Of a stretch of DNA of 64,000 bases, positions 1-64,000 are shown piece by piece. The notes under the pieces are model-generated. The model was not told where the DNA came from, searched no databases, and was given only the letters and a program-made list of their open reading frames with translations. The DNA lies in the NCBI RefSeq assembly GCF_016863615.1, contig NZ_BOPF01000021.1, positions 62,001-126,000 on the forward strand, given 5' to 3'. The position numbers and the translations under genes are program-made. This DNA comes from Virgisporangium aliadipatigenens (lineage in GTDB: Bacteria; Actinomycetota; Actinomycetes; Mycobacteriales; Micromonosporaceae). Numbering within the stretch: the first letter of the stretch is position 1; each line of letters opens with the position of its first letter.

Positions 1-862
1 CCAGCTCGAACGTGCCGTAGTTGAGCACCCGTCCGAGCGCGCTCTGCACGTACTTCATGTCGGTGACCCGCTGGAGCGGCATCATCGCGACGTTGCGGGT
101 GATGATGCCGCTGACCACCATGACCCGCTTGTTGGTCAGGATGAACCGGTCGAACCACCAGTCCGCGATCTGCCAGGCGACCCAGATGAGCACGAAGATC
201 CAGCCGAGCACCAGGAACGTCGCGAACTCCGGCCGCGCGTCGTAGCGGGTCAGCAGGCCGGTGACGACGCCCATGACGACCGTGGCGCCGGCGGCGATGC
301 CCACCTCGCGGGCGAGCTGGATCGGATGGCGCCGCCATTCCCCCCGGAACTTCTCCGTGGGGAACAGGTACTTCTGCACCAGCTGGCTCGGCTCGTCCTC
401 CAGCGGCACGACGCGCCGGCTGCCGACGAGCCCGGTGCCTCCGCCGCCGCCGCGGAGGTTGCTCAGCTCCTCCTCGGTGATCGGCTCCCCGACGACGAAC
501 GACGCCCCCACGGTCGTGGAGCCGTCGTAGCGTTCGTCCGCGAGATCCTCGGGGAAGCCAAGGTCGTCGCCGTAATCGGGATCCTTGCGGAACCGTGGGT
601 CGTCGAACTCGGGATCGTCCACATAGGGCGGTGGGGTGCGTCCGCCGGGACTCGGCCGGGGCCGGTCGAGGTCGGGATCCGCCGCGAAGGCCCGCTCGTC
701 CTCCCGGATGTCGGCCAGGTCGGCGTCGGTCAGCTCGTCCGGGTCCGGCCGATCGGGTCCGGCCGGAGGGTCGAAGCGCGCGCGTGGGATCGGTTCGGTG
801 TCGCGGTCCCGCCAGATGTGCTCGTCCTCGCCGCCGCTGCTACGCGGCCCCTCCCCAGCCAT
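1..862 (-). CDS. bPH_2 (PH) domain membrane protein, C-terminus cut by window edge
   Basis: The frame is open from an ATG at 862 to the window start, so the 3' end is missing. The first ~130 residues are acidic, Pro/Asp/Arg-rich and probably disordered cytoplasmic sequence. Two adjacent hydrophobic segments follow (around REVGIAAGATVVMGVVTGLL and FLVLGWIFVLIWVAW). Then comes the start of a bacterial PH-like domain with the typical stretch FILTNKRVMVVSGIITRN and PLQRVTDMKYVQS (PF03703-like). Known members are membrane proteins of unknown role. It lies 3 bp downstream of the small membrane-protein gene on the same strand, so the two are probably co-transcribed. Family assignment is firm; function is unknown. 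Confidence 0.85.
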   Translation of the reverse strand, partial: MAGEGPRSSGGEDEHIWRDRDTEPIPRARFDPPAGPDRPDPDELTDADLADIREDERAFAADPDLDRPRPSPGGRTPPPYVDDPEFDDPRFRKDPDYGDDLGFPEDLADERYDGSTTVGASFVVGEPITEEELSNLRGGGGGTGLVGSRRVVPLEDEPSQLVQKYLFPTEKFRGEWRRHPIQLAREVGIAAGATVVMGVVTGLLTRYDARPEFATFLVLGWIFVLIWVAWQIADWWFDRFILTNKRVMVVSGIITRNVAMMPLQRVTDMKYVQSALGRVLNYGTFEL

Positions 863-865
863 GGG

Positions 866-1024
866 TCAGTTGAAGAGCGAGGTCATGAAGTCGCCGATAC
901 CGCCGGCCAAGTCCATGATTCCGCTGCCGATCGACTTTGCGACGTTGGCGGCGGACTGAGGCCGGTACGCGATGAAAAAGATCAAGAACGCGATGCTGCC
1001 CCAGGTAAGGACTTTCTTGACCAT
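866..1024 (-). CDS. Small single-pass membrane protein
   Basis: This 52-residue protein has one transmembrane segment near its N-terminus (LTWGSIAFLIFFIAY) followed by a short amphipathic tail rich in Gly, Ile and Ala. I chose the ATG at 1024 because a GGAGGG sequence lies about 10 nt upstream. A longer in-frame ATG at 1072 would add a charged, unconvincing extension. The gene is immediately upstream of the bPH_2 protein and likely forms a two-gene membrane operon with it. I recall similar short proteins annotated as hypothetical in actinomycetes. No function can be assigned. Confidence 0.75.
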   Translation of the reverse strand: MVKKVLTWGSIAFLIFFIAYRPQSAANVAKSIGSGIMDLAGGIGDFMTSLFN

Positions 1025-1248
1025 CTCGGCCCATCCCTCCCCACGGCGACGGTCCTGTCCCGCCGCGGACACTCAGCGTATCAGTCAGACCGCTTAGGGT
1101 GAATTGTGCGTGCGATGACCGACTCGGACGTTGATCCTAGACCGATAGGTCTACACCGCACCGTGACGATACGGGGGCAACGCGGCACAACACCAGTCGT
1201 GGGCCGCGCGTGTCGTAGACGGCAGAATCACACCCGTCCGGGCGGTTT

Positions 1249-1902
1249 TCACACCCGCCCGTGCAGATACGGCGTCGGTGCGCCGTAGACGAGCTGCCCG
1301 GGGACGTCGTCCACGAGGTTGATCAGGTTGAGGTCCTCGGCGAAGACGTAACCGGCGCCGGAGGGCCAGGCGACCAGGTAGAGCCACATGCCCATCGCCT
1401 CGCCGACGTAGGCGCAGCGGTCGGCCGCCGACTTCACGGTCCACAGCGAGGCGGGCCAGCCGGCCGCCCGGACCCGCGCGTGCGGGGTGGCGGTGGACTC
1501 GCCCTCCAGGAACGGTCCCGGGTCCGGCCCGGGGATGCCGGCGAGGCGGGTGCCGAAGCCGACGCCCGGCTCCTCGGCGACGAGCAGCAGGTCGGCGGGG
1601 CCGCCCTCCAGCGGGGTCGGGCCGCTGATCGCCATCACCGTGCCGCGGGTCCCGTCGTGGTCGTCACCGACCCAGCCCGCGCCGGTCACCGTCCATCCGG
1701 GCGGCAGGGGCCACGGGCACCAGAGCGGCGTGGCCGAGCCGTCGACCCGGCTGCGGACCATCTCGACGATCTCCGGACCGATGTGTTCGGGAACGTGCAG
1801 GGGAAGCACACCACCGTCGACGTCGCAGCGCCATTCGGAGTTCATCAGGTCCGGCGGCCGCACCGGGCCACCGCACCTGGGACAACTCACGGAGACGCCC
1901 AT
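1249..1902 (-). CDS. DUF6758 family protein
   Basis: The ~218-residue protein opens with a zinc-ribbon-like SCPRCGGPVR and a later WRCDVDGGVLPLH (Cys/His spacing). A globular domain follows with the stretch LLLVAEEPGVGFGTRLAGI and GPDPGP typical of actinobacterial DUF6758 proteins, which I recognise from Streptomyces. There is no signal peptide or membrane segment. Two starts are possible: an ATG at 1902 or an in-frame GTG at 1908 overlapping the trmH stop (TAGTG), which would imply translational coupling. Neither has a clear Shine-Dalgarno. The role is unknown; metal binding by the N-terminal ribbon is an inference. Confidence 0.82.
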   Translation of the reverse strand: MGVSVSCPRCGGPVRPPDLMNSEWRCDVDGGVLPLHVPEHIGPEIVEMVRSRVDGSATPLWCPWPLPPGWTVTGAGWVGDDHDGTRGTVMAISGPTPLEGGPADLLLVAEEPGVGFGTRLAGIPGPDPGPFLEGESTATPHARVRAAGWPASLWTVKSAADRCAYVGEAMGMWLYLVAWPSGAGYVFAEDLNLINLVDDVPGQLVYGAPTPYLHGRV

Positions 1903-1907
1903 GCCCA

Positions 1908-2636
1908 CTACGGTGCGTCGTCGAACCGCCCGCCGTCAAGCCACTCCGGCGGATCCGCGTGTTCCTGAATCCAGGCGTGCATCGCGATTCCGCTCGCGAC
2001 ACCGGCGTTGATCGATCGCGTGGATCCGTACTGCGCGATGGAGTACAGCGCCGTGCACGCCGCCCGCGCCGCGTCCGACAGGCCGGGCCCCTCCTGCCCG
2101 AACACCAGCACGCAGCGCCTGGGGAGCGCGTGGCGTTCGAGCGGTTTGGAGCCGGGGAGGTTGTCGATCCCGACCACGGCAAGCCCCTCGCCCGCCGCCC
2201 ACGCGGCGAACGCCGGCACGTCCGGATGGTGTCGCACGTGCTGGTACCGGTCGGTGACCATCGCGCCCCGCCGGTTCCACCGCTTGCGGCCGATGATGTG
2301 CACCTCGCGCGCCAGGAACGCGTTCGCGCTGCGCACCACGGTGCCGATGTTGAAGTCGTGCTGCCAGTTCTCGATGGCGACGTGGAAGTCGTGGCGGCGG
2401 GAGTCGAGGTCGGACACGATCGCGTCGAGCCGCCAGTAGCGGTAGCGGTCGACGACGTTGCGACGGTCGCCGCCGGCGAGCAGTTCGGGGTCCAGGCGCG
2501 GGTCGTCCGGCCAGGGGCCCTCCCACGGTCCGACGCCCACCGCTGACTCCGGTTCGGACTCCGGTCCGGCGCCTTCGGGCAGGGAGACGAAAGCGGTCAC
2601 GGACGCCGAAGGTACAGGCCGGTCGGGTGAACGCAC
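1908..2636 (-). CDS. TrmH/SpoU-family RNA 2'-O-methyltransferase
   Basis: Members are SAM-dependent SPOUT-fold enzymes that methylate ribose 2'-OH groups in tRNA or rRNA. The three SpoU motifs are visible. Motif 1 is HDFNIGTVVRSANAF, where N and R are expected catalytic/substrate residues. Motif 2 is VLVFGQEGPGLS. Motif 3 is YGSTRSINAGVASGIAMHAW, holding the trefoil-knot SAM site. The N-terminal ~60 residues are Pro/Glu-rich, without an obvious L30-like substrate domain. The start is uncertain: GTG at 2636, or a later GTG at 2600 giving VTAFVSLPEG. Its target nucleotide cannot be inferred. It is coupled to the downstream DUF6758 gene. Confidence 0.88.
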   Translation of the reverse strand: MRSPDRPVPSASVTAFVSLPEGAGPESEPESAVGVGPWEGPWPDDPRLDPELLAGGDRRNVVDRYRYWRLDAIVSDLDSRRHDFHVAIENWQHDFNIGTVVRSANAFLAREVHIIGRKRWNRRGAMVTDRYQHVRHHPDVPAFAAWAAGEGLAVVGIDNLPGSKPLERHALPRRCVLVFGQEGPGLSDAARAACTALYSIAQYGSTRSINAGVASGIAMHAWIQEHADPPEWLDGGRFDDAP

Positions 2637-2685
2637 GGACGCAGCTCACCCGACCGGCGCACCGATCACGGGGGAACCGGCCCGG

Positions 2686-3153
2686 TCAGCCGGCCAGGGC
2701 GTGTTCGAACCGGTCCAGGAGGCGGTGCTGGGCCGCCGCGGCGGGGTCGTCGACCGGCGGCGTCGCGCCGAGCCCGCACGCGGCGAGCGCGATCCGGCGC
2801 ACCCACCGGCGGTAGCCGTCCGCCTCCCCGGTGGGGACCCGTTGGGCGAGCGCCTGCCCGGCGAGCACACAGTCGCCGTGCACGACCTCGGGTGGCACCG
2901 CCTCCGGCGACACGTCGTCGCCGGCGTAGATCGCCGCGACGACCTCGCGGACCAATGCGCTCGCATCGGTGCGGCCGGCCGCGATGGCGGCGACGCCGGC
3001 GAGGATCTCGGTGACGGCCGGCGGCTCCGGCGAGACCACGGAAACAGCGGTCAGGACGCGCGGGGGCAGCCGTATCAGCAGCTCCCAGTCGTGCGACGGG
3101 AGCGAGCGGGCGTAACTACCACCGGCGCGGGTCCGTGCGGGCTGGCTGGCCAT
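2686..3153 (-). CDS. Conserved-type hypothetical protein
   Basis: I do not recognise this 155-residue protein. It appears all alpha-helical and soluble, with helical blocks around LPSHDWELLIRLPPRVLTAV, VTEILAGVAAIAAG and GYRRWVRRIALAACG, and no signal peptide or membrane segment. The ATG at 3153 has a good GGGAGG six bases upstream, and codon usage is strongly G/C in third positions, so it is a real gene. It precedes trmH on the same strand with a short gap, so it may head that operon. Confidence 0.65.
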   Translation of the reverse strand: MASQPARTRAGGSYARSLPSHDWELLIRLPPRVLTAVSVVSPEPPAVTEILAGVAAIAAGRTDASALVREVVAAIYAGDDVSPEAVPPEVVHGDCVLAGQALAQRVPTGEADGYRRWVRRIALAACGLGATPPVDDPAAAAQHRLLDRFEHALAG

Positions 3154-3469
3154 GACGACCTCCCGAACGCAGCATATGCCGACGTATCAGGCAAGCATCA
3201 CGATTCGAGCGCCCCGGCAGAACCGGACCCGGACGCAATGAACGGCGGGGCCCTCCCCGGCACCCGCCGTCCACGCTCTGTTACGAGAGAGTCTGAGTGA
3301 TCCCGGACACTCCGTACAGAGACGGAGGTCACATTTACCGAATCGAGACACCGACTCAAAGGTCGGAAAGTTTCGGCACTCGTGGGAGCGATTCCACGAA
3401 ACTACGTTCCGTAACGTGCACTGAGCGTGCAGACTCCGTCGCTGAACACGGGCGGTAGGGTCCCCGTCA
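3154..3469. other. Intergenic region between divergent genes
   Basis: This 316-bp gap separates a minus-strand gene and a plus-strand membrane-protein operon, so it should hold two promoters. I see a nested inverted repeat: TCGTGG at 3380-3385 with CCACGA at 3394-3399, flanked by GTTTCG and CGAAAC. It may be an operator or RNA hairpin. No convincing ORF or RNA gene is visible. Confidence 0.4.
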
Positions 3470-3934
3470 ATGGAAACGCCAGCCACCCGACAGGCCGGTC
3501 CCGATCGGTTGTCCGACCGCGGTCGGACGGCCCGGCTCGTGGCGACCGCGCTCGGCCTCCTGCTGCTGTTCGGCGGCACGATCTTCGGCACCGACGACGA
3601 CTTCCCGTTCGGGCCGTTCCGGATGTTCGCCACCACCAACCGGTGGGACGAGCCGATCTCCATCGCCCGCGCGGAGGTGCTGCTCGACTCGGGCGAACGC
3701 GTCGAGCTGACCCCGGCCAACAGCGGCGTCCGGCGGGCCGAGGTCGAGGGGCAGCTCGAACGGTTCAAGGCGGAGCCGCAGCGCCTCGCCGGGCTCGCCG
3801 ACGCGTGGCGGGCACACCACCCGGGCGGCAGCTCAGTCCGTTCCGTCGCGGTCTATCTGAGACACCACGAACTCAGCCGGCGCGGGCCGACGGGCCACTA
3901 CTACGACGAGCAGGTGGCGACATGGGACGCCTGA
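3470..3934 (+). CDS. Single-pass membrane protein of unknown function, partner of HTTM-like protein
   Basis: The 154-residue protein has a cytoplasmic basic N-terminus and one transmembrane helix at about residues 24-42 (LVATALGLLLLFGGTIFG). An extracellular domain follows beginning FPFGPFRMFATTNRWDEPI, ending in a polar C-terminus. It overlaps the next gene by 13 bp, strongly suggesting translational coupling and a joint function with that polytopic protein. The motif GPFRMFA is distinctive, but I cannot tie it to a known activity. Confidence 0.7.
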   Translation: METPATRQAGPDRLSDRGRTARLVATALGLLLLFGGTIFGTDDDFPFGPFRMFATTNRWDEPISIARAEVLLDSGERVELTPANSGVRRAEVEGQLERFKAEPQRLAGLADAWRAHHPGGSSVRSVAVYLRHHELSRRGPTGHYYDEQVATWDA

Positions 3935-4860
3935 GCGCGGCCGGCGACTGGCTGGTGGCGCCGGTGCCGCGGGCCCGGATCGCGATCTTCCGCACGATCG
4001 TCTACCTCTTCGTCGCGCTCGACGTCACCGTGATCACCGGCTGGGTGCGGGCGCACACCGGGATGCCCGGCGACCTGTACCGGCCGCTTCTCGTGGCGCG
4101 CCTGCTGCACCTGCCCACGCCCGGGCGCGCGCTGATCCTCACCGTCTTCTGGGTGCTGCTCGCGGCCGCGCTGGCCGCCGCCACCGGGCGCGCCCACCGG
4201 CTGCTCGGCTGGACCGTCTTCGCGCTGTACTTCGAGTGGATGATCATCGCGATGAGCTACGGCAAGGTCGATCACGACCGGTTCGGGCTGCTCGTCGCGC
4301 TCGCGGTCCTGCCGACCGCCGGGGCCGCGCGTCACACGGATCAGACTCTGACGGAACGGGGCGGTTGGGCGCTGCGCATGACGCAGTTCGGCGTCGTGGC
4401 GACCTATTTCCTGGCCGCGTGGGCGAAGCTGCGCTTCGGCGGGCCGGAGTGGCTCACCGGCGCCACGCTGATGCGGGCGGTCGTGCGGCGCGGCACGTTC
4501 CTCGCCGACCTGCTGGTGCAGGTGCCGTACCTGATGATCCTCTCGCAGTTCGGGATCATGGCGTTCGAGCTGCTCAGTCCCGTCGTCTTCGTCCTGAACG
4601 AGAAGTGGCGGGTGCGGCTCGTCGCGTTCTGGTACGCCTTCCACGTGATGGTCTTCGCGACGATCACGATCTCGTTCGCGCCGCATCTCGCCGCCATGTC
4701 GAGTTTTCTGCCGCTCGAACGGGCATTGGCGCGCGTGAGACGGCCCACGTGGGGAATGCTCCGATACGCCGGTGTCGTTTCTCCCGGAGACGCGCCCGAG
4801 GATCGGAGTTCGATATGGCGACGGTTGAGGTCACCGAGCACACCTTCGAAGAGACAGTGA
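3922..4860 (+). CDS. HTTM-like polytopic membrane protein
   Basis: The 312-residue protein has several hydrophobic helices: IAIFRTIVYLFVALDVTV, ALILTVFWVLLAAALAA, TVFALYFEWMIIAM, MTQFGVVATYFLAAWAKL, and a C-terminal pair near LVAFWYAFHVMVFATITISF. The arrangement, with RIAIFR early and a Lys/Arg motif in the middle (AAWAKLRFGGPEWL), resembles HTTM (horizontally transferred transmembrane) domains, related to vitamin-K-dependent carboxylase membrane regions. Only the fold-level similarity is claimed. The ATG at 3922 lies inside the upstream gene, and the C-terminus overlaps the thioredoxin gene by 46 bp, so three genes may form one operon. Confidence 0.72.
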   Translation: MGRLSAAGDWLVAPVPRARIAIFRTIVYLFVALDVTVITGWVRAHTGMPGDLYRPLLVARLLHLPTPGRALILTVFWVLLAAALAAATGRAHRLLGWTVFALYFEWMIIAMSYGKVDHDRFGLLVALAVLPTAGAARHTDQTLTERGGWALRMTQFGVVATYFLAAWAKLRFGGPEWLTGATLMRAVVRRGTFLADLLVQVPYLMILSQFGIMAFELLSPVVFVLNEKWRVRLVAFWYAFHVMVFATITISFAPHLAAMSSFLPLERALARVRRPTWGMLRYAGVVSPGDAPEDRSSIWRRLRSPSTPSKRQ

Positions 4861-5483
4861 CGGGTGAGGGCATCACCCTCCTCGACTTCTGGGCCGAGTG
4901 GTGCCCCCCGTGCAAGGCGTTCGGTCCGATTTTCGAGAAGGCCTCCGAGGCGCATCCCGACATCACGTTCGGGAAGATCGACACCGAGGCCGAGCAGATG
5001 CTCGCCATGCAGTTCGAGATCCGGTCGATCCCGACGATCATGGCGGTGCGCGACGGGATCGTGGTCTACGCGCAGCCCGGCGCGCTGCCGGCCAAGGCGC
5101 TGGAGTCGCTGATCTCGCAGGTGCGGGAGCTCGACATGGACGAGGTGAAGGCGAAGGTCAAGGCCGCCACCGAGCCTGAGGCCCCGGCCGCTCCCGCTGC
5201 CCCTGCCGCTCCTGCTGCTCCTTCCGCGCCGGAGAAGGCCACCGCACCCGCTTCCGACGAAGCCGGCGCTGTGGAGCCCGCGGCCGCCGGGTCGCCCGCC
5301 GCCGAGAAGCCGGCGGCGAAGAAGGCACCGGCCAAGAAGACCGCCGCGAAGAAGGCGCCCGCCCCCCGGAAGGCACCGGCCAAGAAGGCGGCGGCGAAGA
5401 AGACGACCGCCAAGAAGACCCCCGGCGCGAAGAAGGCTCCCGCCGCGAAGGCGGCCCCGACCGACGCGGCCACCGAGGAGTAG
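4815..5483 (+). CDS. Thioredoxin-domain protein with histone-H1-like Lys/Ala C-terminal tail
   Basis: Residues 1-105 form a thioredoxin fold with the active site WAEWCPPCKAF (the second variable residue is Pro rather than the usual Gly of CGPC) and the cis-proline loop RSIPTIMAV. After a helix the protein changes to an Ala/Pro linker (four APA-type units). It then has a ~60-residue tail of KKAPAKK, KKTAAKK and RKAPAKK repeats like bacterial histone H1-like or HupB tails. There is no signal peptide, so it is cytoplasmic. Disulfide reductase activity is expected; nucleic-acid or nucleoid association through the tail is inference. The start at 4815 lies within the 3' end of the HTTM-like gene. 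Confidence 0.85.
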   Translation: MATVEVTEHTFEETVTGEGITLLDFWAEWCPPCKAFGPIFEKASEAHPDITFGKIDTEAEQMLAMQFEIRSIPTIMAVRDGIVVYAQPGALPAKALESLISQVRELDMDEVKAKVKAATEPEAPAAPAAPAAPAAPSAPEKATAPASDEAGAVEPAAAGSPAAEKPAAKKAPAKKTAAKKAPAPRKAPAKKAAAKKTTAKKTPGAKKAPAAKAAPTDAATEE

Positions 5484-5486
5484 GTA

Positions 5487-5510
5487 GCCGGCGGCGTCAA
5501 GGCCGCCGGC
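5487..5510 (+). terminator. Hairpin after thioredoxin gene
   Basis: GCCGGCGGC (5487-5495) and GCCGCCGGC (5502-5510) form a perfect 9-bp stem with a 6-nt loop, four bases after the thioredoxin stop. No T-run follows, as is common for actinomycete terminators. Confidence 0.65.
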
Positions 5511-5564
5511 GAGTAATCGCACCGACACGCAAAGTTGGCCCCACGCATATCGTTGAACTTCGTA

Positions 5565-5580
5565 TCGAACGTATGTTCGA
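5565..5580 (+). promoter_or_regulatory. SOS box (LexA operator)
   Basis: TCGAACGTATGTTCGA is a perfect palindrome matching the actinobacterial/Bacillus-type LexA consensus TCGAAC-N4-GTTCGA. It lies 9 bp before the probable GTG start of the SplB-like radical SAM gene, where bound LexA would block transcription. The gene should therefore be induced by DNA damage. I recall that the M. tuberculosis homologue Rv2578c also appears among predicted SOS-box genes. Confidence 0.85.
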
Positions 5581-5588
5581 ATGTCTGT

Positions 5589-7556
5589 GTGCGTTGGGAC
5601 CAGTTGCTGATTTCCGCTGACCGGACCGATGGCGAGCGGCAGAACACTTCCCTGCCGCTCGCCCTCCCGGGTGCGACGGTGCGTACTTTCGACACGCCCG
5701 AGTTCCGGGGCAAGACGTTCTACGAGGTGCGAGCGCGCTCGATCATCAACCGGGTGCCCGCCTCCTCCCGCATGCACTTCGAGTGGACGGTCAACCCGTA
5801 CCGGGGCTGTTCGCACGCGTGCACCTACTGCCTGACCGGCGACACGCCGATCCTGATGGCCGACGGGCGGACCAAGCCGCTCGCCGACCTCGTGGTGGGC
5901 GAGCGCATCTACGGCACCGTGCGCGACGGCTACTACCGCCGTTACGTGGTGACGGAGGTGCTCGCGCACTGGCAGACCCGCAAGCCCGCGTGGCGGGTCC
6001 GGCTCGCCGACGGCACCACCCTCGTCGCCAGCGCCGATCACCGGTTCCTGACGCAGCGCGGGTGGAAGCACGTCGTCGGCAGCGAGCAGGGCACCGACCG
6101 CCGGCCGCACCTCACCGTCGGCAGCAAGCTGCTCGGCGTCGGCCACTTCGCCGACGCGCCCAAGGACTCGGCGGACTACCGGCACGGCTACCTGTGCGGG
6201 CTGGTCGGCACGGGCGGGCGGCATCCCGCCGACTTCCACGGCGAGCCCGACGCGATGCTGCGCGCCGCGCAGTACCTGGCGCGTTCGATCGACGACGAGA
6301 GCGGTGCGCGGGATCCCGAGCCGGGTGTGCACGTGGGTCCCGCGGCATGGCCGCAGGCACCGGGGGCGGACTGGCACGCCGGGTTGCTCGCGGGGATGTT
6401 CGACGCGCACGGCAGCTGCAGCCGGGGCAACCTGCGCATCGCCACCAGCGGCGAACGCCTCGTCGAGGCCGCACGGGAGGCGTTCGCGCGGTTCGGGTTC
6501 GAGGTGTCGGTGGACCGTTCGGGGCGTGGGCGGCGCACCACCTACCTGCGCCTGCTCGGCGGGCTCGCCGCCCGGCTGCGGTTCTTCCACACCACCGACC
6601 CGGCCGTCGTGCACAAGCGCGACCTCAGCGGGATCGCCGTCAAGTGCGACGCCGACCTGCGGGTGGTCAGCGTGGAGCCGCTCGGGCTCGACCTGCCGAT
6701 GTACGACATCACCACCGGCACCGGGGACTTCATCGCCGCCGGCGTCGTCAGCCACAACTGCTTCGCCCGCAACACCCACACCTATCTGGACCTGGACGCC
6801 GGGGCCGACTTCGACGACAAGGTCGTGGTGAAGGTCAACGCGCCCGACCTGCTGCGCAAGGAGCTGGCGCGTCCACAGTGGACCGGCGGGTCGATCGCGA
6901 TGGGCACCAACGTCGACTGCTACCAACGCGCCGAGGGGCGGTACCGGCTGATGCCCGGCATCATCGCCGCGCTGCGCGACCGGGCCAACCCGTTCTCCGT
7001 GCTGACCAAGGGCACCCTGCTGCTGCGCGACCTGCCGCTGCTGCGGGAAGCCGCCTCGGTCACCCGCGTCTCGCTGGCCGTCTCGGTCGGGTTCCGGGAC
7101 GAGGAGCTGTGGCGCTCGGTCGAGCCGGGTGCGCCGAGTCCCGCGCGGCGGCTGGACATGGTGCGGCGGCTCGGCGACGCCGGGTTCGCCGTGTCGGTGC
7201 TGATGGCGCCGATCCTGCCGGGCATCACCGACACCGACGGGGAGATCGACGCCACCGTGGCCGGGATCGTGGCGGCCGGCGCGGTCAACGTGGTGCCGAT
7301 CCCGCTGCACCTGCGCCCCGGCGCGCGGGAGTGGTACCTGCGCTGGTTGTCCCGCGAGTTCCCGCACCTGCTGCCGATGTACCGGGAGCGGTATCGCGCG
7401 GGGGCGTACCTCGACGCGACGTATCAGAAGGAGCTGTCCGCCAGGGTCAAGGCCGCCGCGCGCCGGCACGGGCTGCGGCCGCCGGCACCGGAGCCCGAGC
7501 CGGTCGCGCCGGCACCCGCCCCGCTCCCGAGCGACACCCAGTTGACGCTGCTGTGA
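5589..7556 (+). CDS. Intein-containing Rv2578c-type radical SAM protein (SplB-like)
   Basis: Extein parts resemble Rv2578c and spore photoproduct lyase-like radical SAM enzymes: FEWTVNPYRGCSHACTYC, then FARNTHTYLDLDAGADFD, GTNVDCYQRAEGRYRLMPGI and SVLTKGTLLLRDLPLL. The 4Fe-4S cluster motif CxxxCxxC uses Cys74, Cys78 and the residue after the intein. A 310-residue intein interrupts the motif exactly before the third cysteine. I start at the GTG 5589 because it gives VRWDQ, matching MRW at the start of Rv2578c; the 18 residues encoded upstream cross the SOS box. The substrate is unknown; a DNA-repair role fits the LexA box. After splicing the protein would be about 345 residues. Confidence 0.88.
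   Translation: MRWDQLLISADRTDGERQNTSLPLALPGATVRTFDTPEFRGKTFYEVRARSIINRVPASSRMHFEWTVNPYRGCSHACTYCLTGDTPILMADGRTKPLADLVVGERIYGTVRDGYYRRYVVTEVLAHWQTRKPAWRVRLADGTTLVASADHRFLTQRGWKHVVGSEQGTDRRPHLTVGSKLLGVGHFADAPKDSADYRHGYLCGLVGTGGRHPADFHGEPDAMLRAAQYLARSIDDESGARDPEPGVHVGPAAWPQAPGADWHAGLLAGMFDAHGSCSRGNLRIATSGERLVEAAREAFARFGFEVSVDRSGRGRRTTYLRLLGGLAARLRFFHTTDPAVVHKRDLSGIAVKCDADLRVVSVEPLGLDLPMYDITTGTGDFIAAGVVSHNCFARNTHTYLDLDAGADFDDKVVVKVNAPDLLRKELARPQWTGGSIAMGTNVDCYQRAEGRYRLMPGIIAALRDRANPFSVLTKGTLLLRDLPLLREAASVTRVSLAVSVGFRDEELWRSVEPGAPSPARRLDMVRRLGDAGFAVSVLMAPILPGITDTDGEIDATVAGIVAAGAVNVVPIPLHLRPGAREWYLRWLSREFPHLLPMYRERYRAGAYLDATYQKELSARVKAAARRHGLRPPAPEPEPVAPAPAPLPSDTQLTLL
5829..6758 (+). mobile_element. 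Intein within the radical SAM CxxxCxxC motif
   Basis: Residues 81-390 of the precursor form an intein. It begins with Cys1 and the N-terminal Hint block CLTGDTPILMADG, has the block-B-like TTLVASADHRFLTQRGW, and ends DFIAAGVVSHN before the +1 Cys (codon at 6759). The middle carries two degenerate LAGLIDADG-type segments: GYLCGLVGTGG, whose acidic residue is missing, and AGLLAGMFDAHGS, whose Asp is kept. The endonuclease is probably inactive while splicing should be intact. Splicing restores CSHACTYCFARN, so the cluster forms only after excision. Confidence 0.9.
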
Positions 7557-7630
7557 GGGAATCCAGTGCCGAACTTGAGTTCATGCGCCCCTCGCTCCTC
7601 GCCCCACGCCCGTCAGGCGGTGCCCTGGTC

Positions 7631-8893
7631 ATGGATCGGCCCAGGCTCTACACCGACGTGCACCAGGTGATCGACGAACGGGCGATCTGGACGGCGTTCC
7701 AGCCGATCGTGCGGCTCGACACCCGCGAGGTCGTCGGCTACGAGGCGCTGAGCCGCGGGCCGGCGGGGACGCCGTGGCAGCGGCCGAGCACCATGTTCGC
7801 CGCGGCGCGGGCCGTCGGGCGGGCCGGTGAGCTGGATTGGATCTGCCGCATGAGCGCCTACCGCGCCGCGCTGGAAGCCGGGCTGGGGCCGGAGACGACG
7901 CTGTTCGTCAACGTCGAGCCGGCCGCGCTGCGGGAGCCGTGCCCGCCGGACCTCTCCGACGTGCAGGACCGTGCCAAGGGGCGGCTGCGCGTCGTCACCG
8001 AACTGACCGAACGCCACCTCGCCGACGACCCGGCCGCGCTGCTGGCCGCCGTTCGGGGCTGTCGCGATGCGGCCTGGGGCGTGGCGCTCGACGACGTCGG
8101 GGCCGACCCCGCGTCGCTGGCGCTGATGCCGTTCGTGCACCCGGACTTCGTCAAGTTGGACATGCGGCTGCTGCACGAGCCGGGGCAGCCCGCCACCGCG
8201 CAGGTGGTCAACGCCGTCATCGCGCACGCGGAGCGCACCGGCGCCGCGATCGTCGCCGAGGGCGTCGAACGGGAGGCACACCTCGCCCAGGCCCGAGCCA
8301 TGGGCGCCACGCTGGGGCAGGGCTGGCTGTTCGGCGCGCCGGGGCCGCTGCCGCGCGGCGACGGGCCGGCCGTACGGCAGTTGGACCTGCTGACCGTCAC
8401 CGATCAGGGGCCGGCCGGGCGCACGCCGTTCCACATCGTGTCGCAACACCGGCCGACGACCAGGGCGACCAAGCGGATGCTCATGGAGACCACCCGCTAC
8501 CTGGAGTCCAAGGTCGCGGACCCGGTCGAGCCGCCGGTGCTGCTGGCCTGCTTCCAGGACGCCGGCAACTTCACCGGCGGCGTCCGGCGGCGCTACACCC
8601 GGCTGGCCTCGGGCTCGCCGTTCGTGGCAGTCTTCGGCGCGGGCCTCGACGCGGCACCGGCGGCGAAGGTGCGCGGCGCCGACGTGGCCGCGGGCGACCC
8701 CCTGCACGCCGAGTGGAACGTCATCGTCGTCGGCCCGCACTTCAGCGCCGCCCTGGTCGCGCGCGACATCGGCGACACCGGCGCGCAGGACTACCGGCGC
8801 TTCGACTACGCGCTCACCTACGACCGCCCGCTGGTGCTGGCCGCCGCGCGGTCCCTCCTCGGCCGGCTGGGACCAGTAGCCTCGGACACGTGA
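7631..8893 (+). CDS. EAL-DICT protein, putative c-di-GMP phosphodiesterase with sensory domain
   Basis: Residues ~15-250 form an EAL domain with a complete set of catalytic motifs: FQPIVRL, YEALSRG, FVNVEP, VTELTER, LDDVGAD, FVKLDM, VAEGVE and GATLGQGW. Hydrolysis of cyclic di-GMP is therefore plausible. The C-terminal ~160 residues, with LLACFQDAGNFTG and HAEWNVIVVGPHFSAALVARD, resemble a DICT sensory domain. No membrane segment is seen, so it is cytoplasmic. An alternative ATG at 7583 would add 16 residues; neither start has a strong Shine-Dalgarno. It overlaps the next gene by GTGA. Cyclic di-GMP controls development in Streptomyces, which is relevant given bldN in the same window. Confidence 0.82.
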   Translation: MDRPRLYTDVHQVIDERAIWTAFQPIVRLDTREVVGYEALSRGPAGTPWQRPSTMFAAARAVGRAGELDWICRMSAYRAALEAGLGPETTLFVNVEPAALREPCPPDLSDVQDRAKGRLRVVTELTERHLADDPAALLAAVRGCRDAAWGVALDDVGADPASLALMPFVHPDFVKLDMRLLHEPGQPATAQVVNAVIAHAERTGAAIVAEGVEREAHLAQARAMGATLGQGWLFGAPGPLPRGDGPAVRQLDLLTVTDQGPAGRTPFHIVSQHRPTTRATKRMLMETTRYLESKVADPVEPPVLLACFQDAGNFTGGVRRRYTRLASGSPFVAVFGAGLDAAPAAKVRGADVAAGDPLHAEWNVIVVGPHFSAALVARDIGDTGAQDYRRFDYALTYDRPLVLAAARSLLGRLGPVASDT

Positions 8894-9306
8894 GGACCGC
8901 TCAGGAAATCCTGGCCCAGGCTCGCACCATCGCCGTCGTGGGCGCTTCCCGGTACGCGTACAAGGAGGCGCACACCGTGCCGCTGCAGATCAAGCGGCAC
9001 GGCTGGCGCATCATCCCGGTCAACCCCGAGATCGACGAACTGTGGGGCGAGCGGGCCTATCCGCGCCTGGCGGACCTGCCGGAGCAGGTGGACTTCGTCA
9101 ACGTGTTCCGGCCCTCGGGCGAGGCGACCGACGTGGTCCGGCAGGTGATCGACACCAAGGTGGCGCCGGCCGTCTGGCTCCAGCTGGGGATCTTCTCCCC
9201 GGAGGGCCGGCGACTGGCCGAGGCCGCCGGCATCGACTACGTCGAGGACACCTGCCTGGCCGTGGTGCGCGCCCGCTACGGCCTCAGCGCGCCCGCCGCC
9301 CCCTGA
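8890..9306 (+). CDS. CoA-binding (YccU-type Rossmann) protein
   Basis: The 138-residue single-domain protein has the nucleotide-binding motif IAVVGASRYAYKEAHTVP, followed by GWRIIPVNPEIDELWGERAYPRLADLP and VAPAVWLQLG, diagnostic of stand-alone CoA_binding_2 (PF13380) proteins such as E. coli YccU. Known members bind CoA; their physiological role is not established. The GTG start at 8890 overlaps the EAL-DICT stop (GTGA), so translation is coupled. That link suggests but does not prove a functional relation to cyclic di-GMP signalling. Confidence 0.88.
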   Translation: MRTAQEILAQARTIAVVGASRYAYKEAHTVPLQIKRHGWRIIPVNPEIDELWGERAYPRLADLPEQVDFVNVFRPSGEATDVVRQVIDTKVAPAVWLQLGIFSPEGRRLAEAAGIDYVEDTCLAVVRARYGLSAPAAP

Positions 9307-9310
9307 GCCG

Positions 9311-10183
9311 CTACCGGTACTGCGCCTCTCGCACGCTGTTGCCGCCGTCGATCACCAGCATCTGGCCGGTGATGTAGGAGGCGCTCGGCGAGCACAGGAA
9401 CGCGATCGCGGCCGCCACCTCGTCCGGCGCCCCCGGCCGGCCCATCGGGCTGCCGTAGCCCTGCTTCAGCTCCACCAGCGTCGACGCGCCGGTGTGGATG
9501 ATGCCGGGCGCGACCGCGTTGACCGTGATGCCGTCGGCCACCAGCTCCATGGCGAGCGCGCGGGTGAGACCCACCACGCCGGCCTTGCCCGCCGCGTAGC
9601 CCGCCTCGGCCGGCAGCGCGTTGACCGGACCCGCCGTCGCGGCGAGGTTGACGATGCGGCCCCAGCCGTGCTCCGTCATGCCGCCCACGAACGCCCGGCT
9701 CACCAGGAACGCCGTCGTCAGGTTGCGGTCGATCTCCGCGCGCCACTCGTCATAGGTCAGCTGCGCCACCGGCCGAACGACCTCCGGGCTCGCCTTGCTC
9801 GCCAGGCCGGCGTTGTTGACCAGGATGTCCACCGGGCCCAGCTGCTCGGTGATCGCGTCGGTGAGCGCACCGACCTCGGCCTCCACGGTCAGGTCCGCGA
9901 CGAAGCCGGTCACGCCCAGTTCCGTGGCGCGCTCGTGGATGCGTCGCGTGGTCGACACGATCGCGACCGAGGCGCCCATCGCGCTCAGGCGGCGGGCGGT
10001 CGCGTAGCCGATGCCGTCGGGGCTGCCGGCGCCGGTCACCAGGGCGACGCGGCCGTCCAGCCGTTCGGGGAAGGAATCGCCGCCGGCCAGGGGCGACGCC
10101 TCGCCGGCACCCCCGCCGGCCGCGTCGCTGCCGGTGGGAACGGACCGAAGGTTCGGACGGCGATTACGTGGATCGGAGACCAT
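9311..10183 (-). CDS. Short-chain dehydrogenase/reductase (FabG-like)
   Basis: This classical SDR has the Rossmann motif [11 protein letters not shown] (TGxxxGxG variant with an insertion), NNAG, and the catalytic Tyr-Lys as [10 protein letters not shown]. The active-site Ser position in NLAATAG is Ala-Thr, so the catalytic serine may be supplied by the neighbouring Thr or be absent. The C-terminus has the usual [13 protein letters not shown]. The first ~45 residues are a Pro/Gly-rich extension. I prefer the ATG at 10183, preceded by AGGA at about 9 nt, over an upstream start at 10225. An NAD(P)H-dependent reductase of unknown substrate is the safest call. Confidence 0.8.
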
Positions 10184-10359
10184 AGGCAGAATCCTGCCTG
10201 GCGCACCGCACACCGGCAACGACAACGGGACGAATCACCTTCAGGCATCGGTTCCGGCATCGGCGAACTTCCCGGACGGCTGTGCGAGCGGGCACCCGCT
10301 ACTCTGGCGTGGCCGGCGTCCGCAGGCGTCGGCGTGTCCCGTAGCGGAGTGTCCACGCG

Positions 10360-10848
10360 ATGTCCTATCCCCAGCAGCCCGGCGGCTGGTCCGACCCCTC
10401 GTGGCCGCCCGCCAACCAGCCGTACTCCGACCCCGGATACGGCGGCTATTCGGGACCACCGGCCGACCCCGGCTACGGATACGCCTATCCGCCGCAGCAA
10501 CCGCAGCCGTACGACCCGGGCCTCGCCTACGGCGCGCCGGCGCAGGCCTACCCGCAGGCCGCGCCCGAGCTGAAGAACAACGGGCTCGCCATCGCCTCGC
10601 TGGTCGTCTCGATCATGAGCCTCCTCACCTGCGGGCTGGCCGGCATCATCGGCGCGATCCTCGGGCACGTCGGCCGCAAGCAGATCCGCGAGCGCGGCGA
10701 CGCCGGGGACGGGCTGGCCCTCGCCGGCATCATCGTGGGCTACGTGCTCTTCGTGATGGGGCTGCTGTTCGTGGCGTTCATCGCGTTCGTGTACGACGCG
10801 GCGTCCAACTACGAGCCGACCTACGACCCGACCCCGTACCACACCTAG
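10360..10848 (+). CDS. DUF4190 membrane protein with Pro/Tyr/Gly-rich N-terminus
   Basis: The first ~70 residues are low-complexity YPPQQPQPYDPG-type sequence, probably disordered and cytoplasmic. Two transmembrane helices follow: LAIASLVVSIMSLLTCGLAGIIGAILG and LALAGIIVGYVLFVMGLLFVAFIAF. They are joined by the conserved loop GHVGRKQIRERGDAGDG, as in DUF4190. Such proteins are common in actinomycetes, and no function is known. The gene converges on the CoA-ester lyase gene and their stop codons overlap at 10845-10848. Confidence 0.85.
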   Translation: MSYPQQPGGWSDPSWPPANQPYSDPGYGGYSGPPADPGYGYAYPPQQPQPYDPGLAYGAPAQAYPQAAPELKNNGLAIASLVVSIMSLLTCGLAGIIGAILGHVGRKQIRERGDAGDGLALAGIIVGYVLFVMGLLFVAFIAFVYDAASNYEPTYDPTPYHT

Positions 10849-11801
10849 TAGGTAGGCGGTTCGAACCTCGTGGTGCGGGACATGCCCGCCGCGCGGCCCT
10901 TGGCCGAGATCACCAGCGCCATCTTGCGGGACGCCTCGTCGATCATCTCGTCGCCGAGCATGACGGCACCGCGCTTCCCGCCCGCCTCGGACGTGGCGTG
11001 CGCGTAGGCGTCGAGGATGAGTTCGGCGTGGTCGTAGTCCGCCTGGCTCGGCGCGTACACCTCGTTGGCGGCGTCGATCTGGCCCGGGTGCAGCACCCAC
11101 TTGCCGTCGAAGCCCAGGGCCGCCGAGCGCTTCGCCGCCTCCCGGAACGCGTCCACGTCCCGGATCTGCAGGAACGGGCCGTCGATCGCCTGGAGGTCGC
11201 GCATCCGCGCGGCCATCAGGATCCGCATGAGGATGTAGTGGTACGGGTCGCCCGGGTAGTCCGGGATCAACGCGCCGACCTGGAGCGAACGCATGTTGAT
11301 CGAGGCCATGAAGTCGGCCGGGCCGAAGATGATCGTCTCCATGCGGGGCGACGCCGCGGCGATCTCGTCGACGTTGACCAGGCCGGCGGCGTTCTCGATC
11401 TGCGCCTCGATACCGATCCGGCCGACGTCCAGCCCGAGGGACTTCTCCAGCTGCGTGAGCGTCAGGTCGAGCCACTGCACCTGGGCGGCGTTCTGCACCT
11501 TGGGGAGCATGACGCAGTCGAGGTGCGCACCGGCACCCTCGACCACCTCGATGACGTCCGTGTACGTCCACGGGGTTGTCAGATCGTTGACCCGCACGGC
11601 GCGCGTCTTGCCGCCCCAGTCGCCGTCGTTCAGCGCGGCGACGATGTTCTTGCGGGCCGCCGGCTTGGCAAGCGGCGCGACGGCGTCCTCCAGGTCGAGA
11701 AAGACCTGGTCAGCGCCGAGTCCCCGAGCCTTGTCCAGCATTTTGACGCTGGAGCCGGGCACGGCCAGGCACGAGCGGCGGGAACGGCCGGCGGCAGGCA
11801 T
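10845..11801 (-). CDS. HpcH/HpaI aldolase / citrate lyase beta-type CoA ester lyase
   Basis: The 318-residue protein belongs to the CitE/malyl-CoA lyase family. It shows LAVPGSSVKMLDKARGLGADQVFLDLEDAVAP (metal/substrate region), RAVRVNDL (substrate Arg), IEAQIENAAGLVN (metal Glu) and GKWVLHPGQIDAANEVY. These lyases cleave or form 3-hydroxyacyl-CoA esters such as malyl-CoA and beta-methylmalyl-CoA. Mcl-type activity is likely, but the exact substrate is not determinable. The ATG is preceded by AAGGAGAG. It diverges from an SDR gene with only 50 bp between them. Confidence 0.85.
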   Translation of the reverse strand: MPAAGRSRRSCLAVPGSSVKMLDKARGLGADQVFLDLEDAVAPLAKPAARKNIVAALNDGDWGGKTRAVRVNDLTTPWTYTDVIEVVEGAGAHLDCVMLPKVQNAAQVQWLDLTLTQLEKSLGLDVGRIGIEAQIENAAGLVNVDEIAAASPRMETIIFGPADFMASINMRSLQVGALIPDYPGDPYHYILMRILMAARMRDLQAIDGPFLQIRDVDAFREAAKRSAALGFDGKWVLHPGQIDAANEVYAPSQADYDHAELILDAYAHATSEAGGKRGAVMLGDEMIDEASRKMALVISAKGRAAGMSRTTRFEPPTY

Positions 11802-11851
11802 CGATCTCTCCTTAACGGTCGGTCAATCGGCCTGGAGGGTAACCTCCGTGC

Positions 11852-12697
11852 GTGGCTGGCACAGCGCGGGATCTCACCGGTCAGGTGATCGTGATTACGG
11901 GTGCGAGTTCCGGGATCGGACTGGCGGGGGCGAAGGCCCTCGCGAGTCGCGGAGCCGGTGTCGTTCTGGTCGGGCGGGACCGGGAACGGCTCAAGGCCGC
12001 CGCCGACGAGGTGGCCGTCCTGGCGGGGTTCCCGCCGCTGACACACACCGCCGACTTCAGCCGGCTCGACGACGTTCATCTGCTGGCCGATCAACTGCGG
12101 CAGCGGCTGCGGCGCATCCACGTGCTCGTCAGCAACGCCGGCGCCGTCCGCCTGAGCAAGAAGAAGACCACGACCCGGGACGGCCACGAGACGACCGTAC
12201 AGGTCAACCACCTCGGCGGGTTCCTGCTGGCCAACCTGCTGCGCGAGCAGCTGCGCGGCGGCCGCATCGTGGTGACCTCCTCCGACGTGCACAGCAAGCA
12301 CGCCATCGACCCGGCCGACCTCTCGGCCAAGACGGGGTGGGCGGGCTACGGGGCGAGCAAGTCGGCCAACATCCTGTTCGCCCTCGAGGCGGCGCGGCGC
12401 TGGCCGGACATCGTGCCGGTGAGCTTCCACCCGGGCGTGGTGTCCTCGCGCTTCGGCACCGGAACGCTCATCAAGGCCGGGCAGTTCTTCATCAAGCCGT
12501 TCCTGCTGACGCCGGAGAAGGGCGCCGACACGATGGTGCACCTGGTGACGGCGCCGACGACGGAGTTGCAGCGCGGCGGCTACTACGTCAAGCGCACGCT
12601 GACCCGGCCGGCCCCGCACGCCGCCGACCCGGCGACCGCCGCCCGCCTGTGGGACGCCAGCCTGGCCGCGGTCGGCATCGGCTGGCAGCGCCACTAG
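11852..12697 (+). CDS. Short-chain dehydrogenase (retinol dehydrogenase/WWOX-like)
   Basis: This 281-residue SDR carries VITGASSGIGLAGAKAL, the VSNAGAV segment (NAG motif), the VVTSSDVHSKH strand with the catalytic Ser, and the catalytic GYGASKSAN (YxxxK). The layout, with substrate-loop FHPGVVSSRFG, resembles retinol-dehydrogenase-like SDRs. It probably oxidises or reduces a lipophilic alcohol/ketone with NAD(P)H; the substrate is unknown. The GTG at 11852 lies 13 nt after a GGAGGG, which is somewhat far. It shares a 50-bp divergent promoter region with the CoA-ester lyase, so the two may be co-regulated. Confidence 0.85.
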   Translation: MAGTARDLTGQVIVITGASSGIGLAGAKALASRGAGVVLVGRDRERLKAAADEVAVLAGFPPLTHTADFSRLDDVHLLADQLRQRLRRIHVLVSNAGAVRLSKKKTTTRDGHETTVQVNHLGGFLLANLLREQLRGGRIVVTSSDVHSKHAIDPADLSAKTGWAGYGASKSANILFALEAARRWPDIVPVSFHPGVVSSRFGTGTLIKAGQFFIKPFLLTPEKGADTMVHLVTAPTTELQRGGYYVKRTLTRPAPHAADPATAARLWDASLAAVGIGWQRH

Positions 12698-12707
12698 CGC
12701 CTGCCGG

Positions 12708-13196
12708 TCAGCTCGGTTTCGGGGGCTTGCGGACCCGGTGCAGGCGGAAGGGGCGCTTCGTCGCCCGGGCCGCCTCGCTCGGGCGCGGGGGCTCGGCCAG
12801 AGAGGTCTGCGGCAGGGTTTCGCCGGCCTCCAGTGGCGGCGCCGCCTCGCGCAGGGCGTAGACGGTCGAGTGGGCGGCCCAGCGTTCGGCCGTCTCGGTC
12901 GGGCCGCCGCTGGCGTTGAGCCGCTTGCCGGCCAGCTGCGGCGCCACCGTGCTCCACTCCTCGCCGGCCGGGTCCACAGTGGACACCGCCGCGGGCCAGG
13001 TCACGATGCGGCCGCCGTGGTCCCCCCGCAGGGTCACCGGGACCGTGGCACCGGCGGCCAGGGCCGGCGCCTCCTGCTCCCCGCCGCCGGTCACGACGTA
13101 CAGCGCGTCGCCGACCCAGGCGCACCACACCGCGCGCCCGTCGATCCAGGCGATGGCGGCCTTCTTGACGGCCTCGGTCACCAGCGGATGCGCCAT
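12708..13196 (-). CDS. Conserved-type hypothetical protein
   Basis: The 162-residue protein begins MAHPLVTEAVKKAAIAW and AVWCAWVGDALYVVTGGGEQ, suggesting a beta-barrel-like domain similar in feel to flavin-reductase-like actinobacterial hypotheticals. I cannot name the family with confidence. The C-terminus is basic (KRPFRLHRVRKPP). No signal peptide or membrane helix is present. The gene contains one copy of the window's recurrent palindrome GTCCACAGTGGAC (12972-12984). It lies just downstream of, and co-directional with, the AMMECR1 gene. Confidence 0.65.
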   Translation of the reverse strand: MAHPLVTEAVKKAAIAWIDGRAVWCAWVGDALYVVTGGGEQEAPALAAGATVPVTLRGDHGGRIVTWPAAVSTVDPAGEEWSTVAPQLAGKRLNASGGPTETAERWAAHSTVYALREAAPPLEAGETLPQTSLAEPPRPSEAARATKRPFRLHRVRKPPKPS

Positions 13197-13215
13197 GCAC
13201 GCATCCTGCCAGGAT

Positions 13216-13788
13216 TCAGGCCGGACGCGGCATCGTGGTGGAGAACTCCCGCGCGGTGTACCGCGAGGCGACCAGCCCGTGCGGCCAGGACTGCGCGGGC
13301 CAGCCGCCCTTGGCGAGCAGCGCCGTCACGAACCGGTCCGGCGTGTTGAGCTTCTTCCACACCGCCGGCAGGAACGTCGCACGCCGTTCCCCATCGGTGA
13401 TCAGAACGCCGTCGACGCCCGGCCGCAGCGCCGCGACCAGGTGCTCGCGGGTGTCGGCGGGAAGCCCGCCCTCCTGGGTCAGCACCGAGACCTTGACCTC
13501 CAGGTCCGGCCGCTCCTCGGCGGTGACCGGAGGCATCCGCGGGTCCCGCATGGCGCGGTGCGCGTTACGGATCACGTCGAGGTAGAGCGGGCGGGCCGGC
13601 TCGATCGTGCCGACGCAGCCCCGCAGCCGCCCGTGGCTCTCCAACGTCACGAACGTCGCGCCCGGCGCCGCGAGCGGGCCGGAGTCCGGGCGTTCGGGAT
13701 CGGGCCGGCCCTCCAGGCGTGCCGCCACGGCCTCGGCGGCCAACTCGGCGAGGGCCCGACCATCGTCGTCTTGCAGCGCGGGCTGCAT
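13216..13788 (-). CDS. AMMECR1-domain protein (AmmeMemoRadiSam system protein A-like)
   Basis: The ~190-residue protein shows the AMMECR1 hallmarks ATFVTLESHGRLRGCVGTIEPARPLYLDVIRNA and ADTREHLVAALRPGVDGVLITDGERRATFLPAVWKKL. The invariant LRGCVG is present. In many genomes this domain travels with Memo and a radical SAM enzyme (AmmeMemoRadiSam). No Memo or radical SAM partner is adjacent here, so it stands alone. The function is unknown, with proposals around RNA or protein modification. Starts at 13788 (MQPALQDDDG) or 13812 (MGRSYART) are both possible. Confidence 0.85.
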   Translation of the reverse strand: MQPALQDDDGRALAELAAEAVAARLEGRPDPERPDSGPLAAPGATFVTLESHGRLRGCVGTIEPARPLYLDVIRNAHRAMRDPRMPPVTAEERPDLEVKVSVLTQEGGLPADTREHLVAALRPGVDGVLITDGERRATFLPAVWKKLNTPDRFVTALLAKGGWPAQSWPHGLVASRYTAREFSTTMPRPA

Positions 13789-13847
13789 CGTTCGAGCGTA
13801 TGACCTTCCCATGGGCGCCGCCAGGCAAAACCGGGCAGCGCCGGGCA

Positions 13848-14567
13848 TCAGAACGCCGGTTCCAGGCGGCGGGTCAGCACGTCGAGAATCTCCGGCAGGG
13901 AGCCGATCTCGATACCCTCCCACGTGACGTCGCGGCCGAACGTCAGGTGCCCGCGCAGGTCCGGTGCCGCCAACCGGAGCGTGGCCATCCCCAGGGCGGC
14001 CGCACCGGTGAGCTCCGTGCTGCCGCCGTCCCCCACGTACAGGCACTCCTCGGGTGAGACGTCCAGGGCGGCACAGGCCGTCAGGTACATGGCGGGGTCG
14101 GGCTTGCGGCGGCCCAGTTCGACCGAGAAGACCTTGGTGTCGAGGAGGGGGTGCACGGGCAGCCAGGGCAGCAGGCGCGGCAGTTCGTACCAGCAGTCGC
14201 TGACGACCGCCGTGCGCAGGCGGCGGGCGCGCAGGGCGGTCAGGACCTCGACGGCGCCGGGACGCAGCGGGCCGTCGGCCCCGACGGTCGCCACCCGGCG
14301 GGCATAGACCGAGTACACGGTCCGGAAGGTGGGATTTCCGCCAAGGGTGCGAGCGAGATCACTCAGCACCTCGAGCGGCTCCCCCATGGCGCCGGTGGCG
14401 CGCCGGTAGAACGTCCGGTCCAGAGCTGCGATCCACTCGTCCGGGTCCACGCCCAGGTCAACGGCCATGCGGCGATGATCGGGGCCGCGTTGCACGGCGG
14501 TGGTGAGCGTGCCGAAGTAATCAAACAGAACAGCGCGCGGCTGGAGATGATCCAATTTGGTACTCAT
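13848..14567 (-). CDS. HAD-superfamily hydrolase
   Basis: A 239-residue haloacid-dehalogenase fold. Motif I is VLFDYFGTLT with the nucleophile Asp, but Phe instead of Asp at the +2 position. Motif II is TAVVSDCW (Ser). Motif III Lys lies near LGRRKPDPAMYL. Motif IV is CLYVGDGGSTE. A helical cap lies between motifs I and II (subfamily IA). The missing +2 Asp, which acts as acid/base in phosphatases, recalls 2-haloacid dehalogenases and some non-phosphatase HADs, so the reaction is uncertain. It diverges from the EamA gene. Confidence 0.82.
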   Translation of the reverse strand: MSTKLDHLQPRAVLFDYFGTLTTAVQRGPDHRRMAVDLGVDPDEWIAALDRTFYRRATGAMGEPLEVLSDLARTLGGNPTFRTVYSVYARRVATVGADGPLRPGAVEVLTALRARRLRTAVVSDCWYELPRLLPWLPVHPLLDTKVFSVELGRRKPDPAMYLTACAALDVSPEECLYVGDGGSTELTGAAALGMATLRLAAPDLRGHLTFGRDVTWEGIEIGSLPEILDVLTRRLEPAF

Positions 14568-14640
14568 TTGCCACGCACCGTACCCAGCCAGTTACCTGCT
14601 CGAACAGGCGACCGTCCGGAAGGTGGCAGCATGGAGCGCC

Positions 14641-15582
14641 GTGCGTCATCTCGGATTCCCGGTCATCGCCGCGCTGACCGTGTCGGTCACCGCCGTCTCG
14701 TCGTCGGCACCGCTCACGGCGTACGCGCTGGCGCCGGCGCTGGCGATCGCGTTCTGGCGCAACGCCATGGCCGTGGCGGTGCTCGCGCCGGTGGCCGTGA
14801 CCCGGGGACGTGCCCAGCTCCTCTCGCTCGACCGGCGCACCGCCGGCGTCTGTCTGCTGGCCGGTGTGGCCCTCGCCGCGCACTTCGCCACCTGGCTGCC
14901 CAGCACCCGGCTGACCAGCGTCGCGACGGCCACCGCCCTGGTCAGCACGATGCCGGTGTGGTCGGCCGTGATCGCGACGTTCCAGGGGAACCGGCTGCCG
15001 CGTTCGACCTGGATCGGCATCGCCGTCGCCGTCACCGGAGCGGTGCTCGCCACCGGTGCCGACCTCACCGTCTCCGGGCGGGCCGTGGCCGGGGACGCGC
15101 TGGCGCTGCTCGGCGGGTTCTGCGCGGCCGCCTACGCCGCGTTCGGTGAACGGGCCCGCAGCACGCTCACCACCACGACCTACACGACCGTCTGCTACGG
15201 CGCCTGCGCGCTGATCCTCGGGGTCGGCTGCCTGGTCGGCGGCGTGCCGCTGGGTGGCTACCCCGGTTCGGCCTGGCTCGCCATCATCGGCATCACGCTC
15301 GGCGCCCAACTGCTCGGACACTCGCTGATCAACTTCACGCTGGACAAGGTCTCGCCCACCACGATCAGCGTGCTCATGCTGCTCGAGGTGCCCGGCGCGG
15401 CGCTGCTCGCCTGGTGGTGGCTCGGTCAGCTCCCCGAGCCGGGCAGCCTCCCCGGCCTCGTCGTGCTCACGGCCGGGGTGCTGATCGTCCTGCTCGGGTC
15501 GGCCCGCAAGAGCCGTCCGGGAGACGGTCACCCGACGAACGGCGGCACCACGATCTCGCCCGAGGCGATCGCCACCACCTGA
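14641..15582 (+). CDS. EamA/DMT-family exporter
   Basis: A 313-residue drug/metabolite transporter with ten predicted helices in two EamA repeats: WRNAMAVAVLAPVAV and LVSTMPVWSAVIATF in the first, and ITLGAQLLGHSLINFTLDK and ISVLMLLEVPGAALLAWWWLGQ in the second. Members export metabolites or amino acids; the substrate cannot be told. The GTG at 14641 follows a GGAG. The 3' end overlaps the convergent phzF-like gene by 55 bp. Confidence 0.85.
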   Translation: MRHLGFPVIAALTVSVTAVSSSAPLTAYALAPALAIAFWRNAMAVAVLAPVAVTRGRAQLLSLDRRTAGVCLLAGVALAAHFATWLPSTRLTSVATATALVSTMPVWSAVIATFQGNRLPRSTWIGIAVAVTGAVLATGADLTVSGRAVAGDALALLGGFCAAAYAAFGERARSTLTTTTYTTVCYGACALILGVGCLVGGVPLGGYPGSAWLAIIGITLGAQLLGHSLINFTLDKVSPTTISVLMLLEVPGAALLAWWWLGQLPEPGSLPGLVVLTAGVLIVLLGSARKSRPGDGHPTNGGTTISPEAIATT

Positions 15583-16379
15583 CCGGAGACCGTCGCGCCG
15601 ACCGCCACCCCGCCCCTCGCCGTCACCGTGCAGTCCAGTCGCGACGGGCGGCCCATGTCGTGCCCCTGGTGCACCGTGTACGACGAGGTGCCCTCGCCCG
15701 GCAGCAGGCCGTTGATCACCAGGAACAGGCCGAGCCCCAGGGCCGCCGAGCCGGTCGCGGGATCCTCGGCGACACCCGACGCGCCGGCGAAGACCCGGGC
15801 GTGCGCGGTGCGCTCCGCCGGTTCCCACGCGAAAACGCTGGCGTGCGCGGTGGCCGAGGGGGTCGCGCGCGAGAGCGCGTCGCGACGGACGTGGAGGTAG
15901 TCGAACTCCAGCCCGCAACCGGCCCGGCGCGGCGGAGTCCCCACGAGATCGGCGGAGGTGAGCCCCACGGAACCAGCCAGCTCAGCCGGGTCGAACGGGC
16001 GGCTCAGGGTCGGCGTGCCGCCGGTCAGCGTGGCGCAACCGGACTCGTCCACCACCACCGGCAGGAGGCCGGCGCCGCACTCCTGCACCACCTCACCGGC
16101 CTTGACCAGCCCGCGCCGCCACTGCGTCACCGCCACGCCCACGCTCGGGTGCCCGGCGAACGGCAGCTCCGCGAACGGCGTGAAGATCCGCGCCCGGTAG
16201 TCCGCGCCCGGCTTGGTCGGCGGCAGCGCGAAGACCGTCTCCGAGTAGTTGAACTCGCGCGCCAACGCCTGCAACTGGCCGGTCGACAACTCGTCGGCGC
16301 CGAAGACGACAGCCAACTGGTTGCCGGCGAACGGCCGGCTGGTGAAGACGTCGACGATCTCATAGTGCAGGCGACTCAT
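15528..16379 (-). CDS. PhzF-family isomerase
   Basis: The 283-residue protein has the PhzF hallmarks: VDVFTSRPFAGNQLAVV at the N-terminus, the catalytic Glu in FNYSETVFAL, RIFTPFAELPFAGHPSVG, and GVAEDPATGSAALGLG in the second diaminopimelate-epimerase-like half. PhzF isomerises trans-2,3-dihydro-3-hydroxyanthranilate in phenazine synthesis. No other phenazine gene is nearby, so this is one of the many stand-alone members with unknown substrate. Its 3' end overlaps the EamA transporter gene by 55 bp on the opposite strand. Confidence 0.9.
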   Translation of the reverse strand: MSRLHYEIVDVFTSRPFAGNQLAVVFGADELSTGQLQALAREFNYSETVFALPPTKPGADYRARIFTPFAELPFAGHPSVGVAVTQWRRGLVKAGEVVQECGAGLLPVVVDESGCATLTGGTPTLSRPFDPAELAGSVGLTSADLVGTPPRRAGCGLEFDYLHVRRDALSRATPSATAHASVFAWEPAERTAHARVFAGASGVAEDPATGSAALGLGLFLVINGLLPGEGTSSYTVHQGHDMGRPSRLDCTVTARGGVAVGATVSGQVVAIASGEIVVPPFVG

Positions 16380-16411
16380 GGTGTTCAGCCTAGGCTTCTA
16401 AGGTATTTGGG

Positions 16412-17668
16412 GTGAGCACAGCCACTCGTGTCTACGTGGCCCGAATTGCCGGGATACCCGTCTTCGACCCCAACGGGGATCAGGTCGGGCGTACGCGGGA
16501 CGCCGTGGCACGGGAACGCACCGGCACCCTGGCCCCCCGCATCATCGGCCTGGTCGCCGAGATGCCGCTGCGCCGCCGCATCTTCCTGCCCATCGGCCGC
16601 ATCACCGCCATCGAGGCCGACGCGGTGATGCTCGGCACCGGCACGCTCAACCTGCGCCGGTTCGAGAAGCGCCCCGGTGAGCTGCTGGTGCTCGAAGAAC
16701 TGCTCGACCGGCGGGTGACCGTCGCCGCATCGGGTACCAGCGCCACCGTGGTCGACGTCGCGATGGAATCCGACCGGCTCGGCGACTGGTCGCTGACCCG
16801 GGTGGCGGTGCGCGAGTACACCGGGCGGCTCACCCGGCGCGGGCACCTGCGCCAGCTCGAGTGGAGCGAGGTGCGCGGGCTCAGCGGCCACGCCGATCAG
16901 CAGGGCACCGCCGGGATGCTCGCCCTCTTCCAGGACATGCGCCCCGCCGACCTCGCCAACGCGCTGCAGGACCTCGACGAGAGCCGGCGCTTCGAGGTGG
17001 CCGCGGCGCTCGACGACGAACGCCTCGCCGACGTCCTCGAGGAGTTGCCCGAACAGGACCAGATCGGGATCCTCGCGGCGCTCAACCCGGAGCGTGCGGC
17101 GGATGTTCTCGAGGAGATGAACCCGGACGACGCGGCCGACCTGCTAGCCGAGCTGCCCGCCGGGGAGCAGGAGGCGCTCCTGGAACTGATGGAGCCGGCC
17201 GAGGCGACGCCGGTTCGGCAGCTGCTGGCCCATCCGGAGGGCACCGCCGGCAGCGTCATGACCTCGGAGCCGGTGATCATGGCACCGGACAACACGGTCG
17301 CCGAGGCGCTCGCCCGCATCCGCGAACCACAGCTCGCCCCCGCGGTCGCCGCGCAGGTGTTCGTCGCGCGGCCGCCGATGGCCACCCCCACCGGCCGCTA
17401 CCTCGGGATGGTCTTCTTCCAGCGGCTCCTGCGCGAACCGCCGTCCGCCCTGCTCGGCGGCATCCTCGACTCCGACATCGACCCGCTGGAGCCGGCCGCG
17501 CCGCTGGCCGAGATCACCCAGCGGATGGCCACGTACAACCTCGTCGCCTGGCCGGTCGTCGACGCCCAGGACCGGCTCGTGGGCGCGGTGACCGTCGACG
17601 ACGTCCTGGACCACCTGCTGCCGCGCGACTGGCGCGACCGCGAACACGCCGGTGCAGCTGATGAGTGA
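16412..17668 (+). CDS. MgtE N-terminal/CBS domain protein (Rv1232c-like)
   Basis: The 418-residue soluble protein starts with PRC-barrel-like sequence (VYVARIAGIPVFDPNGDQVG). It continues with an MgtE-N superhelical domain of DALLDE-type repeats (DERLADVLEELPEQDQIGIL, PERAADVLEEMNPDDAADLL) and ends with paired CBS domains (GSVMTSEPVIMAPDNTVAEAL and AVTVDDVLDHLLPRDW). It lacks the MgtE membrane channel, so it is not itself a Mg transporter but may sense Mg or nucleotides. It overlaps the DUF1003 gene by 8 bp. Mycobacteria keep the same order (Rv1232c-Rv1231c-mrp), supporting a conserved linkage. Confidence 0.87.
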   Translation: MSTATRVYVARIAGIPVFDPNGDQVGRTRDAVARERTGTLAPRIIGLVAEMPLRRRIFLPIGRITAIEADAVMLGTGTLNLRRFEKRPGELLVLEELLDRRVTVAASGTSATVVDVAMESDRLGDWSLTRVAVREYTGRLTRRGHLRQLEWSEVRGLSGHADQQGTAGMLALFQDMRPADLANALQDLDESRRFEVAAALDDERLADVLEELPEQDQIGILAALNPERAADVLEEMNPDDAADLLAELPAGEQEALLELMEPAEATPVRQLLAHPEGTAGSVMTSEPVIMAPDNTVAEALARIREPQLAPAVAAQVFVARPPMATPTGRYLGMVFFQRLLREPPSALLGGILDSDIDPLEPAAPLAEITQRMATYNLVAWPVVDAQDRLVGAVTVDDVLDHLLPRDWRDREHAGAADE

Positions 17669-18269
17669 CCACCGGCGGCTGGATCAGCCCCGCGACCCGC
17701 GGCGCATCTCCCTGCCGCGCTACGACCCGGAGACGTTCGGGCGCGTCTCCGAGGGCATCGCCCGGTTCATGGGGACGGCGCGCTTCATCGTCTACATGAC
17801 CGTGTTCATCGCCGCCTGGCTCGGGTGGAACACGTTCGCGCCGGCCGGCATGCGGTTCGACCCGTACACGTTCACCTTCCTCACGCTGTTGCTGTCGCTG
17901 CAGGCCTCCTACGCGGCGCCGCTGATCCTGCTCGCCCAGAACAGGCAGGCCGACCGGGACCGCGTCTCCCTGGAGGAGGACCGCCGGCGGGCCGCCATGC
18001 AGAAGGCCGACACGGAGTACCTGGCCCGGGAGATCGCGGCGCTGCGGATCGCCATCGGCGAGGTCGCCACCCGGGACTACCTGCGCTCCGAGCTGGCCCG
18101 CCTCGCCGAGGAACTCGACGACGCCGCGCACCGGCGCAGCAAGCACGACCGCAAGGAGATCCGCAAGGACGTCAAGCGGGTCGTGCGGGAGGCCGATCTC
18201 GACACCACCGCCGCCGAGGACGGCTACGACGACGACAGCGCCCTGGACGAGCCGCTGCCTCGCCGATAG
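17661..18269 (+). CDS. DUF1003 membrane protein (Rv1231c-like)
   Basis: The ~202-residue protein has the DUF1003 core: GRVSEGIARFMGTARFIVYMTVFIAAWLGWNTF, then FDPYTFTFLTLLLSLQASYAAPLILLAQNRQADRDR. Two transmembrane helices are followed by a long charged coiled coil of Arg/Glu/Asp. The ATG at 17661 overlaps the upstream stop (ATGAGTGA), indicating translational coupling with the MgtE-N/CBS protein. DUF1003 function is unknown; fusion or adjacency with MgtE-N/CBS suggests a shared cation-related role. Confidence 0.88.
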   Translation: MSDHRRLDQPRDPRRISLPRYDPETFGRVSEGIARFMGTARFIVYMTVFIAAWLGWNTFAPAGMRFDPYTFTFLTLLLSLQASYAAPLILLAQNRQADRDRVSLEEDRRRAAMQKADTEYLAREIAALRIAIGEVATRDYLRSELARLAEELDDAAHRRSKHDRKEIRKDVKRVVREADLDTTAAEDGYDDDSALDEPLPRR

Positions 18270-18304
18270 CGGGTCCCACCCGACCCGGCAGTAGCATTGC
18301 CGAC

Positions 18305-19456
18305 ATGTCAGCTCCCGCCACCACGCTGAACGACGCCGTTCGCGCGGCGCTCGCCTCCGTCCAGGACCCCGAGATCCGTCGCCCCATCACCGACCTCGGC
18401 ATGGTCGAGTCGGTCGACGTCGGTGCCGACGGGGTGGCCCGCATCGGGATCCTGCTGACCGTCTCCGGCTGCCCGCTCAAGGACAAGCTGCGCGCCGACA
18501 TCACCGCCGCCGCCACCTCGGTCGACGGGGTGCGCGCGGTGGAGATCGACTTCGGGGCGATGACCCAGGATCAGCGGCAGGCGCTGCAGGCGAAGCTGCG
18601 CGGCGGAAGCGGCGGGGCGGAGCCGGTGATCCCGTTCGCGCAGCCCGGATCGCGGACCCGCGTGTACGCCGTGGCCAGCGGAAAGGGCGGCGTCGGCAAG
18701 TCCAGCGTCACCGTCAACCTGGCCGCCTCCCTGGCCGCCCGCGGGCTGTCCGTCGGGGTGGTGGACGCCGACATCTACGGGCACTCGGTGCCGCGCATGC
18801 TCGGCGTCGAGGGTGGGCCCACCAAGGTCCAAGACATGATCATGCCGCCCCAGGCCGTGCACGGGATCAAGGTGATCTCGATCGGGATGTTCACTCCGGG
18901 GAACGCCGCCGTGGTCTGGCGCGGGCCGATGCTGCACCGGGCGCTGCAGCAGTTCCTGGCGGACGTGTTCTGGGGCGACGTCGACGTGCTGCTGCTCGAT
19001 TTGCCGCCGGGTACCGGCGATGTGGCGATCTCGCTGGCGCAGCTGCTGCCGAGCGCCGAGATCCTCGTCGTCACCACCCCGCAGACCGCCGCCGCCGAGG
19101 TGGCCGAGCGCGCCGGGGCCATCGCGTTGAACACCCACCAGCGGGTCGTCGGCGTCATCGAGAACATGTCCTGGCTCGAACTGCCCGACGGCACCCGCAT
19201 GGAGGTCTTCGGCGCCGGCGGTGGGCAGACCGTCGCCGACTCGCTCAGCCGGTCGATCGGGGCGACGGTGCCGCTGCTCGGCCAGATCCCGCTCGACCCG
19301 CGCCTGCGCGAGAACGGCGACGTCGGCACCCCGATCGTGCTCGCCGAGCCGACGTCCGGTGCGGCGACGGCGCTCGAGTCGATCGCGGACCGGCTGGCCG
19401 TGCGCAAGGAGAACATCGTCGGCCGCTCGCTGGGTCTCAAGCCGGCGGGCCGCTAA
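18305..19456 (+). CDS. mrp: Mrp/NBP35-family iron-sulfur cluster carrier ATPase
   Basis: The 383-residue protein combines an N-terminal DUF59/MIP18 domain (VQDPEIRRPITDLGMV, SGCPLKDKL) with a ParA-like deviant Walker ATPase (ASGKGGVGKSSVTVNLAASLA, DADIYGHSVPRMLG, LPPGTGDVAISLAQL). It is expected to bind and transfer 4Fe-4S clusters using ATP. The typical C-terminal CxxC of the longest Mrp proteins is not visible; the corresponding segment reads ENMSWLELPDGTRMEVFGAGGG. That may mean cluster binding differs here, though I believe actinobacterial Mrp proteins share this feature. It is syntenic with mycobacterial mrp. Confidence 0.9.
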   Translation: MSAPATTLNDAVRAALASVQDPEIRRPITDLGMVESVDVGADGVARIGILLTVSGCPLKDKLRADITAAATSVDGVRAVEIDFGAMTQDQRQALQAKLRGGSGGAEPVIPFAQPGSRTRVYAVASGKGGVGKSSVTVNLAASLAARGLSVGVVDADIYGHSVPRMLGVEGGPTKVQDMIMPPQAVHGIKVISIGMFTPGNAAVVWRGPMLHRALQQFLADVFWGDVDVLLLDLPPGTGDVAISLAQLLPSAEILVVTTPQTAAAEVAERAGAIALNTHQRVVGVIENMSWLELPDGTRMEVFGAGGGQTVADSLSRSIGATVPLLGQIPLDPRLRENGDVGTPIVLAEPTSGAATALESIADRLAVRKENIVGRSLGLKPAGR

Positions 19457-19460
19457 GCGG

Positions 19461-19531
19461 CGATCTTGCAGTTGTGGCTGCGACGAAGCGGCCGTAGACG
19501 GCGCAAGTCGGGCGCCGCAACTGCAAGATCG
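19461..19531. repeat. Inverted repeat between convergent mrp and tatB
   Basis: CGATCTTGCAGTTG (19461-19474) is exactly repeated in inverse as CAACTGCAAGATCG (19518-19531), with a 43-bp GC-rich loop. Partial complementarity extends outward and inward. It fills the gap between converging genes and could serve as a bidirectional terminator or be a miniature repeat dispersed in the genome. Confidence 0.75.
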
Positions 19532-19539
19532 GCGAGGTC

Positions 19540-19995
19540 CTACGTGACGTCGTCGTAGCGGCCGGCGATCGGGGCGGCCGGCTCCGCCGCGGCGGGCTTG
19601 CCCAGGTCGACGGCCGGGGCCTCGACGGCGGGCGCCGGATCGGGCTTGGTCGTCGCGAACTTGTCCAGCCCGAGCTTCTCCGTCTCCACGCCCAACTGGT
19701 CGGCCGTGGTCTTGACGTCGCTCAGGATCTCCTGGAACGGGCGCCGGATGGCGTCCTCCTCGGCCTCGCTGAGCAGATGCTTGCGGATGAACGTCTTCGG
19801 GTGCAGGTCCTCAAGCTCGATGTTGGTGCCGAGCTCCCGCGAGAGATCACTGGTCGCACCACGAGCCATCGAGCGCACCTTGCGCAGCAGTCCCATCGCG
19901 TCGGAGAGCACCTTGGGCAGCCGCTCCGGCCCGATGATGAACAGGGCCGCCAGGATCAGCGCGATGATCTCCCAGCTACCCAGGTTGTCCAGCAC
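19540..19995 (-). CDS. tatB: Sec-independent translocase subunit TatB
   Basis: The 151-residue protein has the TatA/B pattern: one N-terminal transmembrane helix (WEIIALILAALFII), the hinge GPERLPKVLSDAMGLLRKV, an amphipathic helix, and a long charged tail. The Glu/Pro after the helix and the extended C-terminus identify TatB rather than TatA. It works with TatA/TatC to export folded twin-arginine proteins; a DUF1501 protein at 28170 is a likely client. The start is GTG at 19995. It lies downstream of htrA in the same orientation with a short gap, as in the mycobacterial sigE locus. Confidence 0.9.
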   Translation of the reverse strand: MLDNLGSWEIIALILAALFIIGPERLPKVLSDAMGLLRKVRSMARGATSDLSRELGTNIELEDLHPKTFIRKHLLSEAEEDAIRRPFQEILSDVKTTADQLGVETEKLGLDKFATTKPDPAPAVEAPAVDLGKPAAAEPAAPIAGRYDDVT

Positions 19996-20011
19996 GAGGC
20001 CAAGAGTAGGA

Positions 20012-21259
20012 CTAGTTCGCGTCCTGGGCCAAGGTCACCGACGTCTTCTGTTCCGAACCGTCGCGTTGGTACGTCACCGGCACCACCGACCCGGGCGCGT
20101 ACTTGCGGATCAGGGCCACCAGATCGCCCGGATCCTCCACCGCGTCGTCGTTGAACCGCGTGATCACGTCACCGGCGCGCATACCGGCCTGTTCGGCCGG
20201 CCCGCCCGCAGCGACTGAATTGATCTTCACGCCGCCGTTGGCGCTGCGGTAGTTGGGATCGGTCGTCGCGCCGAGCACGGTGCGCCGGGCCTTGCCGCGT
20301 TCGATGATGTCCTGCGCCTGCCGCTTGGCCTGGTTGATCGGGATGGCGAACGCGAGACCGACGTTGCCGGCCGTCTCCTCGTCCGAGGCGAGCGACTTGA
20401 TCACCGAGTTGATGCCGACGACGCGGCCGTTGAGGTCGAAGAGCGGGCCACCGGAGTTGCCCTGGTTGACCGCCGCGTCGGTCTGGATCGCCGCGTAGTA
20501 GCGCGGGCTGCTGGCCTCGCCGGCGACCACCGGCCGGTCGAGCGCGCTGACGATGCCGTACGTGACGGTGTTGCTGAGCGCGAGCGGGGCGCCGATCGCC
20601 AGGACCGGGTCGCCCACCTGCACACTGTCCGAGTCCGCGAACTCCACCGCCGGCAGGTTTGACTGCTCGATCTTGATGACGGCCACGTCGGACTCGGGCT
20701 CGGTGCCGACCAGCTTCGCATCGGCCGTGCGCCCGTCCGCGAACGTCACGCTCAACTGGCTGCCCGGCCCGCCGGCGACGTGGTCGTTGGTGAGCACGTA
20801 TCCGTCGTTCGACACGATGAAGCCGGAGCCGAGACTGCCGTTGCTGCCGACGCGCGCCCGGATGGTGACCACGCTGGGCAGGACCTTCTTCACCACACCC
20901 GCGATGGAGTCCGGCGGGCGCTGGCCCAGGCCGCCGTTGGCGCTCCCCTCGCCCAGCGCCGAACCACCACCGAGCGTGCCCCCGCCGCTGCGCACCGCAA
21001 AGACGTATCCGAGCGTGCCGCCCAGGGCGCCGGCCAGCAGCGCTGTGATCACGGACACCATCAGGACCAGGCCGATGCCCTTGCGGGGCTCGGCGGGCGG
21101 CCGTTCCAACGGAGTGGCCGACTCGGGCGGCTCGGCCGGGACCGGGGCGTAGACCACGGTCGCTGCCTGGGGGTTTCGCCAGGGATCGGAGATGCCGTCC
21201 GACCACCACACCTCACCCGACTGCCCGGCCCCTCGCCGCCACGGCGAACCGTCCGTCAC
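20012..21259 (-). CDS. htrA: HtrA/DegP-type S1C serine protease with PDZ domain
   Basis: The 415-residue membrane-anchored protease has a Trp/Pro-rich cytoplasmic N-terminus and one transmembrane helix (~residues 63-88). The chymotrypsin-like domain carries the triad His~160 (TNDHVAGG), Asp~191 (ESDVAVIKIE) and Ser~269 (QGNSGGPLFD). One PDZ domain near the C-terminus (GGPAEQAGMRAGDVITRFND) completes it. The active site faces outside, where it would degrade or refold damaged exported proteins. I use the GTG at 21259, which has GGAGGAG 8 nt upstream. In mycobacteria sigE and rseA sit just upstream; here the next gene is the O-methyltransferase, with no sigma factor between. Confidence 0.92.
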   Translation of the reverse strand: MTDGSPWRRGAGQSGEVWWSDGISDPWRNPQAATVVYAPVPAEPPESATPLERPPAEPRKGIGLVLMVSVITALLAGALGGTLGYVFAVRSGGGTLGGGSALGEGSANGGLGQRPPDSIAGVVKKVLPSVVTIRARVGSNGSLGSGFIVSNDGYVLTNDHVAGGPGSQLSVTFADGRTADAKLVGTEPESDVAVIKIEQSNLPAVEFADSDSVQVGDPVLAIGAPLALSNTVTYGIVSALDRPVVAGEASSPRYYAAIQTDAAVNQGNSGGPLFDLNGRVVGINSVIKSLASDEETAGNVGLAFAIPINQAKRQAQDIIERGKARRTVLGATTDPNYRSANGGVKINSVAAGGPAEQAGMRAGDVITRFNDDAVEDPGDLVALIRKYAPGSVVPVTYQRDGSEQKTSVTLAQDAN

Positions 21260-21463
21260 GATCGGTACTCCTCCGCTCGCCCACCACACGCCGCCCAACC
21301 CGCGGGGGATGGGTCTGTCCAGCATTGCACGGGTCGGCCCGAGTCGTTTCCCACCGGCATGGATGAGTCTCACGTCCGGCCACGGTGCCGGTCACCGATG
21401 GATCGACGGAACAGGGCTTAGGCTCTGCCCGGGATCGGTATGCGACGAGGAGGTGTGGTCACC

Positions 21464-22093
21464 GTGCGGCACGACGCGCACACCCGTGACTTCGCCGACG
21501 GGTACGTCGCCGAGGATCCCCTGCTCACGGTCGCCCGGGAGCAGGCCATCGAGGTGGGACTCACCCCGGTGAGCCCGGCCGCCGGAGCGGCGTTGCGGTT
21601 GGTCGCGGCCGCCAGCGGTGCGCGTGCCGTCGTCGAGGTCGGCACGGGAACGGGCGTGAGCGGCCTCTGGCTCCTGCGCGGCATGCGGCCCGACGGCGTT
21701 CTCACCACGATCGACCTCGAACGCGAGCACCAGCGCATCGCCCGGCGGGTCTTCGCGGCGGCCGGGTTCCCGCAGTCGCGCACCAGGATCATCGCCGGGC
21801 GGGCCGCCGACGTGCTGCCCCGGCTGACCGACGGCGCGTACGACCTGGTGTTCGTGCACCACGACCGGATGGAGTACGCGTCGGCCGTCGCGGCGGCGGC
21901 GCGGCTGCTGCGGCCCGGCGGGCTGCTCGCCCTCGGCGGTGCACTCGGCGAGGGCCGCGTGATCGACCCGGCCGCCCGGGATCCGGACACCGTGGCGCTG
22001 CGCGAGATCCTGCGCACGCTCCGCGACGACGAACGGTGGCTGCCGGCGTTCGTGCCGACGGGCGACGGGCTGATGTGCGCGGTGAAGCGGTAG
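21464..22093 (+). CDS. O-methyltransferase, Rv1220c/class I SAM-dependent
   Basis: The 209-residue protein has the COMT-like SAM-binding motif AVVEVGTGTGVSGLWLLRGM, motif GVLTTIDLEREHQRIARRVF, and YDLVFVHHDRMEYASAVAAAARLLRPGGLLALGGA. Catechol-type O-methyltransferases normally have metal-binding Asp/Asn residues at the FVDA-like position; here it reads FVHHDR, so metal dependence may differ. I place the start at GTG 21464, 10 nt after GAGGAGG, rather than the upstream ATG 21440. It diverges from htrA across about 200 bp that contain no gene. Rv1220c occupies the same side of the mycobacterial sigE locus. Confidence 0.85.
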   Translation: MRHDAHTRDFADGYVAEDPLLTVAREQAIEVGLTPVSPAAGAALRLVAAASGARAVVEVGTGTGVSGLWLLRGMRPDGVLTTIDLEREHQRIARRVFAAAGFPQSRTRIIAGRAADVLPRLTDGAYDLVFVHHDRMEYASAVAAAARLLRPGGLLALGGALGEGRVIDPAARDPDTVALREILRTLRDDERWLPAFVPTGDGLMCAVKR

Positions 22094-22131
22094 CGCGCAT
22101 TCTGTCGTACCCCTCGTTCAGGGTGTGGGGC

Positions 22132-23076
22132 ATGACGATCGCACCCGTGCACCACACGCTGCTGTCCGCCGTTCCGCCGTTCTCGATCGAGGCGTCACGC
22201 CGGGCCATGGCCGGTTTCCAGCCGTGCGCCGGAGATCAGCAGGTCTGCGCCGCGCATGTGCGCAAGGCGTTCCTGCGGCCGGGCGCCGACGACGAGGCCG
22301 TCGTGGTGGAGGTCAGTCGGCGACCGGACACCACGCCCGGCGTGAGCCTGCTCGTGCACGCCGCGAGCCCGCTCTCCCCCGCCGAGGCGGCCGCGGTGGA
22401 GCTGACCGTGTCCCGATGGCTCAGCCTCACCGACGACCTGCGCCCGCTGCTCGACCGGGCCACCGGCGACCCGCCCACGGCGGCCCTGCTGGGCGCGGTC
22501 GAGGGGCTGCACCAGGTGCGGTTCCCGTCGCTCGCGGAGGGGGTGGCGTACTTCGCGCTCAGCCAGCGGTCGACGCAGTGGTCCGCCGCGGCGCGCAAGG
22601 CCCGGATGGCGACCTCGCTCGGGCCCGCGCTGGAGGTCGGCGGGCAGCGGTATGTCGCGTTCCCGTCGCTCGGCCGGCTCGCCTCGATGAGCGCGGAGGA
22701 GCTGCTGCCCTACGGGGGCAACCGGCAGCGGGCCGCCCGGCTCGACGAGGTGCTCACGGGGGTGGCGCGGCTGGACGAGGACATGCTGCGCACCGCGCCG
22801 TACGCCGAGGCGCGGGAGGCGTTGCTGGCGGTGCGCGGGATCGGGGTGTTCACGGCCAACGCCATCCTGCTGCGGGTGCTCGGGCGGCCGGACGACGTGC
22901 CGTTGGAGATGGCGCAGTTCGCGGCCGTCAGCGAGGGGGTGTACGGGCCGCACCCGCCGGCGCCGGATGAGATCCGCGAGCGGTACGGGGCGCACACCGG
23001 CTGGTGGGCGTACCTGTGCCGGACGGCGCTCGCCTGGCGCAGGGCCGACGCGAAGGGTGCGGCCGCGGCGGCCTAA
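22132..23076 (+). CDS. AlkA-like HhH-GPD DNA glycosylase-family protein
   Basis: The 314-residue protein resembles DNA-3-methyladenine glycosylase II. An N-terminal AlkA_N-like domain is followed by a helical domain with the helix-hairpin-helix LLAVRGIGVFTANAILLRVLG. However, the following segment reads GRPDDVPLEMAQFAAV. The catalytic Asp of E. coli AlkA (in PDDYL) aligns with Met-Ala, so the expected catalytic residue is missing or replaced by a nearby Glu. It may bind damaged DNA, use another residue, or act elsewhere. The ATG at 22132 follows a GTGTGGGG stretch. It converges on pepA with a 12-bp gap. Confidence 0.8.
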   Translation: MTIAPVHHTLLSAVPPFSIEASRRAMAGFQPCAGDQQVCAAHVRKAFLRPGADDEAVVVEVSRRPDTTPGVSLLVHAASPLSPAEAAAVELTVSRWLSLTDDLRPLLDRATGDPPTAALLGAVEGLHQVRFPSLAEGVAYFALSQRSTQWSAAARKARMATSLGPALEVGGQRYVAFPSLGRLASMSAEELLPYGGNRQRAARLDEVLTGVARLDEDMLRTAPYAEAREALLAVRGIGVFTANAILLRVLGRPDDVPLEMAQFAAVSEGVYGPHPPAPDEIRERYGAHTGWWAYLCRTALAWRRADAKGAAAAA

Positions 23077-23088
23077 TCCGCCGAAGGG

Positions 23089-24591
23089 TCAGGGCGTCAG
23101 CGTGGAGAGCCAGCGCAGCAGGGTGCGGACGCCCCAGCCGGTGGCGCCCTTGACCAGTTCGCCGTCGGCGCCGTCGGCCCACGCCGGGGCGGACATGTCG
23201 ATGTGCGCCCACCGGTCCCGGTGCACGCCCGCGAACTCCCGCAGGTACAGGGCGGCGGTCACCGACCCGGCGCCGATCTCGGTGGCGTTGATCAGGTCGG
23301 TGTCGTCGCCGGCCAGGGCCTCCACGTAGTCCTCGGGAAGCGGCAGCCGCCACACCTTCTCGCCGGCCTCGTCGGCGGCGGTGGCGAGTTCCTTGGCGAG
23401 GGCGTCGCTGTCGCTGAAGAGCGCGGCGGTGCGCTTGCCGAGGGCGACGCTCTGCGCGCCGGTGAGCGTGGCGAGGTCGATCAGGTAGTCCGGCTTGAGC
23501 CGGGTGGAGCCGTAGGCGAGGGCGTCGGCGAGCACGAGCCGGCCCTCGGCGTCGGTGTTGCGCACCTCGCTGGTGATGCCGCCGAAGTGGCGGACCACGT
23601 CGCCGGGGCGCATCGCGGTGCCGCTGACCATGTTCTCGGCGAGGGGGGCGAGGGCGGTCACGCGCACGGGCAGGCGCAGGTTTGCCGCGCCGAGCGTGGC
23701 CGCCACGACCGCGGCCGCCCCGCCCATGTCCTTGCGCATCAGCTTCATGCCGTCGCGGCCCTTGATGCAGATACCGCCGGTGTCGAAGGTGATGCCCTTG
23801 CCCACCAGCACCACGTGCAGTTTCGCGCCGCGCGGCCGGTAGGCCAGTTCGACCAGGCGGGGGCCGTGGGCCGAGCCGGAGCCGACCGCGAGGATGCCGC
23901 CGAAGCCCTCGGTGGAAAGCTGTGCCGGTTCGCGCACGGTGACGGTGAGGTCGGCGACGCCCTTCGCCTCCCGGATCACCTGCTTGGCGAACCAGTCGGG
24001 AGTCTTCCGGTCGCTCGGCGTGTTGGTCAGGTCGCGCGCCAGCCGGATCTGCGTGACGGTGATCCGCGCCTTCGCCAGCGCCTCGTCGAACGGCGCGCCC
24101 GACACCAGCGTCACCCGGCGCAGCGCCGGCTTGTCGTCGTCGTTGCCCAGCCGGTACCGGTACGACGCGAGCCACAGCCCCTCGGCGAGCCCGCGCACCG
24201 CTTCGGCGCCGACGCCGTCGGGCAGGACCAGCGCGACGGCCTCTTCCTTCTTGGCGGTGCGGGCCAGTGCGGCCCCGGCCGAACGCCACGCGGCCTCGCC
24301 ACCGTCGCCGACGCCCACGAACACCAGCCGCGCCAGCCGTTGCAGCGGCCGGATCCAGGTCTGCGTCGAGCCGGCCTTGCCGGAGTGCTCCGACTCGTCC
24401 AGGAACCCGACGAGTTCCTCGGCGTCGACGCCGTGCGGCACGTCGACGAGGAGTTCGACGGAAGGGCTGTCACCCTCGTGGGTTGCGACGGCCGCGGCAT
24501 CCGGGTCGTTGTCCTCGGTACCGGGCCCGACCGGCAGCGCGACGACCGCGACGCCCCTCGGCAACCGGCCCGCGACCCGAACGTCAAGCAT
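23089..24591 (-). CDS. pepA: Leucyl aminopeptidase (M17 family)
   Basis: This ~500-residue cytosolic di-zinc aminopeptidase removes N-terminal residues such as Leu from peptides. The catalytic C-terminal domain shows VGKGITFDTGGICIK (metal Lys/Asp), MRKDMGGAAAVVAATL and the signature NTDAEGRLVLADAL (metal Asp/Glu, catalytic Arg). It ends near GATGWGVRTLLRWL. The variable N-terminal domain is standard for the family. I choose ATG 24591 with GGGAG 8 nt upstream; an in-frame ATG at 24597 is also possible. It converges with the AlkA-like gene. Confidence 0.9.
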   Translation of the reverse strand: MLDVRVAGRLPRGVAVVALPVGPGTEDNDPDAAAVATHEGDSPSVELLVDVPHGVDAEELVGFLDESEHSGKAGSTQTWIRPLQRLARLVFVGVGDGGEAAWRSAGAALARTAKKEEAVALVLPDGVGAEAVRGLAEGLWLASYRYRLGNDDDKPALRRVTLVSGAPFDEALAKARITVTQIRLARDLTNTPSDRKTPDWFAKQVIREAKGVADLTVTVREPAQLSTEGFGGILAVGSGSAHGPRLVELAYRPRGAKLHVVLVGKGITFDTGGICIKGRDGMKLMRKDMGGAAAVVAATLGAANLRLPVRVTALAPLAENMVSGTAMRPGDVVRHFGGITSEVRNTDAEGRLVLADALAYGSTRLKPDYLIDLATLTGAQSVALGKRTAALFSDSDALAKELATAADEAGEKVWRLPLPEDYVEALAGDDTDLINATEIGAGSVTAALYLREFAGVHRDRWAHIDMSAPAWADGADGELVKGATGWGVRTLLRWLSTLTP

Positions 24592-24742
24592 CTCCATCAC
24601 TCCCGGCACCGGCTTCCAGAGTTGGTCTATGGGCAGCAAAAGGGCCGGTGCGACGCAGGTCCGAGACGGCCCTGCACACCGGCGGGTGGGGGCGATAGGG
24701 GGCGCGCGGCAGCGGTGCCGCGCGCCCCCGGGACGCCGTTGC

Positions 24743-24910
24743 TCAGCCCGTCGCGGACTTGAGCGCCGTACTGAGCGCGTTGGCCTCGTCGGGCGTCATC
24801 TCCACCACGAGCCGGCCACCACCCTCCAGCGGCACGCGCATGACGATGCCGCGGCCTTCCTTGGTGACCTCCAGCGGACCGTCACCCGTCCGCGGCTTCA
24901 TGGCCGCCAT
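24743..24910 (-). CDS. DUF3117 small protein (Rv1211-like)
   Basis: The 55-residue protein MAAMKPRTGDGPLEVTKEGR... matches the very conserved actinobacterial DUF3117 family. It is nearly invariant across genomes but has no known function. The ATG at 24910 has GGGGAG six nt upstream. It is transcribed alone, facing away from the PaaX regulator gene. In mycobacteria it also lies close to tag and folP2, as here, supporting the view that this is an ancestral neighbourhood. Confidence 0.93.
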   Translation of the reverse strand: MAAMKPRTGDGPLEVTKEGRGIVMRVPLEGGGRLVVEMTPDEANALSTALKSATG

Positions 24911-25071
24911 GTTGTCTCCCCTCACAGTCAGCCTTCAGGCGCATCGGTTCCCCATCCGCACCCGCATGCGGCGCGCCGCCTCGCCCCGAACAAATACAGG
25001 TCCGGCGCGTTTTGTGCCAGCTCTAGATTTTCGCTGATGAAGGGCCCAAGACCCAAACCGGCGCCACTTTG

Positions 25072-25113
25072 TTGTGACAGTGATATGGCGACACTCCTGT
25101 GAAACTGTCACAA
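25072..25113 (+). promoter_or_regulatory. Inverted-repeat operator before the PaaX-family regulator gene
   Basis: TTGTGACAG (25072-25080) and CTGTCACAA (25105-25113) are exact 9-bp inverted arms separated by 24 bp, ending 9 bp before the regulator's ATG. The symmetric arms fit binding of a dimer or a pair of dimers, and the position fits autorepression by the PaaX-like protein. Confidence 0.6.
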
Positions 25114-25122
25114 TGAGCGCCG

Positions 25123-25935
25123 ATGCAGGCACGGTCGGCACTTTTTGACCTCTACGGCGACTACCTGCGCCCGCGCGGCGGACGCGCCCCGGTGGCCGCT
25201 CTGGTAAGGCTGCTCGCACCACTGGGCATCGCCGCGCCGGCCGTTCGTACCGCAGTATCCCGCATGGTCAGGCAGGGGTGGCTGCATCCGCTGCGACTGT
25301 CCACCGGCCCGGGCTACCTGCTCACCCCCAAGGCCGCCCGCCGGCTCGATGACGCCGCCGCGCGCATCTACCGGACCGGCCGCACGCCGTGGGACGGGAA
25401 GTTCGACCTGGTGCTGTTGGAGCCGCCGACCGCCCGGGCCGAGCGGCAACGCCTCGCCACCACGCTCGGCTTCCTCGGCTACGGCGCCGTCGACCAGGGC
25501 ACCTGGGTCGCCGCGCGGCCGACCGACGAGGTCGAGACGGTGCTGACCGAGGCCGGTGTGCAGTTCGAACGCTTCACCGCCACGCACGCCGGCGGCATCG
25601 TGGGCGCCGCCGCGCTGGTGCGCCGGGCGTGGGACCTGACGGAGATCGGGCAGGCGTACGAACGTTTCGTGACCGAACTGACGCCGATCGTCGAGGCCGC
25701 GCACGAGGGCGACGAGGCCTGCTACACGGCCCGGTTCCAGCTGGTGCACGCGTGGCGGACGTTCCTGTTCCGGGACGCGCAGCTGCCGTCGGTGCTGCTC
25801 CCCCGCCGCTGGCCGGGCACCTCCGCGGCGATCTTCTTCGACCAGCATGCGACGAAGCTGCGCCCGGCGGCGGACCGGTTCGTCGACCATTGTCTGGAGC
25901 ACGCCGCCCAGCGCAGCTCGATACCCGTTCGTTGA
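25123..25935 (+). CDS. PaaX-family transcriptional regulator
   Basis: The 270-residue protein has the PaaX architecture. A winged-helix N-terminus (FDLYGDYLRPRGGRAPVAALVRLLAPLGI, AVRTAVSRMVRQGWL) is followed by a middle domain (WDGKFDLVLLEPP) and the C-terminal domain containing the W-D-L and YxxF features (AWDLTEIGQAYERFV) and LVHAWRTFLFRDAQLPSVLLP. PaaX represses phenylacetate degradation genes and is released by phenylacetyl-CoA. Here it is followed 11 bp later by an enoyl-CoA hydratase/isomerase gene, so an acyl-CoA ligand is likely, but a full paa cluster is absent. Confidence 0.9.
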   Translation: MQARSALFDLYGDYLRPRGGRAPVAALVRLLAPLGIAAPAVRTAVSRMVRQGWLHPLRLSTGPGYLLTPKAARRLDDAAARIYRTGRTPWDGKFDLVLLEPPTARAERQRLATTLGFLGYGAVDQGTWVAARPTDEVETVLTEAGVQFERFTATHAGGIVGAAALVRRAWDLTEIGQAYERFVTELTPIVEAAHEGDEACYTARFQLVHAWRTFLFRDAQLPSVLLPRRWPGTSAAIFFDQHATKLRPAADRFVDHCLEHAAQRSSIPVR

Positions 25936-25946
25936 GAGAGGCCCAC

Positions 25947-26735
25947 ATGGCACCCCTTCTCGTCGACCGCGACGGCGCGGTCGTCACGCTCACGCTCAAC
26001 CGGCCCGACGCGCTCAACTCGCTGGACACCGCGCTGAAGGTGGCGCTCCTGGAGGCCCTGCGGGAGCTGCGCACCGACCCGACGTGCCGGGCGGTGGTGC
26101 TCGCCGGTGCCGGGCGGGCGTTCTGCGGCGGGCAGGACCTGCGCGAGCACGTGGCGTCGTTGGAGTCCGGCGAGGGTCAGCAGCTGGACACCGTGCGGGA
26201 GCACTACAACCCCATCGCCCTGGCGCTGGCCGGCGTCGGCAAGCCGGTGGTCGCCGCGGTGCGCGGGATGGCGGCGGGCGCGGGCGCGTCGCTGGCGTTC
26301 CTCGCCGACCTGCGGGTCGGTGGGCCGCGCACGGCGTTCCTGATGGCCTTCGCCAACGTGGGGCTGGCGGCCGACACGGGGGCGTCGTGGACGCTGCCGC
26401 GCCTGGTGGGCACGGCCAAGGCGACAGAGATGCTGATGCTGGCGGAGCCCGTGGACGCCGCCGAGGCGTTCCGGCTGGGACTGCTGACGCGGCTGGTGGA
26501 CGACGACGAGAAGGTGCTGCCGGCCGCGCAGGAGCTGGCGGCCCGCCTCGCCGCCGGGCCGACCGTGGCGTACGCGCAGATCAAGGCGGAGCTGTCGGTC
26601 GCGGCCACCGCCACGCTGGAGCAGTCGTTGGAACGGGAGGCCGAGGCGCAGGCGCTCTGCGGCGGCACCCACGACCACACGGCGTCGACGATGGCGTTCG
26701 TCAACAAGCAGCGGCCGGTGTACGAGGGTCGCTAG
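25947..26735 (+). CDS. Enoyl-CoA hydratase/isomerase (PaaG-like)
   Basis: This 262-residue crotonase-fold enzyme has TLTLNRPDALNSLD, the oxyanion-hole strand AFCGGQDLREH, and VAAVRGMAAGAGASLAFLADLRVG. The second oxyanion-hole/catalytic region is FANVGLAADTGASWTLPRLVG. The Asp in AADTG is typical of PaaG/PaaB isomerases (1,2-epoxyphenylacetyl-CoA isomerase) rather than hydratases with two Glu. GAGAGAGG precedes the ATG. Its pairing with a PaaX-family regulator suggests phenylacetyl-CoA or a related aromatic acyl-CoA; that is inference. Confidence 0.85.
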   Translation: MAPLLVDRDGAVVTLTLNRPDALNSLDTALKVALLEALRELRTDPTCRAVVLAGAGRAFCGGQDLREHVASLESGEGQQLDTVREHYNPIALALAGVGKPVVAAVRGMAAGAGASLAFLADLRVGGPRTAFLMAFANVGLAADTGASWTLPRLVGTAKATEMLMLAEPVDAAEAFRLGLLTRLVDDDEKVLPAAQELAARLAAGPTVAYAQIKAELSVAATATLEQSLEREAEAQALCGGTHDHTASTMAFVNKQRPVYEGR

Positions 26736-26807
26736 CGTTTCGTACGAACGACGTAAAACACTCGCGCCGCCACGAATCACGCATAAATCAGTCATACAGT
26801 GGGGCCC

Positions 26808-28157
26808 GTGACAACGCGTGAGGATGTGGCACACCTGCTGCGGCGCGCCACGTTCGGCCCGCGGGCGATGGACCTGGACGAGGCCGAACGGATCGGGTTC
26901 GGCGCCACCCTCGACGGGCTGCTGACCCAGACCGGCCCCACGCCGGGGACCGACCCGGGGGCCGAACGGACACCGGTGCCGCCGGCGGAGCGGGACCCTT
27001 ATGCCGTTCTCCCGAAAAACGCCGACGGGGACGCGAAGGCGGCGGCGGTCAAGGCGCAGAAGGCGCAGGTCGTGGCGCTCACCTCGTGGTGGGTGAACCG
27101 GATGGTGAGCGCGGAGCACCAGGCCCGCGAGAAGCTGACCTTCTTCTGGCACGGCCACTGGGCCACGTCGGCGCAGAAGGTCCGCTCGGCCAACCTGATG
27201 CGCACCCAGCAGCAGACGCTGTACCGGCTCGCCGGCGGCGACTTCGGTCCCATGGTGCACGCGATGGTGCGCGACCCGGCCCTCATCTACTGGCTCGACG
27301 GGCAGCGCAACTCGGCCGCCGCCCCCAACGAGAACCTGGCCCGCGAGCTGATGGAGCTGTTCACGCTCGGCATCGGCAACTACTCCGAGGCCGACGTGAA
27401 GGAGGGCGCGCGGGCGCTCACCGGCTGGCAGCTCGACCGGGTCGAGGGAACGGCGTCGTTCAGCCCGAAGAGGTTCGACAGCAAGCCGAAGACCATCCTC
27501 GGCAAGCGCGCCGACCACGACGCCGACGACTTCGTGGAACTCCTGCTGGCACACCCGGCGACGGCGAAGTTCGTGACGGCGCGGCTCTGGTTCCGTTATG
27601 CCTCCGGTGAGCCCGTTCCCGCGCAGACGCACGAACGACTCGTCGCCGCGTACGGCGCGAAGCGCGACATCACGGCCGCGCTGCGGGCGATGTTCACCGA
27701 TCCGGCGTTCGCGGCGACGCGGGGGCAGCTGGTGAAGCAGCCGGTCGAGTGGGCGGTCGGCGCGATGCGGCAGCTCGGCGTCGAGCCCGGGTCGTGGAAG
27801 GAGAACGACCGCAAGCAGCTCAACGCGGCGCTGGACGCGCTGGGGCAGGTGCCGTTCGCGCCGCCGAGCGTGGGCGGGTGGCCGGCGGGTGCCGCGTGGT
27901 TGACCACGTCGACGACGCAGGTGCGGCTCGGGTTGGCCAACCGGTTCGCCAACAACGTGTCGCCGGCGACGCTCGATGCCGTCGCGTCGGCACCGGCCGC
28001 CGGGCGGCCGGACGCGCTGGCGCGGCTGCTGGCCGTGGAGTCGTTCAGCACGCGGACCCGCGCGGTGCTGCTCGACGCGGGCAACTCCGGCAAGCAGGCC
28101 GACCTGCGCCGGCAGATCGCGCTGGCCCTGGCCAGCCCCGAGTACTGCGTGCAATAG
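26808..28157 (+). CDS. DUF1800 family protein
   Basis: The 449-residue protein matches DUF1800: EDVAHLLRRATFGPRAMDLDEAERIGF, WWVNRMVSAEHQAREKLTFFWHGHWATS, LMRTQQQTLYRLAGGDFG and NENLARELMELFTLGIGNYSEADVKEGARALTGW. Homologues are almost always paired with DUF1501 proteins, as here, and are thought to act at the cell surface, but no biochemical role is known. No signal peptide is visible in this member. The start is GTG at 26808 (alternatively GTG 26799). A perfect palindrome TTCGTACGAA lies upstream at 26739-26748. Confidence 0.88.
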   Translation: MTTREDVAHLLRRATFGPRAMDLDEAERIGFGATLDGLLTQTGPTPGTDPGAERTPVPPAERDPYAVLPKNADGDAKAAAVKAQKAQVVALTSWWVNRMVSAEHQAREKLTFFWHGHWATSAQKVRSANLMRTQQQTLYRLAGGDFGPMVHAMVRDPALIYWLDGQRNSAAAPNENLARELMELFTLGIGNYSEADVKEGARALTGWQLDRVEGTASFSPKRFDSKPKTILGKRADHDADDFVELLLAHPATAKFVTARLWFRYASGEPVPAQTHERLVAAYGAKRDITAALRAMFTDPAFAATRGQLVKQPVEWAVGAMRQLGVEPGSWKENDRKQLNAALDALGQVPFAPPSVGGWPAGAAWLTTSTTQVRLGLANRFANNVSPATLDAVASAPAAGRPDALARLLAVESFSTRTRAVLLDAGNSGKQADLRRQIALALASPEYCVQ

Positions 28158-28169
28158 GAGGGAGCACGG

Positions 28170-29411
28170 ATGGACACCGTCACCCGGCGCCGGTTCCTGG
28201 TCGCCAGCGGCGTCGTCGGCGGGACCGCCCTCGCCGCCGGGGCCGGCACGCTCACCTGGCGCGAACTCTTCCGGACCGAGAAGCTGCGCAGCGGCCACAG
28301 CACCGGCACCCTTGTGCTGATCACGCTCTACGGCGGCAACGACGGGCTCGCGACGGTGGTGCCGCACGCCGACCCGGCGTACCGGCAGGCTCGCGGCGAT
28401 CTCGCGATCCCGGGCGAGAGCGTGCTGCCGCTGGATCAGACGGTCGGGTTGAGCCCTTCGCTGGCGGCGTTCAAGCGGCAGTTCGACGCGGGGCATCTCG
28501 CGGTCGTGCGGGGGGTGGGCTATCCGAAGCCCGACCGGAGCCACTTCCGTTCGATGGACATCTGGCAGACGGCGGACCCGGTGCAGCCCGGCAACACCGG
28601 GTGGATCGGACGCTTCCTCGACGCCAACCGGGCCGCCGACTCGCGGTGGGCCGTGACGTTCGAGCCGGTGCTGCCGCCGGTGCTGGCCGGCGCCTCGAAG
28701 GCCGGCGCGGCCGTCACCACCAACGGGCTCAAGCTGCCCAGCGGCTACCGCACGCCGATGCTCGCCGGCCTCGGCCGGCCGGAGGAGGAGTCACCGCTGC
28801 GGGCCCGGGCCGCGCGCGCCTTCGCCGACCTGGTGCGGGTGGACGAGATGGTGCGCGGGCTGCCCGAGCACGAGGAGACCGAGGAGACCGAGGACGGCAT
28901 GCCGGCCGCCACCTCCACCGGCGGCGGCAAGGCGTCGCTCGCCCAGCAGCTGCGGCTCATCGCGCGCTGCGTCGAGGCGGAGGTCGCGCCGCGGGTGTAC
29001 TCGGCGTCGCTCGGCGGCTTCGACCTGCACGCCGACGGGCACGAGGCGCAGCTGACCCTGCTGCGCGACCTGGACAAGGCCGTCGGGAGCTTCCTCGACC
29101 GGATGGCCAGGACGCCCGCCGGGCGCCGGGTGGTCGTCGCCGTCTACTCCGAGTTCGGTCGGCGGGTCCGGGCGAACGCCTCCGACGGCACCGACCACGG
29201 CACCGCGTCCGACATGTTCCTGCTGGGGGTGCCGGTGCGCGGCGGCCTCTACGGCGCACCGCCGAGCCTCACCGACCTGGACGACGGCGACCTGAAGTAC
29301 ACGACCGACTTCCGCGACGTGTACGGAACCCTGCTCGCCGATGTGCTGGACACCGATCCGGCCCAGGTCCTGGGCGGCTGGACCGGCCGCCTTCCGGAGC
29401 TGCTGCACTGA
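28170..29411 (+). CDS. DUF1501 protein with twin-arginine signal
   Basis: The 413-residue protein begins with a Tat signal (VTRRRFLVASGVVGGTALAAGA). It continues with the DUF1501 alkaline-phosphatase-like fold: LVLITLYGGNDGLATVVPHADPAYRQAR, RGVGYPKPDRSHFRSMDIWQTA, YSEFGRRVRANASDGTDHGTASDMFLLG, and DLKYTTDFRDVYGTLLADVL. The conserved Asp/His residues suggest a metallohydrolase such as a sulfatase or phosphatase. It would be exported folded by the Tat system (tatB is in this window). GGAGGGAG precedes the ATG. It is 12 bp after DUF1800 and overlaps the next gene by one base. Confidence 0.9.
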   Translation: MDTVTRRRFLVASGVVGGTALAAGAGTLTWRELFRTEKLRSGHSTGTLVLITLYGGNDGLATVVPHADPAYRQARGDLAIPGESVLPLDQTVGLSPSLAAFKRQFDAGHLAVVRGVGYPKPDRSHFRSMDIWQTADPVQPGNTGWIGRFLDANRAADSRWAVTFEPVLPPVLAGASKAGAAVTTNGLKLPSGYRTPMLAGLGRPEEESPLRARAARAFADLVRVDEMVRGLPEHEETEETEDGMPAATSTGGGKASLAQQLRLIARCVEAEVAPRVYSASLGGFDLHADGHEAQLTLLRDLDKAVGSFLDRMARTPAGRRVVVAVYSEFGRRVRANASDGTDHGTASDMFLLGVPVRGGLYGAPPSLTDLDDGDLKYTTDFRDVYGTLLADVLDTDPAQVLGGWTGRLPELLH

Positions 29412-29851
29412 TGCGTAACACCTGGTTGTGGCGCACGTTCGGCGTCGCCCTGCTCGGCGCGGCCGTCGCCTTCGCCGGCCTGGCCAGCTGCCGTTCGTCC
29501 CCCGACCGGCCGCCCGCCGCCACGCCGTCGGCCGTGCCCCAGGCGGCGTCGCCCGCGCTCTCGTCCGTCCCGTCCGCGGCCGAACGCGAACGCGCCTACG
29601 CGGATCTCGTGGACCGGGTGACCAACGTGGCCTTCGCCCCGGACTCGCCCGCATACGACGTGCGCAACGTGGACGCGTTCCTCGACGAGGTGGTGGCGGC
29701 GCTGCACGCGGGCCGGCCGGTGCCGGCCGAACGGATCAAAGCGGCGGCGGCCGGCTTCAGGCCCGCGGCGTCGGGCGTCAAGGGCTACAGCCGCGCGGAG
29801 GTGGACGCGTTCATCGGCGAACTGACCGATCGCATGGCCCAGCTGCCGTAG
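29411..29851 (+). CDS. Putative lipoprotein with two DivIVA-like short repeats
   Basis: The 146-residue protein has a signal sequence ending in a lipobox (AFAGLASC, Cys~27) and a Pro/Ala/Ser linker. Two copies of a DivIVA-N-like motif follow: AYDVRNVDAFLDEVVAAL and GYSRAEVDAFIGELTDRM, each preceded by FAP or FRP. In cytoplasmic proteins this Y-x4-VDxFL motif marks DivIVA or SepF-like helices; here it would be outside the membrane. The gene overlaps the DUF1501 stop (TGATG), so it belongs to that operon. I do not know a named family for it. Confidence 0.75.
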   Translation: MRNTWLWRTFGVALLGAAVAFAGLASCRSSPDRPPAATPSAVPQAASPALSSVPSAAERERAYADLVDRVTNVAFAPDSPAYDVRNVDAFLDEVVAALHAGRPVPAERIKAAAAGFRPAASGVKGYSRAEVDAFIGELTDRMAQLP

Positions 29852-29852
29852 C

Positions 29853-30365
29853 TCAGTCCTCGTCCTCCTCCGGGTCGAGGTTGGTCTCCTCGCCGAGCAC
29901 GAACGCCTGCATGGCCAGCTCGTCCCCGGAGGGCGAGACGAACGCCGGCAGCTCCCGGGGCCCCAGCTCGGCCACGTAGGACCAGAAGGCGCGCACCGCC
30001 TCGGCCGGCGTGGCCGCTTCGATGGGCAGGTCCACGCTCACCAGCCAGGTGCGCCTGACCGGCTCGGCGCCCGCCTTCGCGGAGTACTGCGCGAACGTCC
30101 CGGGGTCGAGCGGGTGCACGCCGGGCCCGGAGACCGCCAGGTCCTCGGCGGGCAGCGGGGCGTCGAAGAGGCGGTGCGTGTAGGCGACCCGGCCGTCCGG
30201 GGTGACCCGTCCGAGGCCGAACACCGCCCTGGACCCGTTGTCGACGGTGAGCAGCACGGGATCGCCGGCGGACGGCCCGGCGCCGGGCAGCGGGACCGAC
30301 TCGTGGGCGTACAACCGCTCCGTCTCGTACCCGTCCGGGGTCAGAACCAGTGCCCAAGGTGCCAT
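29853..30365 (-). CDS. Conserved-type hypothetical protein
   Basis: The ~170-residue soluble protein begins MAPWALVLTPDGYETERLYAHESVPLPG and ends in an acidic tail (EETNLDPEEDED). It contains LLTVDNGSRAVFGLGRVTPDGRVAYTHRLFD, a beta-rich stretch reminiscent of actinobacterial hypothetical proteins near tag, but I cannot name the family. It has no membrane segment. It is co-directional with tag just upstream (13-bp gap), so the two are probably co-transcribed. An ATG at 30416 would extend it, but the ATG at 30365 looks more natural. Confidence 0.65.
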   Translation of the reverse strand: MAPWALVLTPDGYETERLYAHESVPLPGAGPSAGDPVLLTVDNGSRAVFGLGRVTPDGRVAYTHRLFDAPLPAEDLAVSGPGVHPLDPGTFAQYSAKAGAEPVRRTWLVSVDLPIEAATPAEAVRAFWSYVAELGPRELPAFVSPSGDELAMQAFVLGEETNLDPEEDED

Positions 30366-30378
30366 GTCCGCTATCCCA

Positions 30379-30957
30379 TCACGTCGCCCCGACCGGGACG
30401 TGACACCCCAGCACATGATCGTCGACCATGCCGGTGGCCTGCATCAACGCGTAGGCGGTGGTCGGCCCGACGAACCGGAACCCGCGCTTCTTCAGCTCCT
30501 TGGCCATGGCGGTCGACTCGGCCGTGATCGCCGGCAGCTCGGCGAAGCCGGCCAGCCGCACCTCCCGTGGCTCCGGCGCGAACGACCACAGCAGACCCGA
30601 CAGGTCCACCGGCAGGTCGGCCGCCACGCGTGCGTTGTGCAGCGTGGCCTCGATCTTCTGCCGGTTGCGCACAATGCCGGTGTCGGCGAGCAGCCGCTCC
30701 ACGTCGTCCGGCCCGAACGCCGCGATCTTGGCCACGTCGAAGCCCGCGAAGGCCGCCCGGAAGTTGTCCCGCTTGCGCAGGATCGTGATCCACGACAGCC
30801 CCGACTGGAACGCCTCCAGCGTGATCTTCTCGAAGAGCGCGGCGGAGTCGCGGACCGGCCGGCCCCACTCGTCGTCGTGGTAGGCGCGGTAGTCGGGCGT
30901 GGACGCGCCCCAACCGCAGCGAGCGAGCCCGTCGTCACCAATCACCAGATCCGGCAC
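30379..30957 (-). CDS. tag: DNA-3-methyladenine glycosylase I
   Basis: The 192-residue enzyme excises 3-methyladenine from alkylated DNA. It carries ARCGWG (zinc Cys), YRAYHDDEWGRPV (zinc His and active-site region), the HhH-like FEKITLEAFQSGLSWITILRKRDNFRAAF, and the C-terminal MQATGMVDDHVLGCHVP (zinc His and Cys). All family-defining residues are visible. It starts at a GTG at 30957. In M. tuberculosis tagA lies near folP2 and the DivIVA-like Rv1209, as here. Together with the SOS-linked SplB-like protein and the AlkA-like protein, this window has several DNA-repair genes, though not in one operon. Confidence 0.93.
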   Translation of the reverse strand: MPDLVIGDDGLARCGWGASTPDYRAYHDDEWGRPVRDSAALFEKITLEAFQSGLSWITILRKRDNFRAAFAGFDVAKIAAFGPDDVERLLADTGIVRNRQKIEATLHNARVAADLPVDLSGLLWSFAPEPREVRLAGFAELPAITAESTAMAKELKKRGFRFVGPTTAYALMQATGMVDDHVLGCHVPVGAT

Positions 30958-30966
30958 GGGCAGACG

Positions 30967-31920
30967 CTAGCGCGCGGGTACGACACTTTCCCGCACGACG
31001 TCCTCCACCGCCGGAGCGGCCGGCGCCTTCGTGGCAACGGTGCGCTGCGACAGCCATCCGCCCAGCAGCACGATCCCCGCGCCGAGCACCTGGTACCAGT
31101 GCAGGCGTTCGTCGAGGAGCGTGACGCCGACCGCCAGCGAGACCAGCGGGATCAGGTAGGTGACCGTGGAGGCCACCGTGGCACCGGCGTCGCGCACCAG
31201 CGAATGGTGCAGCAGGTAGGCGATGCCCGTGCCGAACACGCCGAGCGCCGCCACGGCGAGGGTCGAACGCAGCGGAAACGCCGAGGGAACCCCGCCGAGG
31301 AGGGGCGTCACGAGCGCCAGCTGCAGCGTCGCCATGAGCAGCTGTCCGCAGGCGAGCGCGGCGAGCGAGTAGCCGGTGCCGGTGAGGAACCGCCGCACGT
31401 ACGCCCAGCCGGCCGCGTACAGGGCGGCGGCCGTGAGCGCCATCAGGGTCGGCACGCCGCCCGCGAACCCCTGCCACACGCCGAGCACCACGGCGACCCC
31501 GGCGAAGCCGGTGACCAGGCCGGCGAGGCGGGTGCGGGTGGGGCGTTCGTCGGGGAGCACGGCCAGCGCGACGAGAACGGTGAACAGCGGCGTGGTGGCG
31601 TTGCAGATGCCGGCGAGCGCGGACGGGATGTGTCGTTCGGCGTATCCGAACAGGGTGAACGGCACCGACGCCGTGATGGACGCCGCCACGAACAGGTGGC
31701 CCCAGACCTTGAGCGATCGCGGGAGGCGTTCGCGGCGCACGGCCACCACGGCGAGCAGCACCGCCGCCCCGAACGCCACCCGCCCGAGCGTCACCTGCGT
31801 CGGGTGGAACGCCTCGACGCCGAGCCGGATCAGCAGGAAGCTCACGCCCCAGATCGCGGCGAGCAGGACGAAACGGGGCACCCAGGTGGGCGAGGTGGGC
31901 TCTGGCGCGGTGGTGTTCAT
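30967..31920 (-). CDS. EamA/DMT-family transporter
   Basis: A ten-helix drug/metabolite transporter of 317 residues with two EamA units (FVLLAAIWGVSFLLIRLGVEAF, ITASVPFTLFGYAERHIPSALAGICNATTPLF, and GTGIAYLLHHSLVRDAGATVASTVTYLIPLVSL). It probably exports a small metabolite or amino acid. I start at ATG 31920, with AGGG upstream, instead of an in-frame ATG at 31974. It is divergent from a LysR gene over about 80 bp, so that LysR is its likely regulator. Confidence 0.87.
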   Translation of the reverse strand: MNTTAPEPTSPTWVPRFVLLAAIWGVSFLLIRLGVEAFHPTQVTLGRVAFGAAVLLAVVAVRRERLPRSLKVWGHLFVAASITASVPFTLFGYAERHIPSALAGICNATTPLFTVLVALAVLPDERPTRTRLAGLVTGFAGVAVVLGVWQGFAGGVPTLMALTAAALYAAGWAYVRRFLTGTGYSLAALACGQLLMATLQLALVTPLLGGVPSAFPLRSTLAVAALGVFGTGIAYLLHHSLVRDAGATVASTVTYLIPLVSLAVGVTLLDERLHWYQVLGAGIVLLGGWLSQRTVATKAPAAPAVEDVVRESVVPAR

Positions 31921-32003
31921 GCGTTCTACCCTGGTGCGGGCCAACGTTAAGCACAATTTATTTGATCTGTACACAACCTCGTAGGACTGCTGAAGTGTTC
32001 AAC
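31921..32003. promoter_or_regulatory. AT-rich divergent promoter region, EamA/LysR
   Basis: This 83-bp gap between divergent starts contains an unusual AT-rich stretch (AACGTTAAGCACAATTTATT, then TTGATCTGTACACAA) in otherwise very GC-rich DNA. It includes CACAA repeated twice (31950s and 31973-31977). It is the natural place for LysR binding and for both promoters. Confidence 0.55.
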
Positions 32004-32933
32004 ATGGATCGGCTGCGCGTCCTGCACGCCGTCGCGCGGCACGGGTCGATCAGCGCGGCCGCGGGCGTTCTGCACGTGACGACCTCGGCCGTCTCCCAGC
32101 AGCTCGCCAAGCTGGAGCGGGAGGTCGGCCAGGTGCTCACCGAGCGCAGCGGCCGCGGCATCCGACTGACCGACGCCGGCCACCTGCTCGCGGGTCACGC
32201 GGGCGGGCTGATCGCCGCGCTGGACGCGGCCGCGGCCGACCTCGCCGCCCATCGCGGCACGGTCGCGGGGCGGGTGACCATCGCGTTCTTCGCCTCCGCC
32301 GTGCGCGGTCTCGGCCCGGACACCCTCTCCCTTCTGCGGGAACGTCACCCGCTGCTCACGGTCCGGCTGGCCGAGCAGGAGCCGCCGGAGTCCGTGCCGC
32401 TGACGCTGCGGGGCGAGATCGACGTGGCGGTCGTGCTCGACCTGCCGGACGCGCCGTTCGCCGTGCCCGAGGGGCTGCTGCGCGAACCGCTGCTGGACGA
32501 CGTGATCGACGTGGCGCTGCCGGCCACCCATCCGCTCGCCGGCGCCGGCACCATCACGCTGGACCAGCTGCCGGGCGAGGAGTGGATCAACTGGCCGGAC
32601 GGCGGCTACTGCCACGCCTGGCTCTCGCGGACGCTGCGCCGCAACGGCGTCGAGCCGCGCATCACGCACACCGCCAACGAGTACTCCAGCCAGTTGGCGC
32701 TGGTGGCGGCCGGGTTCGGCGTCAGCGTGCTGCCCCGCCTCGGCCGCGAACGGATCCCCGCCGGCGTGCGGCTCGTGGCGCTGGACCCGACGCCGGTGCG
32801 CCAGCTCTACGCGGTGTGGCGGGCCGACACGGCGCACCGCCCGGCGATCGGCGCGACGGTGCGCGCGTTGCGGGACGCCGCTCAGCGGCACTGCGACGCG
32901 ATGGCGACCGAGAGGCCCGTCGCCGCGGCGTGA
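32004..32933 (+). CDS. LysR-family transcriptional regulator
   Basis: The 309-residue protein has an N-terminal winged helix-turn-helix (LRVLHAVARHGSISAAAGVLHVTTSAVSQQLAKLEREVG, then LLTERSGRGIRLTDAGHLL-like). A LysR substrate-binding domain follows (VTIAFFASAVRGLGPDTLSLL, VSVLPRLGRERIPAGVRLV). It likely controls its own promoter and the divergent EamA exporter in response to a metabolite that the transporter removes. The ATG at 32004 is preceded only by a weak GAAGTG. Confidence 0.88.
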   Translation: MDRLRVLHAVARHGSISAAAGVLHVTTSAVSQQLAKLEREVGQVLTERSGRGIRLTDAGHLLAGHAGGLIAALDAAAADLAAHRGTVAGRVTIAFFASAVRGLGPDTLSLLRERHPLLTVRLAEQEPPESVPLTLRGEIDVAVVLDLPDAPFAVPEGLLREPLLDDVIDVALPATHPLAGAGTITLDQLPGEEWINWPDGGYCHAWLSRTLRRNGVEPRITHTANEYSSQLALVAAGFGVSVLPRLGRERIPAGVRLVALDPTPVRQLYAVWRADTAHRPAIGATVRALRDAAQRHCDAMATERPVAAA

Positions 32934-32934
32934 G

Positions 32935-33459
32935 TCAGGGCAGGCGGCCGGCCTCGACCAGTTTCGCGAAGCGCTTGAGCGCGTGCGTGAGGCTGACCTT
33001 CGATCCCGGCCACACGACCGGCCACGCGACCTTGCCGGCCGCCCCGCCGGGCAGGTGGAACCACTCGTGCCAGACGACCTGGGTGCGCTCGCCCTCCATC
33101 GGCGTGCAGCGCAGCACGCCCGGCCCGCGCAGCACCTTGCCGTGGTGCACGACGTGCACGGTGCGCGGCGGATCGAGCTTGACGACCCGCATTTCGTCGC
33201 GCAGGACGGCCGGGCCGACCTTGGTGACCGCCTCGATCGAGGAACCCGGACCGCCGTCGCCCTCGACGACGCGCACGGACGTGAAGGGGATCCACTCGCC
33301 CTGGCGTTCCCAGGCGATGAACGCGGCGAAGACCCGATCGGCCGGCGCGTTGACGATCACCGTGGCGGTGACCTCTCCGGAGCCGGGGCGGGTGGCGTCG
33401 CCGAGCCCCGCGGCGGCCCCTCCCTCGACAGGTCCGCTCACTGCCTCCCGCTCGCTCAT
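32935..33459 (-). CDS. SRPBCC (polyketide cyclase/START-like) protein
   Basis: The 174-residue protein has a disordered N-terminus and a START-like domain: VTATVIVNAPADRVFAAFIAWERQGEWIPFTSVRVVEG, PPRTVHVVHHGKVLRGPGVLRCTPMEGERTQVVWHEWF and LKRFAKLVEAG. This fold forms a hydrophobic pocket for lipids, polyketides or other small molecules. The ligand cannot be told. It overlaps the DivIVA-like gene by ATGA, so the two are translationally coupled. Confidence 0.85.
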   Translation of the reverse strand: MSEREAVSGPVEGGAAAGLGDATRPGSGEVTATVIVNAPADRVFAAFIAWERQGEWIPFTSVRVVEGDGGPGSSIEAVTKVGPAVLRDEMRVVKLDPPRTVHVVHHGKVLRGPGVLRCTPMEGERTQVVWHEWFHLPGGAAGKVAWPVVWPGSKVSLTHALKRFAKLVEAGRLP

Positions 33460-34085
33460 GAGGCATCCGCCTGGGCGGTCGCCTTCTCCTTCGCGGGCTT
33501 GCCGTTCTCGGCGGCGTTGTCCGCGGGGGCGTCGGTGTCGGCGTCATCGTCCGCGACGGCCGGCTCCTCGTTCTCGGCGATCTCGACCAGTTCCTCGTCG
33601 GAGACGGCCACCTCGGCCGCGGGCTTGTCGGCGGCCTCGTCGTCGGACTTGCCGGAACGCTTGCCCTCCGAGGAGTCCTTCGCGAGGGAGACCGCGCCGT
33701 CGCTGTCGGCGCCCTCGGTGGCGGTCTCGCTCTTCAGCGCGGCGAAGCGGGCCTCGCGCAGCCCGTCGGCCTCGGCGGTGTTGCCCGCCCGCAGCGCCGA
33801 CACCTCGGCCTCGAGCACGGCGATGAGCTCCTCCTTGTACCCGATGTCGTAGGCCGCACGGCGCAGCGCCACGTCGACCTGGGCCATCCGGTACCCGCGC
33901 AGCGCGGTGTCGAACCGCAGCCGCAGGAAGTCCGCCTCCGCGAGCGGCCGGTCGAGCGGCAACGGCGCCGCGGCACCGTCGGGCTCGGCCGGGTCGAGGC
34001 CGGGGTCCGCGCCGGTCATGAGCGCGGCGACACCGAAAACCACCGCACCGATGATCAACGCGGCCAGGAGGACGAAGAGCGCCAT
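33456..34085 (-). CDS. DivIVA-domain membrane protein (Rv1209-like)
   Basis: The 209-residue protein has an N-terminal transmembrane helix (MALFVLLAALIIGAVVFGVAALM), a DivIVA-like motif (FLRLRFDTALRGYRMAQVDVALRRAAYDI), and a coiled-coil helix (EELIAVLEAEVSALRAG). A long acidic disordered tail of Asp, Glu and Ala ends the protein. Such single-pass DivIVA-motif proteins may localise to poles or septa, but this has not been shown for this family. It is head-to-head with folP2 across about 92 bp. In mycobacteria, by my recollection, gpgS lies between folP2 and Rv1209; here gpgS is absent. Confidence 0.82.
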   Translation of the reverse strand: MALFVLLAALIIGAVVFGVAALMTGADPGLDPAEPDGAAAPLPLDRPLAEADFLRLRFDTALRGYRMAQVDVALRRAAYDIGYKEELIAVLEAEVSALRAGNTAEADGLREARFAALKSETATEGADSDGAVSLAKDSSEGKRSGKSDDEAADKPAAEVAVSDEELVEIAENEEPAVADDDADTDAPADNAAENGKPAKEKATAQADAS

Positions 34086-34177
34086 GGGTCGATCGTGGCA
34101 CGCTGACCCGTGGCGGGCGACCCCGCCACCCCGCAGACGACCGCACGATCTACCCAGAACGCACCCGGAGGCCCCAA

Positions 34178-35071
34178 GTGCCGAGGCCAGAAGCCCGTGA
34201 CCGAAATGCCGGACTGCGTCTCGGCGCGCAATCATTCGGGCCGACGGACTACGCGGTCATGGCGATCGTCAACCGGACACCCGATTCCTTCTACGACCGC
34301 GGCGCCACGTTCGCCGAGGACGCCGCCCTGCGCGCGGTGGAAGCGGCCGTCGAGGCGGGGGCCGACATCATCGACATCGGCGGGGTGAAGGCCGGGCCGG
34401 GTGCCGAGGTCGACGCCGACGAGGAACTGCGCCGCACGGTGCCGACGGTGGCGGCGGTGCGCGCGCGGTTCCCGGGAGTGGTGATCTCGATCGACACGTG
34501 GCGGGCGAGGGTGGCGCGCGAGGCGGTGGCCGCCGGGGCCGACCTGCTCAACGACACCTGGGCCGGCGCCGACCCGGAACTGGCGGTGGCCGCCGCGGAG
34601 ACCGGCGCCGGCCTGGTCTGTTCGCACGCCGGTGGGCTGACCCCGCGCACCCGGCCGCACCGGCCCGCGTTCGACGACGTGGTGGCGGACGTCGTGCGCA
34701 CCGTGACCGGCCTGGCCGAACGCGCGGTCGCGGTCGGTGTGCGCCCGGACGGCATCCTGATCGACCCCGCGCACGACTTCGGCAAGAACACGTTCCAGTC
34801 GCTGGAGGTGAGCCGGCGCCTGGACGAACTGGCGGCGACGGGTTGGCCCCTGCTCGTGGCGCTGTCCAACAAGGACTTCATCGGCGAGACGCTTGACGTG
34901 CCGCTGGACCAGCGCCTGGAGGGCACGCTGGCGGCCACGGCGATCGCCGCGTGGCTGGGCGCGCGGGTGTTCCGGGCGCACAACGTGCGCGAGACCCGAC
35001 GGGTGCTGGACACGGTCGCGGCGATCCGCGGGGACCGCCCGCCGAGGGTCAGCCGAAGGGGCCTGGCCTGA
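34178..35071 (+). CDS. folP2: Dihydropteroate synthase-family protein FolP2
   Basis: The 297-residue TIM-barrel protein has the DHPS signatures: VMAIVNRTPDSFYDRGATFAEDAALR, GADIIDIGGVKAGPG, ISIDTWRARVAREA, GILIDPAHDFGKNTFQSLEVSRRL, and a C-terminal RAHNVRETRRVLD. DHPS joins p-aminobenzoate to hydroxymethyl-dihydropterin diphosphate. The substrate-binding residues look mostly kept. Other folate genes are not nearby, and I recall that mycobacterial FolP2 paralogues do not show normal DHPS activity. True DHPS function is therefore uncertain. The GTG at 34178 has GGAGG 7 nt upstream. Confidence 0.85.
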   Translation: MPRPEARDRNAGLRLGAQSFGPTDYAVMAIVNRTPDSFYDRGATFAEDAALRAVEAAVEAGADIIDIGGVKAGPGAEVDADEELRRTVPTVAAVRARFPGVVISIDTWRARVAREAVAAGADLLNDTWAGADPELAVAAAETGAGLVCSHAGGLTPRTRPHRPAFDDVVADVVRTVTGLAERAVAVGVRPDGILIDPAHDFGKNTFQSLEVSRRLDELAATGWPLLVALSNKDFIGETLDVPLDQRLEGTLAATAIAAWLGARVFRAHNVRETRRVLDTVAAIRGDRPPRVSRRGLA

Positions 35072-35086
35072 AAGGTTCAGACCCGT

Positions 35087-35464
35087 TCAGGCCCAGCGGA
35101 GCACGCGCTTGCGCCAGGCGTACAGCAGCCCGAGCGCCAGCACGGCCACGAAGATCGCCATCTCCACGACTGCGGCGCCGCCGAACCCGGGCCGGTCGAA
35201 AATCACGGCCCACGGGAAGAGAAACACGCTCTCGACCGCAAACAACGCATACAAATATGCGTACACGTAGTAGCGGATCTGGGCCTGTGCCCAGTCACCG
35301 CCGACCGGATCGAGCCCACACTCGTAAGACTCGAACTTCCCGGACGAAACGGACGGCCTACGGGGACGAAGTACACGATTGGCGGAAAAAGCACCCACGA
35401 AAACGAGTGCGCCGGCGAGTAGGGTGATGCCCAGCGTCGCGTACGAGCCGAGGTACCCGTCCAT
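35087..35464 (-). CDS. Orphan NADH-quinone oxidoreductase subunit A (NuoA-like)
   Basis: The 125-residue protein has three transmembrane helices and the NuoA core YECGLDPVGGDWAQAQIRYYVYAYLYALF followed by FAVESVFLFPWAV. NuoA belongs to the membrane arm of complex I. Here it stands alone, with no nuoB-N genes in the window. The otherwise conserved Asp of the FD(V/I)E motif (Asp79 in E. coli) is Ala (FAVES), while the Glu is kept. It could be a degenerate paralogue, or a second NuoA that works with a ferredoxin-linked complex. Its ATG overlaps the start of the opposite-strand gene (CATGATG at 35462-35468). Confidence 0.85.
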   Translation of the reverse strand: MDGYLGSYATLGITLLAGALVFVGAFSANRVLRPRRPSVSSGKFESYECGLDPVGGDWAQAQIRYYVYAYLYALFAVESVFLFPWAVIFDRPGFGGAAVVEMAIFVAVLALGLLYAWRKRVLRWA

Positions 35465-36548
35465 GATGCGAAGCGTACCGGTCTCGCTCCTGTTGATCCT
35501 GTTCTGCCTCGTCGGCGGTGCGCCCGCGGCAGCGGAGCCGACCCCCACGCCGTCGCCCTCCCCGACGGCTCCGCCGCCCGTGGTGCCGACCGTCGAGGCC
35601 GCCGACATCGCGGTCGACCCGGGCTACTGGCAGGGCACCACCGAGCGGTTCGCGCTGCGGATCACGATCGGCAACCCGTCCGACGAGGACGCGATCACCA
35701 CGACCGACGTGATCCTGCCGCCCGACGTGACCCGCGTCGACGCCACGCCGGCCGCGGGCTGCACCGTCGCCGGCCTCAGCTTCACCTGCCCGCTCGCCGC
35801 CGGCGCCAAGGTCGCGCTGGAGGTCACGGTCGGGATCGCGAGCGGCGCGTGGCGGCAGCCCCAGCGCGGCCGGGTCAGGACCACCGCGCGGGTGGTGGGC
35901 GACCTCACGCCGGGCGTCGCCGAGGACACCTATGCGGTGTCGTTCCCGCCCGGGCCGCCGACACCGGGGATCGGGCTGGAGGTCAACGATCCCGTGCTGC
36001 GCGAAAACGGCCGCGACACCGTCGAGCTGGAGGTGCGGCTGCACAACTCGGGAGCCGTTCCGGCGCGCGGCGTCGTCGAGGTGCGACCGCCGGCCGGCGT
36101 CTCCGTGGCGACCGTCCCGTCCGTGTGCACCGCCCGCGACCGCACCGTCTCCGGCGAACGCTGCGAACTCGGCCGCATCCCCGCCGACCAGCAACTGCTG
36201 CTGGTGTTCGGGCTCACGGTGCCCGCCGCGGCGCGGTCGGCGGCCGAACTGCTCGGCTCCGTGCAGGCCACGCTCACCCCGGCCGTGCAGGACGGCCTGA
36301 CCGTGCAATCGGAGTTCCATATCAGGATCCCGGAACCCGCGGCCAGCGTCACGCCGGGTGACGAGGGCGACGGTCCGGTGGCCGCGGCCGCCGAAGGCGC
36401 CCGGGGCGCCAACCGACTGCCGGACAGCGGCCCGATCGCGACCGCGCCGGTGAGCCGCACGCTTTCGATCATTCCCCTGCTCACGGCCGTCGCCGGCGCG
36501 TTCACGATCCTTGTCGTGCTGTCGTTGATCCGTCGCCGGTCCGGGTGA
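35463..36548 (+). CDS. Secreted C-terminally anchored protein with Ig-like/DUF11-type domains
   Basis: The 361-residue protein has a signal peptide (VPVSLLLILFCLVGGAPAAA) and a Pro/Thr/Ser linker (PTPTPSPSPTAP). Two beta-sandwich-like segments with Cys pairs follow (GCTVAGLSFTCPL; VCTARDRTVSGERCELG), resembling DUF11 or conserved-repeat surface domains. It ends with LPDSG, a hydrophobic helix (SIIPLLTAVAGAFTILVVLSLI) and RRRSG. The tail resembles a sortase sorting signal, with LPDSG in place of LPxTG, so cell-wall or membrane anchoring is likely. Start is ATG 35463 or 35466, directly overlapping the nuoA-like start on the other strand. Confidence 0.78.
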   Translation: MMRSVPVSLLLILFCLVGGAPAAAEPTPTPSPSPTAPPPVVPTVEAADIAVDPGYWQGTTERFALRITIGNPSDEDAITTTDVILPPDVTRVDATPAAGCTVAGLSFTCPLAAGAKVALEVTVGIASGAWRQPQRGRVRTTARVVGDLTPGVAEDTYAVSFPPGPPTPGIGLEVNDPVLRENGRDTVELEVRLHNSGAVPARGVVEVRPPAGVSVATVPSVCTARDRTVSGERCELGRIPADQQLLLVFGLTVPAAARSAAELLGSVQATLTPAVQDGLTVQSEFHIRIPEPAASVTPGDEGDGPVAAAAEGARGANRLPDSGPIATAPVSRTLSIIPLLTAVAGAFTILVVLSLIRRRSG

Positions 36549-36733
36549 GGGACGTCACGGTTCGGCGATCAGGACACTGCGGCCGGTGTATTCCTTCGAC
36601 GTACGCTCTAAGGGCAGACTCACTTGCCGGGTCGGCACCGCCGCCATCCCGCCCCCGCGAACCGTCCTGCCGATGACGCCGTATCCCTTGTGGAAGGGGG
36701 AGGCGCCACTCGGCCACGAGGAGGTAGAAGTCC

Positions 36734-38578
36734 GTGTCCAAGCAGGTCCGGCAGCTGGACCGCGTGGTCATCCGGTTCGCCGGTGACTCCGGTGACGGGA
36801 TGCAGCTGACCGGTGACCGGTTCACGTCGGAAACCGCTCAGCTGGGTAATGACATATCGACGTTGCCCAACTTCCCCGCGGAGATCCGTGCCCCTGCGGG
36901 CACCCTGCCGGGGGTGTCCAGCTTCCAGGTGCACTTCGCCGACTTCGACATCCTCACGCCGGGCGACGCGCCCAATGTTCTCGTCGCGATGAATCCGGCC
37001 GCGCTCAAGGCGAATCTGCCGGACCTCCCGCGCGGTGCGGAGATCATCGTCAATACCGACGAATTCACCAAGCGGAACCTCGCGAAGGTCGGATATGCGA
37101 CCAACCCGCTCGAGGACGGTTCGCTGAACGGCTACGCGCTGCACCCGGTCGCGCTGACGAGCATGACGATCAAGGCCCTGGAAGCGCTGGAGGTGTCCAA
37201 GAAGGACGCCGAGCGGGCCAAGAACATGTTCGCCCTCGGGCTGCTGTCGTGGATGTACTCGCGGCCGAGCGAGTCCACGCTCGACTTCCTCAACCGCAAG
37301 TTCGCCTCGCGGCCGCACCTGGCGCAGGCCAACATCGCGGCGTTCAAGGCGGGCTGGAACTTCGGCGAGACCACCGAGGACTTCGCCGTCCGCTACGAGG
37401 TGAAGCCCGCGCAGATGCCGCCCGGCACCTACCGCAACATCACCGGCAACGTGGCGCTGGCCCTCGGCGTCGTCGCGGCCGGCGTGCGCGCCAAGCTGCC
37501 GGTCTTCCTCGGCGCGTACCCGATCACGCCCGCCTCGGACGTGCTGCACGAGCTGTCCAAGCACAAGAAGTTCGGCGTGACGACCGTGCAGGCCGAGGAC
37601 GAGATCGCGGCCGTCGGCGTGGCGCTCGGCGCCTCCTACGGCGGTGCGCTCGGCGTCACCACCACGTCCGGCCCCGGTGTCGCGCTCAAGGGCGAGACGA
37701 TCTCGCTCGCCGTGGCGCTCGAACTGCCGCTGCTGATCATCGACGTGCAGCGCGCCGGTCCGTCGACCGGGCTGCCGACCAAGACCGAGCAGGCCGACCT
37801 CAACATGGCGCTGTTCGGCCGGCACGGCGAGGCACCCGTCGCGGTGATCGCGCCGAACTCGCCGTCGGACTGCTTCTACGCCGCCGTCGAGGCCGCCCGG
37901 ATCGCGCTGAAGTACCGCACGCCGGTGCTGCTGCTGTCGGACGGGTACATCGCCAACGGTTCCGAGCCGTGGCGGCTGCCGGAGATCTCCGAGCTGCCCG
38001 ACCTGCAGGTGGAGTTCGCCACCGCGCCCAACGGGCCGGACGGGCAGTTCCTGCCGTACCTGCGCGACCCCGAGACGTTGGCGCGGCCGTGGGCCGTTCC
38101 GGGCACGCCCGGGCTGGAGCACCGCATCGGTGGGCTGGAGAAGGCCGACAAGACCGGCGACATCTCCTACGACCCGGCCAACCACGACTTCATGGTGCGC
38201 ACCCGGGCCGCCCGCATCGAGGGGATCCCGGTGCCGGACGTCGAGGTCGACGACCCGTCGGACAACGCGCGCATCCTGGTGCTGGGCTGGGGTTCGACCT
38301 ACGGGCCGATCGGTGCCGCCTGCCGTGCGCTGCGCGCCCGCGGGATCGACATCGCGCAGGCGCACCTGCGGCACCTGTCGCCGATGCCGGCCAACCTCGG
38401 TGCCGTTCTCAAGAGCTACGACAAGGTCGTCATCCCGGAGATGAACCTCGGTCAGCTCGCCCACGTCATCCGCGCCCGGTTCCTGATCGACGCGATCGGC
38501 TACAACCAGGTCCGCGGCCTCCCGTTCACCGCCAACGAACTGGAGACCATGCTCGAAGAGGTGATCAAGAGTGCCTGA
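36734..38578 (+). CDS. korA: 2-oxoglutarate/2-oxoacid:ferredoxin oxidoreductase alpha subunit
   Basis: The 614-residue subunit fuses the gamma-like domain (IRFAGDSGDGMQLTGDRF, then ...PNVLVAMNPAAL) with the pyrimidine-binding alpha domain (GAYPITPASDVLHELSKHKKF, VQAEDEIAAVGVALGASYGGA, TTTSGPGVALKGE). With KorB it oxidatively decarboxylates 2-oxoglutarate or a related acid to the acyl-CoA, passing electrons to ferredoxin. This is an alternative to the 2-oxoglutarate dehydrogenase in actinomycetes. A GAGGTAGAAG sequence precedes the GTG at 36734. It overlaps korB by 8 bp. The nearby orphan NuoA might hint at downstream electron flow, but that is speculation. Confidence 0.92.
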   Translation: MSKQVRQLDRVVIRFAGDSGDGMQLTGDRFTSETAQLGNDISTLPNFPAEIRAPAGTLPGVSSFQVHFADFDILTPGDAPNVLVAMNPAALKANLPDLPRGAEIIVNTDEFTKRNLAKVGYATNPLEDGSLNGYALHPVALTSMTIKALEALEVSKKDAERAKNMFALGLLSWMYSRPSESTLDFLNRKFASRPHLAQANIAAFKAGWNFGETTEDFAVRYEVKPAQMPPGTYRNITGNVALALGVVAAGVRAKLPVFLGAYPITPASDVLHELSKHKKFGVTTVQAEDEIAAVGVALGASYGGALGVTTTSGPGVALKGETISLAVALELPLLIIDVQRAGPSTGLPTKTEQADLNMALFGRHGEAPVAVIAPNSPSDCFYAAVEAARIALKYRTPVLLLSDGYIANGSEPWRLPEISELPDLQVEFATAPNGPDGQFLPYLRDPETLARPWAVPGTPGLEHRIGGLEKADKTGDISYDPANHDFMVRTRAARIEGIPVPDVEVDDPSDNARILVLGWGSTYGPIGAACRALRARGIDIAQAHLRHLSPMPANLGAVLKSYDKVVIPEMNLGQLAHVIRARFLIDAIGYNQVRGLPFTANELETMLEEVIKSA

Positions 38579-39602
38579 GGTGCCGCTCAAGCTGACCATG
38601 AAGGACTTCAAGTCCGACCAGGAGGTGCGCTGGTGCCCCGGCTGCGGGGACTACGCGATCCTGGCGGCGGTCCAGAACTTCATGCCGGAGCTGGGCATCC
38701 CGCGCGAGCGCATCACGTTCATCTCGGGGATCGGCTGCTCGTCGCGGTTCCCGTACTACATGAACACCTACGGGATGCACTCGATCCACGGGCGCGCCCC
38801 GGCCATCGCCTCCGGACTCTCGGTGTCGCGTCCCGACCTCTCCGTCTGGGTCGTCACCGGTGACGGCGACGCGCTCTCCATCGGTGGAAACCACCTGATC
38901 CACGCGCTGCGGCGCAACGTCAACCTGAAGATCCTGCTGTTCAACAACCGGATCTACGGGCTCACGAAGGGTCAGTACTCACCGACCTCGGAGCTGGGCA
39001 AGATCACCAAGTCGACGCCGGTCGGCTCGGCGGACTCGCCGTTCAACCCGATCTCGTTGGCGCTGGGCGCCGAGGCGACGTTCGTGGCGCGCACGCTGGA
39101 CAGCGACCGCAAGCACCTCCAGTCGGTGCTGCGCGCCGCCGCCCAGCACGAGGGCTCGGCGTTCATCGAGATCTACCAGAACTGCAACATCTTCAACGAC
39201 GGCGCCTTCGACACCCTGAAGGAGCCCGAGACCCGCGAGGACTACCTGATCCGCCTCGAACACGGCGAGCCGATCACGTTCGGCGCACAGGGTCAGTGGT
39301 CCGTGGTGCACCCGCCCGGCGGGTTCGGCCTGAAGGTGGTGCCGACGGAGTCGGCCGAGGCCAGCGACATCGTCATCCACGACCAGACGATCTCCGAACC
39401 GGCGTACGCGTTCGCGCTGTCGCGGCTGCCGGAGGGCGACAACCGGCACACGCCGATCGGGGTCTTCCGCTCGGTCGACCGCCCGTCCTACGACCGCCTG
39501 GTCACCGACCAGCTGACGGAGGCCAAGGCCAAGCTGACGGCCGAGCCCGAGGCCGAACTGGCGAGCCTGCTGAGCTCCGGCGACACCTGGACGATCCTGT
39601 AA
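38571..39602 (+). CDS. korB: 2-oxoacid:ferredoxin oxidoreductase beta subunit
   Basis: The 343-residue subunit binds thiamine diphosphate and supplies the catalytic partner of KorA. Visible motifs are RWCPGCGDYAIL (ThDP region), GIGCSSRFPYYMNTYGMHSIHGRAPAIA, and the ThDP/Mg motif VVTGDGDALSIGGNHLIHALRRN ending NN (GDG-x-NN pattern). The CPGCG and GIGCSS cysteines are at positions expected for the family; no extra ferredoxin-like cluster domain is present. The GTG at 38571 lies inside the korA end, so the two subunits are translationally coupled. A terminator-like hairpin follows. Confidence 0.92.
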   Translation: MPEVPLKLTMKDFKSDQEVRWCPGCGDYAILAAVQNFMPELGIPRERITFISGIGCSSRFPYYMNTYGMHSIHGRAPAIASGLSVSRPDLSVWVVTGDGDALSIGGNHLIHALRRNVNLKILLFNNRIYGLTKGQYSPTSELGKITKSTPVGSADSPFNPISLALGAEATFVARTLDSDRKHLQSVLRAAAQHEGSAFIEIYQNCNIFNDGAFDTLKEPETREDYLIRLEHGEPITFGAQGQWSVVHPPGGFGLKVVPTESAEASDIVIHDQTISEPAYAFALSRLPEGDNRHTPIGVFRSVDRPSYDRLVTDQLTEAKAKLTAEPEAELASLLSSGDTWTIL

Positions 39603-39616
39603 CGCGCTCTGTTGTT

Positions 39617-39652
39617 CGGCGGCGCCGGCCCTCCTGGGGGTCGGCGCCGCCG
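39617..39652 (+). terminator. Hairpin after korAB
   Basis: CGGCGGCGCCG (39617-39627) pairs with CGGCGCCGCCG (39642-39652), an 11-bp GC stem with a 14-nt loop, just 14 bp after the korB stop. It lies between korB and the converging beta-lactamase-like gene and may terminate both. Confidence 0.75.
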
Positions 39653-39667
39653 TCGTTCCATGGGCCG

Positions 39668-40573
39668 TCAGCCCGCCCGGAGGCGGTCGCGAAGCGACCT
39701 CGCGACCTGGGCCATGACCGCCTCGGCCCCGGGCTGGACCACCGCGGGGACGCTCGACTCCGTCAGGGCCGCTACGGCGTAGGTCGGGCCGTCGAGGTGT
39801 TCGACCACGCCGACCTCGTGCCGCAGGTTGAGCAGCGTCCCCGTCTTGGACGACCAGCGCGCCGCGTCGGAGGCGAAGTCGGGCGCGAGGCGCTGGCGGT
39901 GCAGGTTCATCGCCATCAGGTCGCGCACCCCTCGCGCCACCGCGGGGTCCACAGTGGACGGTCGCCAGAGCCCGGCCAGCAGGTCCACGAACGCCCGTGC
40001 GCTCCCCGTGCTCGCGCGGCTCACGTCCAACTGCGGCAGCGGATGGCCGCGCCCCTCGGTGGCGGCGCCGATCGCGAGCGAGTGCGCGAGGTGGCCCTTG
40101 CGCGGCTCGAAGCGTTCGGCCGGGGTGTCGTTGAGGACGTCGATCGCGTGCCGCACGACGATGCCGTCGAAACCCAGGGTGCGCAGCATCGCCGTCACCT
40201 CCTCCGGCGGCGTGAACCCGAACAGCGCGTCGGCGGCCGCGTTGTCGCTGATCGCCATCGCCAGGTAGAGCAGGTCCTCCAGCGCCACCGTCGCGGGATG
40301 GCGGAACCGGCTGATCCCCGGCGGCCCCGGCATCGCGACCGACCGGCCGGGCGGCACCACGACCGGCAGCGCCGGGTCGAGCGCGCCGGTGCGGACGCGT
40401 TCCAGGGTGGCGACCGCGAGCGGGATCTTGGCCAGCGACGAGACGGGATACCCGACGTCCGGCTCGATGCCCAGCTCGTCGCCGGTGTCGAGGTCGCGCA
40501 CCAGGAAGGAGCCGCGCAGGCCGGCCTCCGCCAGCGCGTCCCGCGCGTCCCGCAGCACCGCCGCGATGCTCAC
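39668..40573 (-). CDS. Cytoplasmic class A beta-lactamase-like protein (BlaB-type, penicillin-recognising)
   Basis: The 301-residue protein has the serine beta-lactamase/PBP motifs YPVSSLAKIPLAV (SxxK), AISDNAAAD (SDN) and WSSKTGTLLNL (KTG), so an acylable serine is likely. It has no signal peptide or lipobox and is expected inside the cell. The GTG overlaps the LysR gene's TGA by four bases. The arrangement LysR-BlaB-like protein, divergent from a secreted class A beta-lactamase, matches Streptomyces cacaoi blaA-blaB/blaL. There BlaB is needed for beta-lactamase regulation. A signalling role as an internal beta-lactam or muropeptide sensor is inferred. Confidence 0.83.
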   Translation of the reverse strand: MSIAAVLRDARDALAEAGLRGSFLVRDLDTGDELGIEPDVGYPVSSLAKIPLAVATLERVRTGALDPALPVVVPPGRSVAMPGPPGISRFRHPATVALEDLLYLAMAISDNAAADALFGFTPPEEVTAMLRTLGFDGIVVRHAIDVLNDTPAERFEPRKGHLAHSLAIGAATEGRGHPLPQLDVSRASTGSARAFVDLLAGLWRPSTVDPAVARGVRDLMAMNLHRQRLAPDFASDAARWSSKTGTLLNLRHEVGVVEHLDGPTYAVAALTESSVPAVVQPGAEAVMAQVARSLRDRLRAG

Positions 40574-41502
40574 GCCGCCCCCAGGCTGGTCGCCACCTCG
40601 TCGTGCAGGTCCTCGTGGACGCGCCGCGCGTCGTCCCGGGCGCCGGCCACCGCGTCGTAGCCCCGGGCCAGGTCCAACTCCCCGAGCGGCCGCCAGTGCA
40701 GGCCGAAGTCCGCCGCCTGCGCCCGGGAGCACAGCAGCAGGTCGTCCGAGCCGTACGCGTGGGCCGCCGCCGCGAAGAGCGTCGCCGCGACGCTCACCTG
40801 CCCCGGCCGCAGCCCCAGCGCGTCGCGCAGCCTGGTCAGCGGGTCGCGCACGTGCGGGACGTCGTCCTCGGGCTGGATCCAGACGCGCCGCCGTGGGTCG
40901 CGGTCCGCCCGCCCCGCGCGCAGCGTCTCCACATGGATCACAGGCGTCGGTGGAACGGCCGAAGCCGCCAGGCCCAGGGGGACACGCCATGCGCCCTCGT
41001 CCGCGGGCACCGCCAGCAGTGCGGCCCGCACCTCCAGCGCGCGATGCAGCTCGACGCGTTCGGCCGGATCCGCCGGGCACAGGTCGAGCACCAGGTCGTG
41101 CTCCCGGGCGGCGGCCACCAGAGCGGCCAGCGCACGCGGTGCGCACACCTGCGGAACGGCCAGGCGCAGCGGGCGCAACCGGGCCCGTTCGGCGTCGTGG
41201 CGCAGCGTCTCGGCCAGTTCGACCAGGCGGCGTGCGGAGGGCAGCAGGTCGCGGCCGAACGGCGTCAGCGTGACGCTGCGCGAGGAACGGTCGAAGAGGC
41301 GGCCGCCGAGGTGGCGTTCGAGCGCGGCGATGCGGCGACTCGCCACCGACTGCGGGATCCGGGCGGCGGCCGCCCCGACGGTGAAGCTGGCGTGGCCGCT
41401 GACCGCCACGAACGCCCGACACGCCGCCACCACATCCACGACCGCACTGTATGCCGGAACGGCATCGACGAGCACATCCGCGTCTTGGACGGCATCGAGC
41501 AT
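40570..41502 (-). CDS. LysR-family regulator (BlaA/AmpR-type) of the beta-lactamase
   Basis: The 310-residue LysR regulator has a helix-turn-helix around [50 protein letters not shown]. Ala-Ala-Arg-Ile replaces the more usual AA-x-L in the recognition region. An effector domain follows ([36 protein letters not shown]). It is divergent from the class A beta-lactamase over about 44 bp and translationally coupled to the BlaB-like gene. Control of the beta-lactamase by analogy with S. cacaoi BlaA or AmpR is strongly suggested. The ATG at 41502 has GGGGGGAG about 11 nt upstream. Confidence 0.85.
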
Positions 41503-41545
41503 CGCTGGCAGGCTCCCCCCAATGCACCGCAGATGGGACAACGCC

Positions 41546-42442
41546 ATGCTCAAACCGCTGCTGGCCGCCGCCGTCGCCGGCATCGCGCTCGCCGGCTGCG
41601 CCACCGACCCGACGCCCGCCCGGGACGGCACACCGCCCTCGGCGACACCGTCCGCGGCCGATCCCGGGTTCAAGGCCCTGGAGACGGAGTTCGGGGCGCG
41701 GCTCGGGCTGTACGCCGTCGACACCGGCTCCGGGCGCACCGTCACCTGGCGCGCCGACGAACGCTTCGCGTACGCCTCGACGTTCAAGGCGCTGGCCGCC
41801 GCGCAGGTTCTGGATGCCACGACCGCCGCCGAACTGGACACCGTCGTCAGGTACACGGCCGCCGACCTCGTCACCTATTCGCCGGTCACCGAGAAGCGCG
41901 TCGAGTCCGGTATGACGCTGCGCGAGATCTGCGACGCGGCCGTCCGCTACAGCGACAACACCGCCGGCAATCTCATGCTGCGCAAGCTCGGTGGGCCGGC
42001 CGGGTTCGAGAAGGGACTCCGGGACCTCGGCGACACGGTGAGCGACCCCGAACGCTGGGAGACCGACCTGAACGAGGCCACCCCCGGAGACGTCAGGGAC
42101 ACGAGCAGCCCGCGGGCGCTCGCCGCCGACCTGCGCGCCTACGTCGTCGGCGACGCCCTCGACGCGGAGGACCGCCCGGTCCTCATCGACTGGCTGAAGC
42201 GCAACACCACCGGCGATCAGACGATCCGGGCCGGTGCACCGGCCGGTTGGAGCGTCGGCGACAAGACCGGCAGCGCCGGATACGGCGGCCGCAACGACAT
42301 CGCCGTGCTGTGGCCGCCGGACGGTCGCGCACCCGTCGTGCTCGCCGTCCTGTCCGCCAAGGACGCCAAGGACGCCAAGTCCGACAACGCCCTGCTGGCC
42401 CGCGCGACGACCGTTGCGATGACGGCGCTAGCGGCGAAGTAG
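41546..42442 (+). CDS. Class A beta-lactamase, lipoprotein
   Basis: The 298-residue protein has a lipoprotein signal ([13 protein letters not shown], lipobox Cys) and a Pro/Thr linker. The Ambler class A domain has all active-site motifs: [13 protein letters not shown] (S70-xx-K73), YSDNTAGN (S130-D-N132), [11 protein letters not shown] (E166xxLN170) and [14 protein letters not shown] (K234-T-G). It should hydrolyse penicillins and be tethered on the outer face of the membrane. Two starts are possible (ATG 41522 or 41546); I prefer 41546 because the signal peptide then begins normally. It is divergent from the LysR gene and overlaps the next, convergent gene by 15 bp. Confidence 0.92.
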
Positions 42443-43198
42443 CGAACGCACCGTCACGAGAAGCGCGGCGGCGGCCAGCAGCACCAGCGACGCCGCCGCC
42501 GCGAGGCCCACCGCCTGATACGTCAACGCCGTCCACAGTGGACGATCCAACGGCGTCGGCAGCTGCGTGTACCCGGTCACGGCGAGCACCGGCACCGCGC
42601 AGAGGGCACCCGCCGCCGCGAAGCCCAGGGCCACCCGACGCGGTGCGCCGTCCGGCAGGCGCACACCCCGCCGCCACACCCACAGCGTCACCAGCCAGCC
42701 GCACAGCGCCCCGAGCAGCCCGCCGAACGCCGCCACCGGCGCCACCCACATCGGCCGCGCCCGCAGCACGTCCAGCCGCACGAACGCGTCCCCGTCCGGC
42801 GCGAACTCCACCCGCCACGGCCCCTTCACCGCGGAGAAGCCCCCCGCCGTCGGGGAGACCGTCCAGCCGGCCGTCGCCAGGCGCACCCGCGAATCGGAAA
42901 GGGCGGGCTCAGGGCGTTCCCCCGGAATCCGGAACCGGACCCGGCCCGGACCGTAGGCGCCGCTCGGGTCGTAACCGAAGCGGACGTCGAAACGCTCGGG
43001 AGGCGGCACCGCAGCGCCCATCACCAGCCGCGCCAACGCCGAGGCCTCCCGGTCCGACGGCAACGGCCCGGCCGCCTGCCACGCCGCCCGCTCCGCGACC
43101 GCCGCACCCGCGAGCGCACCCAGAACGGCACCGAACACCGCGACGGCCAGGGCGAGCACCGTCGCCGACCGCCTTGCCCGCACCAGGGTCAGCGCCAC
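42428..43198 (-). CDS. Polytopic membrane protein of unknown function
   Basis: The 256-residue protein has four hydrophobic helices: an N-terminal one ([24 protein letters not shown]), two in the middle ([26 protein letters not shown] and [19 protein letters not shown]), and a C-terminal one ([21 protein letters not shown]). An extracytoplasmic domain with the motif [24 protein letters not shown] lies between the first two. I do not recognise the family. It contains a copy of the GTCCACAGTGGAC palindrome at 42531-42543. It ends 15 bp inside the beta-lactamase gene on the other strand and starts just downstream of the cyclase-NB-ARC gene, so it may be co-transcribed with that. Confidence 0.68.
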
Positions 43199-43202
43199 GG
43201 TG

Positions 43203-45806
43203 TCAGAGTATCCGCGTCGACAGGTCCAGCCGGCGCGGCGTCCACGACGGCGCGTCCGTCACCAGATCCGGATGCTCGACCGCCATCGCCGAGGTCACCG
43301 CCTCGGCCAGCGGCAGCGCGCACCCCTCCGCGTAGGCGGCGTCGAACGCCCGATCGCCCAGCCTCTCCCGCAGGTCGTTCTCGCGGCGGCTCCAGTACAT
43401 GCCCATGGCGCCCGGCACCAGGTGCAACGCCGCGCGCCCCGCCTGCGCCGCGCCGAACAGCCGCGCCGCCACCAACGGCTGCCCGCCGGAGGCGCACCGC
43501 ACCGCGAACGCCGCCACCGTCTCGCACACGCCCGCGTGGAACCCGTGCGCCATCCGCGCCCGCAACGTCACCAGCAGATGGTCGTGCGCCGCCACCACGT
43601 CGCCGCGTTCCACCGCCACCAGGCCCAGCAGCAGGTCGACCGTGCGCCGGGCCCGATCCGCCGGACGCGACTGTTCCCACGGCCGCGCCGCCGCCAGCAC
43701 GTCCGCCGCCTCGTCCCAGGCCCCCTGCCGCCAGAGCAGCTGAGCCAGGCAGTACACCGCCGGCAGCGCCTCCACCGGCACACCCTCGCGGCGACCCACG
43801 TCGATCGCCTCCCGGCAGGCGCGTTCGGCCTCGGCGTCGCGGCCCAGATCGCGCAGCGGCGCACCCCGTGCGGCCAGAACGCGCACCAGCTCCGCCGGAT
43901 CGCCGGCCCTTCGCGCCAGTTCCTCCGCGCGCCGCACGAACGACAACTGCTCCGCGTAGCCGCCCTCGGCACCCACGAACGCCGCGTACATCCGGTGCGC
44001 GCCGGCGATCTCCACGTCGGGGATGTGTTCGGCCGTCGCGGATGCGCGTTCGTACACCAGGTGCAGCCAGCGGCGGCCCTCGCGGGCCAGACCCCGTTCG
44101 TGCCACCACTGCGCGAACGCGTCCACCAGCGCGATGCCGTCCCGGGCGCTGCCGCCCGACGTCGTCCAGTCCAGTGCCGCGCGCACCTCGTCGGCGAACG
44201 GATCCAGGTGGTACAGCTCCGGCGGCGCGGCCCGAACGGTGTGCCGGCACCAGGCGACGTGCCGGTCGCGGGCGGCGTTCTCCTCGCCGGCCTGGCGCAG
44301 CAGCCGCACCGCGTAGCCGCGCACCGTCTCCGGTACGCGGTAGCCGTTCCAGCCGCGGTCGAGCAGGCACTTGTCGACCAGCACGGCCAACGGGTCCAGC
44401 GGGTCGTCGCCGTGCACGGCCTCCACAGTGGACAGTTCGACCGGGCCGTGGAAGACCGACAACCGGCGCAGCAGCCGCGCCGGACCCGGCGGCAGCGTCC
44501 GGTACGACCACTCCAGCGAGGCGCTCATCGTGCTGTGCCGGCCGGTGCCGGCGCGTCCCGCGTCCAGCAGGCCGAGCAGATCCGACAGGCGCTTCGCCAC
44601 CTGCGCCGCGGGCAGCAGCCGCATCCGGGCGCCGGCCAGCTCCAGCGCCAGCGGCAACCCGTCCAGCCGGGCGGCCACCCGGGTCAGGTCCGGCAGTTCG
44701 GACGCGGGCACCGCGCGATCCCCGCGCGCCGCCGCCGCCCGCACGGCCAGCAGGCGCGTCGCGTCGCCCAGCTCCATCGCCGGAATCCGCCACACCACCT
44801 CCCCGGGCACGTGCAGCGGCTCGCGGCCGGTCGCCAGCACGACCGTTCCCGCGCCGCCGCCGAGCACCCGCGTCGCGAGCGCGGCCGCCGCCTCCGGATG
44901 GGTGTCGCACGTGTCGAGAACGAGCAGCAGCCGGCGCGCCGCCACGTAGTCCGCGATCGTGTCGCCCAGCGGCCGTCCCGGCTCGGGGCGCAGGCCCAGC
45001 GCGTCGGCCACCTTGCGTTCGACCCCGGCCGGATCGGCCACGTCCGCCAGGTCGGCGAACCACACGCCGTCCGGGCAGGTCGCCACGCGCCGGCGGGCCA
45101 CCTCGACGGCCAGCCGCGTCTTGCCGGCACCACCCGGGCCGACGACCGTCACGAGACGGCGTTCCTCGACGAGACGGGCCAGCTCCCGCTGCTCCGCCGC
45201 CCGCCCCACGAACGACTCCAGCGCCGCCGGCAGGTTGTGCGGCGCCACCAGGGTCCCCCGCGGCCGGGGGAACTCCCGCACCAGTCCCGGGCCGACCAGC
45301 TGGAAGAGCCGTTCCCGCGAGTCGAACCCGCGCAGCCGGTGCAGGCCCAGATCGCGCAGGGAGATCCCGCTCGGCAGTTCCCCGGCGAGCGCGGCGGTCG
45401 CCGAGGAGCACAGCACCTGCCCGCCGTGCGCGCTGCCGGCCACCCGGGCCGCCCGGTGCACCTCGGCCGTGGCGTACTCCCCGCCGTACGGCCGGGCCGG
45501 GCCGGTGTGCAGCCCCATCCGCACCTGCGGCGGGAACGGCACCGACCACTCGTGAGCCGCCAGCCGCCGCTGCGCCTCGGCACACGCCGCCAGCGCCGCA
45601 CCCGGGTCGGGGAAGGCGAAGAAGAGCGAGTCACCCTCGCTGAACAGCTCGTACCCGCCGGCGAGCGCAGCCCGCAGCACCCTGCGGTGCTCGCTGAGCA
45701 TGTCCCGGTACCGGATACCGAGCAGCTGTGCCAGCCTCGTCGAGCCCTCGATGTCCGTGAAGAGGAACGTCACCAATCCGGCGGGTAGACGCATCCGAAC
45801 CGACAC
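43203..45806 (-). CDS. Class III nucleotidyl cyclase-NB-ARC-TPR signalling protein
   Basis: The 867-residue protein begins with a cyclase homology domain: VTFLFTDIEGSTRLAQLL (metal Asp), ELFSEGDSLFFAF (second acidic position GD), VRMGLHTGPA and HRAARVAGSAHGGQVLCS. The canonical Lys and Asn substrate determinants appear changed, so cyclase activity is uncertain. An AAA/NB-ARC ATPase follows with Walker A VGPGGAGKTRLAVEVA and the ADP-sensor GLPLALELAGARMRLL. About 350 residues of TPR-like helices end it. This architecture is a STAND-type sensor found in many actinomycetes. The GTG at 45806 has GGAGG 7 nt upstream. The signal and output are unknown. Confidence 0.85.
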   Translation of the reverse strand: MSVRMRLPAGLVTFLFTDIEGSTRLAQLLGIRYRDMLSEHRRVLRAALAGGYELFSEGDSLFFAFPDPGAALAACAEAQRRLAAHEWSVPFPPQVRMGLHTGPARPYGGEYATAEVHRAARVAGSAHGGQVLCSSATAALAGELPSGISLRDLGLHRLRGFDSRERLFQLVGPGLVREFPRPRGTLVAPHNLPAALESFVGRAAEQRELARLVEERRLVTVVGPGGAGKTRLAVEVARRRVATCPDGVWFADLADVADPAGVERKVADALGLRPEPGRPLGDTIADYVAARRLLLVLDTCDTHPEAAAALATRVLGGGAGTVVLATGREPLHVPGEVVWRIPAMELGDATRLLAVRAAAARGDRAVPASELPDLTRVAARLDGLPLALELAGARMRLLPAAQVAKRLSDLLGLLDAGRAGTGRHSTMSASLEWSYRTLPPGPARLLRRLSVFHGPVELSTVEAVHGDDPLDPLAVLVDKCLLDRGWNGYRVPETVRGYAVRLLRQAGEENAARDRHVAWCRHTVRAAPPELYHLDPFADEVRAALDWTTSGGSARDGIALVDAFAQWWHERGLAREGRRWLHLVYERASATAEHIPDVEIAGAHRMYAAFVGAEGGYAEQLSFVRRAEELARRAGDPAELVRVLAARGAPLRDLGRDAEAERACREAIDVGRREGVPVEALPAVYCLAQLLWRQGAWDEAADVLAAARPWEQSRPADRARRTVDLLLGLVAVERGDVVAAHDHLLVTLRARMAHGFHAGVCETVAAFAVRCASGGQPLVAARLFGAAQAGRAALHLVPGAMGMYWSRRENDLRERLGDRAFDAAYAEGCALPLAEAVTSAMAVEHPDLVTDAPSWTPRRLDLSTRIL

Positions 45807-45983
45807 CCCAGGACCTCCGCCTCCCTGCCAGGCGCGCAACCGTACTGCCGTACATCGGACTGAACGACACCGGCATGCCTCGGATGTGGCCCGGACGCCC
45901 GGTTCGGGACGCCGTTCGTCCTGCGTCAGCGAGCCGACCGGTGAATCACGCGGGGATGGTCGGCTCGACAGCGGTAACCGTCG

Positions 45984-46193
45984 TCAGCAGCCGCACGCAC
46001 CACCGCAACAGCCGCCGCCCGCACCGGGGGACGGTACCGCCTGGCCCCGTCCGGTGAAGGCCACCGTCGACAGCAGCTTGACGGTGTCGTCGTGACCGGA
46101 GGGACACGCCGCGGGTGCGTTGGCGTCCTTCATGGCGCGATTCAGCTCGAACGTCTCGCCGCAGGCGCGGCATCGGTACTCGTAGCGGGGCAT
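45984..46193 (-). CDS. FmdB-family zinc-ribbon protein
   Basis: The 69-residue protein MPRYEYRCRACGETFELNRAM followed by ACPSGHDDTVKLLSTVAFTG has the CxxC...CxxxH pattern of the FmdB regulatory/zinc-ribbon family. A Gly/Cys-rich tail ends it (GGGCCGGACGC). FmdB-type proteins have been implicated in regulation in methylotrophs, but most members are unassigned. It is read in the opposite direction from the lytic transglycosylase, 40 bp away. Confidence 0.85.
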   Translation of the reverse strand: MPRYEYRCRACGETFELNRAMKDANAPAACPSGHDDTVKLLSTVAFTGRGQAVPSPGAGGGCCGGACGC

Positions 46194-46233
46194 GGTTACA
46201 GATTATGGGCCGACATCGGCAATACTCGACGGC

Positions 46234-47763
46234 GTGAGCGAGGCGAGCGAGGCGGTCGGACGCGATCGCGAACAGCGGACCAGACTGCGTCCGGCGGTGC
46301 CGGCACCCCGTAAGCCGGGCGATCCGGGCTTACCGGTCACGCCTGACACACCTGACGCGGCCGCCTCGACCGCTTCCTCCGCTCCCGCGGGGGTCGACGC
46401 GACCGATGCGGCGGTGGCGAGCGGCTCCACCGGACCAGCGTCCACCACGACGCCGGCCACCGCGGGCGCGGGCGACGCCGCCACCGGAACGAGTGACGGC
46501 GCCGCTGATACGGGGGACTCCCCCGCGGAGACGGCCGCCGCGGACTCCGCAGCCGCCGACAAGTCCGCCGACGCCGAGGGCCAGCCCACCGGCGGCAAGG
46601 CCCCCGAGACGGCCGCCGAATCGGACGGGTCCACGAAGGCCGCTGCCGCCGAGGCCGGGCCGGCCGCCGACAGCAAGACCGCCGAGGCCAAGACGGCCGA
46701 GGCCAAGACCGTCGACGGGAAGACGGCCGAAGCGGAGAAGCCCGCCGACGGCAAGGTGGATCTCGTCAAGCGCGACAGCGCCGCCGCGGCCAAGGACGGC
46801 GCCTCCACCAAGGTCGACCTGGTCAAGGTGACCCGCCGCCCGAGCCCCGCCCACCTGCGCACCGACACCACCGGCGCGCACCGCCGGCCGATGCGCGGCG
46901 CGGCCGGGGCCATCGGCCGGGCCGCCCGCCGCGGCGCCCGCGGCACCCGCGCCTGGTCCCGCCGGCCGTCCGGCCGGATGGTGCTGCCGGGCCTGTTCAT
47001 GCTGGCGCTCGTGGTGGCCGTCGCCGGCGGCGGCCTCGCCGTCGAGCGCACCCAGGGCAAGCCGGTCGCCGCCCCGCAGGCGTCCCCCTCGCAGTCCGAG
47101 GAGCCGGCGCCGGACGCCGGTGCGGAGGACCCGAGCGCGGGCCTGCCGAGCGGCGGGCCCGACTCCGACGCCGGGTTCGTCCCGGCCCGCCGGCCCGCGG
47201 ACTCGCTGGCCACCTGGGCCTCCCCGATGGCGGTCCGCACGGGCGTCCCGGTGATCGCGCTCCAGGCGTACGGTTTCGCGGAACTGGTCGTCACGCAGGA
47301 GTCCCCCACGTGTCACCTGCGCTGGACCACCCTCGCCGGCATCGGCAAGATCGAGTCGGACCACGGGCGCGGCAACGGTTCGAGCCTCGCGAACGACGGA
47401 CGGGTCAACCCGGCGATCATGGGCCTCCCGCTCGACGGCCAGGGCAACCGGCGTGCAATACCCGACACCGACAGCGGGGAACTCGACGGCGACCGCACCT
47501 GGGACCGCGCGATGGGACCGATGCAGTTCATCCCGAGCACGTGGGCGCGATTCGCCGCCGACGGCGATTTCGACGGCGTGACAGATCCGCAGGACATCGA
47601 CGACGCCGCATTGGCCGCAGGGCGCTACCTGTGCGCGGGCAACCGGGACCTGGACACCGCCGAGGGCTGGAAAGCAGCCATCCTCTCGTACAACAACGTT
47701 CAGACCTATGTGGACAACGTGTTCACGGCGGCCAATGACTATGGGGCCAAGAGTCGCGTCTGA
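46234..47763 (+). CDS. Membrane-anchored lytic transglycosylase with long disordered cytoplasmic domain
   Basis: The 509-residue protein starts with about 245 residues of Ala/Thr/Asp/Lys-rich low-complexity sequence, including near-repeats of KTAEAK (46677-46740). A single transmembrane helix follows (GLFMLALVVAVAGGGLAV, ~residue 250), then a Pro/Glu linker. The C-terminal lytic transglycosylase domain carries GIGKIESDHGRGNG (catalytic Glu), MGPMQFIPSTWARFAADGDFDGVTDPQDI and ALAAGRYLCAGNRDL. It should cleave the MurNAc-GlcNAc bond in peptidoglycan outside the membrane. The GTG at 46234 is the likely start. The size and composition of the cytoplasmic part are unusual for a murein hydrolase. 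Confidence 0.85.
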   Translation: MSEASEAVGRDREQRTRLRPAVPAPRKPGDPGLPVTPDTPDAAASTASSAPAGVDATDAAVASGSTGPASTTTPATAGAGDAATGTSDGAADTGDSPAETAAADSAAADKSADAEGQPTGGKAPETAAESDGSTKAAAAEAGPAADSKTAEAKTAEAKTVDGKTAEAEKPADGKVDLVKRDSAAAAKDGASTKVDLVKVTRRPSPAHLRTDTTGAHRRPMRGAAGAIGRAARRGARGTRAWSRRPSGRMVLPGLFMLALVVAVAGGGLAVERTQGKPVAAPQASPSQSEEPAPDAGAEDPSAGLPSGGPDSDAGFVPARRPADSLATWASPMAVRTGVPVIALQAYGFAELVVTQESPTCHLRWTTLAGIGKIESDHGRGNGSSLANDGRVNPAIMGLPLDGQGNRRAIPDTDSGELDGDRTWDRAMGPMQFIPSTWARFAADGDFDGVTDPQDIDDAALAAGRYLCAGNRDLDTAEGWKAAILSYNNVQTYVDNVFTAANDYGAKSRV

Positions 47764-47848
47764 TCATCCACATGCGGCGTGACCTGGTGGACTTTCTGTG
47801 TCAGTGACCCTTCCGCAACGGGCTGTTCATCGGCAAGCTAGACGGGTG

Positions 47849-48856
47849 ATGGTGCGCGAGTGGGAGCCGTCGATGGCGTCGGACGCCGAGGTGGCGGCAG
47901 TGGTGGACCTGCTCAACGCCGCGGTCGAGGTGGACACGCCCGGTGATCCACCCTGGATCGTGGACGGCTTCCGGGAGTACGTCGCGACCACGATGCCGGG
48001 TGAGCGGCGTGCCGCCTGGGTCGTCGGCGAGGAGGGTGGTCCCCTGCTCGGCTACGCCATGATGCTGCTGATGGACGACATGGGCGTCTTCGAGCTGTCG
48101 GTGCACCCGGAGGCGCGCCGGCACGGCGTCGGCAGCGCGCTGCTGCTCGCGGCCGCCCGCCGGGCCAGCGACGAGGGCATCCCGTCGCTTGGCATCGAGG
48201 TCGTCGGGGACACGCCGGCGGTGCCGTTCTACGAGGGGCACGGCTTCCGGTGGGCGTACGCCGAGATGCGAAACGTGCTCGATCTGTCCACTGTGGACTG
48301 GCAGCGGCTGGACGAGATGGCGCGCGGCATCGGTTCCGGGTACCGGGTGGAGGCCTATCCGGGCGGGCCGCCCGAGGAGTTGTACGCCGCGTACGCCGCC
48401 GCCAAGGAGTCGGTGCGCGGCGACGATCCGGCCGACCTGGAACTGCGGCCAAGTTCGTACGATCCGGAGCGGCTGCGCGACAGCCTCGCCACCCTGCACG
48501 CGCGCGGGCTCAAGCCCTACATCGTGCTGGCCATCCACGAGTCCACCGACACGGTGGCGGGCCTGACCGAGGTGGTCGTGCCGCGCCAGCGCCCGAGCCG
48601 CGCCGACCAGTACGACACGGTCGTCGTGCCGGAACACCGGGGCTACGGGCTCGGGCGGGCGTTGAAGGCGCGCATGCTGTTCGAGCTGAAGGCGGCGGAG
48701 CCGACGCTGCGCGAGGTGCAGACCTGGCACGACGCCGAAAACGAGCCACTGTTGAAGGTCAACGCCGAGCTGGGGTTCCAGCCCGATCGCGAGTGGCGCG
48801 AGTACGAGGTCGAGGTGGTCGACCTGCTGCACCGGCTCCGGCCGGCCGTCCTGTAG
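47849..48856 (+). CDS. Tandem GNAT-family acetyltransferase
   Basis: The ~335-residue protein has two GNAT domains. The first has FELSVHPEARRHGVGSALLLAAARRASDEG (motif A, R/Q-x-x-G-x-G/A) and VPFYEGHGFRW. The second has DTVVVPEHRGYGLGRALKARMLFEL and ENEPLLKVNAELGFQPDREW. Tandem GNATs of this type are common in actinomycetes, and some acetylate antibiotics or mycothiol precursors (MshD has two domains), but this one lacks the specific context to assign a substrate. The ATG at 47849 has GGGTG upstream. It contains a GTCCACTGTGGAC copy at 48286-48298. Confidence 0.85.
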   Translation: MVREWEPSMASDAEVAAVVDLLNAAVEVDTPGDPPWIVDGFREYVATTMPGERRAAWVVGEEGGPLLGYAMMLLMDDMGVFELSVHPEARRHGVGSALLLAAARRASDEGIPSLGIEVVGDTPAVPFYEGHGFRWAYAEMRNVLDLSTVDWQRLDEMARGIGSGYRVEAYPGGPPEELYAAYAAAKESVRGDDPADLELRPSSYDPERLRDSLATLHARGLKPYIVLAIHESTDTVAGLTEVVVPRQRPSRADQYDTVVVPEHRGYGLGRALKARMLFELKAAEPTLREVQTWHDAENEPLLKVNAELGFQPDREWREYEVEVVDLLHRLRPAVL

Positions 48857-48859
48857 GCG

Positions 48860-49816
48860 CTACTTGGCGCGCAGCGCGGGGATCACCTGCGTCTTGTACA
48901 GCTCGAAGAACTCCCGCACGTACGGGCCGGTGTTCGCCACGTAGATCTCGTCGTAGCCGGCCTTCACGTACTGGTCGAACATCATGAGCTGCTTCTCCGG
49001 ATCCGGGCCGCACGCGAACGACTCCTTGATCATGTCCGGCGTGACCAGTGAACCGGCCTGCTCGAAGTGCTTCGGCGACGGCAGCACCTGCGACAGTTCG
49101 CCGGGGACGCCGGCGTTCGGCCACCGTTCGTGGGCGATGCGCACACCCTCGTCCTCGGTCGGCGCGTAGCACGCCTTGAACCCGGCCTGCGTGGGCTTGT
49201 TGCCGCCCCCGCCGCTGCGGAACTTCTCCACCGCGTCCGCGGCGGGTGCCACCGAGCAGAAGCCGTCACCGATGCGCGCCGCCAGCTCGATCGCCTTGGG
49301 GCCGAACCCGGAGACGTACACCTTCACGGGCTCCTGCGGGAGCGTGTAGATGCGGGCGTTCTCCACGGTGTAGTGCTTGCCGTAGTGGTTGACGAAGTCG
49401 CCCTCCCACAGTTTGCGCATCACCTCGACGGCCTCTTCGAGCATTTCGAGGCGGATCTGCGCGCTCGGCCACGGGTCGCCGAGGATGTGTTCGTTCAGCG
49501 CCTCGCCCGAGCCGACCCCGAGCACGAACCGCCCCTCGTGCAGCACCGCGCTGGTGGCGGCCGCCTGGGCGAGAACGGCCGGGTGGATGCGCACGGTGGG
49601 ACAGGTGACCGCAGTCGTGACCGGCAGCCGGCACACCTGACTCAACGCGCCGATGGTCGACCACACGAACGGGCTTTGCCCCTGCGCGTCGACCCACGGG
49701 TGATAGTGGTCCGAGATCCACAGGGCCTCAAAGCCGGCGTCCTCGGCCAGCTTGGCCTGCTCGACGAGTTCGGTAGGTCCGAAGTCCTCGGACGACAGAA
49801 AGTAACCGATCCGCAT
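48860..49816 (-). CDS. LLM-class F420-dependent oxidoreductase (G6PD-related)
   Basis: The 318-residue luciferase-like TIM-barrel has MRIGYFLSSEDFGPTELVEQAKLAEDAGFEALWISDHYHPW, the cofactor loop VGSGEALNEHILGDPWP, and YVSGFGPKAIELAARIGDGF. It resembles TIGR03557-type proteins related to F420-dependent glucose-6-phosphate dehydrogenase (Fgd). The His of SDHYHPW and the Glu of GSGEALNEH are the residues expected near the catalytic site. Members use coenzyme F420 rather than NAD(P). It ends just 3 bp from the tandem GNAT gene and lies downstream of the heme operon in the same direction, perhaps fortuitously. Confidence 0.87.
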   Translation of the reverse strand: MRIGYFLSSEDFGPTELVEQAKLAEDAGFEALWISDHYHPWVDAQGQSPFVWSTIGALSQVCRLPVTTAVTCPTVRIHPAVLAQAAATSAVLHEGRFVLGVGSGEALNEHILGDPWPSAQIRLEMLEEAVEVMRKLWEGDFVNHYGKHYTVENARIYTLPQEPVKVYVSGFGPKAIELAARIGDGFCSVAPAADAVEKFRSGGGGNKPTQAGFKACYAPTEDEGVRIAHERWPNAGVPGELSQVLPSPKHFEQAGSLVTPDMIKESFACGPDPEKQLMMFDQYVKAGYDEIYVANTGPYVREFFELYKTQVIPALRAK

Positions 49817-49845
49817 GAGCAGACGGCTACCCCGTCACGCGCGCC

Positions 49846-50826
49846 TCACACCCGGCGGAGCAGGCCCGCCGCCTCGACGGCCCAGTAGGTCAGGATCTGG
49901 TCGGCGCCGGCGCGGCGGATGCTGGTCAGCGTCTCCAGGATGGCCGCCTCGCGGTTGATCCAGCCGTTGGCCGCGGCCGCCTCGACCATCGCGTACTCGC
50001 CGGAGATCTGGTACGCGCTCACCGGCACGTCCACCGCCTGGCGCACCGCCGACACCACGTCGAGGTACGGCAGCGCCGGCTTGACCATGACCATGTCGGC
50101 GCCCTCCTCGACGTCCAGGGCGACCTCGCGCAGGGCCTCGCGGATGTTGCCGCCGTCCTGCTGGTACGTCTTGCGGTCGCCCTTCAGCGACGACTCGACC
50201 GCCTCGCGGAACGGCCCGTAGAACGCCGACGCGAACTTGGCCGCGTACGCCAGGATCGCCGTCTCGCCGAACCCGGCCTCGTCCAGCGCGCGCCGCACGG
50301 CACCGACCTGGCCGTCCATCATCCCGGACAGGCCAAGCACGTGCGCCCCGGCGGAGGCCTGGGCGACGGCCATCTCGCCGTAGACGTCAAGCGTCATGTC
50401 GTTGTCGACGGTGCCGTCCGGGCCGAGCACGCCGCAGTGCCCGTGCGAGGTGAACTCGTCCAGGCACAGGTCGCTCATCACGACCGTGCTGTCACCGACC
50501 TCTGCGAGCACGTCGCGCAGCGCCACGTTGAGGATGCCGTCGGGGGCGCACCCCGCGGAGCCGTCCTCGTCCTTCTCCTGCGGAACGCCGAAGAGCATCA
50601 GCCCGCCGATGCCCGCCTGCACGGCCTCGACGGCCGCCTTGCGCAGCGAGTCGCGCGAGTGCTGCACCACGCCCGGCATCGAGGAGATCGGCCGCGGCTC
50701 GCTCAGCCCTTCCTTCACGAACATCGGCAGGATGAACTGCGCGGGATCCAGCCGCGTCTCGGCGACCAGGCGGCGCAGCGCGGGTGTGCGCCGCAGCCGC
50801 CGCATCCGAACGTCCGGAAATCCCAT
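49846..50826 (-). CDS. hemB: Delta-aminolevulinic acid dehydratase (porphobilinogen synthase)
   Basis: The 326-residue enzyme condenses two 5-aminolevulinate molecules to porphobilinogen. Motifs present are MSDLCLDEFTSHGHCGVLGPDG (metal region, with Cys, Asp, His and Cys, an intermediate between Zn-type and Mg-type patterns), YAAKFASAFYGPFREA with an active-site Lys, and DMVMVKPALPYLDVV with the Schiff-base Lys. GGAGG lies 6 nt before the ATG at 50826. It is the last gene of rex-hemA-hemC-hemD-hemB, with 16 bp to cobA-hemD. Confidence 0.93.
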   Translation of the reverse strand: MGFPDVRMRRLRRTPALRRLVAETRLDPAQFILPMFVKEGLSEPRPISSMPGVVQHSRDSLRKAAVEAVQAGIGGLMLFGVPQEKDEDGSAGCAPDGILNVALRDVLAEVGDSTVVMSDLCLDEFTSHGHCGVLGPDGTVDNDMTLDVYGEMAVAQASAGAHVLGLSGMMDGQVGAVRRALDEAGFGETAILAYAAKFASAFYGPFREAVESSLKGDRKTYQQDGGNIREALREVALDVEEGADMVMVKPALPYLDVVSAVRQAVDVPVSAYQISGEYAMVEAAAANGWINREAAILETLTSIRRAGADQILTYWAVEAAGLLRRV

Positions 50827-50842
50827 GACGGGCCTCCAACAA

Positions 50843-52423
50843 TCAGCGGAAACGCAGAGCCGTGGGCCCCTGGACCTTCGAGCCGCGCCGCTGCTTCGCC
50901 GGCATGGCGGCGAGCTTCTCACGCAGTTCGACCGCATAGGCCGCCAGCGCCTCGACCAGGTCGGGGACGGAGGCGTGCGGCGGCTGGACGTCCACGCGCA
51001 GGCCGAACTCGGCGGCGGTCTCGGCGGTCTTGGGACCGATCACCGCGACGACCGTGCGGGCGTGCGGCTTGCCGGCGATGCCGACGAGGTTACGCACCGT
51101 GGAGGACGACGTGAAGAGAACGGCGTCGAAGCCACCCGACTTGATGGAATCGCGGATCTCGGCCGGCGGCGGCGCGGCGCGCACCGTGCGGTACGCGGTG
51201 ACGTCGTCGACCTCCCAGCCCATCTCGACCAGGCCGGCGGCCAGGGTCTCGGTGGCGATGTCCGCGCGCGGCAGGAGGATCCGCCCCACCGGGTCGAGGA
51301 TCTCGTCGTGCGGGGAGAACTCGGCCAGCAGCCCGTCGCTGGACTGGTCGTTGGCGGGCACCAGCTCCGGCTGGATGCCGAACGCCCGCACCGCGTCGGC
51401 GGTCGCCTGACCCACGCACGCGATCTTCACGCCGCCGAAGTGCCGCGCGTCGAGCCCGTGCTCGGCGAACTTCTCCCACACGGCGCGCACCGCGTTGACG
51501 CTGGTGAAGATGGTCCACGCGTAGCGGCCGTCGACGAGGCCCTTGATGGCGCGTTCCATCTGGGCCGGGGTGCGCGGCGGCTCGACCGCGATGGTCGGCA
51601 CCTCGCACGGGATGGCGCCGTAGGCGCGCAGGCGTTCGCTCATCGCGCCGGCCTGCTCCTTGGTGCGCGGCACCAGGACCTTCCAGCCGTACAGCGGGCG
51701 GTTCTCCCACCAGGAGAGCTTGTCCCGGCTGCTGACACCGGTACCGATCAGCACGACGATGCGGCCGGCGAACCCGAGGGCCGCGGCGACCATGCTGTCG
51801 ACGGCCGAGGTGGCCGTGTACTGGGTGTCGCCGGTGCCGTCGCCGGTGACCGTGACCGGGGTGGACGGCTCGACGCCGGCCGCCATCAGCCCGTCGCGCA
51901 GCGCAGCCAGGTCGCCGGCGTCCACGGAGAGCGCCACCGAACCGCGCGCGATGGCCGGCGCGAGGGCCTCGTAGTCGAGGGTGTGCACGTCGTCGACGTC
52001 GGCCGTCACGCGCACGCCCGACAGCGGAACGCCGGCGTACGTGGAGACCCCGGCCGCCCGGCTCACGCCCGGCACCACCTCGAAGGGGACGTTGGTGCGG
52101 GCGACGGCCTGCACCTCCTTGACGACCGGCTCGACCGCGAACGGGTCCCCGCCGACCAGCCGCACCGCGGACAGTCCGGAGCGGGCCGCGGAGATCAGCA
52201 CCTTGGCCACGTCGCCCGAGCCGCCCTCGGCGGGGCTGAACTGGGTGTCCTCTTCCGCTTCCGCCCGCACGAGATCGAGGAGCGCGTCAGGTACGTCCCG
52301 GTCGTAGACGATGTGGTCGGCCGACCGGAGCGCGTCGAAGGCGCGTCGGGTGAGCAGGCTCGGGTCCCCCGGCCCGGCGCCCACGAACGAGACGTGGCCC
52401 ACGGTCTTACGAGTGCGGGTCAT
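50843..52423 (-). CDS. hemD: Bifunctional uroporphyrinogen-III C-methyltransferase / synthase (CobA-HemD)
   Basis: The 526-residue fusion has an N-terminal SAM-dependent methyltransferase of the CobA/tetrapyrrole type (VSFVGAGPGDPSLLTRRAFDALRSADHIVYDRDV, RLVGGDPF, VPGVSRAAGVSTYAGVPL). A C-terminal uroporphyrinogen-III synthase domain follows (GWKVLVPRTKEQAGAMSERLRAYG, WTIFTSVNAVRAVWEKF, VLFTSSSTVRNLVGI). It cyclises hydroxymethylbilane to uroporphyrinogen III and may methylate it toward siroheme/B12. However, the second glycine-rich and substrate motifs of the methyltransferase look weak, so only the HemD activity is firmly expected. It overlaps hemC by ATGA. Confidence 0.9.
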   Translation of the reverse strand: MTRTRKTVGHVSFVGAGPGDPSLLTRRAFDALRSADHIVYDRDVPDALLDLVRAEAEEDTQFSPAEGGSGDVAKVLISAARSGLSAVRLVGGDPFAVEPVVKEVQAVARTNVPFEVVPGVSRAAGVSTYAGVPLSGVRVTADVDDVHTLDYEALAPAIARGSVALSVDAGDLAALRDGLMAAGVEPSTPVTVTGDGTGDTQYTATSAVDSMVAAALGFAGRIVVLIGTGVSSRDKLSWWENRPLYGWKVLVPRTKEQAGAMSERLRAYGAIPCEVPTIAVEPPRTPAQMERAIKGLVDGRYAWTIFTSVNAVRAVWEKFAEHGLDARHFGGVKIACVGQATADAVRAFGIQPELVPANDQSSDGLLAEFSPHDEILDPVGRILLPRADIATETLAAGLVEMGWEVDDVTAYRTVRAAPPPAEIRDSIKSGGFDAVLFTSSSTVRNLVGIAGKPHARTVVAVIGPKTAETAAEFGLRVDVQPPHASVPDLVEALAAYAVELREKLAAMPAKQRRGSKVQGPTALRFR

Positions 52424-53331
52424 TGCGATTCTCCCATTACCTGATCGGCGCCTTCGTCGCGCAGGTCGCGGGCCAGCGCGCGGCCCACCTCCGCGGGGTC
52501 GGCGAGCGTACCGGTGCGCGACAGCCGGATCGTCTGTGATCCGTCGGGGCTGAACACCGCACCGCGCAGATAAATCTCGGGCCCGTCGTCGCCCTCGGCC
52601 ACCTCGGCGAGCGCGCCCACGGGGGCGGAGCAGCCGGCTTCGAGCTCGGCGAGCAGGGTCCGCTCGGCCGTGACGGCCGCGCGGGTGAAGGGGTCGTCCA
52701 GGGCGGCGAGCAGCTCGAGCAGCTCGACGTCGTCGGCGCGACACTCCACGGCGAGGGCCCCCTGGGCGGGGGCCGGCAGCATGAGCAGCGGGTCGAGCGT
52801 TTCGGTGATCTCGTCCGCGCGGCCGAGCCGGGCGATGCCGGCCCGCGCCAGCACGACCGCGTCGAGTTCGCCGTCGGCGACCTTCCGCAGTCGCGTGTCC
52901 ACATTTCCTCTGATGGGAACGGCGATGAGCCCGCGCCCGAGTGCGTTGAGCTGTGCGATCCGCCGCACCGCGCCGGTACCGATGCGGGCACCGGGGCCCA
53001 GCTCGGCGAGGCTGAGCGAGTCCCGCGACACGAGCGCGTCCCGGGGGTCGGCCCGACCGGGAACGGCCACCACGCTCAGCCCGTCGGCGGGTGCCGTCGG
53101 CAGGTCCTTGAACGAGTGCACCGCGAAGTCGATCTCCTTCGCGAGCAGCGCATCGCGCAGCGCGGAGACGAACACGCCCACGCCGAGCTGCGCCACCGGC
53201 GCCGACGAACGGTCGCCCGCGGTGGAGATCTCGACGAGTTCGACCTGGTGGCCGAGCTGTCGGACGGCGTCGGCGACGGTGCCGGACTGGGCGAGCGCGA
53301 GCGCGCTGCCCCGGGTCCCGAGTCGGATCAC
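52420..53331 (-). CDS. hemC: Porphobilinogen deaminase (hydroxymethylbilane synthase)
   Basis: The ~303-residue enzyme assembles four porphobilinogens. Motifs are RLGTRGSALALAQSGTVADAV, FVHSFKDLP-like AVHSFKDLPTAP, RIGTGAVRRIAQL, VPIRGNVDTRLRKVADGELDAVVLARAGIARLG, and the dipyrromethane cofactor Cys in LEAGCSAPVGA. The GTG at 53331 has GGGAGG four nt upstream, which is close. An ATG at 53362 is an alternative. The 100-bp gap to hemA is the largest in the operon. Confidence 0.92.
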   Translation of the reverse strand: MIRLGTRGSALALAQSGTVADAVRQLGHQVELVEISTAGDRSSAPVAQLGVGVFVSALRDALLAKEIDFAVHSFKDLPTAPADGLSVVAVPGRADPRDALVSRDSLSLAELGPGARIGTGAVRRIAQLNALGRGLIAVPIRGNVDTRLRKVADGELDAVVLARAGIARLGRADEITETLDPLLMLPAPAQGALAVECRADDVELLELLAALDDPFTRAAVTAERTLLAELEAGCSAPVGALAEVAEGDDGPEIYLRGAVFSPDGSQTIRLSRTGTLADPAEVGRALARDLRDEGADQVMGESQ

Positions 53332-53431
53332 AGCGCCTCCCGCGCAAGTGTCGAAACGGCGCATGAGGCACCGTCTTCCCTCGTCGCTGCGCTCCTCAGT
53401 CCAGACGGCGCCGCACCGCCCCGCCACGCGC

Positions 53432-54727
53432 TCACAGCTCACCTCGGTGATCGAAGTCCAGGGCACCGGGCACGTCGACCGGCGTCGGTGCGGGAAGGTC
53501 GAACAATTCCCGCAGAACGCTCGCGTATGCCTCGCCGCCGGGCTCACTTGCGCGCTGGCGCACCCGCACGGTCGGCTCGTGCAGCAGCCGCTGCACCACC
53601 CGGTGCAGGGTGCGCGCGATCTCGGCCCGCTGGTCGTCGTCGAACTCGGGGCGCTTGCCGGCCAGCCGGCGCAGTTCCGTCGAGACGACGTCCTCGGCGC
53701 GGGCCCGCAGGGCGGCCACGGTCGGGGCCACGTCGGAGCCCCGGTGCCAGGCGGTAAACGCGTCCACCTCGGCGGCGACGATGTCCTCGGCCGCGGTGAC
53801 GTCGTCGACGGAGACGTGGCTGCCGGCGGCGCGCAGCCGCTCGATGGTGACCAGGGTGACGGCCGGGTGGTCGGCCACGCCCGGGTGCACGTCGTGCGGC
53901 ACGGCCAGGTCGAGCACGAGCAGCGGCGCCGTCCGCCCCGGAACGGCCTCCAGCACGGTGCCGGGCGACGCCGTCGCGCACACCACCACGTCGACGGTGC
54001 GCAGCAGGTCGGGGATGTCGGCCATCGGCGCGGCGATGGCGTTGTACGCGCCGGCCAGCGCAACGGCCTTGGCCGCGCTGCGGTTGGTGACCAGCAGCCC
54101 ACCCGCGCCCGAACGGTGCAGCGTGGCCAGCGACAGCGCACCCATCGCGCCGGCGCCGATCACCAGCGCCTGGCGGCCGCTGACGGATTCCAGCCCCGAT
54201 TCGGTCAGCCCGAGTTCGAGGGCGGCGCTGACGACGCTCTGCCCGGCCCGGTCGATCCCGGTCTCGGCGTGCACCCGCTTGCCGACCCGCAGCGCCTGCT
54301 GGGCCAGCTCGTGCAGCAGCCGTCCGGTGGCGCTGAGCTCGGCGGCCGTGCTGTACGAGTCACGGAACTGCCCGAGGATCTGGCTCTCGCCGACGACCAT
54401 CGAGTCGAGGCCGGCCGCGACCCGGTAGGCGTGGCGCACGGCCTCGACGCCGTAGTGGGCGTAGAGGCGTCCGGCGAGGTCGGTGACGCTGACGCCGGCG
54501 CGTTCGGCCAGCACGGTGCCGACGTCCGAGAGCCCGCCGTGGAACGACCCCACGACGGCGTAGACCTCGACGCGGTTGCAGGTCGAGACGACCAGCGCCT
54601 CCCGCACGTACGGCTGGGCGAGCAGCTTGGCGAGCACGTCGGGCAGCTCGCCGGCCCGCAGTGCCAACTTCTCCAGGAGCGCGACGTCGGCCGTCCGGTG
54701 GGAGATGCCCACCACGAGGAGATTCAC
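53432..54727 (-). CDS. hemA: Glutamyl-tRNA reductase
   Basis: The 431-residue enzyme reduces glutamyl-tRNA to glutamate-1-semialdehyde, the first committed step to heme in the C5 pathway. Motifs are VVGISHRTADVALLEKLAL, the catalytic Cys in VVSTCNRVEVYAVV, VVGESQILGQFRDSY, and an NADPH domain with VIGAGAMGALSLATL and VTNRSAAKA. The C-terminal dimerisation helix (EIARTLHRVVQRLLHEPTVRVRQ) is intact. It overlaps rex by ATGA (54724-54727). Confidence 0.94.
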   Translation of the reverse strand: MNLLVVGISHRTADVALLEKLALRAGELPDVLAKLLAQPYVREALVVSTCNRVEVYAVVGSFHGGLSDVGTVLAERAGVSVTDLAGRLYAHYGVEAVRHAYRVAAGLDSMVVGESQILGQFRDSYSTAAELSATGRLLHELAQQALRVGKRVHAETGIDRAGQSVVSAALELGLTESGLESVSGRQALVIGAGAMGALSLATLHRSGAGGLLVTNRSAAKAVALAGAYNAIAAPMADIPDLLRTVDVVVCATASPGTVLEAVPGRTAPLLVLDLAVPHDVHPGVADHPAVTLVTIERLRAAGSHVSVDDVTAAEDIVAAEVDAFTAWHRGSDVAPTVAALRARAEDVVSTELRRLAGKRPEFDDDQRAEIARTLHRVVQRLLHEPTVRVRQRASEPGGEAYASVLRELFDLPAPTPVDVPGALDFDHRGEL

Positions 54728-55437
54728 TGCCCCACCACCTTCGCCGGCAACGCGGTCAGCGTCGACTTACGGTGCTCGTGGAACGAGAGGATCTGCAACT
54801 CGATGGCGAGGTCGACCTTGCGCACGTCGACCCCGTCGGGCACCGCGAGGACGCAGGGTGCGAAGTTTAGGATGCTGGTGACCCCCGCGGCGACCAGATC
54901 GTCGGCCACCACCTGTGCGGCGTCGGCCGGGGTGGCGATCACACCGATCGAAATTCCCTCATCGGCGACCACCGCGGCGATGTCGGACATGTGACGGACG
55001 GCCATGCCGTTGACCAGTTCGCCCACGCGGTCGCGGTCGGCGTCGAAAAGCGCGGCGATGTGAAAACCGCGGGATGCGAACCCGGCGTAACGGGCCAGTG
55101 CGTGACCGAGATTACCGATGCCGACGAGCGCGACGGCGCGGGTCTCGTGGAGTCCGAGCACCTGCTCGATCTGCTCGATGAGGAGCGTCACGTCGTAACC
55201 GACGCCGCGGGTGCCGTACGAACCGAGGTGCGAGAGGTCCTTGCGCAGCTTCGCCGAGTTGACCCCGGCGGCCGTGGCGAGCCCTTCGCTGGAGACGGTG
55301 TCGTGGCCCGCGTCGGCGAGGTTGTGCAGGGCCCGCAGGTACTCAGGCAGCCGGGCGACGGTAGCCTCGGGCAGGTCCGGGAACCCCGGACCACCTCCGG
55401 ACGCGACGCCGGACGATTGAGCACGCTGCTGACTCAT
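54724..55437 (-). CDS. rex: Redox-sensing transcriptional repressor Rex
   Basis: The 237-residue repressor senses the NADH/NAD+ ratio. It has a winged helix-turn-helix (VARLPEYLRALHNLADAGHDTVSSEGLATAAGVNSAKLRKDLSHLGSYGTRGVGY) and a Rossmann fold (VALVGIGNLGHALARYAGF, VATPADAAQ-like). High NADH releases it from DNA. The ATG at 55437 follows GGAG by 5 nt, preceded by a disordered N-terminus. It leads the heme operon; a near-consensus operator is 116 bp upstream, so it very likely autoregulates, as in Streptomyces coelicolor rex-hemACD. Confidence 0.94.
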   Translation of the reverse strand: MSQQRAQSSGVASGGGPGFPDLPEATVARLPEYLRALHNLADAGHDTVSSEGLATAAGVNSAKLRKDLSHLGSYGTRGVGYDVTLLIEQIEQVLGLHETRAVALVGIGNLGHALARYAGFASRGFHIAALFDADRDRVGELVNGMAVRHMSDIAAVVADEGISIGVIATPADAAQVVADDLVAAGVTSILNFAPCVLAVPDGVDVRKVDLAIELQILSFHEHRKSTLTALPAKVVGQ

Positions 55438-55833
55438 ATGACTCCGTGTGTACGGGCGGTAGTGAGCCCATATGCGATAGAGATTGACAACTATCGCTCG
55501 GCCGGTGCGGTCCGACAGGCCCTCAGGCTCGACGCACTGCAAGCCTAGGCATTTGTGAAGACTTGCACAAATCGCGATCTTGAAAGAGAAGCCGTCGCGA
55601 CGAGTAGACGCCCACCCGCAACCCGGCGTGGTCGAGAGATGCCCCCGCGGCACTGAGTGCCCTTCATTCTCGACCCCGTCGGTGCGGATGGGCGCCGTTC
55701 ATCATTATGGGCATACGAGGGTATTTTAGGCATGAAAACTCCCGAAACGGACGGCCCGGTAGTGCTGGCACTACCACCAAGACGCACGACATCCGGATAG
55801 GCCCTCGGCCCCGCGCTGCCTACGGTCAATGGC
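55438..55833. other. Intergenic region upstream of rex and of the histidine kinase gene
   Basis: This ~400-bp gap holds the promoters of the heme operon (minus strand) and the two-component system (plus strand). Within it are the Rex operator at 55553-55570 and an inverted repeat GCGATAG (55474-55480)/CTATCGC (55491-55497) around a TTGACA. No ORF or RNA gene is convincing. Confidence 0.6.
55553..55570 (-). promoter_or_regulatory. Rex operator (ROP) upstream of rex-hemACDB
   Basis: TTGTGAAGACTTGCACAA matches the ROP consensus TTGTGAA-N4-TTCACAA at all but one position (G for T). Its location upstream of rex supports direct repression of the heme operon when NADH is low. Confidence 0.85.
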
Positions 55834-57156
55834 ATGACCACGCTCGCACCGCCCGCCGCCGCAGCCGACTGGCGTCGCCGGGTACTCCCGGACTCCGTAT
55901 ACGCCCTCGCCGGCCTGCCGTACGGGCTGGTCAGCTTCGCCGTTCTGATCGCCGGCACCGCCATCGGGATCGCCTCGCTGGTGACCGTTGTCGGCGTGCC
56001 GATCCTGGCCGGCACACTGCTGCTGGCGCGCGCCTTCGCCGAGGGCGAACGCCGTGCGCTCGCCGCCGTCAGCGGCCTGCCGTACGAGCCGGTCGAGTAC
56101 AAGCGGGTGCCACCGGGCGCCGGAGTGTGGCGGCGCATCATCACCCCGCTCACCGACGGCCAGTGCTGGCTCGACCTGGCGCACGGGCTGATCGCGTTCC
56201 CGGCCGGGCTGAGCGCGTTCTTCCTGGCGGTGCTGTGGTGGGTGTTGACGCTCGGCGGCTGCACCTATGCCCTGTGGTCGTGGAGCGTTCCCGACAGCGA
56301 CGAGGACATCCGCCTCCCCGAACTGCTCGGCCTGCCCGACACGTGGTTCTCCGACGTGACCGTGCACACCGGGCTCGGGCTGGTCGCCGCCGCGTCGCTG
56401 CCCCTCGTGCTGCGCGCCGCCGTGATCCTGCGCGCCGCCTCGGCGTCGTGGCTGCTGTTCGCCGTCGGCGGGTTGCGCGGACGGATCAACGACCTGGAGG
56501 AGGAGAAGGCCACCGCGCAGGCACAGACCGTCGCGGCCGTGACCGCGGAGGCCAACGCGCTGCGCCGGCTCGAACGCGACATCCACGACGGCCCGCAGCA
56601 GCGCCTCGTGCGCCTCGCCATGGATCTCGGCCGGGTCCAGCACCAGCTGGAGAACGACCCCGAGGCGGCGCGGGCCACGGTGGCCGAGGCCCTCGCCCAG
56701 ACCCGCGAGACCCTCGACGAACTGCGTGCGCTCTCCCGCGGTATCGCCCCGCCGATCCTCGCCGACCGGGGCCTGACCGCCGCCATCGCCGCGCTCGCCG
56801 GTCGCAGCCTGGTGCCGGTGGACGTCGACGCGCCGGACCTCGGCCGCCTCGACCCCGCCCTGGAGAACGCCGCCTACTTCGTGATCGCCGAGTCGCTGAC
56901 GAACGTCGCCAAGCACAGCCTCGCCACCGAGTGCGGCGTGTCGCTGCGCAGTGAGTTCGCCTCGATGATCATCGAGATCACGGACAACGGCGTCGGCGGC
57001 GCGCACACCGCCAAGGGGCACGGCCTGTCGGGCCTGAGCGACCGCGTACACGCGATTGGTGGCATCCTGACCGTCGACAGTCCCGTCGGCGGGCCGACCA
57101 CGGTTACCGCGGAGCTACCTCTCGGGGGTTTCCTTGCGAATCGTGATCGCGGATGA
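55834..57156 (+). CDS. NarL-type sensor histidine kinase with membrane sensor domain
   Basis: The 440-residue kinase has four transmembrane helices in a sensor domain (ALAGLPYGLVSFAVLIAGTAIGIASLVTVVGVPILAGTLLLA and SAFFLAVLWWVLTLGGCTYALW). A HisKA_3 region follows (LERDIHDGPQQRLVRLAMDLG, where His is phosphorylated), then an HATPase_c domain (YFVIAESLTNVAKHS, ITDNGVGGA, GHGLSGLSDRVHAIGG). The sensor resembles the PF13796 putative-sensor domain. It overlaps the response regulator by 23 bp. The signal is unknown; envelope stress is a common guess for such pairs, and the adjacent MMPL transporter is a plausible target. Confidence 0.88.
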   Translation: MTTLAPPAAAADWRRRVLPDSVYALAGLPYGLVSFAVLIAGTAIGIASLVTVVGVPILAGTLLLARAFAEGERRALAAVSGLPYEPVEYKRVPPGAGVWRRIITPLTDGQCWLDLAHGLIAFPAGLSAFFLAVLWWVLTLGGCTYALWSWSVPDSDEDIRLPELLGLPDTWFSDVTVHTGLGLVAAASLPLVLRAAVILRAASASWLLFAVGGLRGRINDLEEEKATAQAQTVAAVTAEANALRRLERDIHDGPQQRLVRLAMDLGRVQHQLENDPEAARATVAEALAQTRETLDELRALSRGIAPPILADRGLTAAIAALAGRSLVPVDVDAPDLGRLDPALENAAYFVIAESLTNVAKHSLATECGVSLRSEFASMIIEITDNGVGGAHTAKGHGLSGLSDRVHAIGGILTVDSPVGGPTTVTAELPLGGFLANRDRG

Positions 57157-57784
57157 CGCCGTACTTCTCCGGGAGGGTCTGATCCGGCTGGTCGCAGAGA
57201 ACGGGCATGAGGTCGTCGCCGCTGTGGGCGACGGCCCTTCGCTCGTTTCCGCCGTGGTGGAGCACGAGCCGGACGTGTCCATTGTGGACGTTCGGATGCC
57301 GCCGAGCCATACGGACGAAGGGCTGCGGGCCGCCGTCGAGGCGCGTACGCGGGTGCCCGGGTCGCCGATTCTCGTGCTGTCGCAATACGTCGAGGTCTCC
57401 TACGCCGACGACCTGCTCGCCGACGGGCGGGGCGCGATCGGCTACCTGTTGAAGGACCGGGTCTCCGAGGTGTCGGCGTTCCTCGACGGGCTCCAGCGGG
57501 TGGCCGTCGGCGGCACCGTGCTCGACCCCGAGGTGGTGGCGCAGCTGTTCGCCCGGCGGCGCCGGCACGACCCGCTCGCCACGCTCACGCCGCGCGAACG
57601 CGAGGTGCTCGCGCTGATGGCGGAGGGGCGTTCCAACACGAACATCGCGCGGCACCTCGTGGTGACCGAGGGCGCGGTGGAGAAGCACGTGCGCAACATC
57701 TTCACGAAGCTCGACCTGCCGCCCGACGACGAGCAGCACCGGCGGGTGCTGGCGGTGCTGGCCTATCTGCGGCCCTCCGGCTAG
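57134..57784 (+). CDS. LuxR/NarL-family response regulator
   Basis: The 216-residue protein has a receiver domain (IVIADDAVLLREGLIRLV; phospho-acceptor Asp in VSIVDVRMPPSHTDEG; GYLLKDRV with the conserved Lys) and a C-terminal LuxR helix-turn-helix (LATLTPREREVLALMAEGRSNTNIARHLVVTEGAVEKHVRNIFTKLDL). It starts at TTG 57134, 23 bp inside the kinase gene, so the pair is co-translated. An MMPL transporter gene lies 65 bp downstream. Confidence 0.92.
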   Translation: MRIVIADDAVLLREGLIRLVAENGHEVVAAVGDGPSLVSAVVEHEPDVSIVDVRMPPSHTDEGLRAAVEARTRVPGSPILVLSQYVEVSYADDLLADGRGAIGYLLKDRVSEVSAFLDGLQRVAVGGTVLDPEVVAQLFARRRRHDPLATLTPREREVLALMAEGRSNTNIARHLVVTEGAVEKHVRNIFTKLDLPPDDEQHRRVLAVLAYLRPSG

Positions 57785-57849
57785 CCCTACCACGCACCCG
57801 CACGCTCGCCGGATCGATCGAGGACGCTGCGAAAAATAGCGTTCTCCCC

Positions 57850-60045
57850 ATGGGAATCAAGGGGATCGCGGCCCGGACGGCCGCCTGGAGCGCCCGGCAC
57901 CGGGTGCTCGCCGTACTGGGGTGGCTCGTGTTCGTGGTGGCCACCGTTGTCCTCAGTGGACAGTTGGGCGTGATCGAGGACGAGACCGGCGGCGGTCACG
58001 GTGAATCCGCCCGCGCCGAGAAGCTCATCGACGACGCCGGCTTCCCGGAGCGCAGCGGCGAGATGGTGCTCGTGCGGGCCGCCGGCCGTTCCGTCGACGA
58101 TCCCGAGATCACCGCGGCGCTGGGTGAGCTGGCCGCGGCCCTGGACAAGACGGGCGTCGTCCTCGAACGCTCGGAACCGATCCCCTCGCCCGACGGCACC
58201 GCCGCGCTGGTCACCTTCGCGATGGCCGATGAGGACGACCTCGACAAGACGCTCGACGCGGTCGCCGGCGTGCAGAAGGCGCACCCCACCCTCAGCGTCC
58301 GGCAGACCGGCGACGCCAGCGGCGACCGGTTCGTCGGCGAGGAACTCGACAAGAGCCTCAACACGCTCGCCCTGCTCTCCCTCCCGCTGACCCTGGGCAT
58401 CCTGCTGATCGCCTTCGGCGCGCTCGTCGCCGCGCTGCTGCCGGTGGTGCTCGCGGTGACCGCCGTGATCGCCGCCGCCGGGCTGCTGGCGGTCGTCAGC
58501 CGGGCGGCGCCCACCGTCGACGCGACCATGCACGTCATGCTGCTGATCGGCCTCGCCGTCGGCGTCGACTACTGCCTCTTCTACATCCGCCGCGAACGCG
58601 AGGAGCGGGCCCGCGGGGTCGACCCCGAGCGTGCGCTCATGATCGCCGCGCAGACCTCCGGGCGTTCGGTGTGGATCTCCGGGCTGACCGTCATCGTGGC
58701 CATGGCCGGCATGCTGCTCACCGGTGACGTGACGTTCATGAGCTTCGGCGCCGCCACCATCCTCGTGGTCGCCACGGCCGTCATCGGCTCGCTGACCGTG
58801 CTGCCGGCGATGCTCTCCCTGCTCGGCGACAAGATCGACCTGGGACGGATCCGCCGCCGCCGCAAGCACACGGGCGACGGCCGCGCCTGGCGGGCCGTGC
58901 TGGGCGTCGTCACCCGGCACCCGCTCGTCTCCGGTGTCCTGGCGGCCGCGCTTCTCGGGGCGCTCGCGTTCCCGGCGCTGCGCCTCAACCCCCAGTCCGA
59001 GAGCCTGAACGACTTCACCGCCGGCGTGATCCCCACCGTCGACACCATGCAGGACATCCAGCGCACCTACCCGGGCGCCGGCGAACCCGCCGAGGTCGTC
59101 ATCAAGGCCGACGACGTGACGGCCGAACCGATGACCGAGGCGCTGGAGAAGTTCCGGGAGACCGCACTGGCCACCGGGCAGCTGCACGAGCCGATCTCGG
59201 TGCAGGTCAACCCCGATCACACCCTCGCGATCGTCACCGTCGGCCTCTCCGGCTCCGGCACCGACGAGACCTCCGAGAAGGCGCTCCTGCTCCTGCGTGA
59301 CGACGTGCTGCCGAAGATCTTCGACCCGGTCGCCGGCGTCAAGGACGTGGCCGTCGCCGGCAACACCGCCGGGTCGTACGACTTCAACCAGGCCCTGGAG
59401 AAGAGCCTGCCGCTGGTCTTCGCGTTCGTGCTCGGGCTGACGTTCCTGCTGGTGCTGCTCTCGTTCCGGTCGATCGTGGTGGCGTTCACGACGATCGTGC
59501 TGAACCTGCTGTCGGTCGCCGCCGCCTACGGGGTGCTGGTGCTGGTCTTCCAGGACGGGCACGGCGAGGACCTGCTGAAGTTCACGTCGTCGGGCGGCAT
59601 CACCGACTGGCTGCCGCTGCTGCTGTTCGTCATCCTCTTCGGGCTGTCGATGGACTACCACGTGTTCGTGCTCTCGCGGATCCGGGAGGGCTACGACCGG
59701 GGGCTGCGCACCCGTTCGGCCGTCGCCGAGGGGATCGCCGGGACCGCCGGCACCATCACCAGCGCGGCCGTCGTGATGGTGATCGTGTTCGGGTTGTTCG
59801 CGACGATGCCGCTGGCGTCGATGAAGCAGGTCGGTGTGGGGCTGTCGGTGGCCGTTCTGCTGGACGCGACGATCGTGCGGGCGGTGCTGCTGCCGGCGGT
59901 CATGTCCCTGCTCGGCGAGGCGAACTGGTACCTGCCCCGCTGGCTGCGGTGGCTGCCGAAGATCGAGCACGGGGCGTCGGGCACCGCGCCGGTTCAGGTC
60001 CCGCCGGTCGAGCGGCCCGTCCCGGTGGGCGCCACCGCGAGCTGA
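57850..60045 (+). CDS. MMPL/RND-family transporter
   Basis: The 731-residue protein has the MMPL topology: an N-terminal helix (VLAVLGWLVFVVATVVLSGQL), an extracytoplasmic porter domain, and a first helix bundle including LTLGILLIAFGALVAALLPVVLAVTAV and VGVDYCLFYIRREREERARG. A second porter loop and the C-terminal bundle follow (FVLGLTFLLVLLSFRSIVVAFTTIVLN, FVILFGLSMDYHVFVLSRIREGY). The two GVDYCLF/GLSMDYHVF motifs hold the proton-relay acidic residues. It probably exports lipids, polyketides or drugs. The 3' end overlaps the HAD gene on the other strand by 52 bp. Confidence 0.9.
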   Translation: MGIKGIAARTAAWSARHRVLAVLGWLVFVVATVVLSGQLGVIEDETGGGHGESARAEKLIDDAGFPERSGEMVLVRAAGRSVDDPEITAALGELAAALDKTGVVLERSEPIPSPDGTAALVTFAMADEDDLDKTLDAVAGVQKAHPTLSVRQTGDASGDRFVGEELDKSLNTLALLSLPLTLGILLIAFGALVAALLPVVLAVTAVIAAAGLLAVVSRAAPTVDATMHVMLLIGLAVGVDYCLFYIRREREERARGVDPERALMIAAQTSGRSVWISGLTVIVAMAGMLLTGDVTFMSFGAATILVVATAVIGSLTVLPAMLSLLGDKIDLGRIRRRRKHTGDGRAWRAVLGVVTRHPLVSGVLAAALLGALAFPALRLNPQSESLNDFTAGVIPTVDTMQDIQRTYPGAGEPAEVVIKADDVTAEPMTEALEKFRETALATGQLHEPISVQVNPDHTLAIVTVGLSGSGTDETSEKALLLLRDDVLPKIFDPVAGVKDVAVAGNTAGSYDFNQALEKSLPLVFAFVLGLTFLLVLLSFRSIVVAFTTIVLNLLSVAAAYGVLVLVFQDGHGEDLLKFTSSGGITDWLPLLLFVILFGLSMDYHVFVLSRIREGYDRGLRTRSAVAEGIAGTAGTITSAAVVMVIVFGLFATMPLASMKQVGVGLSVAVLLDATIVRAVLLPAVMSLLGEANWYLPRWLRWLPKIEHGASGTAPVQVPPVERPVPVGATAS

Positions 60046-60662
60046 ACGGCTTCGAGCAGGCTGGAGGCGACGGGGAGACCGGTCGCCTCCAGCAGCGGTG
60101 GGTCGGTGAACCCGCCCGCGTAGAGCACGACCGCCGCCCCCACCTGGTGGGCGGCGTTCGCGTCGTCCACGGAGTCGCCGATCAGCACCGCGTCCGGCCC
60201 GTCGACGCCCAGCTCCGCCAGGTGCGTGGCGAGATGCTCGGCCTTGTGGCCGCCACCGACCGCGGCACGCAGGCCGTCCACCCGGGCCAGCCGGTGCACC
60301 AGCCCGCGCCGGGTCACCTCCGGCACCAGTTCGTCGTGGAACCACATGGACAGCAGCGACTGGGTGCCCTCCCAGGCGTGGATCGCGTCCAGCGCGTCGT
60401 CGGCGAGCGCGCAGTCGACCAGCTTCTCCCGGTAGGCCCGGTGGAACACGTCGTCGAGCCGCACGAACTCGTCCTCGGCGACCGGCCGGCCGAGCACGTA
60501 GGCGTAGTAGTCGACGATCGGGCGGCGGTAGTCACGCCGGTGCTCCTCAGCGGTCACGACCGGGCCGCCGACCGACGCGAACGCCGCGTTGGTGGCGGCG
60601 ACGACGAGATCGAGGTCGTTGAGGAGCGTGCCGTTCCAGTCCCAGACGAGGTGCTTTGCCAC
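59994..60662 (-). CDS. HAD-family phosphatase (phosphoglycolate phosphatase-like)
   Basis: The 222-residue HAD has motif I VWDWNGTLLNDL (nucleophile and +2 Asp are D-W-N, so the acid/base position is Asn), a helical cap, a Lys near GGGHKAEHLATHL (motif III), and DAVLIGDSVDDANAAHQVGAAVV (motif IV). The overall pattern is like Gph phosphatases. It starts at GTG 60662. It is 10 bp from the glutaredoxin gene in the same direction and overlaps the MMPL gene on the opposite strand. Confidence 0.82.
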   Translation of the reverse strand: MAKHLVWDWNGTLLNDLDLVVAATNAAFASVGGPVVTAEEHRRDYRRPIVDYYAYVLGRPVAEDEFVRLDDVFHRAYREKLVDCALADDALDAIHAWEGTQSLLSMWFHDELVPEVTRRGLVHRLARVDGLRAAVGGGHKAEHLATHLAELGVDGPDAVLIGDSVDDANAAHQVGAAVVLYAGGFTDPPLLEATGLPVASSLLEAVQLAVAPTGTGRSTGGT

Positions 60663-60671
60663 GGCGAAAAT

Positions 60672-60908
60672 CTAGCGCGGCGCGCCACCCAATTCCTTGA
60701 TCAGGCGGGCCTCGTCCACCCGCCAGTACCCGTGCTCCTTGCCGTCGACCGTGATCACCGGGACGAGGTCCCCGTACTCGGCCGTCAGCTCCGGATCCGT
60801 GTCGACGTCCACTTCCGTGTACGCGACGCCCAGCCGCTCCAGCGACGCCTTCGCGTCGTCACAGAGGTGGCAGCCGGTGCGCCCGTAGACGACGACCCGT
60901 TCAGTCAC
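60672..60908 (-). CDS. Glutaredoxin-like protein
   Basis: The 78-residue thioredoxin-fold protein has VVVYGRTGCHLCDDAKASLERLGV with a CxxC redox site (CHLC), the cis-Pro loop VPVITVDGKEHGYWRVDEARL, and a length typical of short NrdH/glutaredoxin-like proteins. It probably takes electrons from thioredoxin reductase or mycothiol rather than glutathione. The GTG at 60908 overlaps the AMP-ligase stop by 8 bp. I recall a glutaredoxin-like gene next to bldN-rex loci in Streptomyces, which would make this an ancestral neighbour. Confidence 0.88.
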   Translation of the reverse strand: MTERVVVYGRTGCHLCDDAKASLERLGVAYTEVDVDTDPELTAEYGDLVPVITVDGKEHGYWRVDEARLIKELGGAPR

Positions 60909-62493
60909 GCAACGCCGCCTTCCTGACCTTGCCGGTGGCCGAGTGCGGCAGTTCGTCGACGAACTCCACCGCCGTCGGGCACTTGAAGCGCGCCAGGTTG
61001 CGCTCGGCGTAGGCGGTCAACTCGTCCGCGTCCACCGAGGTGCCCGGTTCGCGCACCACGAACGCCTTCACCGCCTGGCCGGTGTACGGGTGCGCCACGC
61101 CGAGCACCGCCGCCTCCCGGACGGCCGGGTGCCCGTCGAGCACCTGCTCCACCTCGTGCGGGTACACGTTGAAGCCGCTCACCAGGATCAGCTCGCCGAG
61201 CCGGTCGACCAGGAACAGGTCGCCGTCGGCGTCGGCGTACGCCACGTCACCGGTGGCCCACCAGCCGTCCTCCCCCGGGCCTTCCCGCCCGTCCGGCCAG
61301 TAGCCGGTGAAGAGGTTGGCGCCGCGCACGACGATCTCGCCGGGGTCGGTGCCGGGCGTGTTGGGCGCGTACTCGTCCTCGTCCGGCTCCTCCAGCGGGC
61401 CGTCGATCGTGATCGGTTCGCCATCGGACTGGATCAGGCGCAGCCCAACGCCGGGGATGGGCCGGCCGATCGAGCCGACCTTGGCCGTCTCGCTCGCGAG
61501 CGTGCTGGTCAGCACCGGCGCCGTCTCGGTCAGCCCGTATCCGACGTGGACCTGACGCCCGGCGCCCTCCGCGAAGCGGCGCGCGGTCGACGCGTCCAGG
61601 GGCGCCGCGCCGCAGACCGCGGTGCGGACCGCCGCGAAGGCGGGCGCGAGCCGTTCCCCCATGAGGGACCAGGCGACGTACATGGTCGGCACGCCCGCGA
61701 CCACGGTGACCCGGTGCCGCTCGATCAGATCGAGGGACTCGCCCGGGTCGAAGCGCTCGACCAGCACCCCGGTCGCGGCGTGGTACGCCACGGCGATCAG
61801 TCCGGAGTTGAGGCCGTAGGCGTGGAAGAGCGGCACGGCGAGCAGGACCGTGTCGTCGCCGGTCACCGGCGGCGGGTCGATGCCGGCGAGCTGCGCGTGG
61901 TTGGCCAGCAGAGCGCGGTGGGTGAGCATCGCGCCCTTCGGGGCACCTGCCGATCCGGATGTATATAGAAGGACCGCGAGGTCTGCCGGACTCACCGACA
62001 CGTCGGCGGTCCATTCACCGCGCGGCATGTCTTTCAGGGGGAACGTCCGAAGCTCGGCACCCGTTTCGGTGGCGGACGTGACCGTATGTCCGGTTCCGAT
62101 CAGCGCGGCGGCACCGGAGTCTCGCAGTATGTGTCCGACCTCTCGCGTCGTGTATCCGGGATTGACCGGAACGGCGACCAGCCCCGCCCGCAGGACGGCG
62201 AAGAGGGCGACGGCGAACTCGGCGACGTTGGGCAGGGCAACGGCCACCCGCGCGGGATGCGCGTCGGCGGGCAGCTCGAGCGCGCGCAGGCCCGCCGCGA
62301 CGGCGTCCACCTCACGGTCGAGTTCCGCCCAGGTCAGTTGCCGTTCGTGCCAGCGCAGTGCGGGGTGCTCCGGACGGGCGGCCGCCGCGCGCCGCACGAG
62401 GTCGGCGACGGTGCCGCCGGTGCTGTCGTGTGGTTCGTTCACCTGCTGCACGGTGACCGAGTCTGGCACAGAGTGCACCGTTCGGGGACCCAT
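60901..62493 (-). CDS. AMP-dependent synthetase/acyl-CoA ligase family protein
   Basis: The ~530-residue adenylating enzyme has the AMP-binding P-loop LAVLLYTSGSAGAPKGAMLTHRALLANH, VGYGLTETAPVLT, GWWATGDVAYADADGDLFLVDRLGELILVSGFNVYPHEVE, and the C-terminal Lys in LPHSATGKVRKAAL. It activates a carboxylic acid, most likely a fatty or aryl acid, to the acyl-CoA; the exact acid is unknown. The start is unclear: ATG 62493 (MGPRTVHS) is my choice, while ATG 62526 or further upstream would extend it. It faces away from bldN across about 340 bp. Confidence 0.85.
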   Translation of the reverse strand: MGPRTVHSVPDSVTVQQVNEPHDSTGGTVADLVRRAAAARPEHPALRWHERQLTWAELDREVDAVAAGLRALELPADAHPARVAVALPNVAEFAVALFAVLRAGLVAVPVNPGYTTREVGHILRDSGAAALIGTGHTVTSATETGAELRTFPLKDMPRGEWTADVSVSPADLAVLLYTSGSAGAPKGAMLTHRALLANHAQLAGIDPPPVTGDDTVLLAVPLFHAYGLNSGLIAVAYHAATGVLVERFDPGESLDLIERHRVTVVAGVPTMYVAWSLMGERLAPAFAAVRTAVCGAAPLDASTARRFAEGAGRQVHVGYGLTETAPVLTSTLASETAKVGSIGRPIPGVGLRLIQSDGEPITIDGPLEEPDEDEYAPNTPGTDPGEIVVRGANLFTGYWPDGREGPGEDGWWATGDVAYADADGDLFLVDRLGELILVSGFNVYPHEVEQVLDGHPAVREAAVLGVAHPYTGQAVKAFVVREPGTSVDADELTAYAERNLARFKCPTAVEFVDELPHSATGKVRKAALRD

Positions 62494-62833
62494 GCCGTTA
62501 TGCCCGATTTGTAACTTCTGTGCCATTATGTGCACGCCCGGGGCGGGAGGACACGCCGGAGGGTCGGGCGGTTCACTCACACGAGGTACATCCGTGCCAT
62601 TCTGCCGCAACCTGCACATTGGGAACGCTTCCACCGGCGTGTCCCGCGGGAATAGCGGCGTGTCGCGGCGTCATGACGCACTCACAGTGCGACACCTGCG
62701 TCCCCCGAACCGGAAATACTGTGCGTCCCTGCATCGGACTTCGCACACGGGGGTGATGTCGGTCCTACTATCAGCGGGGTCGGCTCGCCCCTTTTGCTGT
62801 GACTCGTACCCCCTCTACCTGAGGAGGCCCACA
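62494..62833. other. Divergent regulatory region between acyl-CoA ligase and the bldN leader
   Basis: This 340-bp gap should carry the bldN promoter. A possible -10 TACTAT lies at 62766-62771 with a weak -35 near 62740-62747, and a strong Shine-Dalgarno at 62821-62827. No other ORF or RNA gene is convincing here. Confidence 0.5.
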
Positions 62834-62862
62834 GTGCCCCGTTATGAATTAAAAACCTCCTC
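62821..62862 (+). promoter_or_regulatory. Possible hairpin sequestering the leader ORF Shine-Dalgarno
   Basis: GAGGAGG (62821-62827), the Shine-Dalgarno of the leader ORF, is fully complementary to CCTCCTC (62856-62862) inside the ORF, giving a 7-bp stem with a 28-nt loop holding the GTG start. The two TTA codons at 62849-62851 and 62864-62866 flank the CCTCCTC arm. Confidence 0.5.
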
Positions 62863-62929
62863 TTTAGCGGTATTGAGGGACCAGAACCCTTCCGCGAACG
62901 GCCCCCGCGATCGGAAGGTTTATCCGTGA
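62834..62929 (+). CDS. 31-residue leader peptide with two TTA codons, overlapping bldN
   Basis: This short ORF starts at GTG 62834, 6 nt after a perfect GAGGAGG Shine-Dalgarno, and stops at TGA 62927-62929, overlapping the bldN GTG by GTGA. The peptide begins MPRYELKTSSLAVLRDQ and ends with RKVYP. Codons 6 and 11 are TTA, and many others (TAT, GAA, TCT, GTA, TTG, AGG, CCT, GTT) are rare in this GC-rich genome. It is too short and composition-poor for a folded domain. Its position and RBS say it is translated and coupled to bldN. A regulatory role is inference. Confidence 0.7.
   Translation: MPRYELKTSSLAVLRDQNPSANGPRDRKVYP
62888..62918 (+). promoter_or_regulatory. bldN: Possible hairpin masking the bldN ribosome binding site
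   Basis: CCTTCCG (62888-62894) is exactly complementary to CGGAAGG (62912-62918), which includes the bldN Shine-Dalgarno. The hairpin would form in the leader ORF's 3' half and be opened by ribosomes translating the leader, linking bldN expression to leader translation. Confidence 0.5.
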
Positions 62930-63864
62930 CGGCGTTCCCCATCCAGGCAGTCAGCCCCGAGGTGCTGGCCGCCCGCATGGCCCTGACGGCAGGACTCGAC
63001 CTCCTGCGCCGCAGCATCAGCTTCAGCGACCCCCTCCGTAACTGGATGGAGATGTCGATCCAGGTGCGCGGCGACGGGCAGGTGCCCCGCACCCGCAACA
63101 AGCCCGCCGTCGACCCCGCGCCGACGTACGGCCCCGGCACCAACTCGAAGATCATCGAGGAGCAGCTCGGCAAGCCCGCCCCGGTGGCCGAACCCGACGC
63201 GGAGCCCGAGACCGCCACCGCCGACACGGTCGTCGAGGAGAAGCCCGCCACGACCGGCGGCCCCGCGCCGGCGCCCCGCCAGCGCCCCGATCCCAGCGAC
63301 GCCGCCGCCGAGGTGTGGGGGCTGGTCGAACGGGCCCAGGCCGGCGACGCCGAGGCCTTCGGCAAGATCTACGACCGGTACCTGGACACGGTGTTCCGGT
63401 TCATCTACTTCCGGGTCGGCAACCGGCAGCTCGCCGAGGACCTCACCGCCGACACGTTCCTGCGGGCGCTCAAGCGCATCGGCAGCTTCACCTGGCAGGG
63501 GCGCGACCCCGGCGCCTGGCTCGTCACGATCGCGCGCAACCTCGTCGCCGACCACTTCAAGTCCGGCCGTTACCGGCTGGAGGTCACCACCGGCGACGTT
63601 CTGGACGCCGACCGGGAGGACCGCGGCCCCGAGGGCAGCCCCGAAGCGGCGGTCGTCGACCACATCACCAACGTCGCCCTGCTCACCGCCGTCAAGCAGC
63701 TGAACCCGGAGCAGCAGGAGTGCATCGTGCTGCGCTTCCTGCACGGGTTCTCGGTCGCGGAGACCGCGCAGGCCATGGGCAAGAACGAGGGCGCCATCAA
63801 GGCCCTGCAGTATCGTGCGGTGCGCGCCCTCGCCCGGCTGCTGCCGGAGGGCTTCAAGTCATGA
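62926..63864 (+). CDS. bldN: BldN-type ECF RNA polymerase sigma factor
   Basis: The 312-residue protein has a ~125-residue N-terminal extension (AVSPEVLAARMALTAGLDLLRRSISF, NWMEMSIQVRGDGQVPRTRNKPA, then an acidic Pro-rich linker). Region 2 follows at ~140-210 (YDRYLDTVFRFIYFRVGNRQLAEDLTADTFLRALKRIGSFTWQGRDPGAWLVTIARNLVADHFK), and region 4 (LLTAVKQLNPEQQECIVLRFLHGFSVAETAQAMGKNEGAIKALQYRAVRALARLLP). These are near-identical in pattern to Streptomyces BldN, a pro-sigma factor that directs aerial development genes. The rex-hem operon nearby is also as in Streptomyces. The RsbN anti-sigma gene, usually next, would lie beyond the window. The GTG start has GGAAGG 7 nt upstream. Confidence 0.93.
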   Translation: MTAFPIQAVSPEVLAARMALTAGLDLLRRSISFSDPLRNWMEMSIQVRGDGQVPRTRNKPAVDPAPTYGPGTNSKIIEEQLGKPAPVAEPDAEPETATADTVVEEKPATTGGPAPAPRQRPDPSDAAAEVWGLVERAQAGDAEAFGKIYDRYLDTVFRFIYFRVGNRQLAEDLTADTFLRALKRIGSFTWQGRDPGAWLVTIARNLVADHFKSGRYRLEVTTGDVLDADREDRGPEGSPEAAVVDHITNVALLTAVKQLNPEQQECIVLRFLHGFSVAETAQAMGKNEGAIKALQYRAVRALARLLPEGFKS

Positions 63865-63907
63865 CCCGTCGGCGCCGGGCCGTTGTCACGCATCGGCACC
63901 GACGGGT
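63864..63907 (+). terminator. Hairpin after bldN
   Basis: ACCCGTCGG (63864-63872) and CCGACGGGT (63899-63907) form a perfect 9-bp stem, extended by three more pairs after one mismatch. It starts at the bldN stop codon. It may terminate bldN or attenuate read-through into a following gene. Confidence 0.65.
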
Positions 63908-64000
63908 GACTTGTAGCAATCACCGTTCCATGTGTCCGATTGGCACCGTAACCACCGGCTCCCGTGCTCCGTTGGACGGGATACGACCGGCGGCCTGGCG

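Follow-up and report, generated by a model that had tools for sequence, protein, structure and literature searches.

The window analysed here, a 64,000-nucleotide stretch of the Virgisporangium aliadipatigenens genome (Micromonosporaceae), carries near its end a gene for a BldN-type ECF sigma factor (bldN). The top NCBIfam match of its product is TIGR02952 (BldN family; E 1.7e-60), with a score of 203.8 bits that lies slightly below the cut-off of 206.45. The gene next after bldN encodes a DUF5667 domain, a domain of RsbN proteins. In front of bldN lie a short leader ORF and a 5' element, whose features are, by position:

62766..62771, + strand: TACTAT, probable -10 hexamer (sequence and conservation), with a presumed promoter role
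62776..62812, + strand: P2, predicted stem-loop near the presumed mRNA 5' end (predicted fold, covariation in 38 loci)
62812..62824, + strand: P3, CCTC (62812-62815) predicted to pair with GAGG (62821-62824) of the leader Shine-Dalgarno (SD) sequence, pair probability 0.98
62821..62827, + strand: leader SD GAGGAGG (sequence, conservation), the counterpart of bldN's own SD in nine early-branching genomes
62834..62929, + strand: leader ORF, GTG start at 62834, 31 codons plus TGA, 4-nt overlap with bldN
62849..62851, + strand: TTA, codon 6 of the leader (sequence; not conserved)
62856-62862, + strand: CCTCCTC within the leader ORF, between the two TTA codons (sequence)
62864..62866, + strand: TTA, codon 11 of the leader (sequence; not conserved)
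62888..62918, + strand: stem CCTTCCG (62888-62894) / CGGAAGG (62912-62918), which would mask the bldN SD; in the window, absent from both congeners
62926..62929, + strand: leader TGA (62927-62929) overlapping the bldN GTG at 62926 as GTGA (sequence)
62926..63864, + strand: bldN, BldN-type ECF sigma factor, 312 aa (profile match; DUF5667 gene downstream)

The original prediction, made from the letters of this stretch, had described the GAGGAGG, the GTG, the 31 codons with TTA at 6 and 11, the GTGA and two 7-nt complements to the SDs, and all are present, at positions within 1-2 bases. The window was compared with two Virgisporangium congeners (loci L007 and L008), whose bldN loci are the same as in Virgisporangium aurantiacum and V. 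ochraceum (L005-L008).

Conservation of the leader ORF in Micromonosporaceae

The family set comprised 83 loci, namely the best 80 of 344 relatives found by a scan, plus the window, L087 and L088. GAGGAG(G/A)CC followed by GTG or ATG occurs in 73 of the 83, a count that was not conditioned on where the ORF ends, and all 73 leaders anchored in this way stand in one and the same phase relative to bldN. An NTGA overlap in the bldN frame ends 72 of them; the leader of L009 ends in TAG, whose G is common to the GTG. Leader length ranges from 16 to 67 codons in the family (31 in the window) and takes 26 values in a second set of 73 loci that was chosen for the overlap (L049 included, L009 excluded), with stops in the two other frames in 34 and 40 of these loci. 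The pattern is absent from ten of the 83 loci: one clade of eight, L076, which has no leader, and L049, which has a leader behind a slightly different upstream motif. Twenty further family loci were chosen for a distant BldN or a little-sampled genus, and a leader with the NTGA overlap is found in eight of them, two being repeats (L176 of L077, L177 of L083). Well beyond this one genome, relatives keep what had been proposed from it, a leader ORF set within structured RNA and coupled to bldN. Judged by these sequence comparisons, the leader is a genuine feature of most of the family and not a local oddity.

A conserved region of this kind could also be kept as promoter, operator or RNA sequence alone, with the leader left untranslated. 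The leader start does lie within the most conserved stretch, which is itself older than the leader, and GGGTGA and TCACCC occur near the promoter, where they resemble BldD half-sites. The bldN gene of Streptomyces is a direct BldD target, and BldN is held by the anti-sigma factor RsbN (PMC4255298). On the other side, a constant phase over 26 lengths together with a constant stop-start overlap has no evident reason without translation, and we regard an untranslated leader as highly improbable.

What is kept is hardly the peptide. Within sets of equal-length leaders, differences per codon position were 0.227, 0.236 and 0.268 in the Micromonospora type (n=7), 0.110, 0.150 and 0.098 in the Plantactinospora type (n=4), 0.113, 0.177 and 0.173 in the Catellatospora type (n=6) and 0.312, 0.275 and 0.199 in the Actinoplanes group (n=21). 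The BldN core of the same loci served as control, and there the differences concentrate strongly at the third position (e.g. 0.005, 0.002 and 0.178); a clear third-position excess was not seen in the leader bodies of any of these four groups. A lean towards the third position in two further groups (0.154, 0.038, 0.231 and 0.059, 0.059, 0.118) involves two loci each, too few for a judgement. Beyond the first residues, neither a conserved peptide nor a stall motif was found in the leader bodies of the four larger groups, and the leaders are rich in AAA, TCT, AAT and further codons that are rare in the genome. Start, stop and frame are kept while the peptide body hardly is, which fits a relay of ribosomes and speaks against a stalling nascent peptide.

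TTA codons and predicted masking stems

The original prediction had assigned the leader a sensing function, in which scarce tRNA-Leu(UAA) would stall ribosomes at codons 6 and 11 and the bldN start would stay hidden. Its premise that TTA is rare in this genome was borne out by a codon count: TTA makes up 24 of 125,874 codons (0.19 per 1000), and 11 of 112,770 past codon 40, in a sample of 336 long ORFs from the window and 19 other stretches, selected by a simple rule with a bias towards GC-rich third positions. A pattern search found a tRNA-Leu(TAA) gene, in at least one copy, and two TTA in 30 codons have a P of 1.6e-5 by the genome rate and of 0.047 by leader base composition. Early TTA is found in all three Virgisporangium leaders (codons 6 and 11, or 5). 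Across the family the picture is different. Only eight of the 73 leaders contain TTA, and its position shifts: codons 6 and 11 in the window, 5 in the two other Virgisporangium, 10 in two Hamadaea, 23 in L016, 10 in L043 and 11 in L060. The nine in-frame occurrences over the 73 leaders match the 8.6 expected from base composition, and the two other frames hold 24. These counts led us to reject TTA as a conserved sensor, and they give no sign of family-wide selection for it. Drift in an unselected, more AT-rich peptide most likely accounts for the codons, although a role confined to Virgisporangium is conceivable, since all three of its leaders have TTA early.

The structural half of the prediction, in which parts of the ORF mask the leader SD and the bldN SD, had a mixed outcome. 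The stem over the bldN SD is indeed predicted in the window, with per-base probabilities of 0.47 to 0.86 for pairing of the SD with CCTTCC. For the leader SD, the predicted partner is the conserved upstream CCTC and not the CCTCCTC in the ORF. By dinucleotide shuffles, the 7-nt complement has a P of 0.018 for the leader SD region and of 0.078 for the bldN SD region. Neither stem is conserved: the longest complement is 4 nt in both congeners, for which reason the two stems were rejected as conserved masks. In L008 another part of the ORF is predicted to mask the leader SD (0.79). The whole-leader structure of the window showed no excess over shuffles (z +0.32; +0.86 with flanks added).

Predicted accessibility of the bldN SD gave a similar result. 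Mean values for real versus shuffled leaders were 0.26 versus 0.29 and 0.29 versus 0.30 in two sets, with the real leader lower in 35 of 46 and 15 of 27 loci, a slight difference and a weak signal that falls short of demonstrating coupling through masking of the bldN SD. In the window the SD is clearly less accessible than with shuffled leaders (0.10 versus 0.36), which would suit a TTA-dependent switch, but the congeners show no such drop (0.33 versus 0.28 in L007, 0.30 versus 0.32 in L008). Taking codon usage, tRNA and structure together, we consider a TTA-sensing leader improbable.

The 5' element and the origin of the leader

Structure upstream of the leader was assessed on two alignments. 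A1 (37 loci, without the Actinoplanes group, identical segments and L088, whose segment did not turn up on the searched strand) has TATCAT as the majority form of the -10 box. A3 (38 loci) includes early-branching genomes, and covariation on it was tested for P2 alone; 27 Actinoplanes-group loci (L060 among them), L161, L162, L165, L171, L020, L029, L163, L164, L172, identical segments and loci without the anchor were left out. On A3, 86.6% of the P2 cells pair, compared with 81.4% in shuffles, and 17 cells carry double changes, compared with 5.4 (0/500 shuffles as high). The shuffles were exceeded on four of five measures (0, 0, 0 and 2 of 500); the number of pairs with a double change (5) was no better than in shuffles (74 of 500). 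The window's own copy of P2 is imperfect (z -0.56), and the fold of the P2 region is at chance level in the Actinoplanes group (n=27, mean z -0.01) compared with a mean of -1.95 in the other 46 loci. When P2, P3 and P4 were scored together on A1, 89.0% of the cells paired versus 87.9% in shuffles (1 of 500 as high), and double changes, pair types and the covariation score were no better than shuffles. P3 is paired in 94.6% of cells in the 37 loci, the window among them, and neither P3 nor P4 has any double change on A1. P4, a start-codon hairpin of the form GUGC-N8-GC(A/G)(C/U), is complete in 63 of the 73 leaders and broken in Virgisporangium. Codon 5 of the leader is GCA in 54 and GCG in 8 (62/73) and never GCC or GCT; in the sampled genes GCC is the commonest alanine codon, and GCC and GCG dominate alanine usage.

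The promoter box is bracketed by GGGTGA (62751-62756) and TCGCCC (62785-62790), with TCACCC in place of the latter in many relatives; the two could form a hairpin exclusive with P2 or serve as regulator half-sites. A candidate alternative hairpin, P1, was noted by eye, in which GGGTGAG pairs with CTCACCC, exclusive with P2 and followed by TTTTG.

A covariance model of the element (R1) finds one strong place in the genome of the window (2.0e-16; next match 0.41). The next match, at 50364-50471 of the window (17.6 bits, E 0.41 for the genome), is probably chance. Over 31 sampled genomes, R1 matched below 1e-4 in 17 of the 19 from the family, with weaker second matches of 0.003 to 0.09 in several of these, and gave no match under 0.06 in the 12 genomes from other families. 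A search of 62400-63200 of the window against Rfam 15 returned three chance-level matches, all below gathering scores, and no match in seven related loci reached a gathering score.

The Actinoplanes group carries a different hairpin, inside the leader ORF, in which eight of 14 pairs have changes on both sides (alignment A2: L012:1876-1968 and 25 relatives). Jointly with the start hairpin it has 26 double-change cells, whereas shuffles have 7.5 (0 of 500). The loop of the ORF hairpin, TGGCGG, is invariant and has its complement in CCGCC(G), which stands a few bases ahead of the bldN SD; a pseudoknot or alternative helix between loop and CCGCC is possible from the letters; these columns are invariant, and covariation is silent on them.

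The early-branching genomes place the leader in an evolutionary sequence. Among the 20 further loci, nine, from six genera, start bldN directly at the same SD and GTG, in frame and with no leader, as in MPGSAHVVTDELHMARLALTQGL. Three are counted under neither arrangement: L173 and L174 lack the anchor, and L175 seems to have a shift in its bldN frame. L175 has a leader-type start with a GTGA stop after 56 codons and its main BldN match in a different frame, and its bldN may be frameshifted or misassembled. Upstream ORFs in L161 and L162 were dismissed as chance; both loci are direct starts. R1, built without the nine direct-start genomes, recovers eight of them with E values no worse than 1.4e-6 (L165 only at 0.06), and P4 is complete in eight of the nine. 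The tree of the BldN core was built from a single short protein, and several of its supports are low; in it the nine fall outside the leader-bearing loci (support 0.899). In the Streptomyces-like family f19 (20 loci), bldN has an SD-bearing start without such an overlap.

Because these nine outside-branching genomes use the same site directly for bldN, a single capture of the ancestral bldN start by the leader is probable, with bldN acquiring another ribosome-binding site beside the leader stop. We infer the polarity of this change, from direct start to leader, from the one-gene tree. In the common ancestor of the remaining genera, additional sequence carrying a second SD and start would have come to lie between the old start and bldN. 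The leaderless clade of eight (L013, L014, L046, L050, L071, L072, L075 and L082; support 0.97) appears on this one-gene tree to have lost the leader later: the missing stretch begins with the leader SD and ends just ahead of CCCGCC and the bldN SD, and upstream CCCTCA, GGCCCGCCGGG and the bldN SD are kept in all eight. The clade is a natural deletion experiment, and direct start, captured start and secondary loss together form a natural series for studying the emergence of an upstream ORF at the start site of the gene it precedes.

Other upstream ORFs were noticed outside the family. In 19 Streptomyces-like loci (19/25 of L091-L115, 20/25 of which are in f19) the last 26 bases upstream of the bldN start do not differ at all (ATGGAAGCTCTGCCTCTGGGAGTCCC); this stretch opens an out-of-frame ORF, 34 to 111 codons long, which extends across the bldN start and differs from the Micromonosporaceae leader. 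In L120, a genome of a different family (f23), an ORF behind an SD, about 32 codons long by eye, has a GTGA end at a plausible bldN start and is possibly an independent leader.

A further reading is programmed -1 frameshifting, which would fuse the leader to BldN and give a longer N-terminus from the old start. As such a fusion would have it, the offset between the leader and bldN frames always has one direction, and the leader begins where bldN did ancestrally. With few exceptions (e.g. L026, L045 and L067), however, the loci compared have an SD-like sequence and a separate bldN start at the overlap, no shared slippery heptamer was seen by eye at the leader ends, and the leader bodies lack amino-acid selection. 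We find this idea scarcely credible.

Probable translational coupling and comparison with known systems

We consider it likely that the leader is a cistron on a captured start, coupled to bldN by termination-reinitiation. Ribosomes would enter at the strong leader SD and GTG (62821-62836), translate the leader (31 codons here), stop at the TGA overlapping the bldN start and re-initiate there, helped by bldN's own SD, so that BldN output would follow initiation at the leader start. Entry at the old start may in turn be controlled by P2, P3 (the CCTC-SD pairing) and the start hairpin P4. This reading draws on the conserved start, phase, open frame and overlap, on the direct start in basal genomes, on the lack of amino-acid selection in the leader body and on the covarying P2. 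It retains from the original interpretation the leader coupled to bldN in a structured RNA context, conserved in 73 of 83 loci, and gives up the TTA sensor and the conserved SD-masking stems.

Another reading shifts the weight to the 5' element, with P2, P3 and P4 acting as an RNA switch that responds to a ligand or protein and governs initiation at the old start, and with the leader merely relaying it to bldN. The element is older than the leader, R1 finds few other places, the hairpin P2 covaries and no Rfam family reaches threshold; the further ORF hairpin in the Actinoplanes group, with its GGCGG loop complementary to CCGCC before the bldN SD, points the same way. But the hairpins are small and simple, and a plain stabilizing 5' stem would look alike. 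We hold such a switch to be rather unlikely; it overlaps with the coupling reading and does not exclude it. Leader coupling itself may belong to a broader scheme, which we put forward tentatively and at somewhat less than even chances: a bldN-specific RNA element, older than the leader, would gate the ancestral start, most Micromonosporaceae would relay this regulated initiation to bldN by re-initiation, and single lineages would have added layers, such as the Actinoplanes hairpin with its possible pseudoknot and perhaps the Virgisporangium TTA. A conserved leader cistron, if true, would add translational control at the entry into sporulation in a family rich in antibiotic producers.

The original prediction knew of no described leader for bldN, and the literature likewise showed none: no bldN leader peptide or upstream ORF was found among the matches listed, which consist of titles and abstract beginnings and mostly do not cover subscription journals. 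Translation-level control of a Streptomyces sigma factor is described for sigR, which has an unusual GTC start codon and involves IF3, not a leader ORF as at bldN (PMC5472188). In Streptomyces, bldA (tRNA-Leu UAA) controls through TTA codons, for example in adpA (PMC4255298). The bldN locus shares with this system a rare TTA in a developmental regulator's transcript and the presence of tRNA-Leu(TAA), but its TTA sits in the leader and not in the gene, and is missing from most relatives. The erm leaders and the WhiB7/WblC uORFs are ribosome-stalling leader peptides. They resemble the bldN leader in being short ORFs upstream of a regulated gene with RNA structure nearby, whereas the bldN leader has no conserved stall codon or peptide past the first residues. 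Coupled leader cistrons and uORFs with an NTGA stop-start overlap, which work by termination-reinitiation, have the same short ORF, strong SD, stop over the next start and second SD inside the leader end. The bldN leader differs from these in occupying the gene's own ancestral start, before a developmental sigma factor, and in being kept over most of a family without conservation of its peptide.
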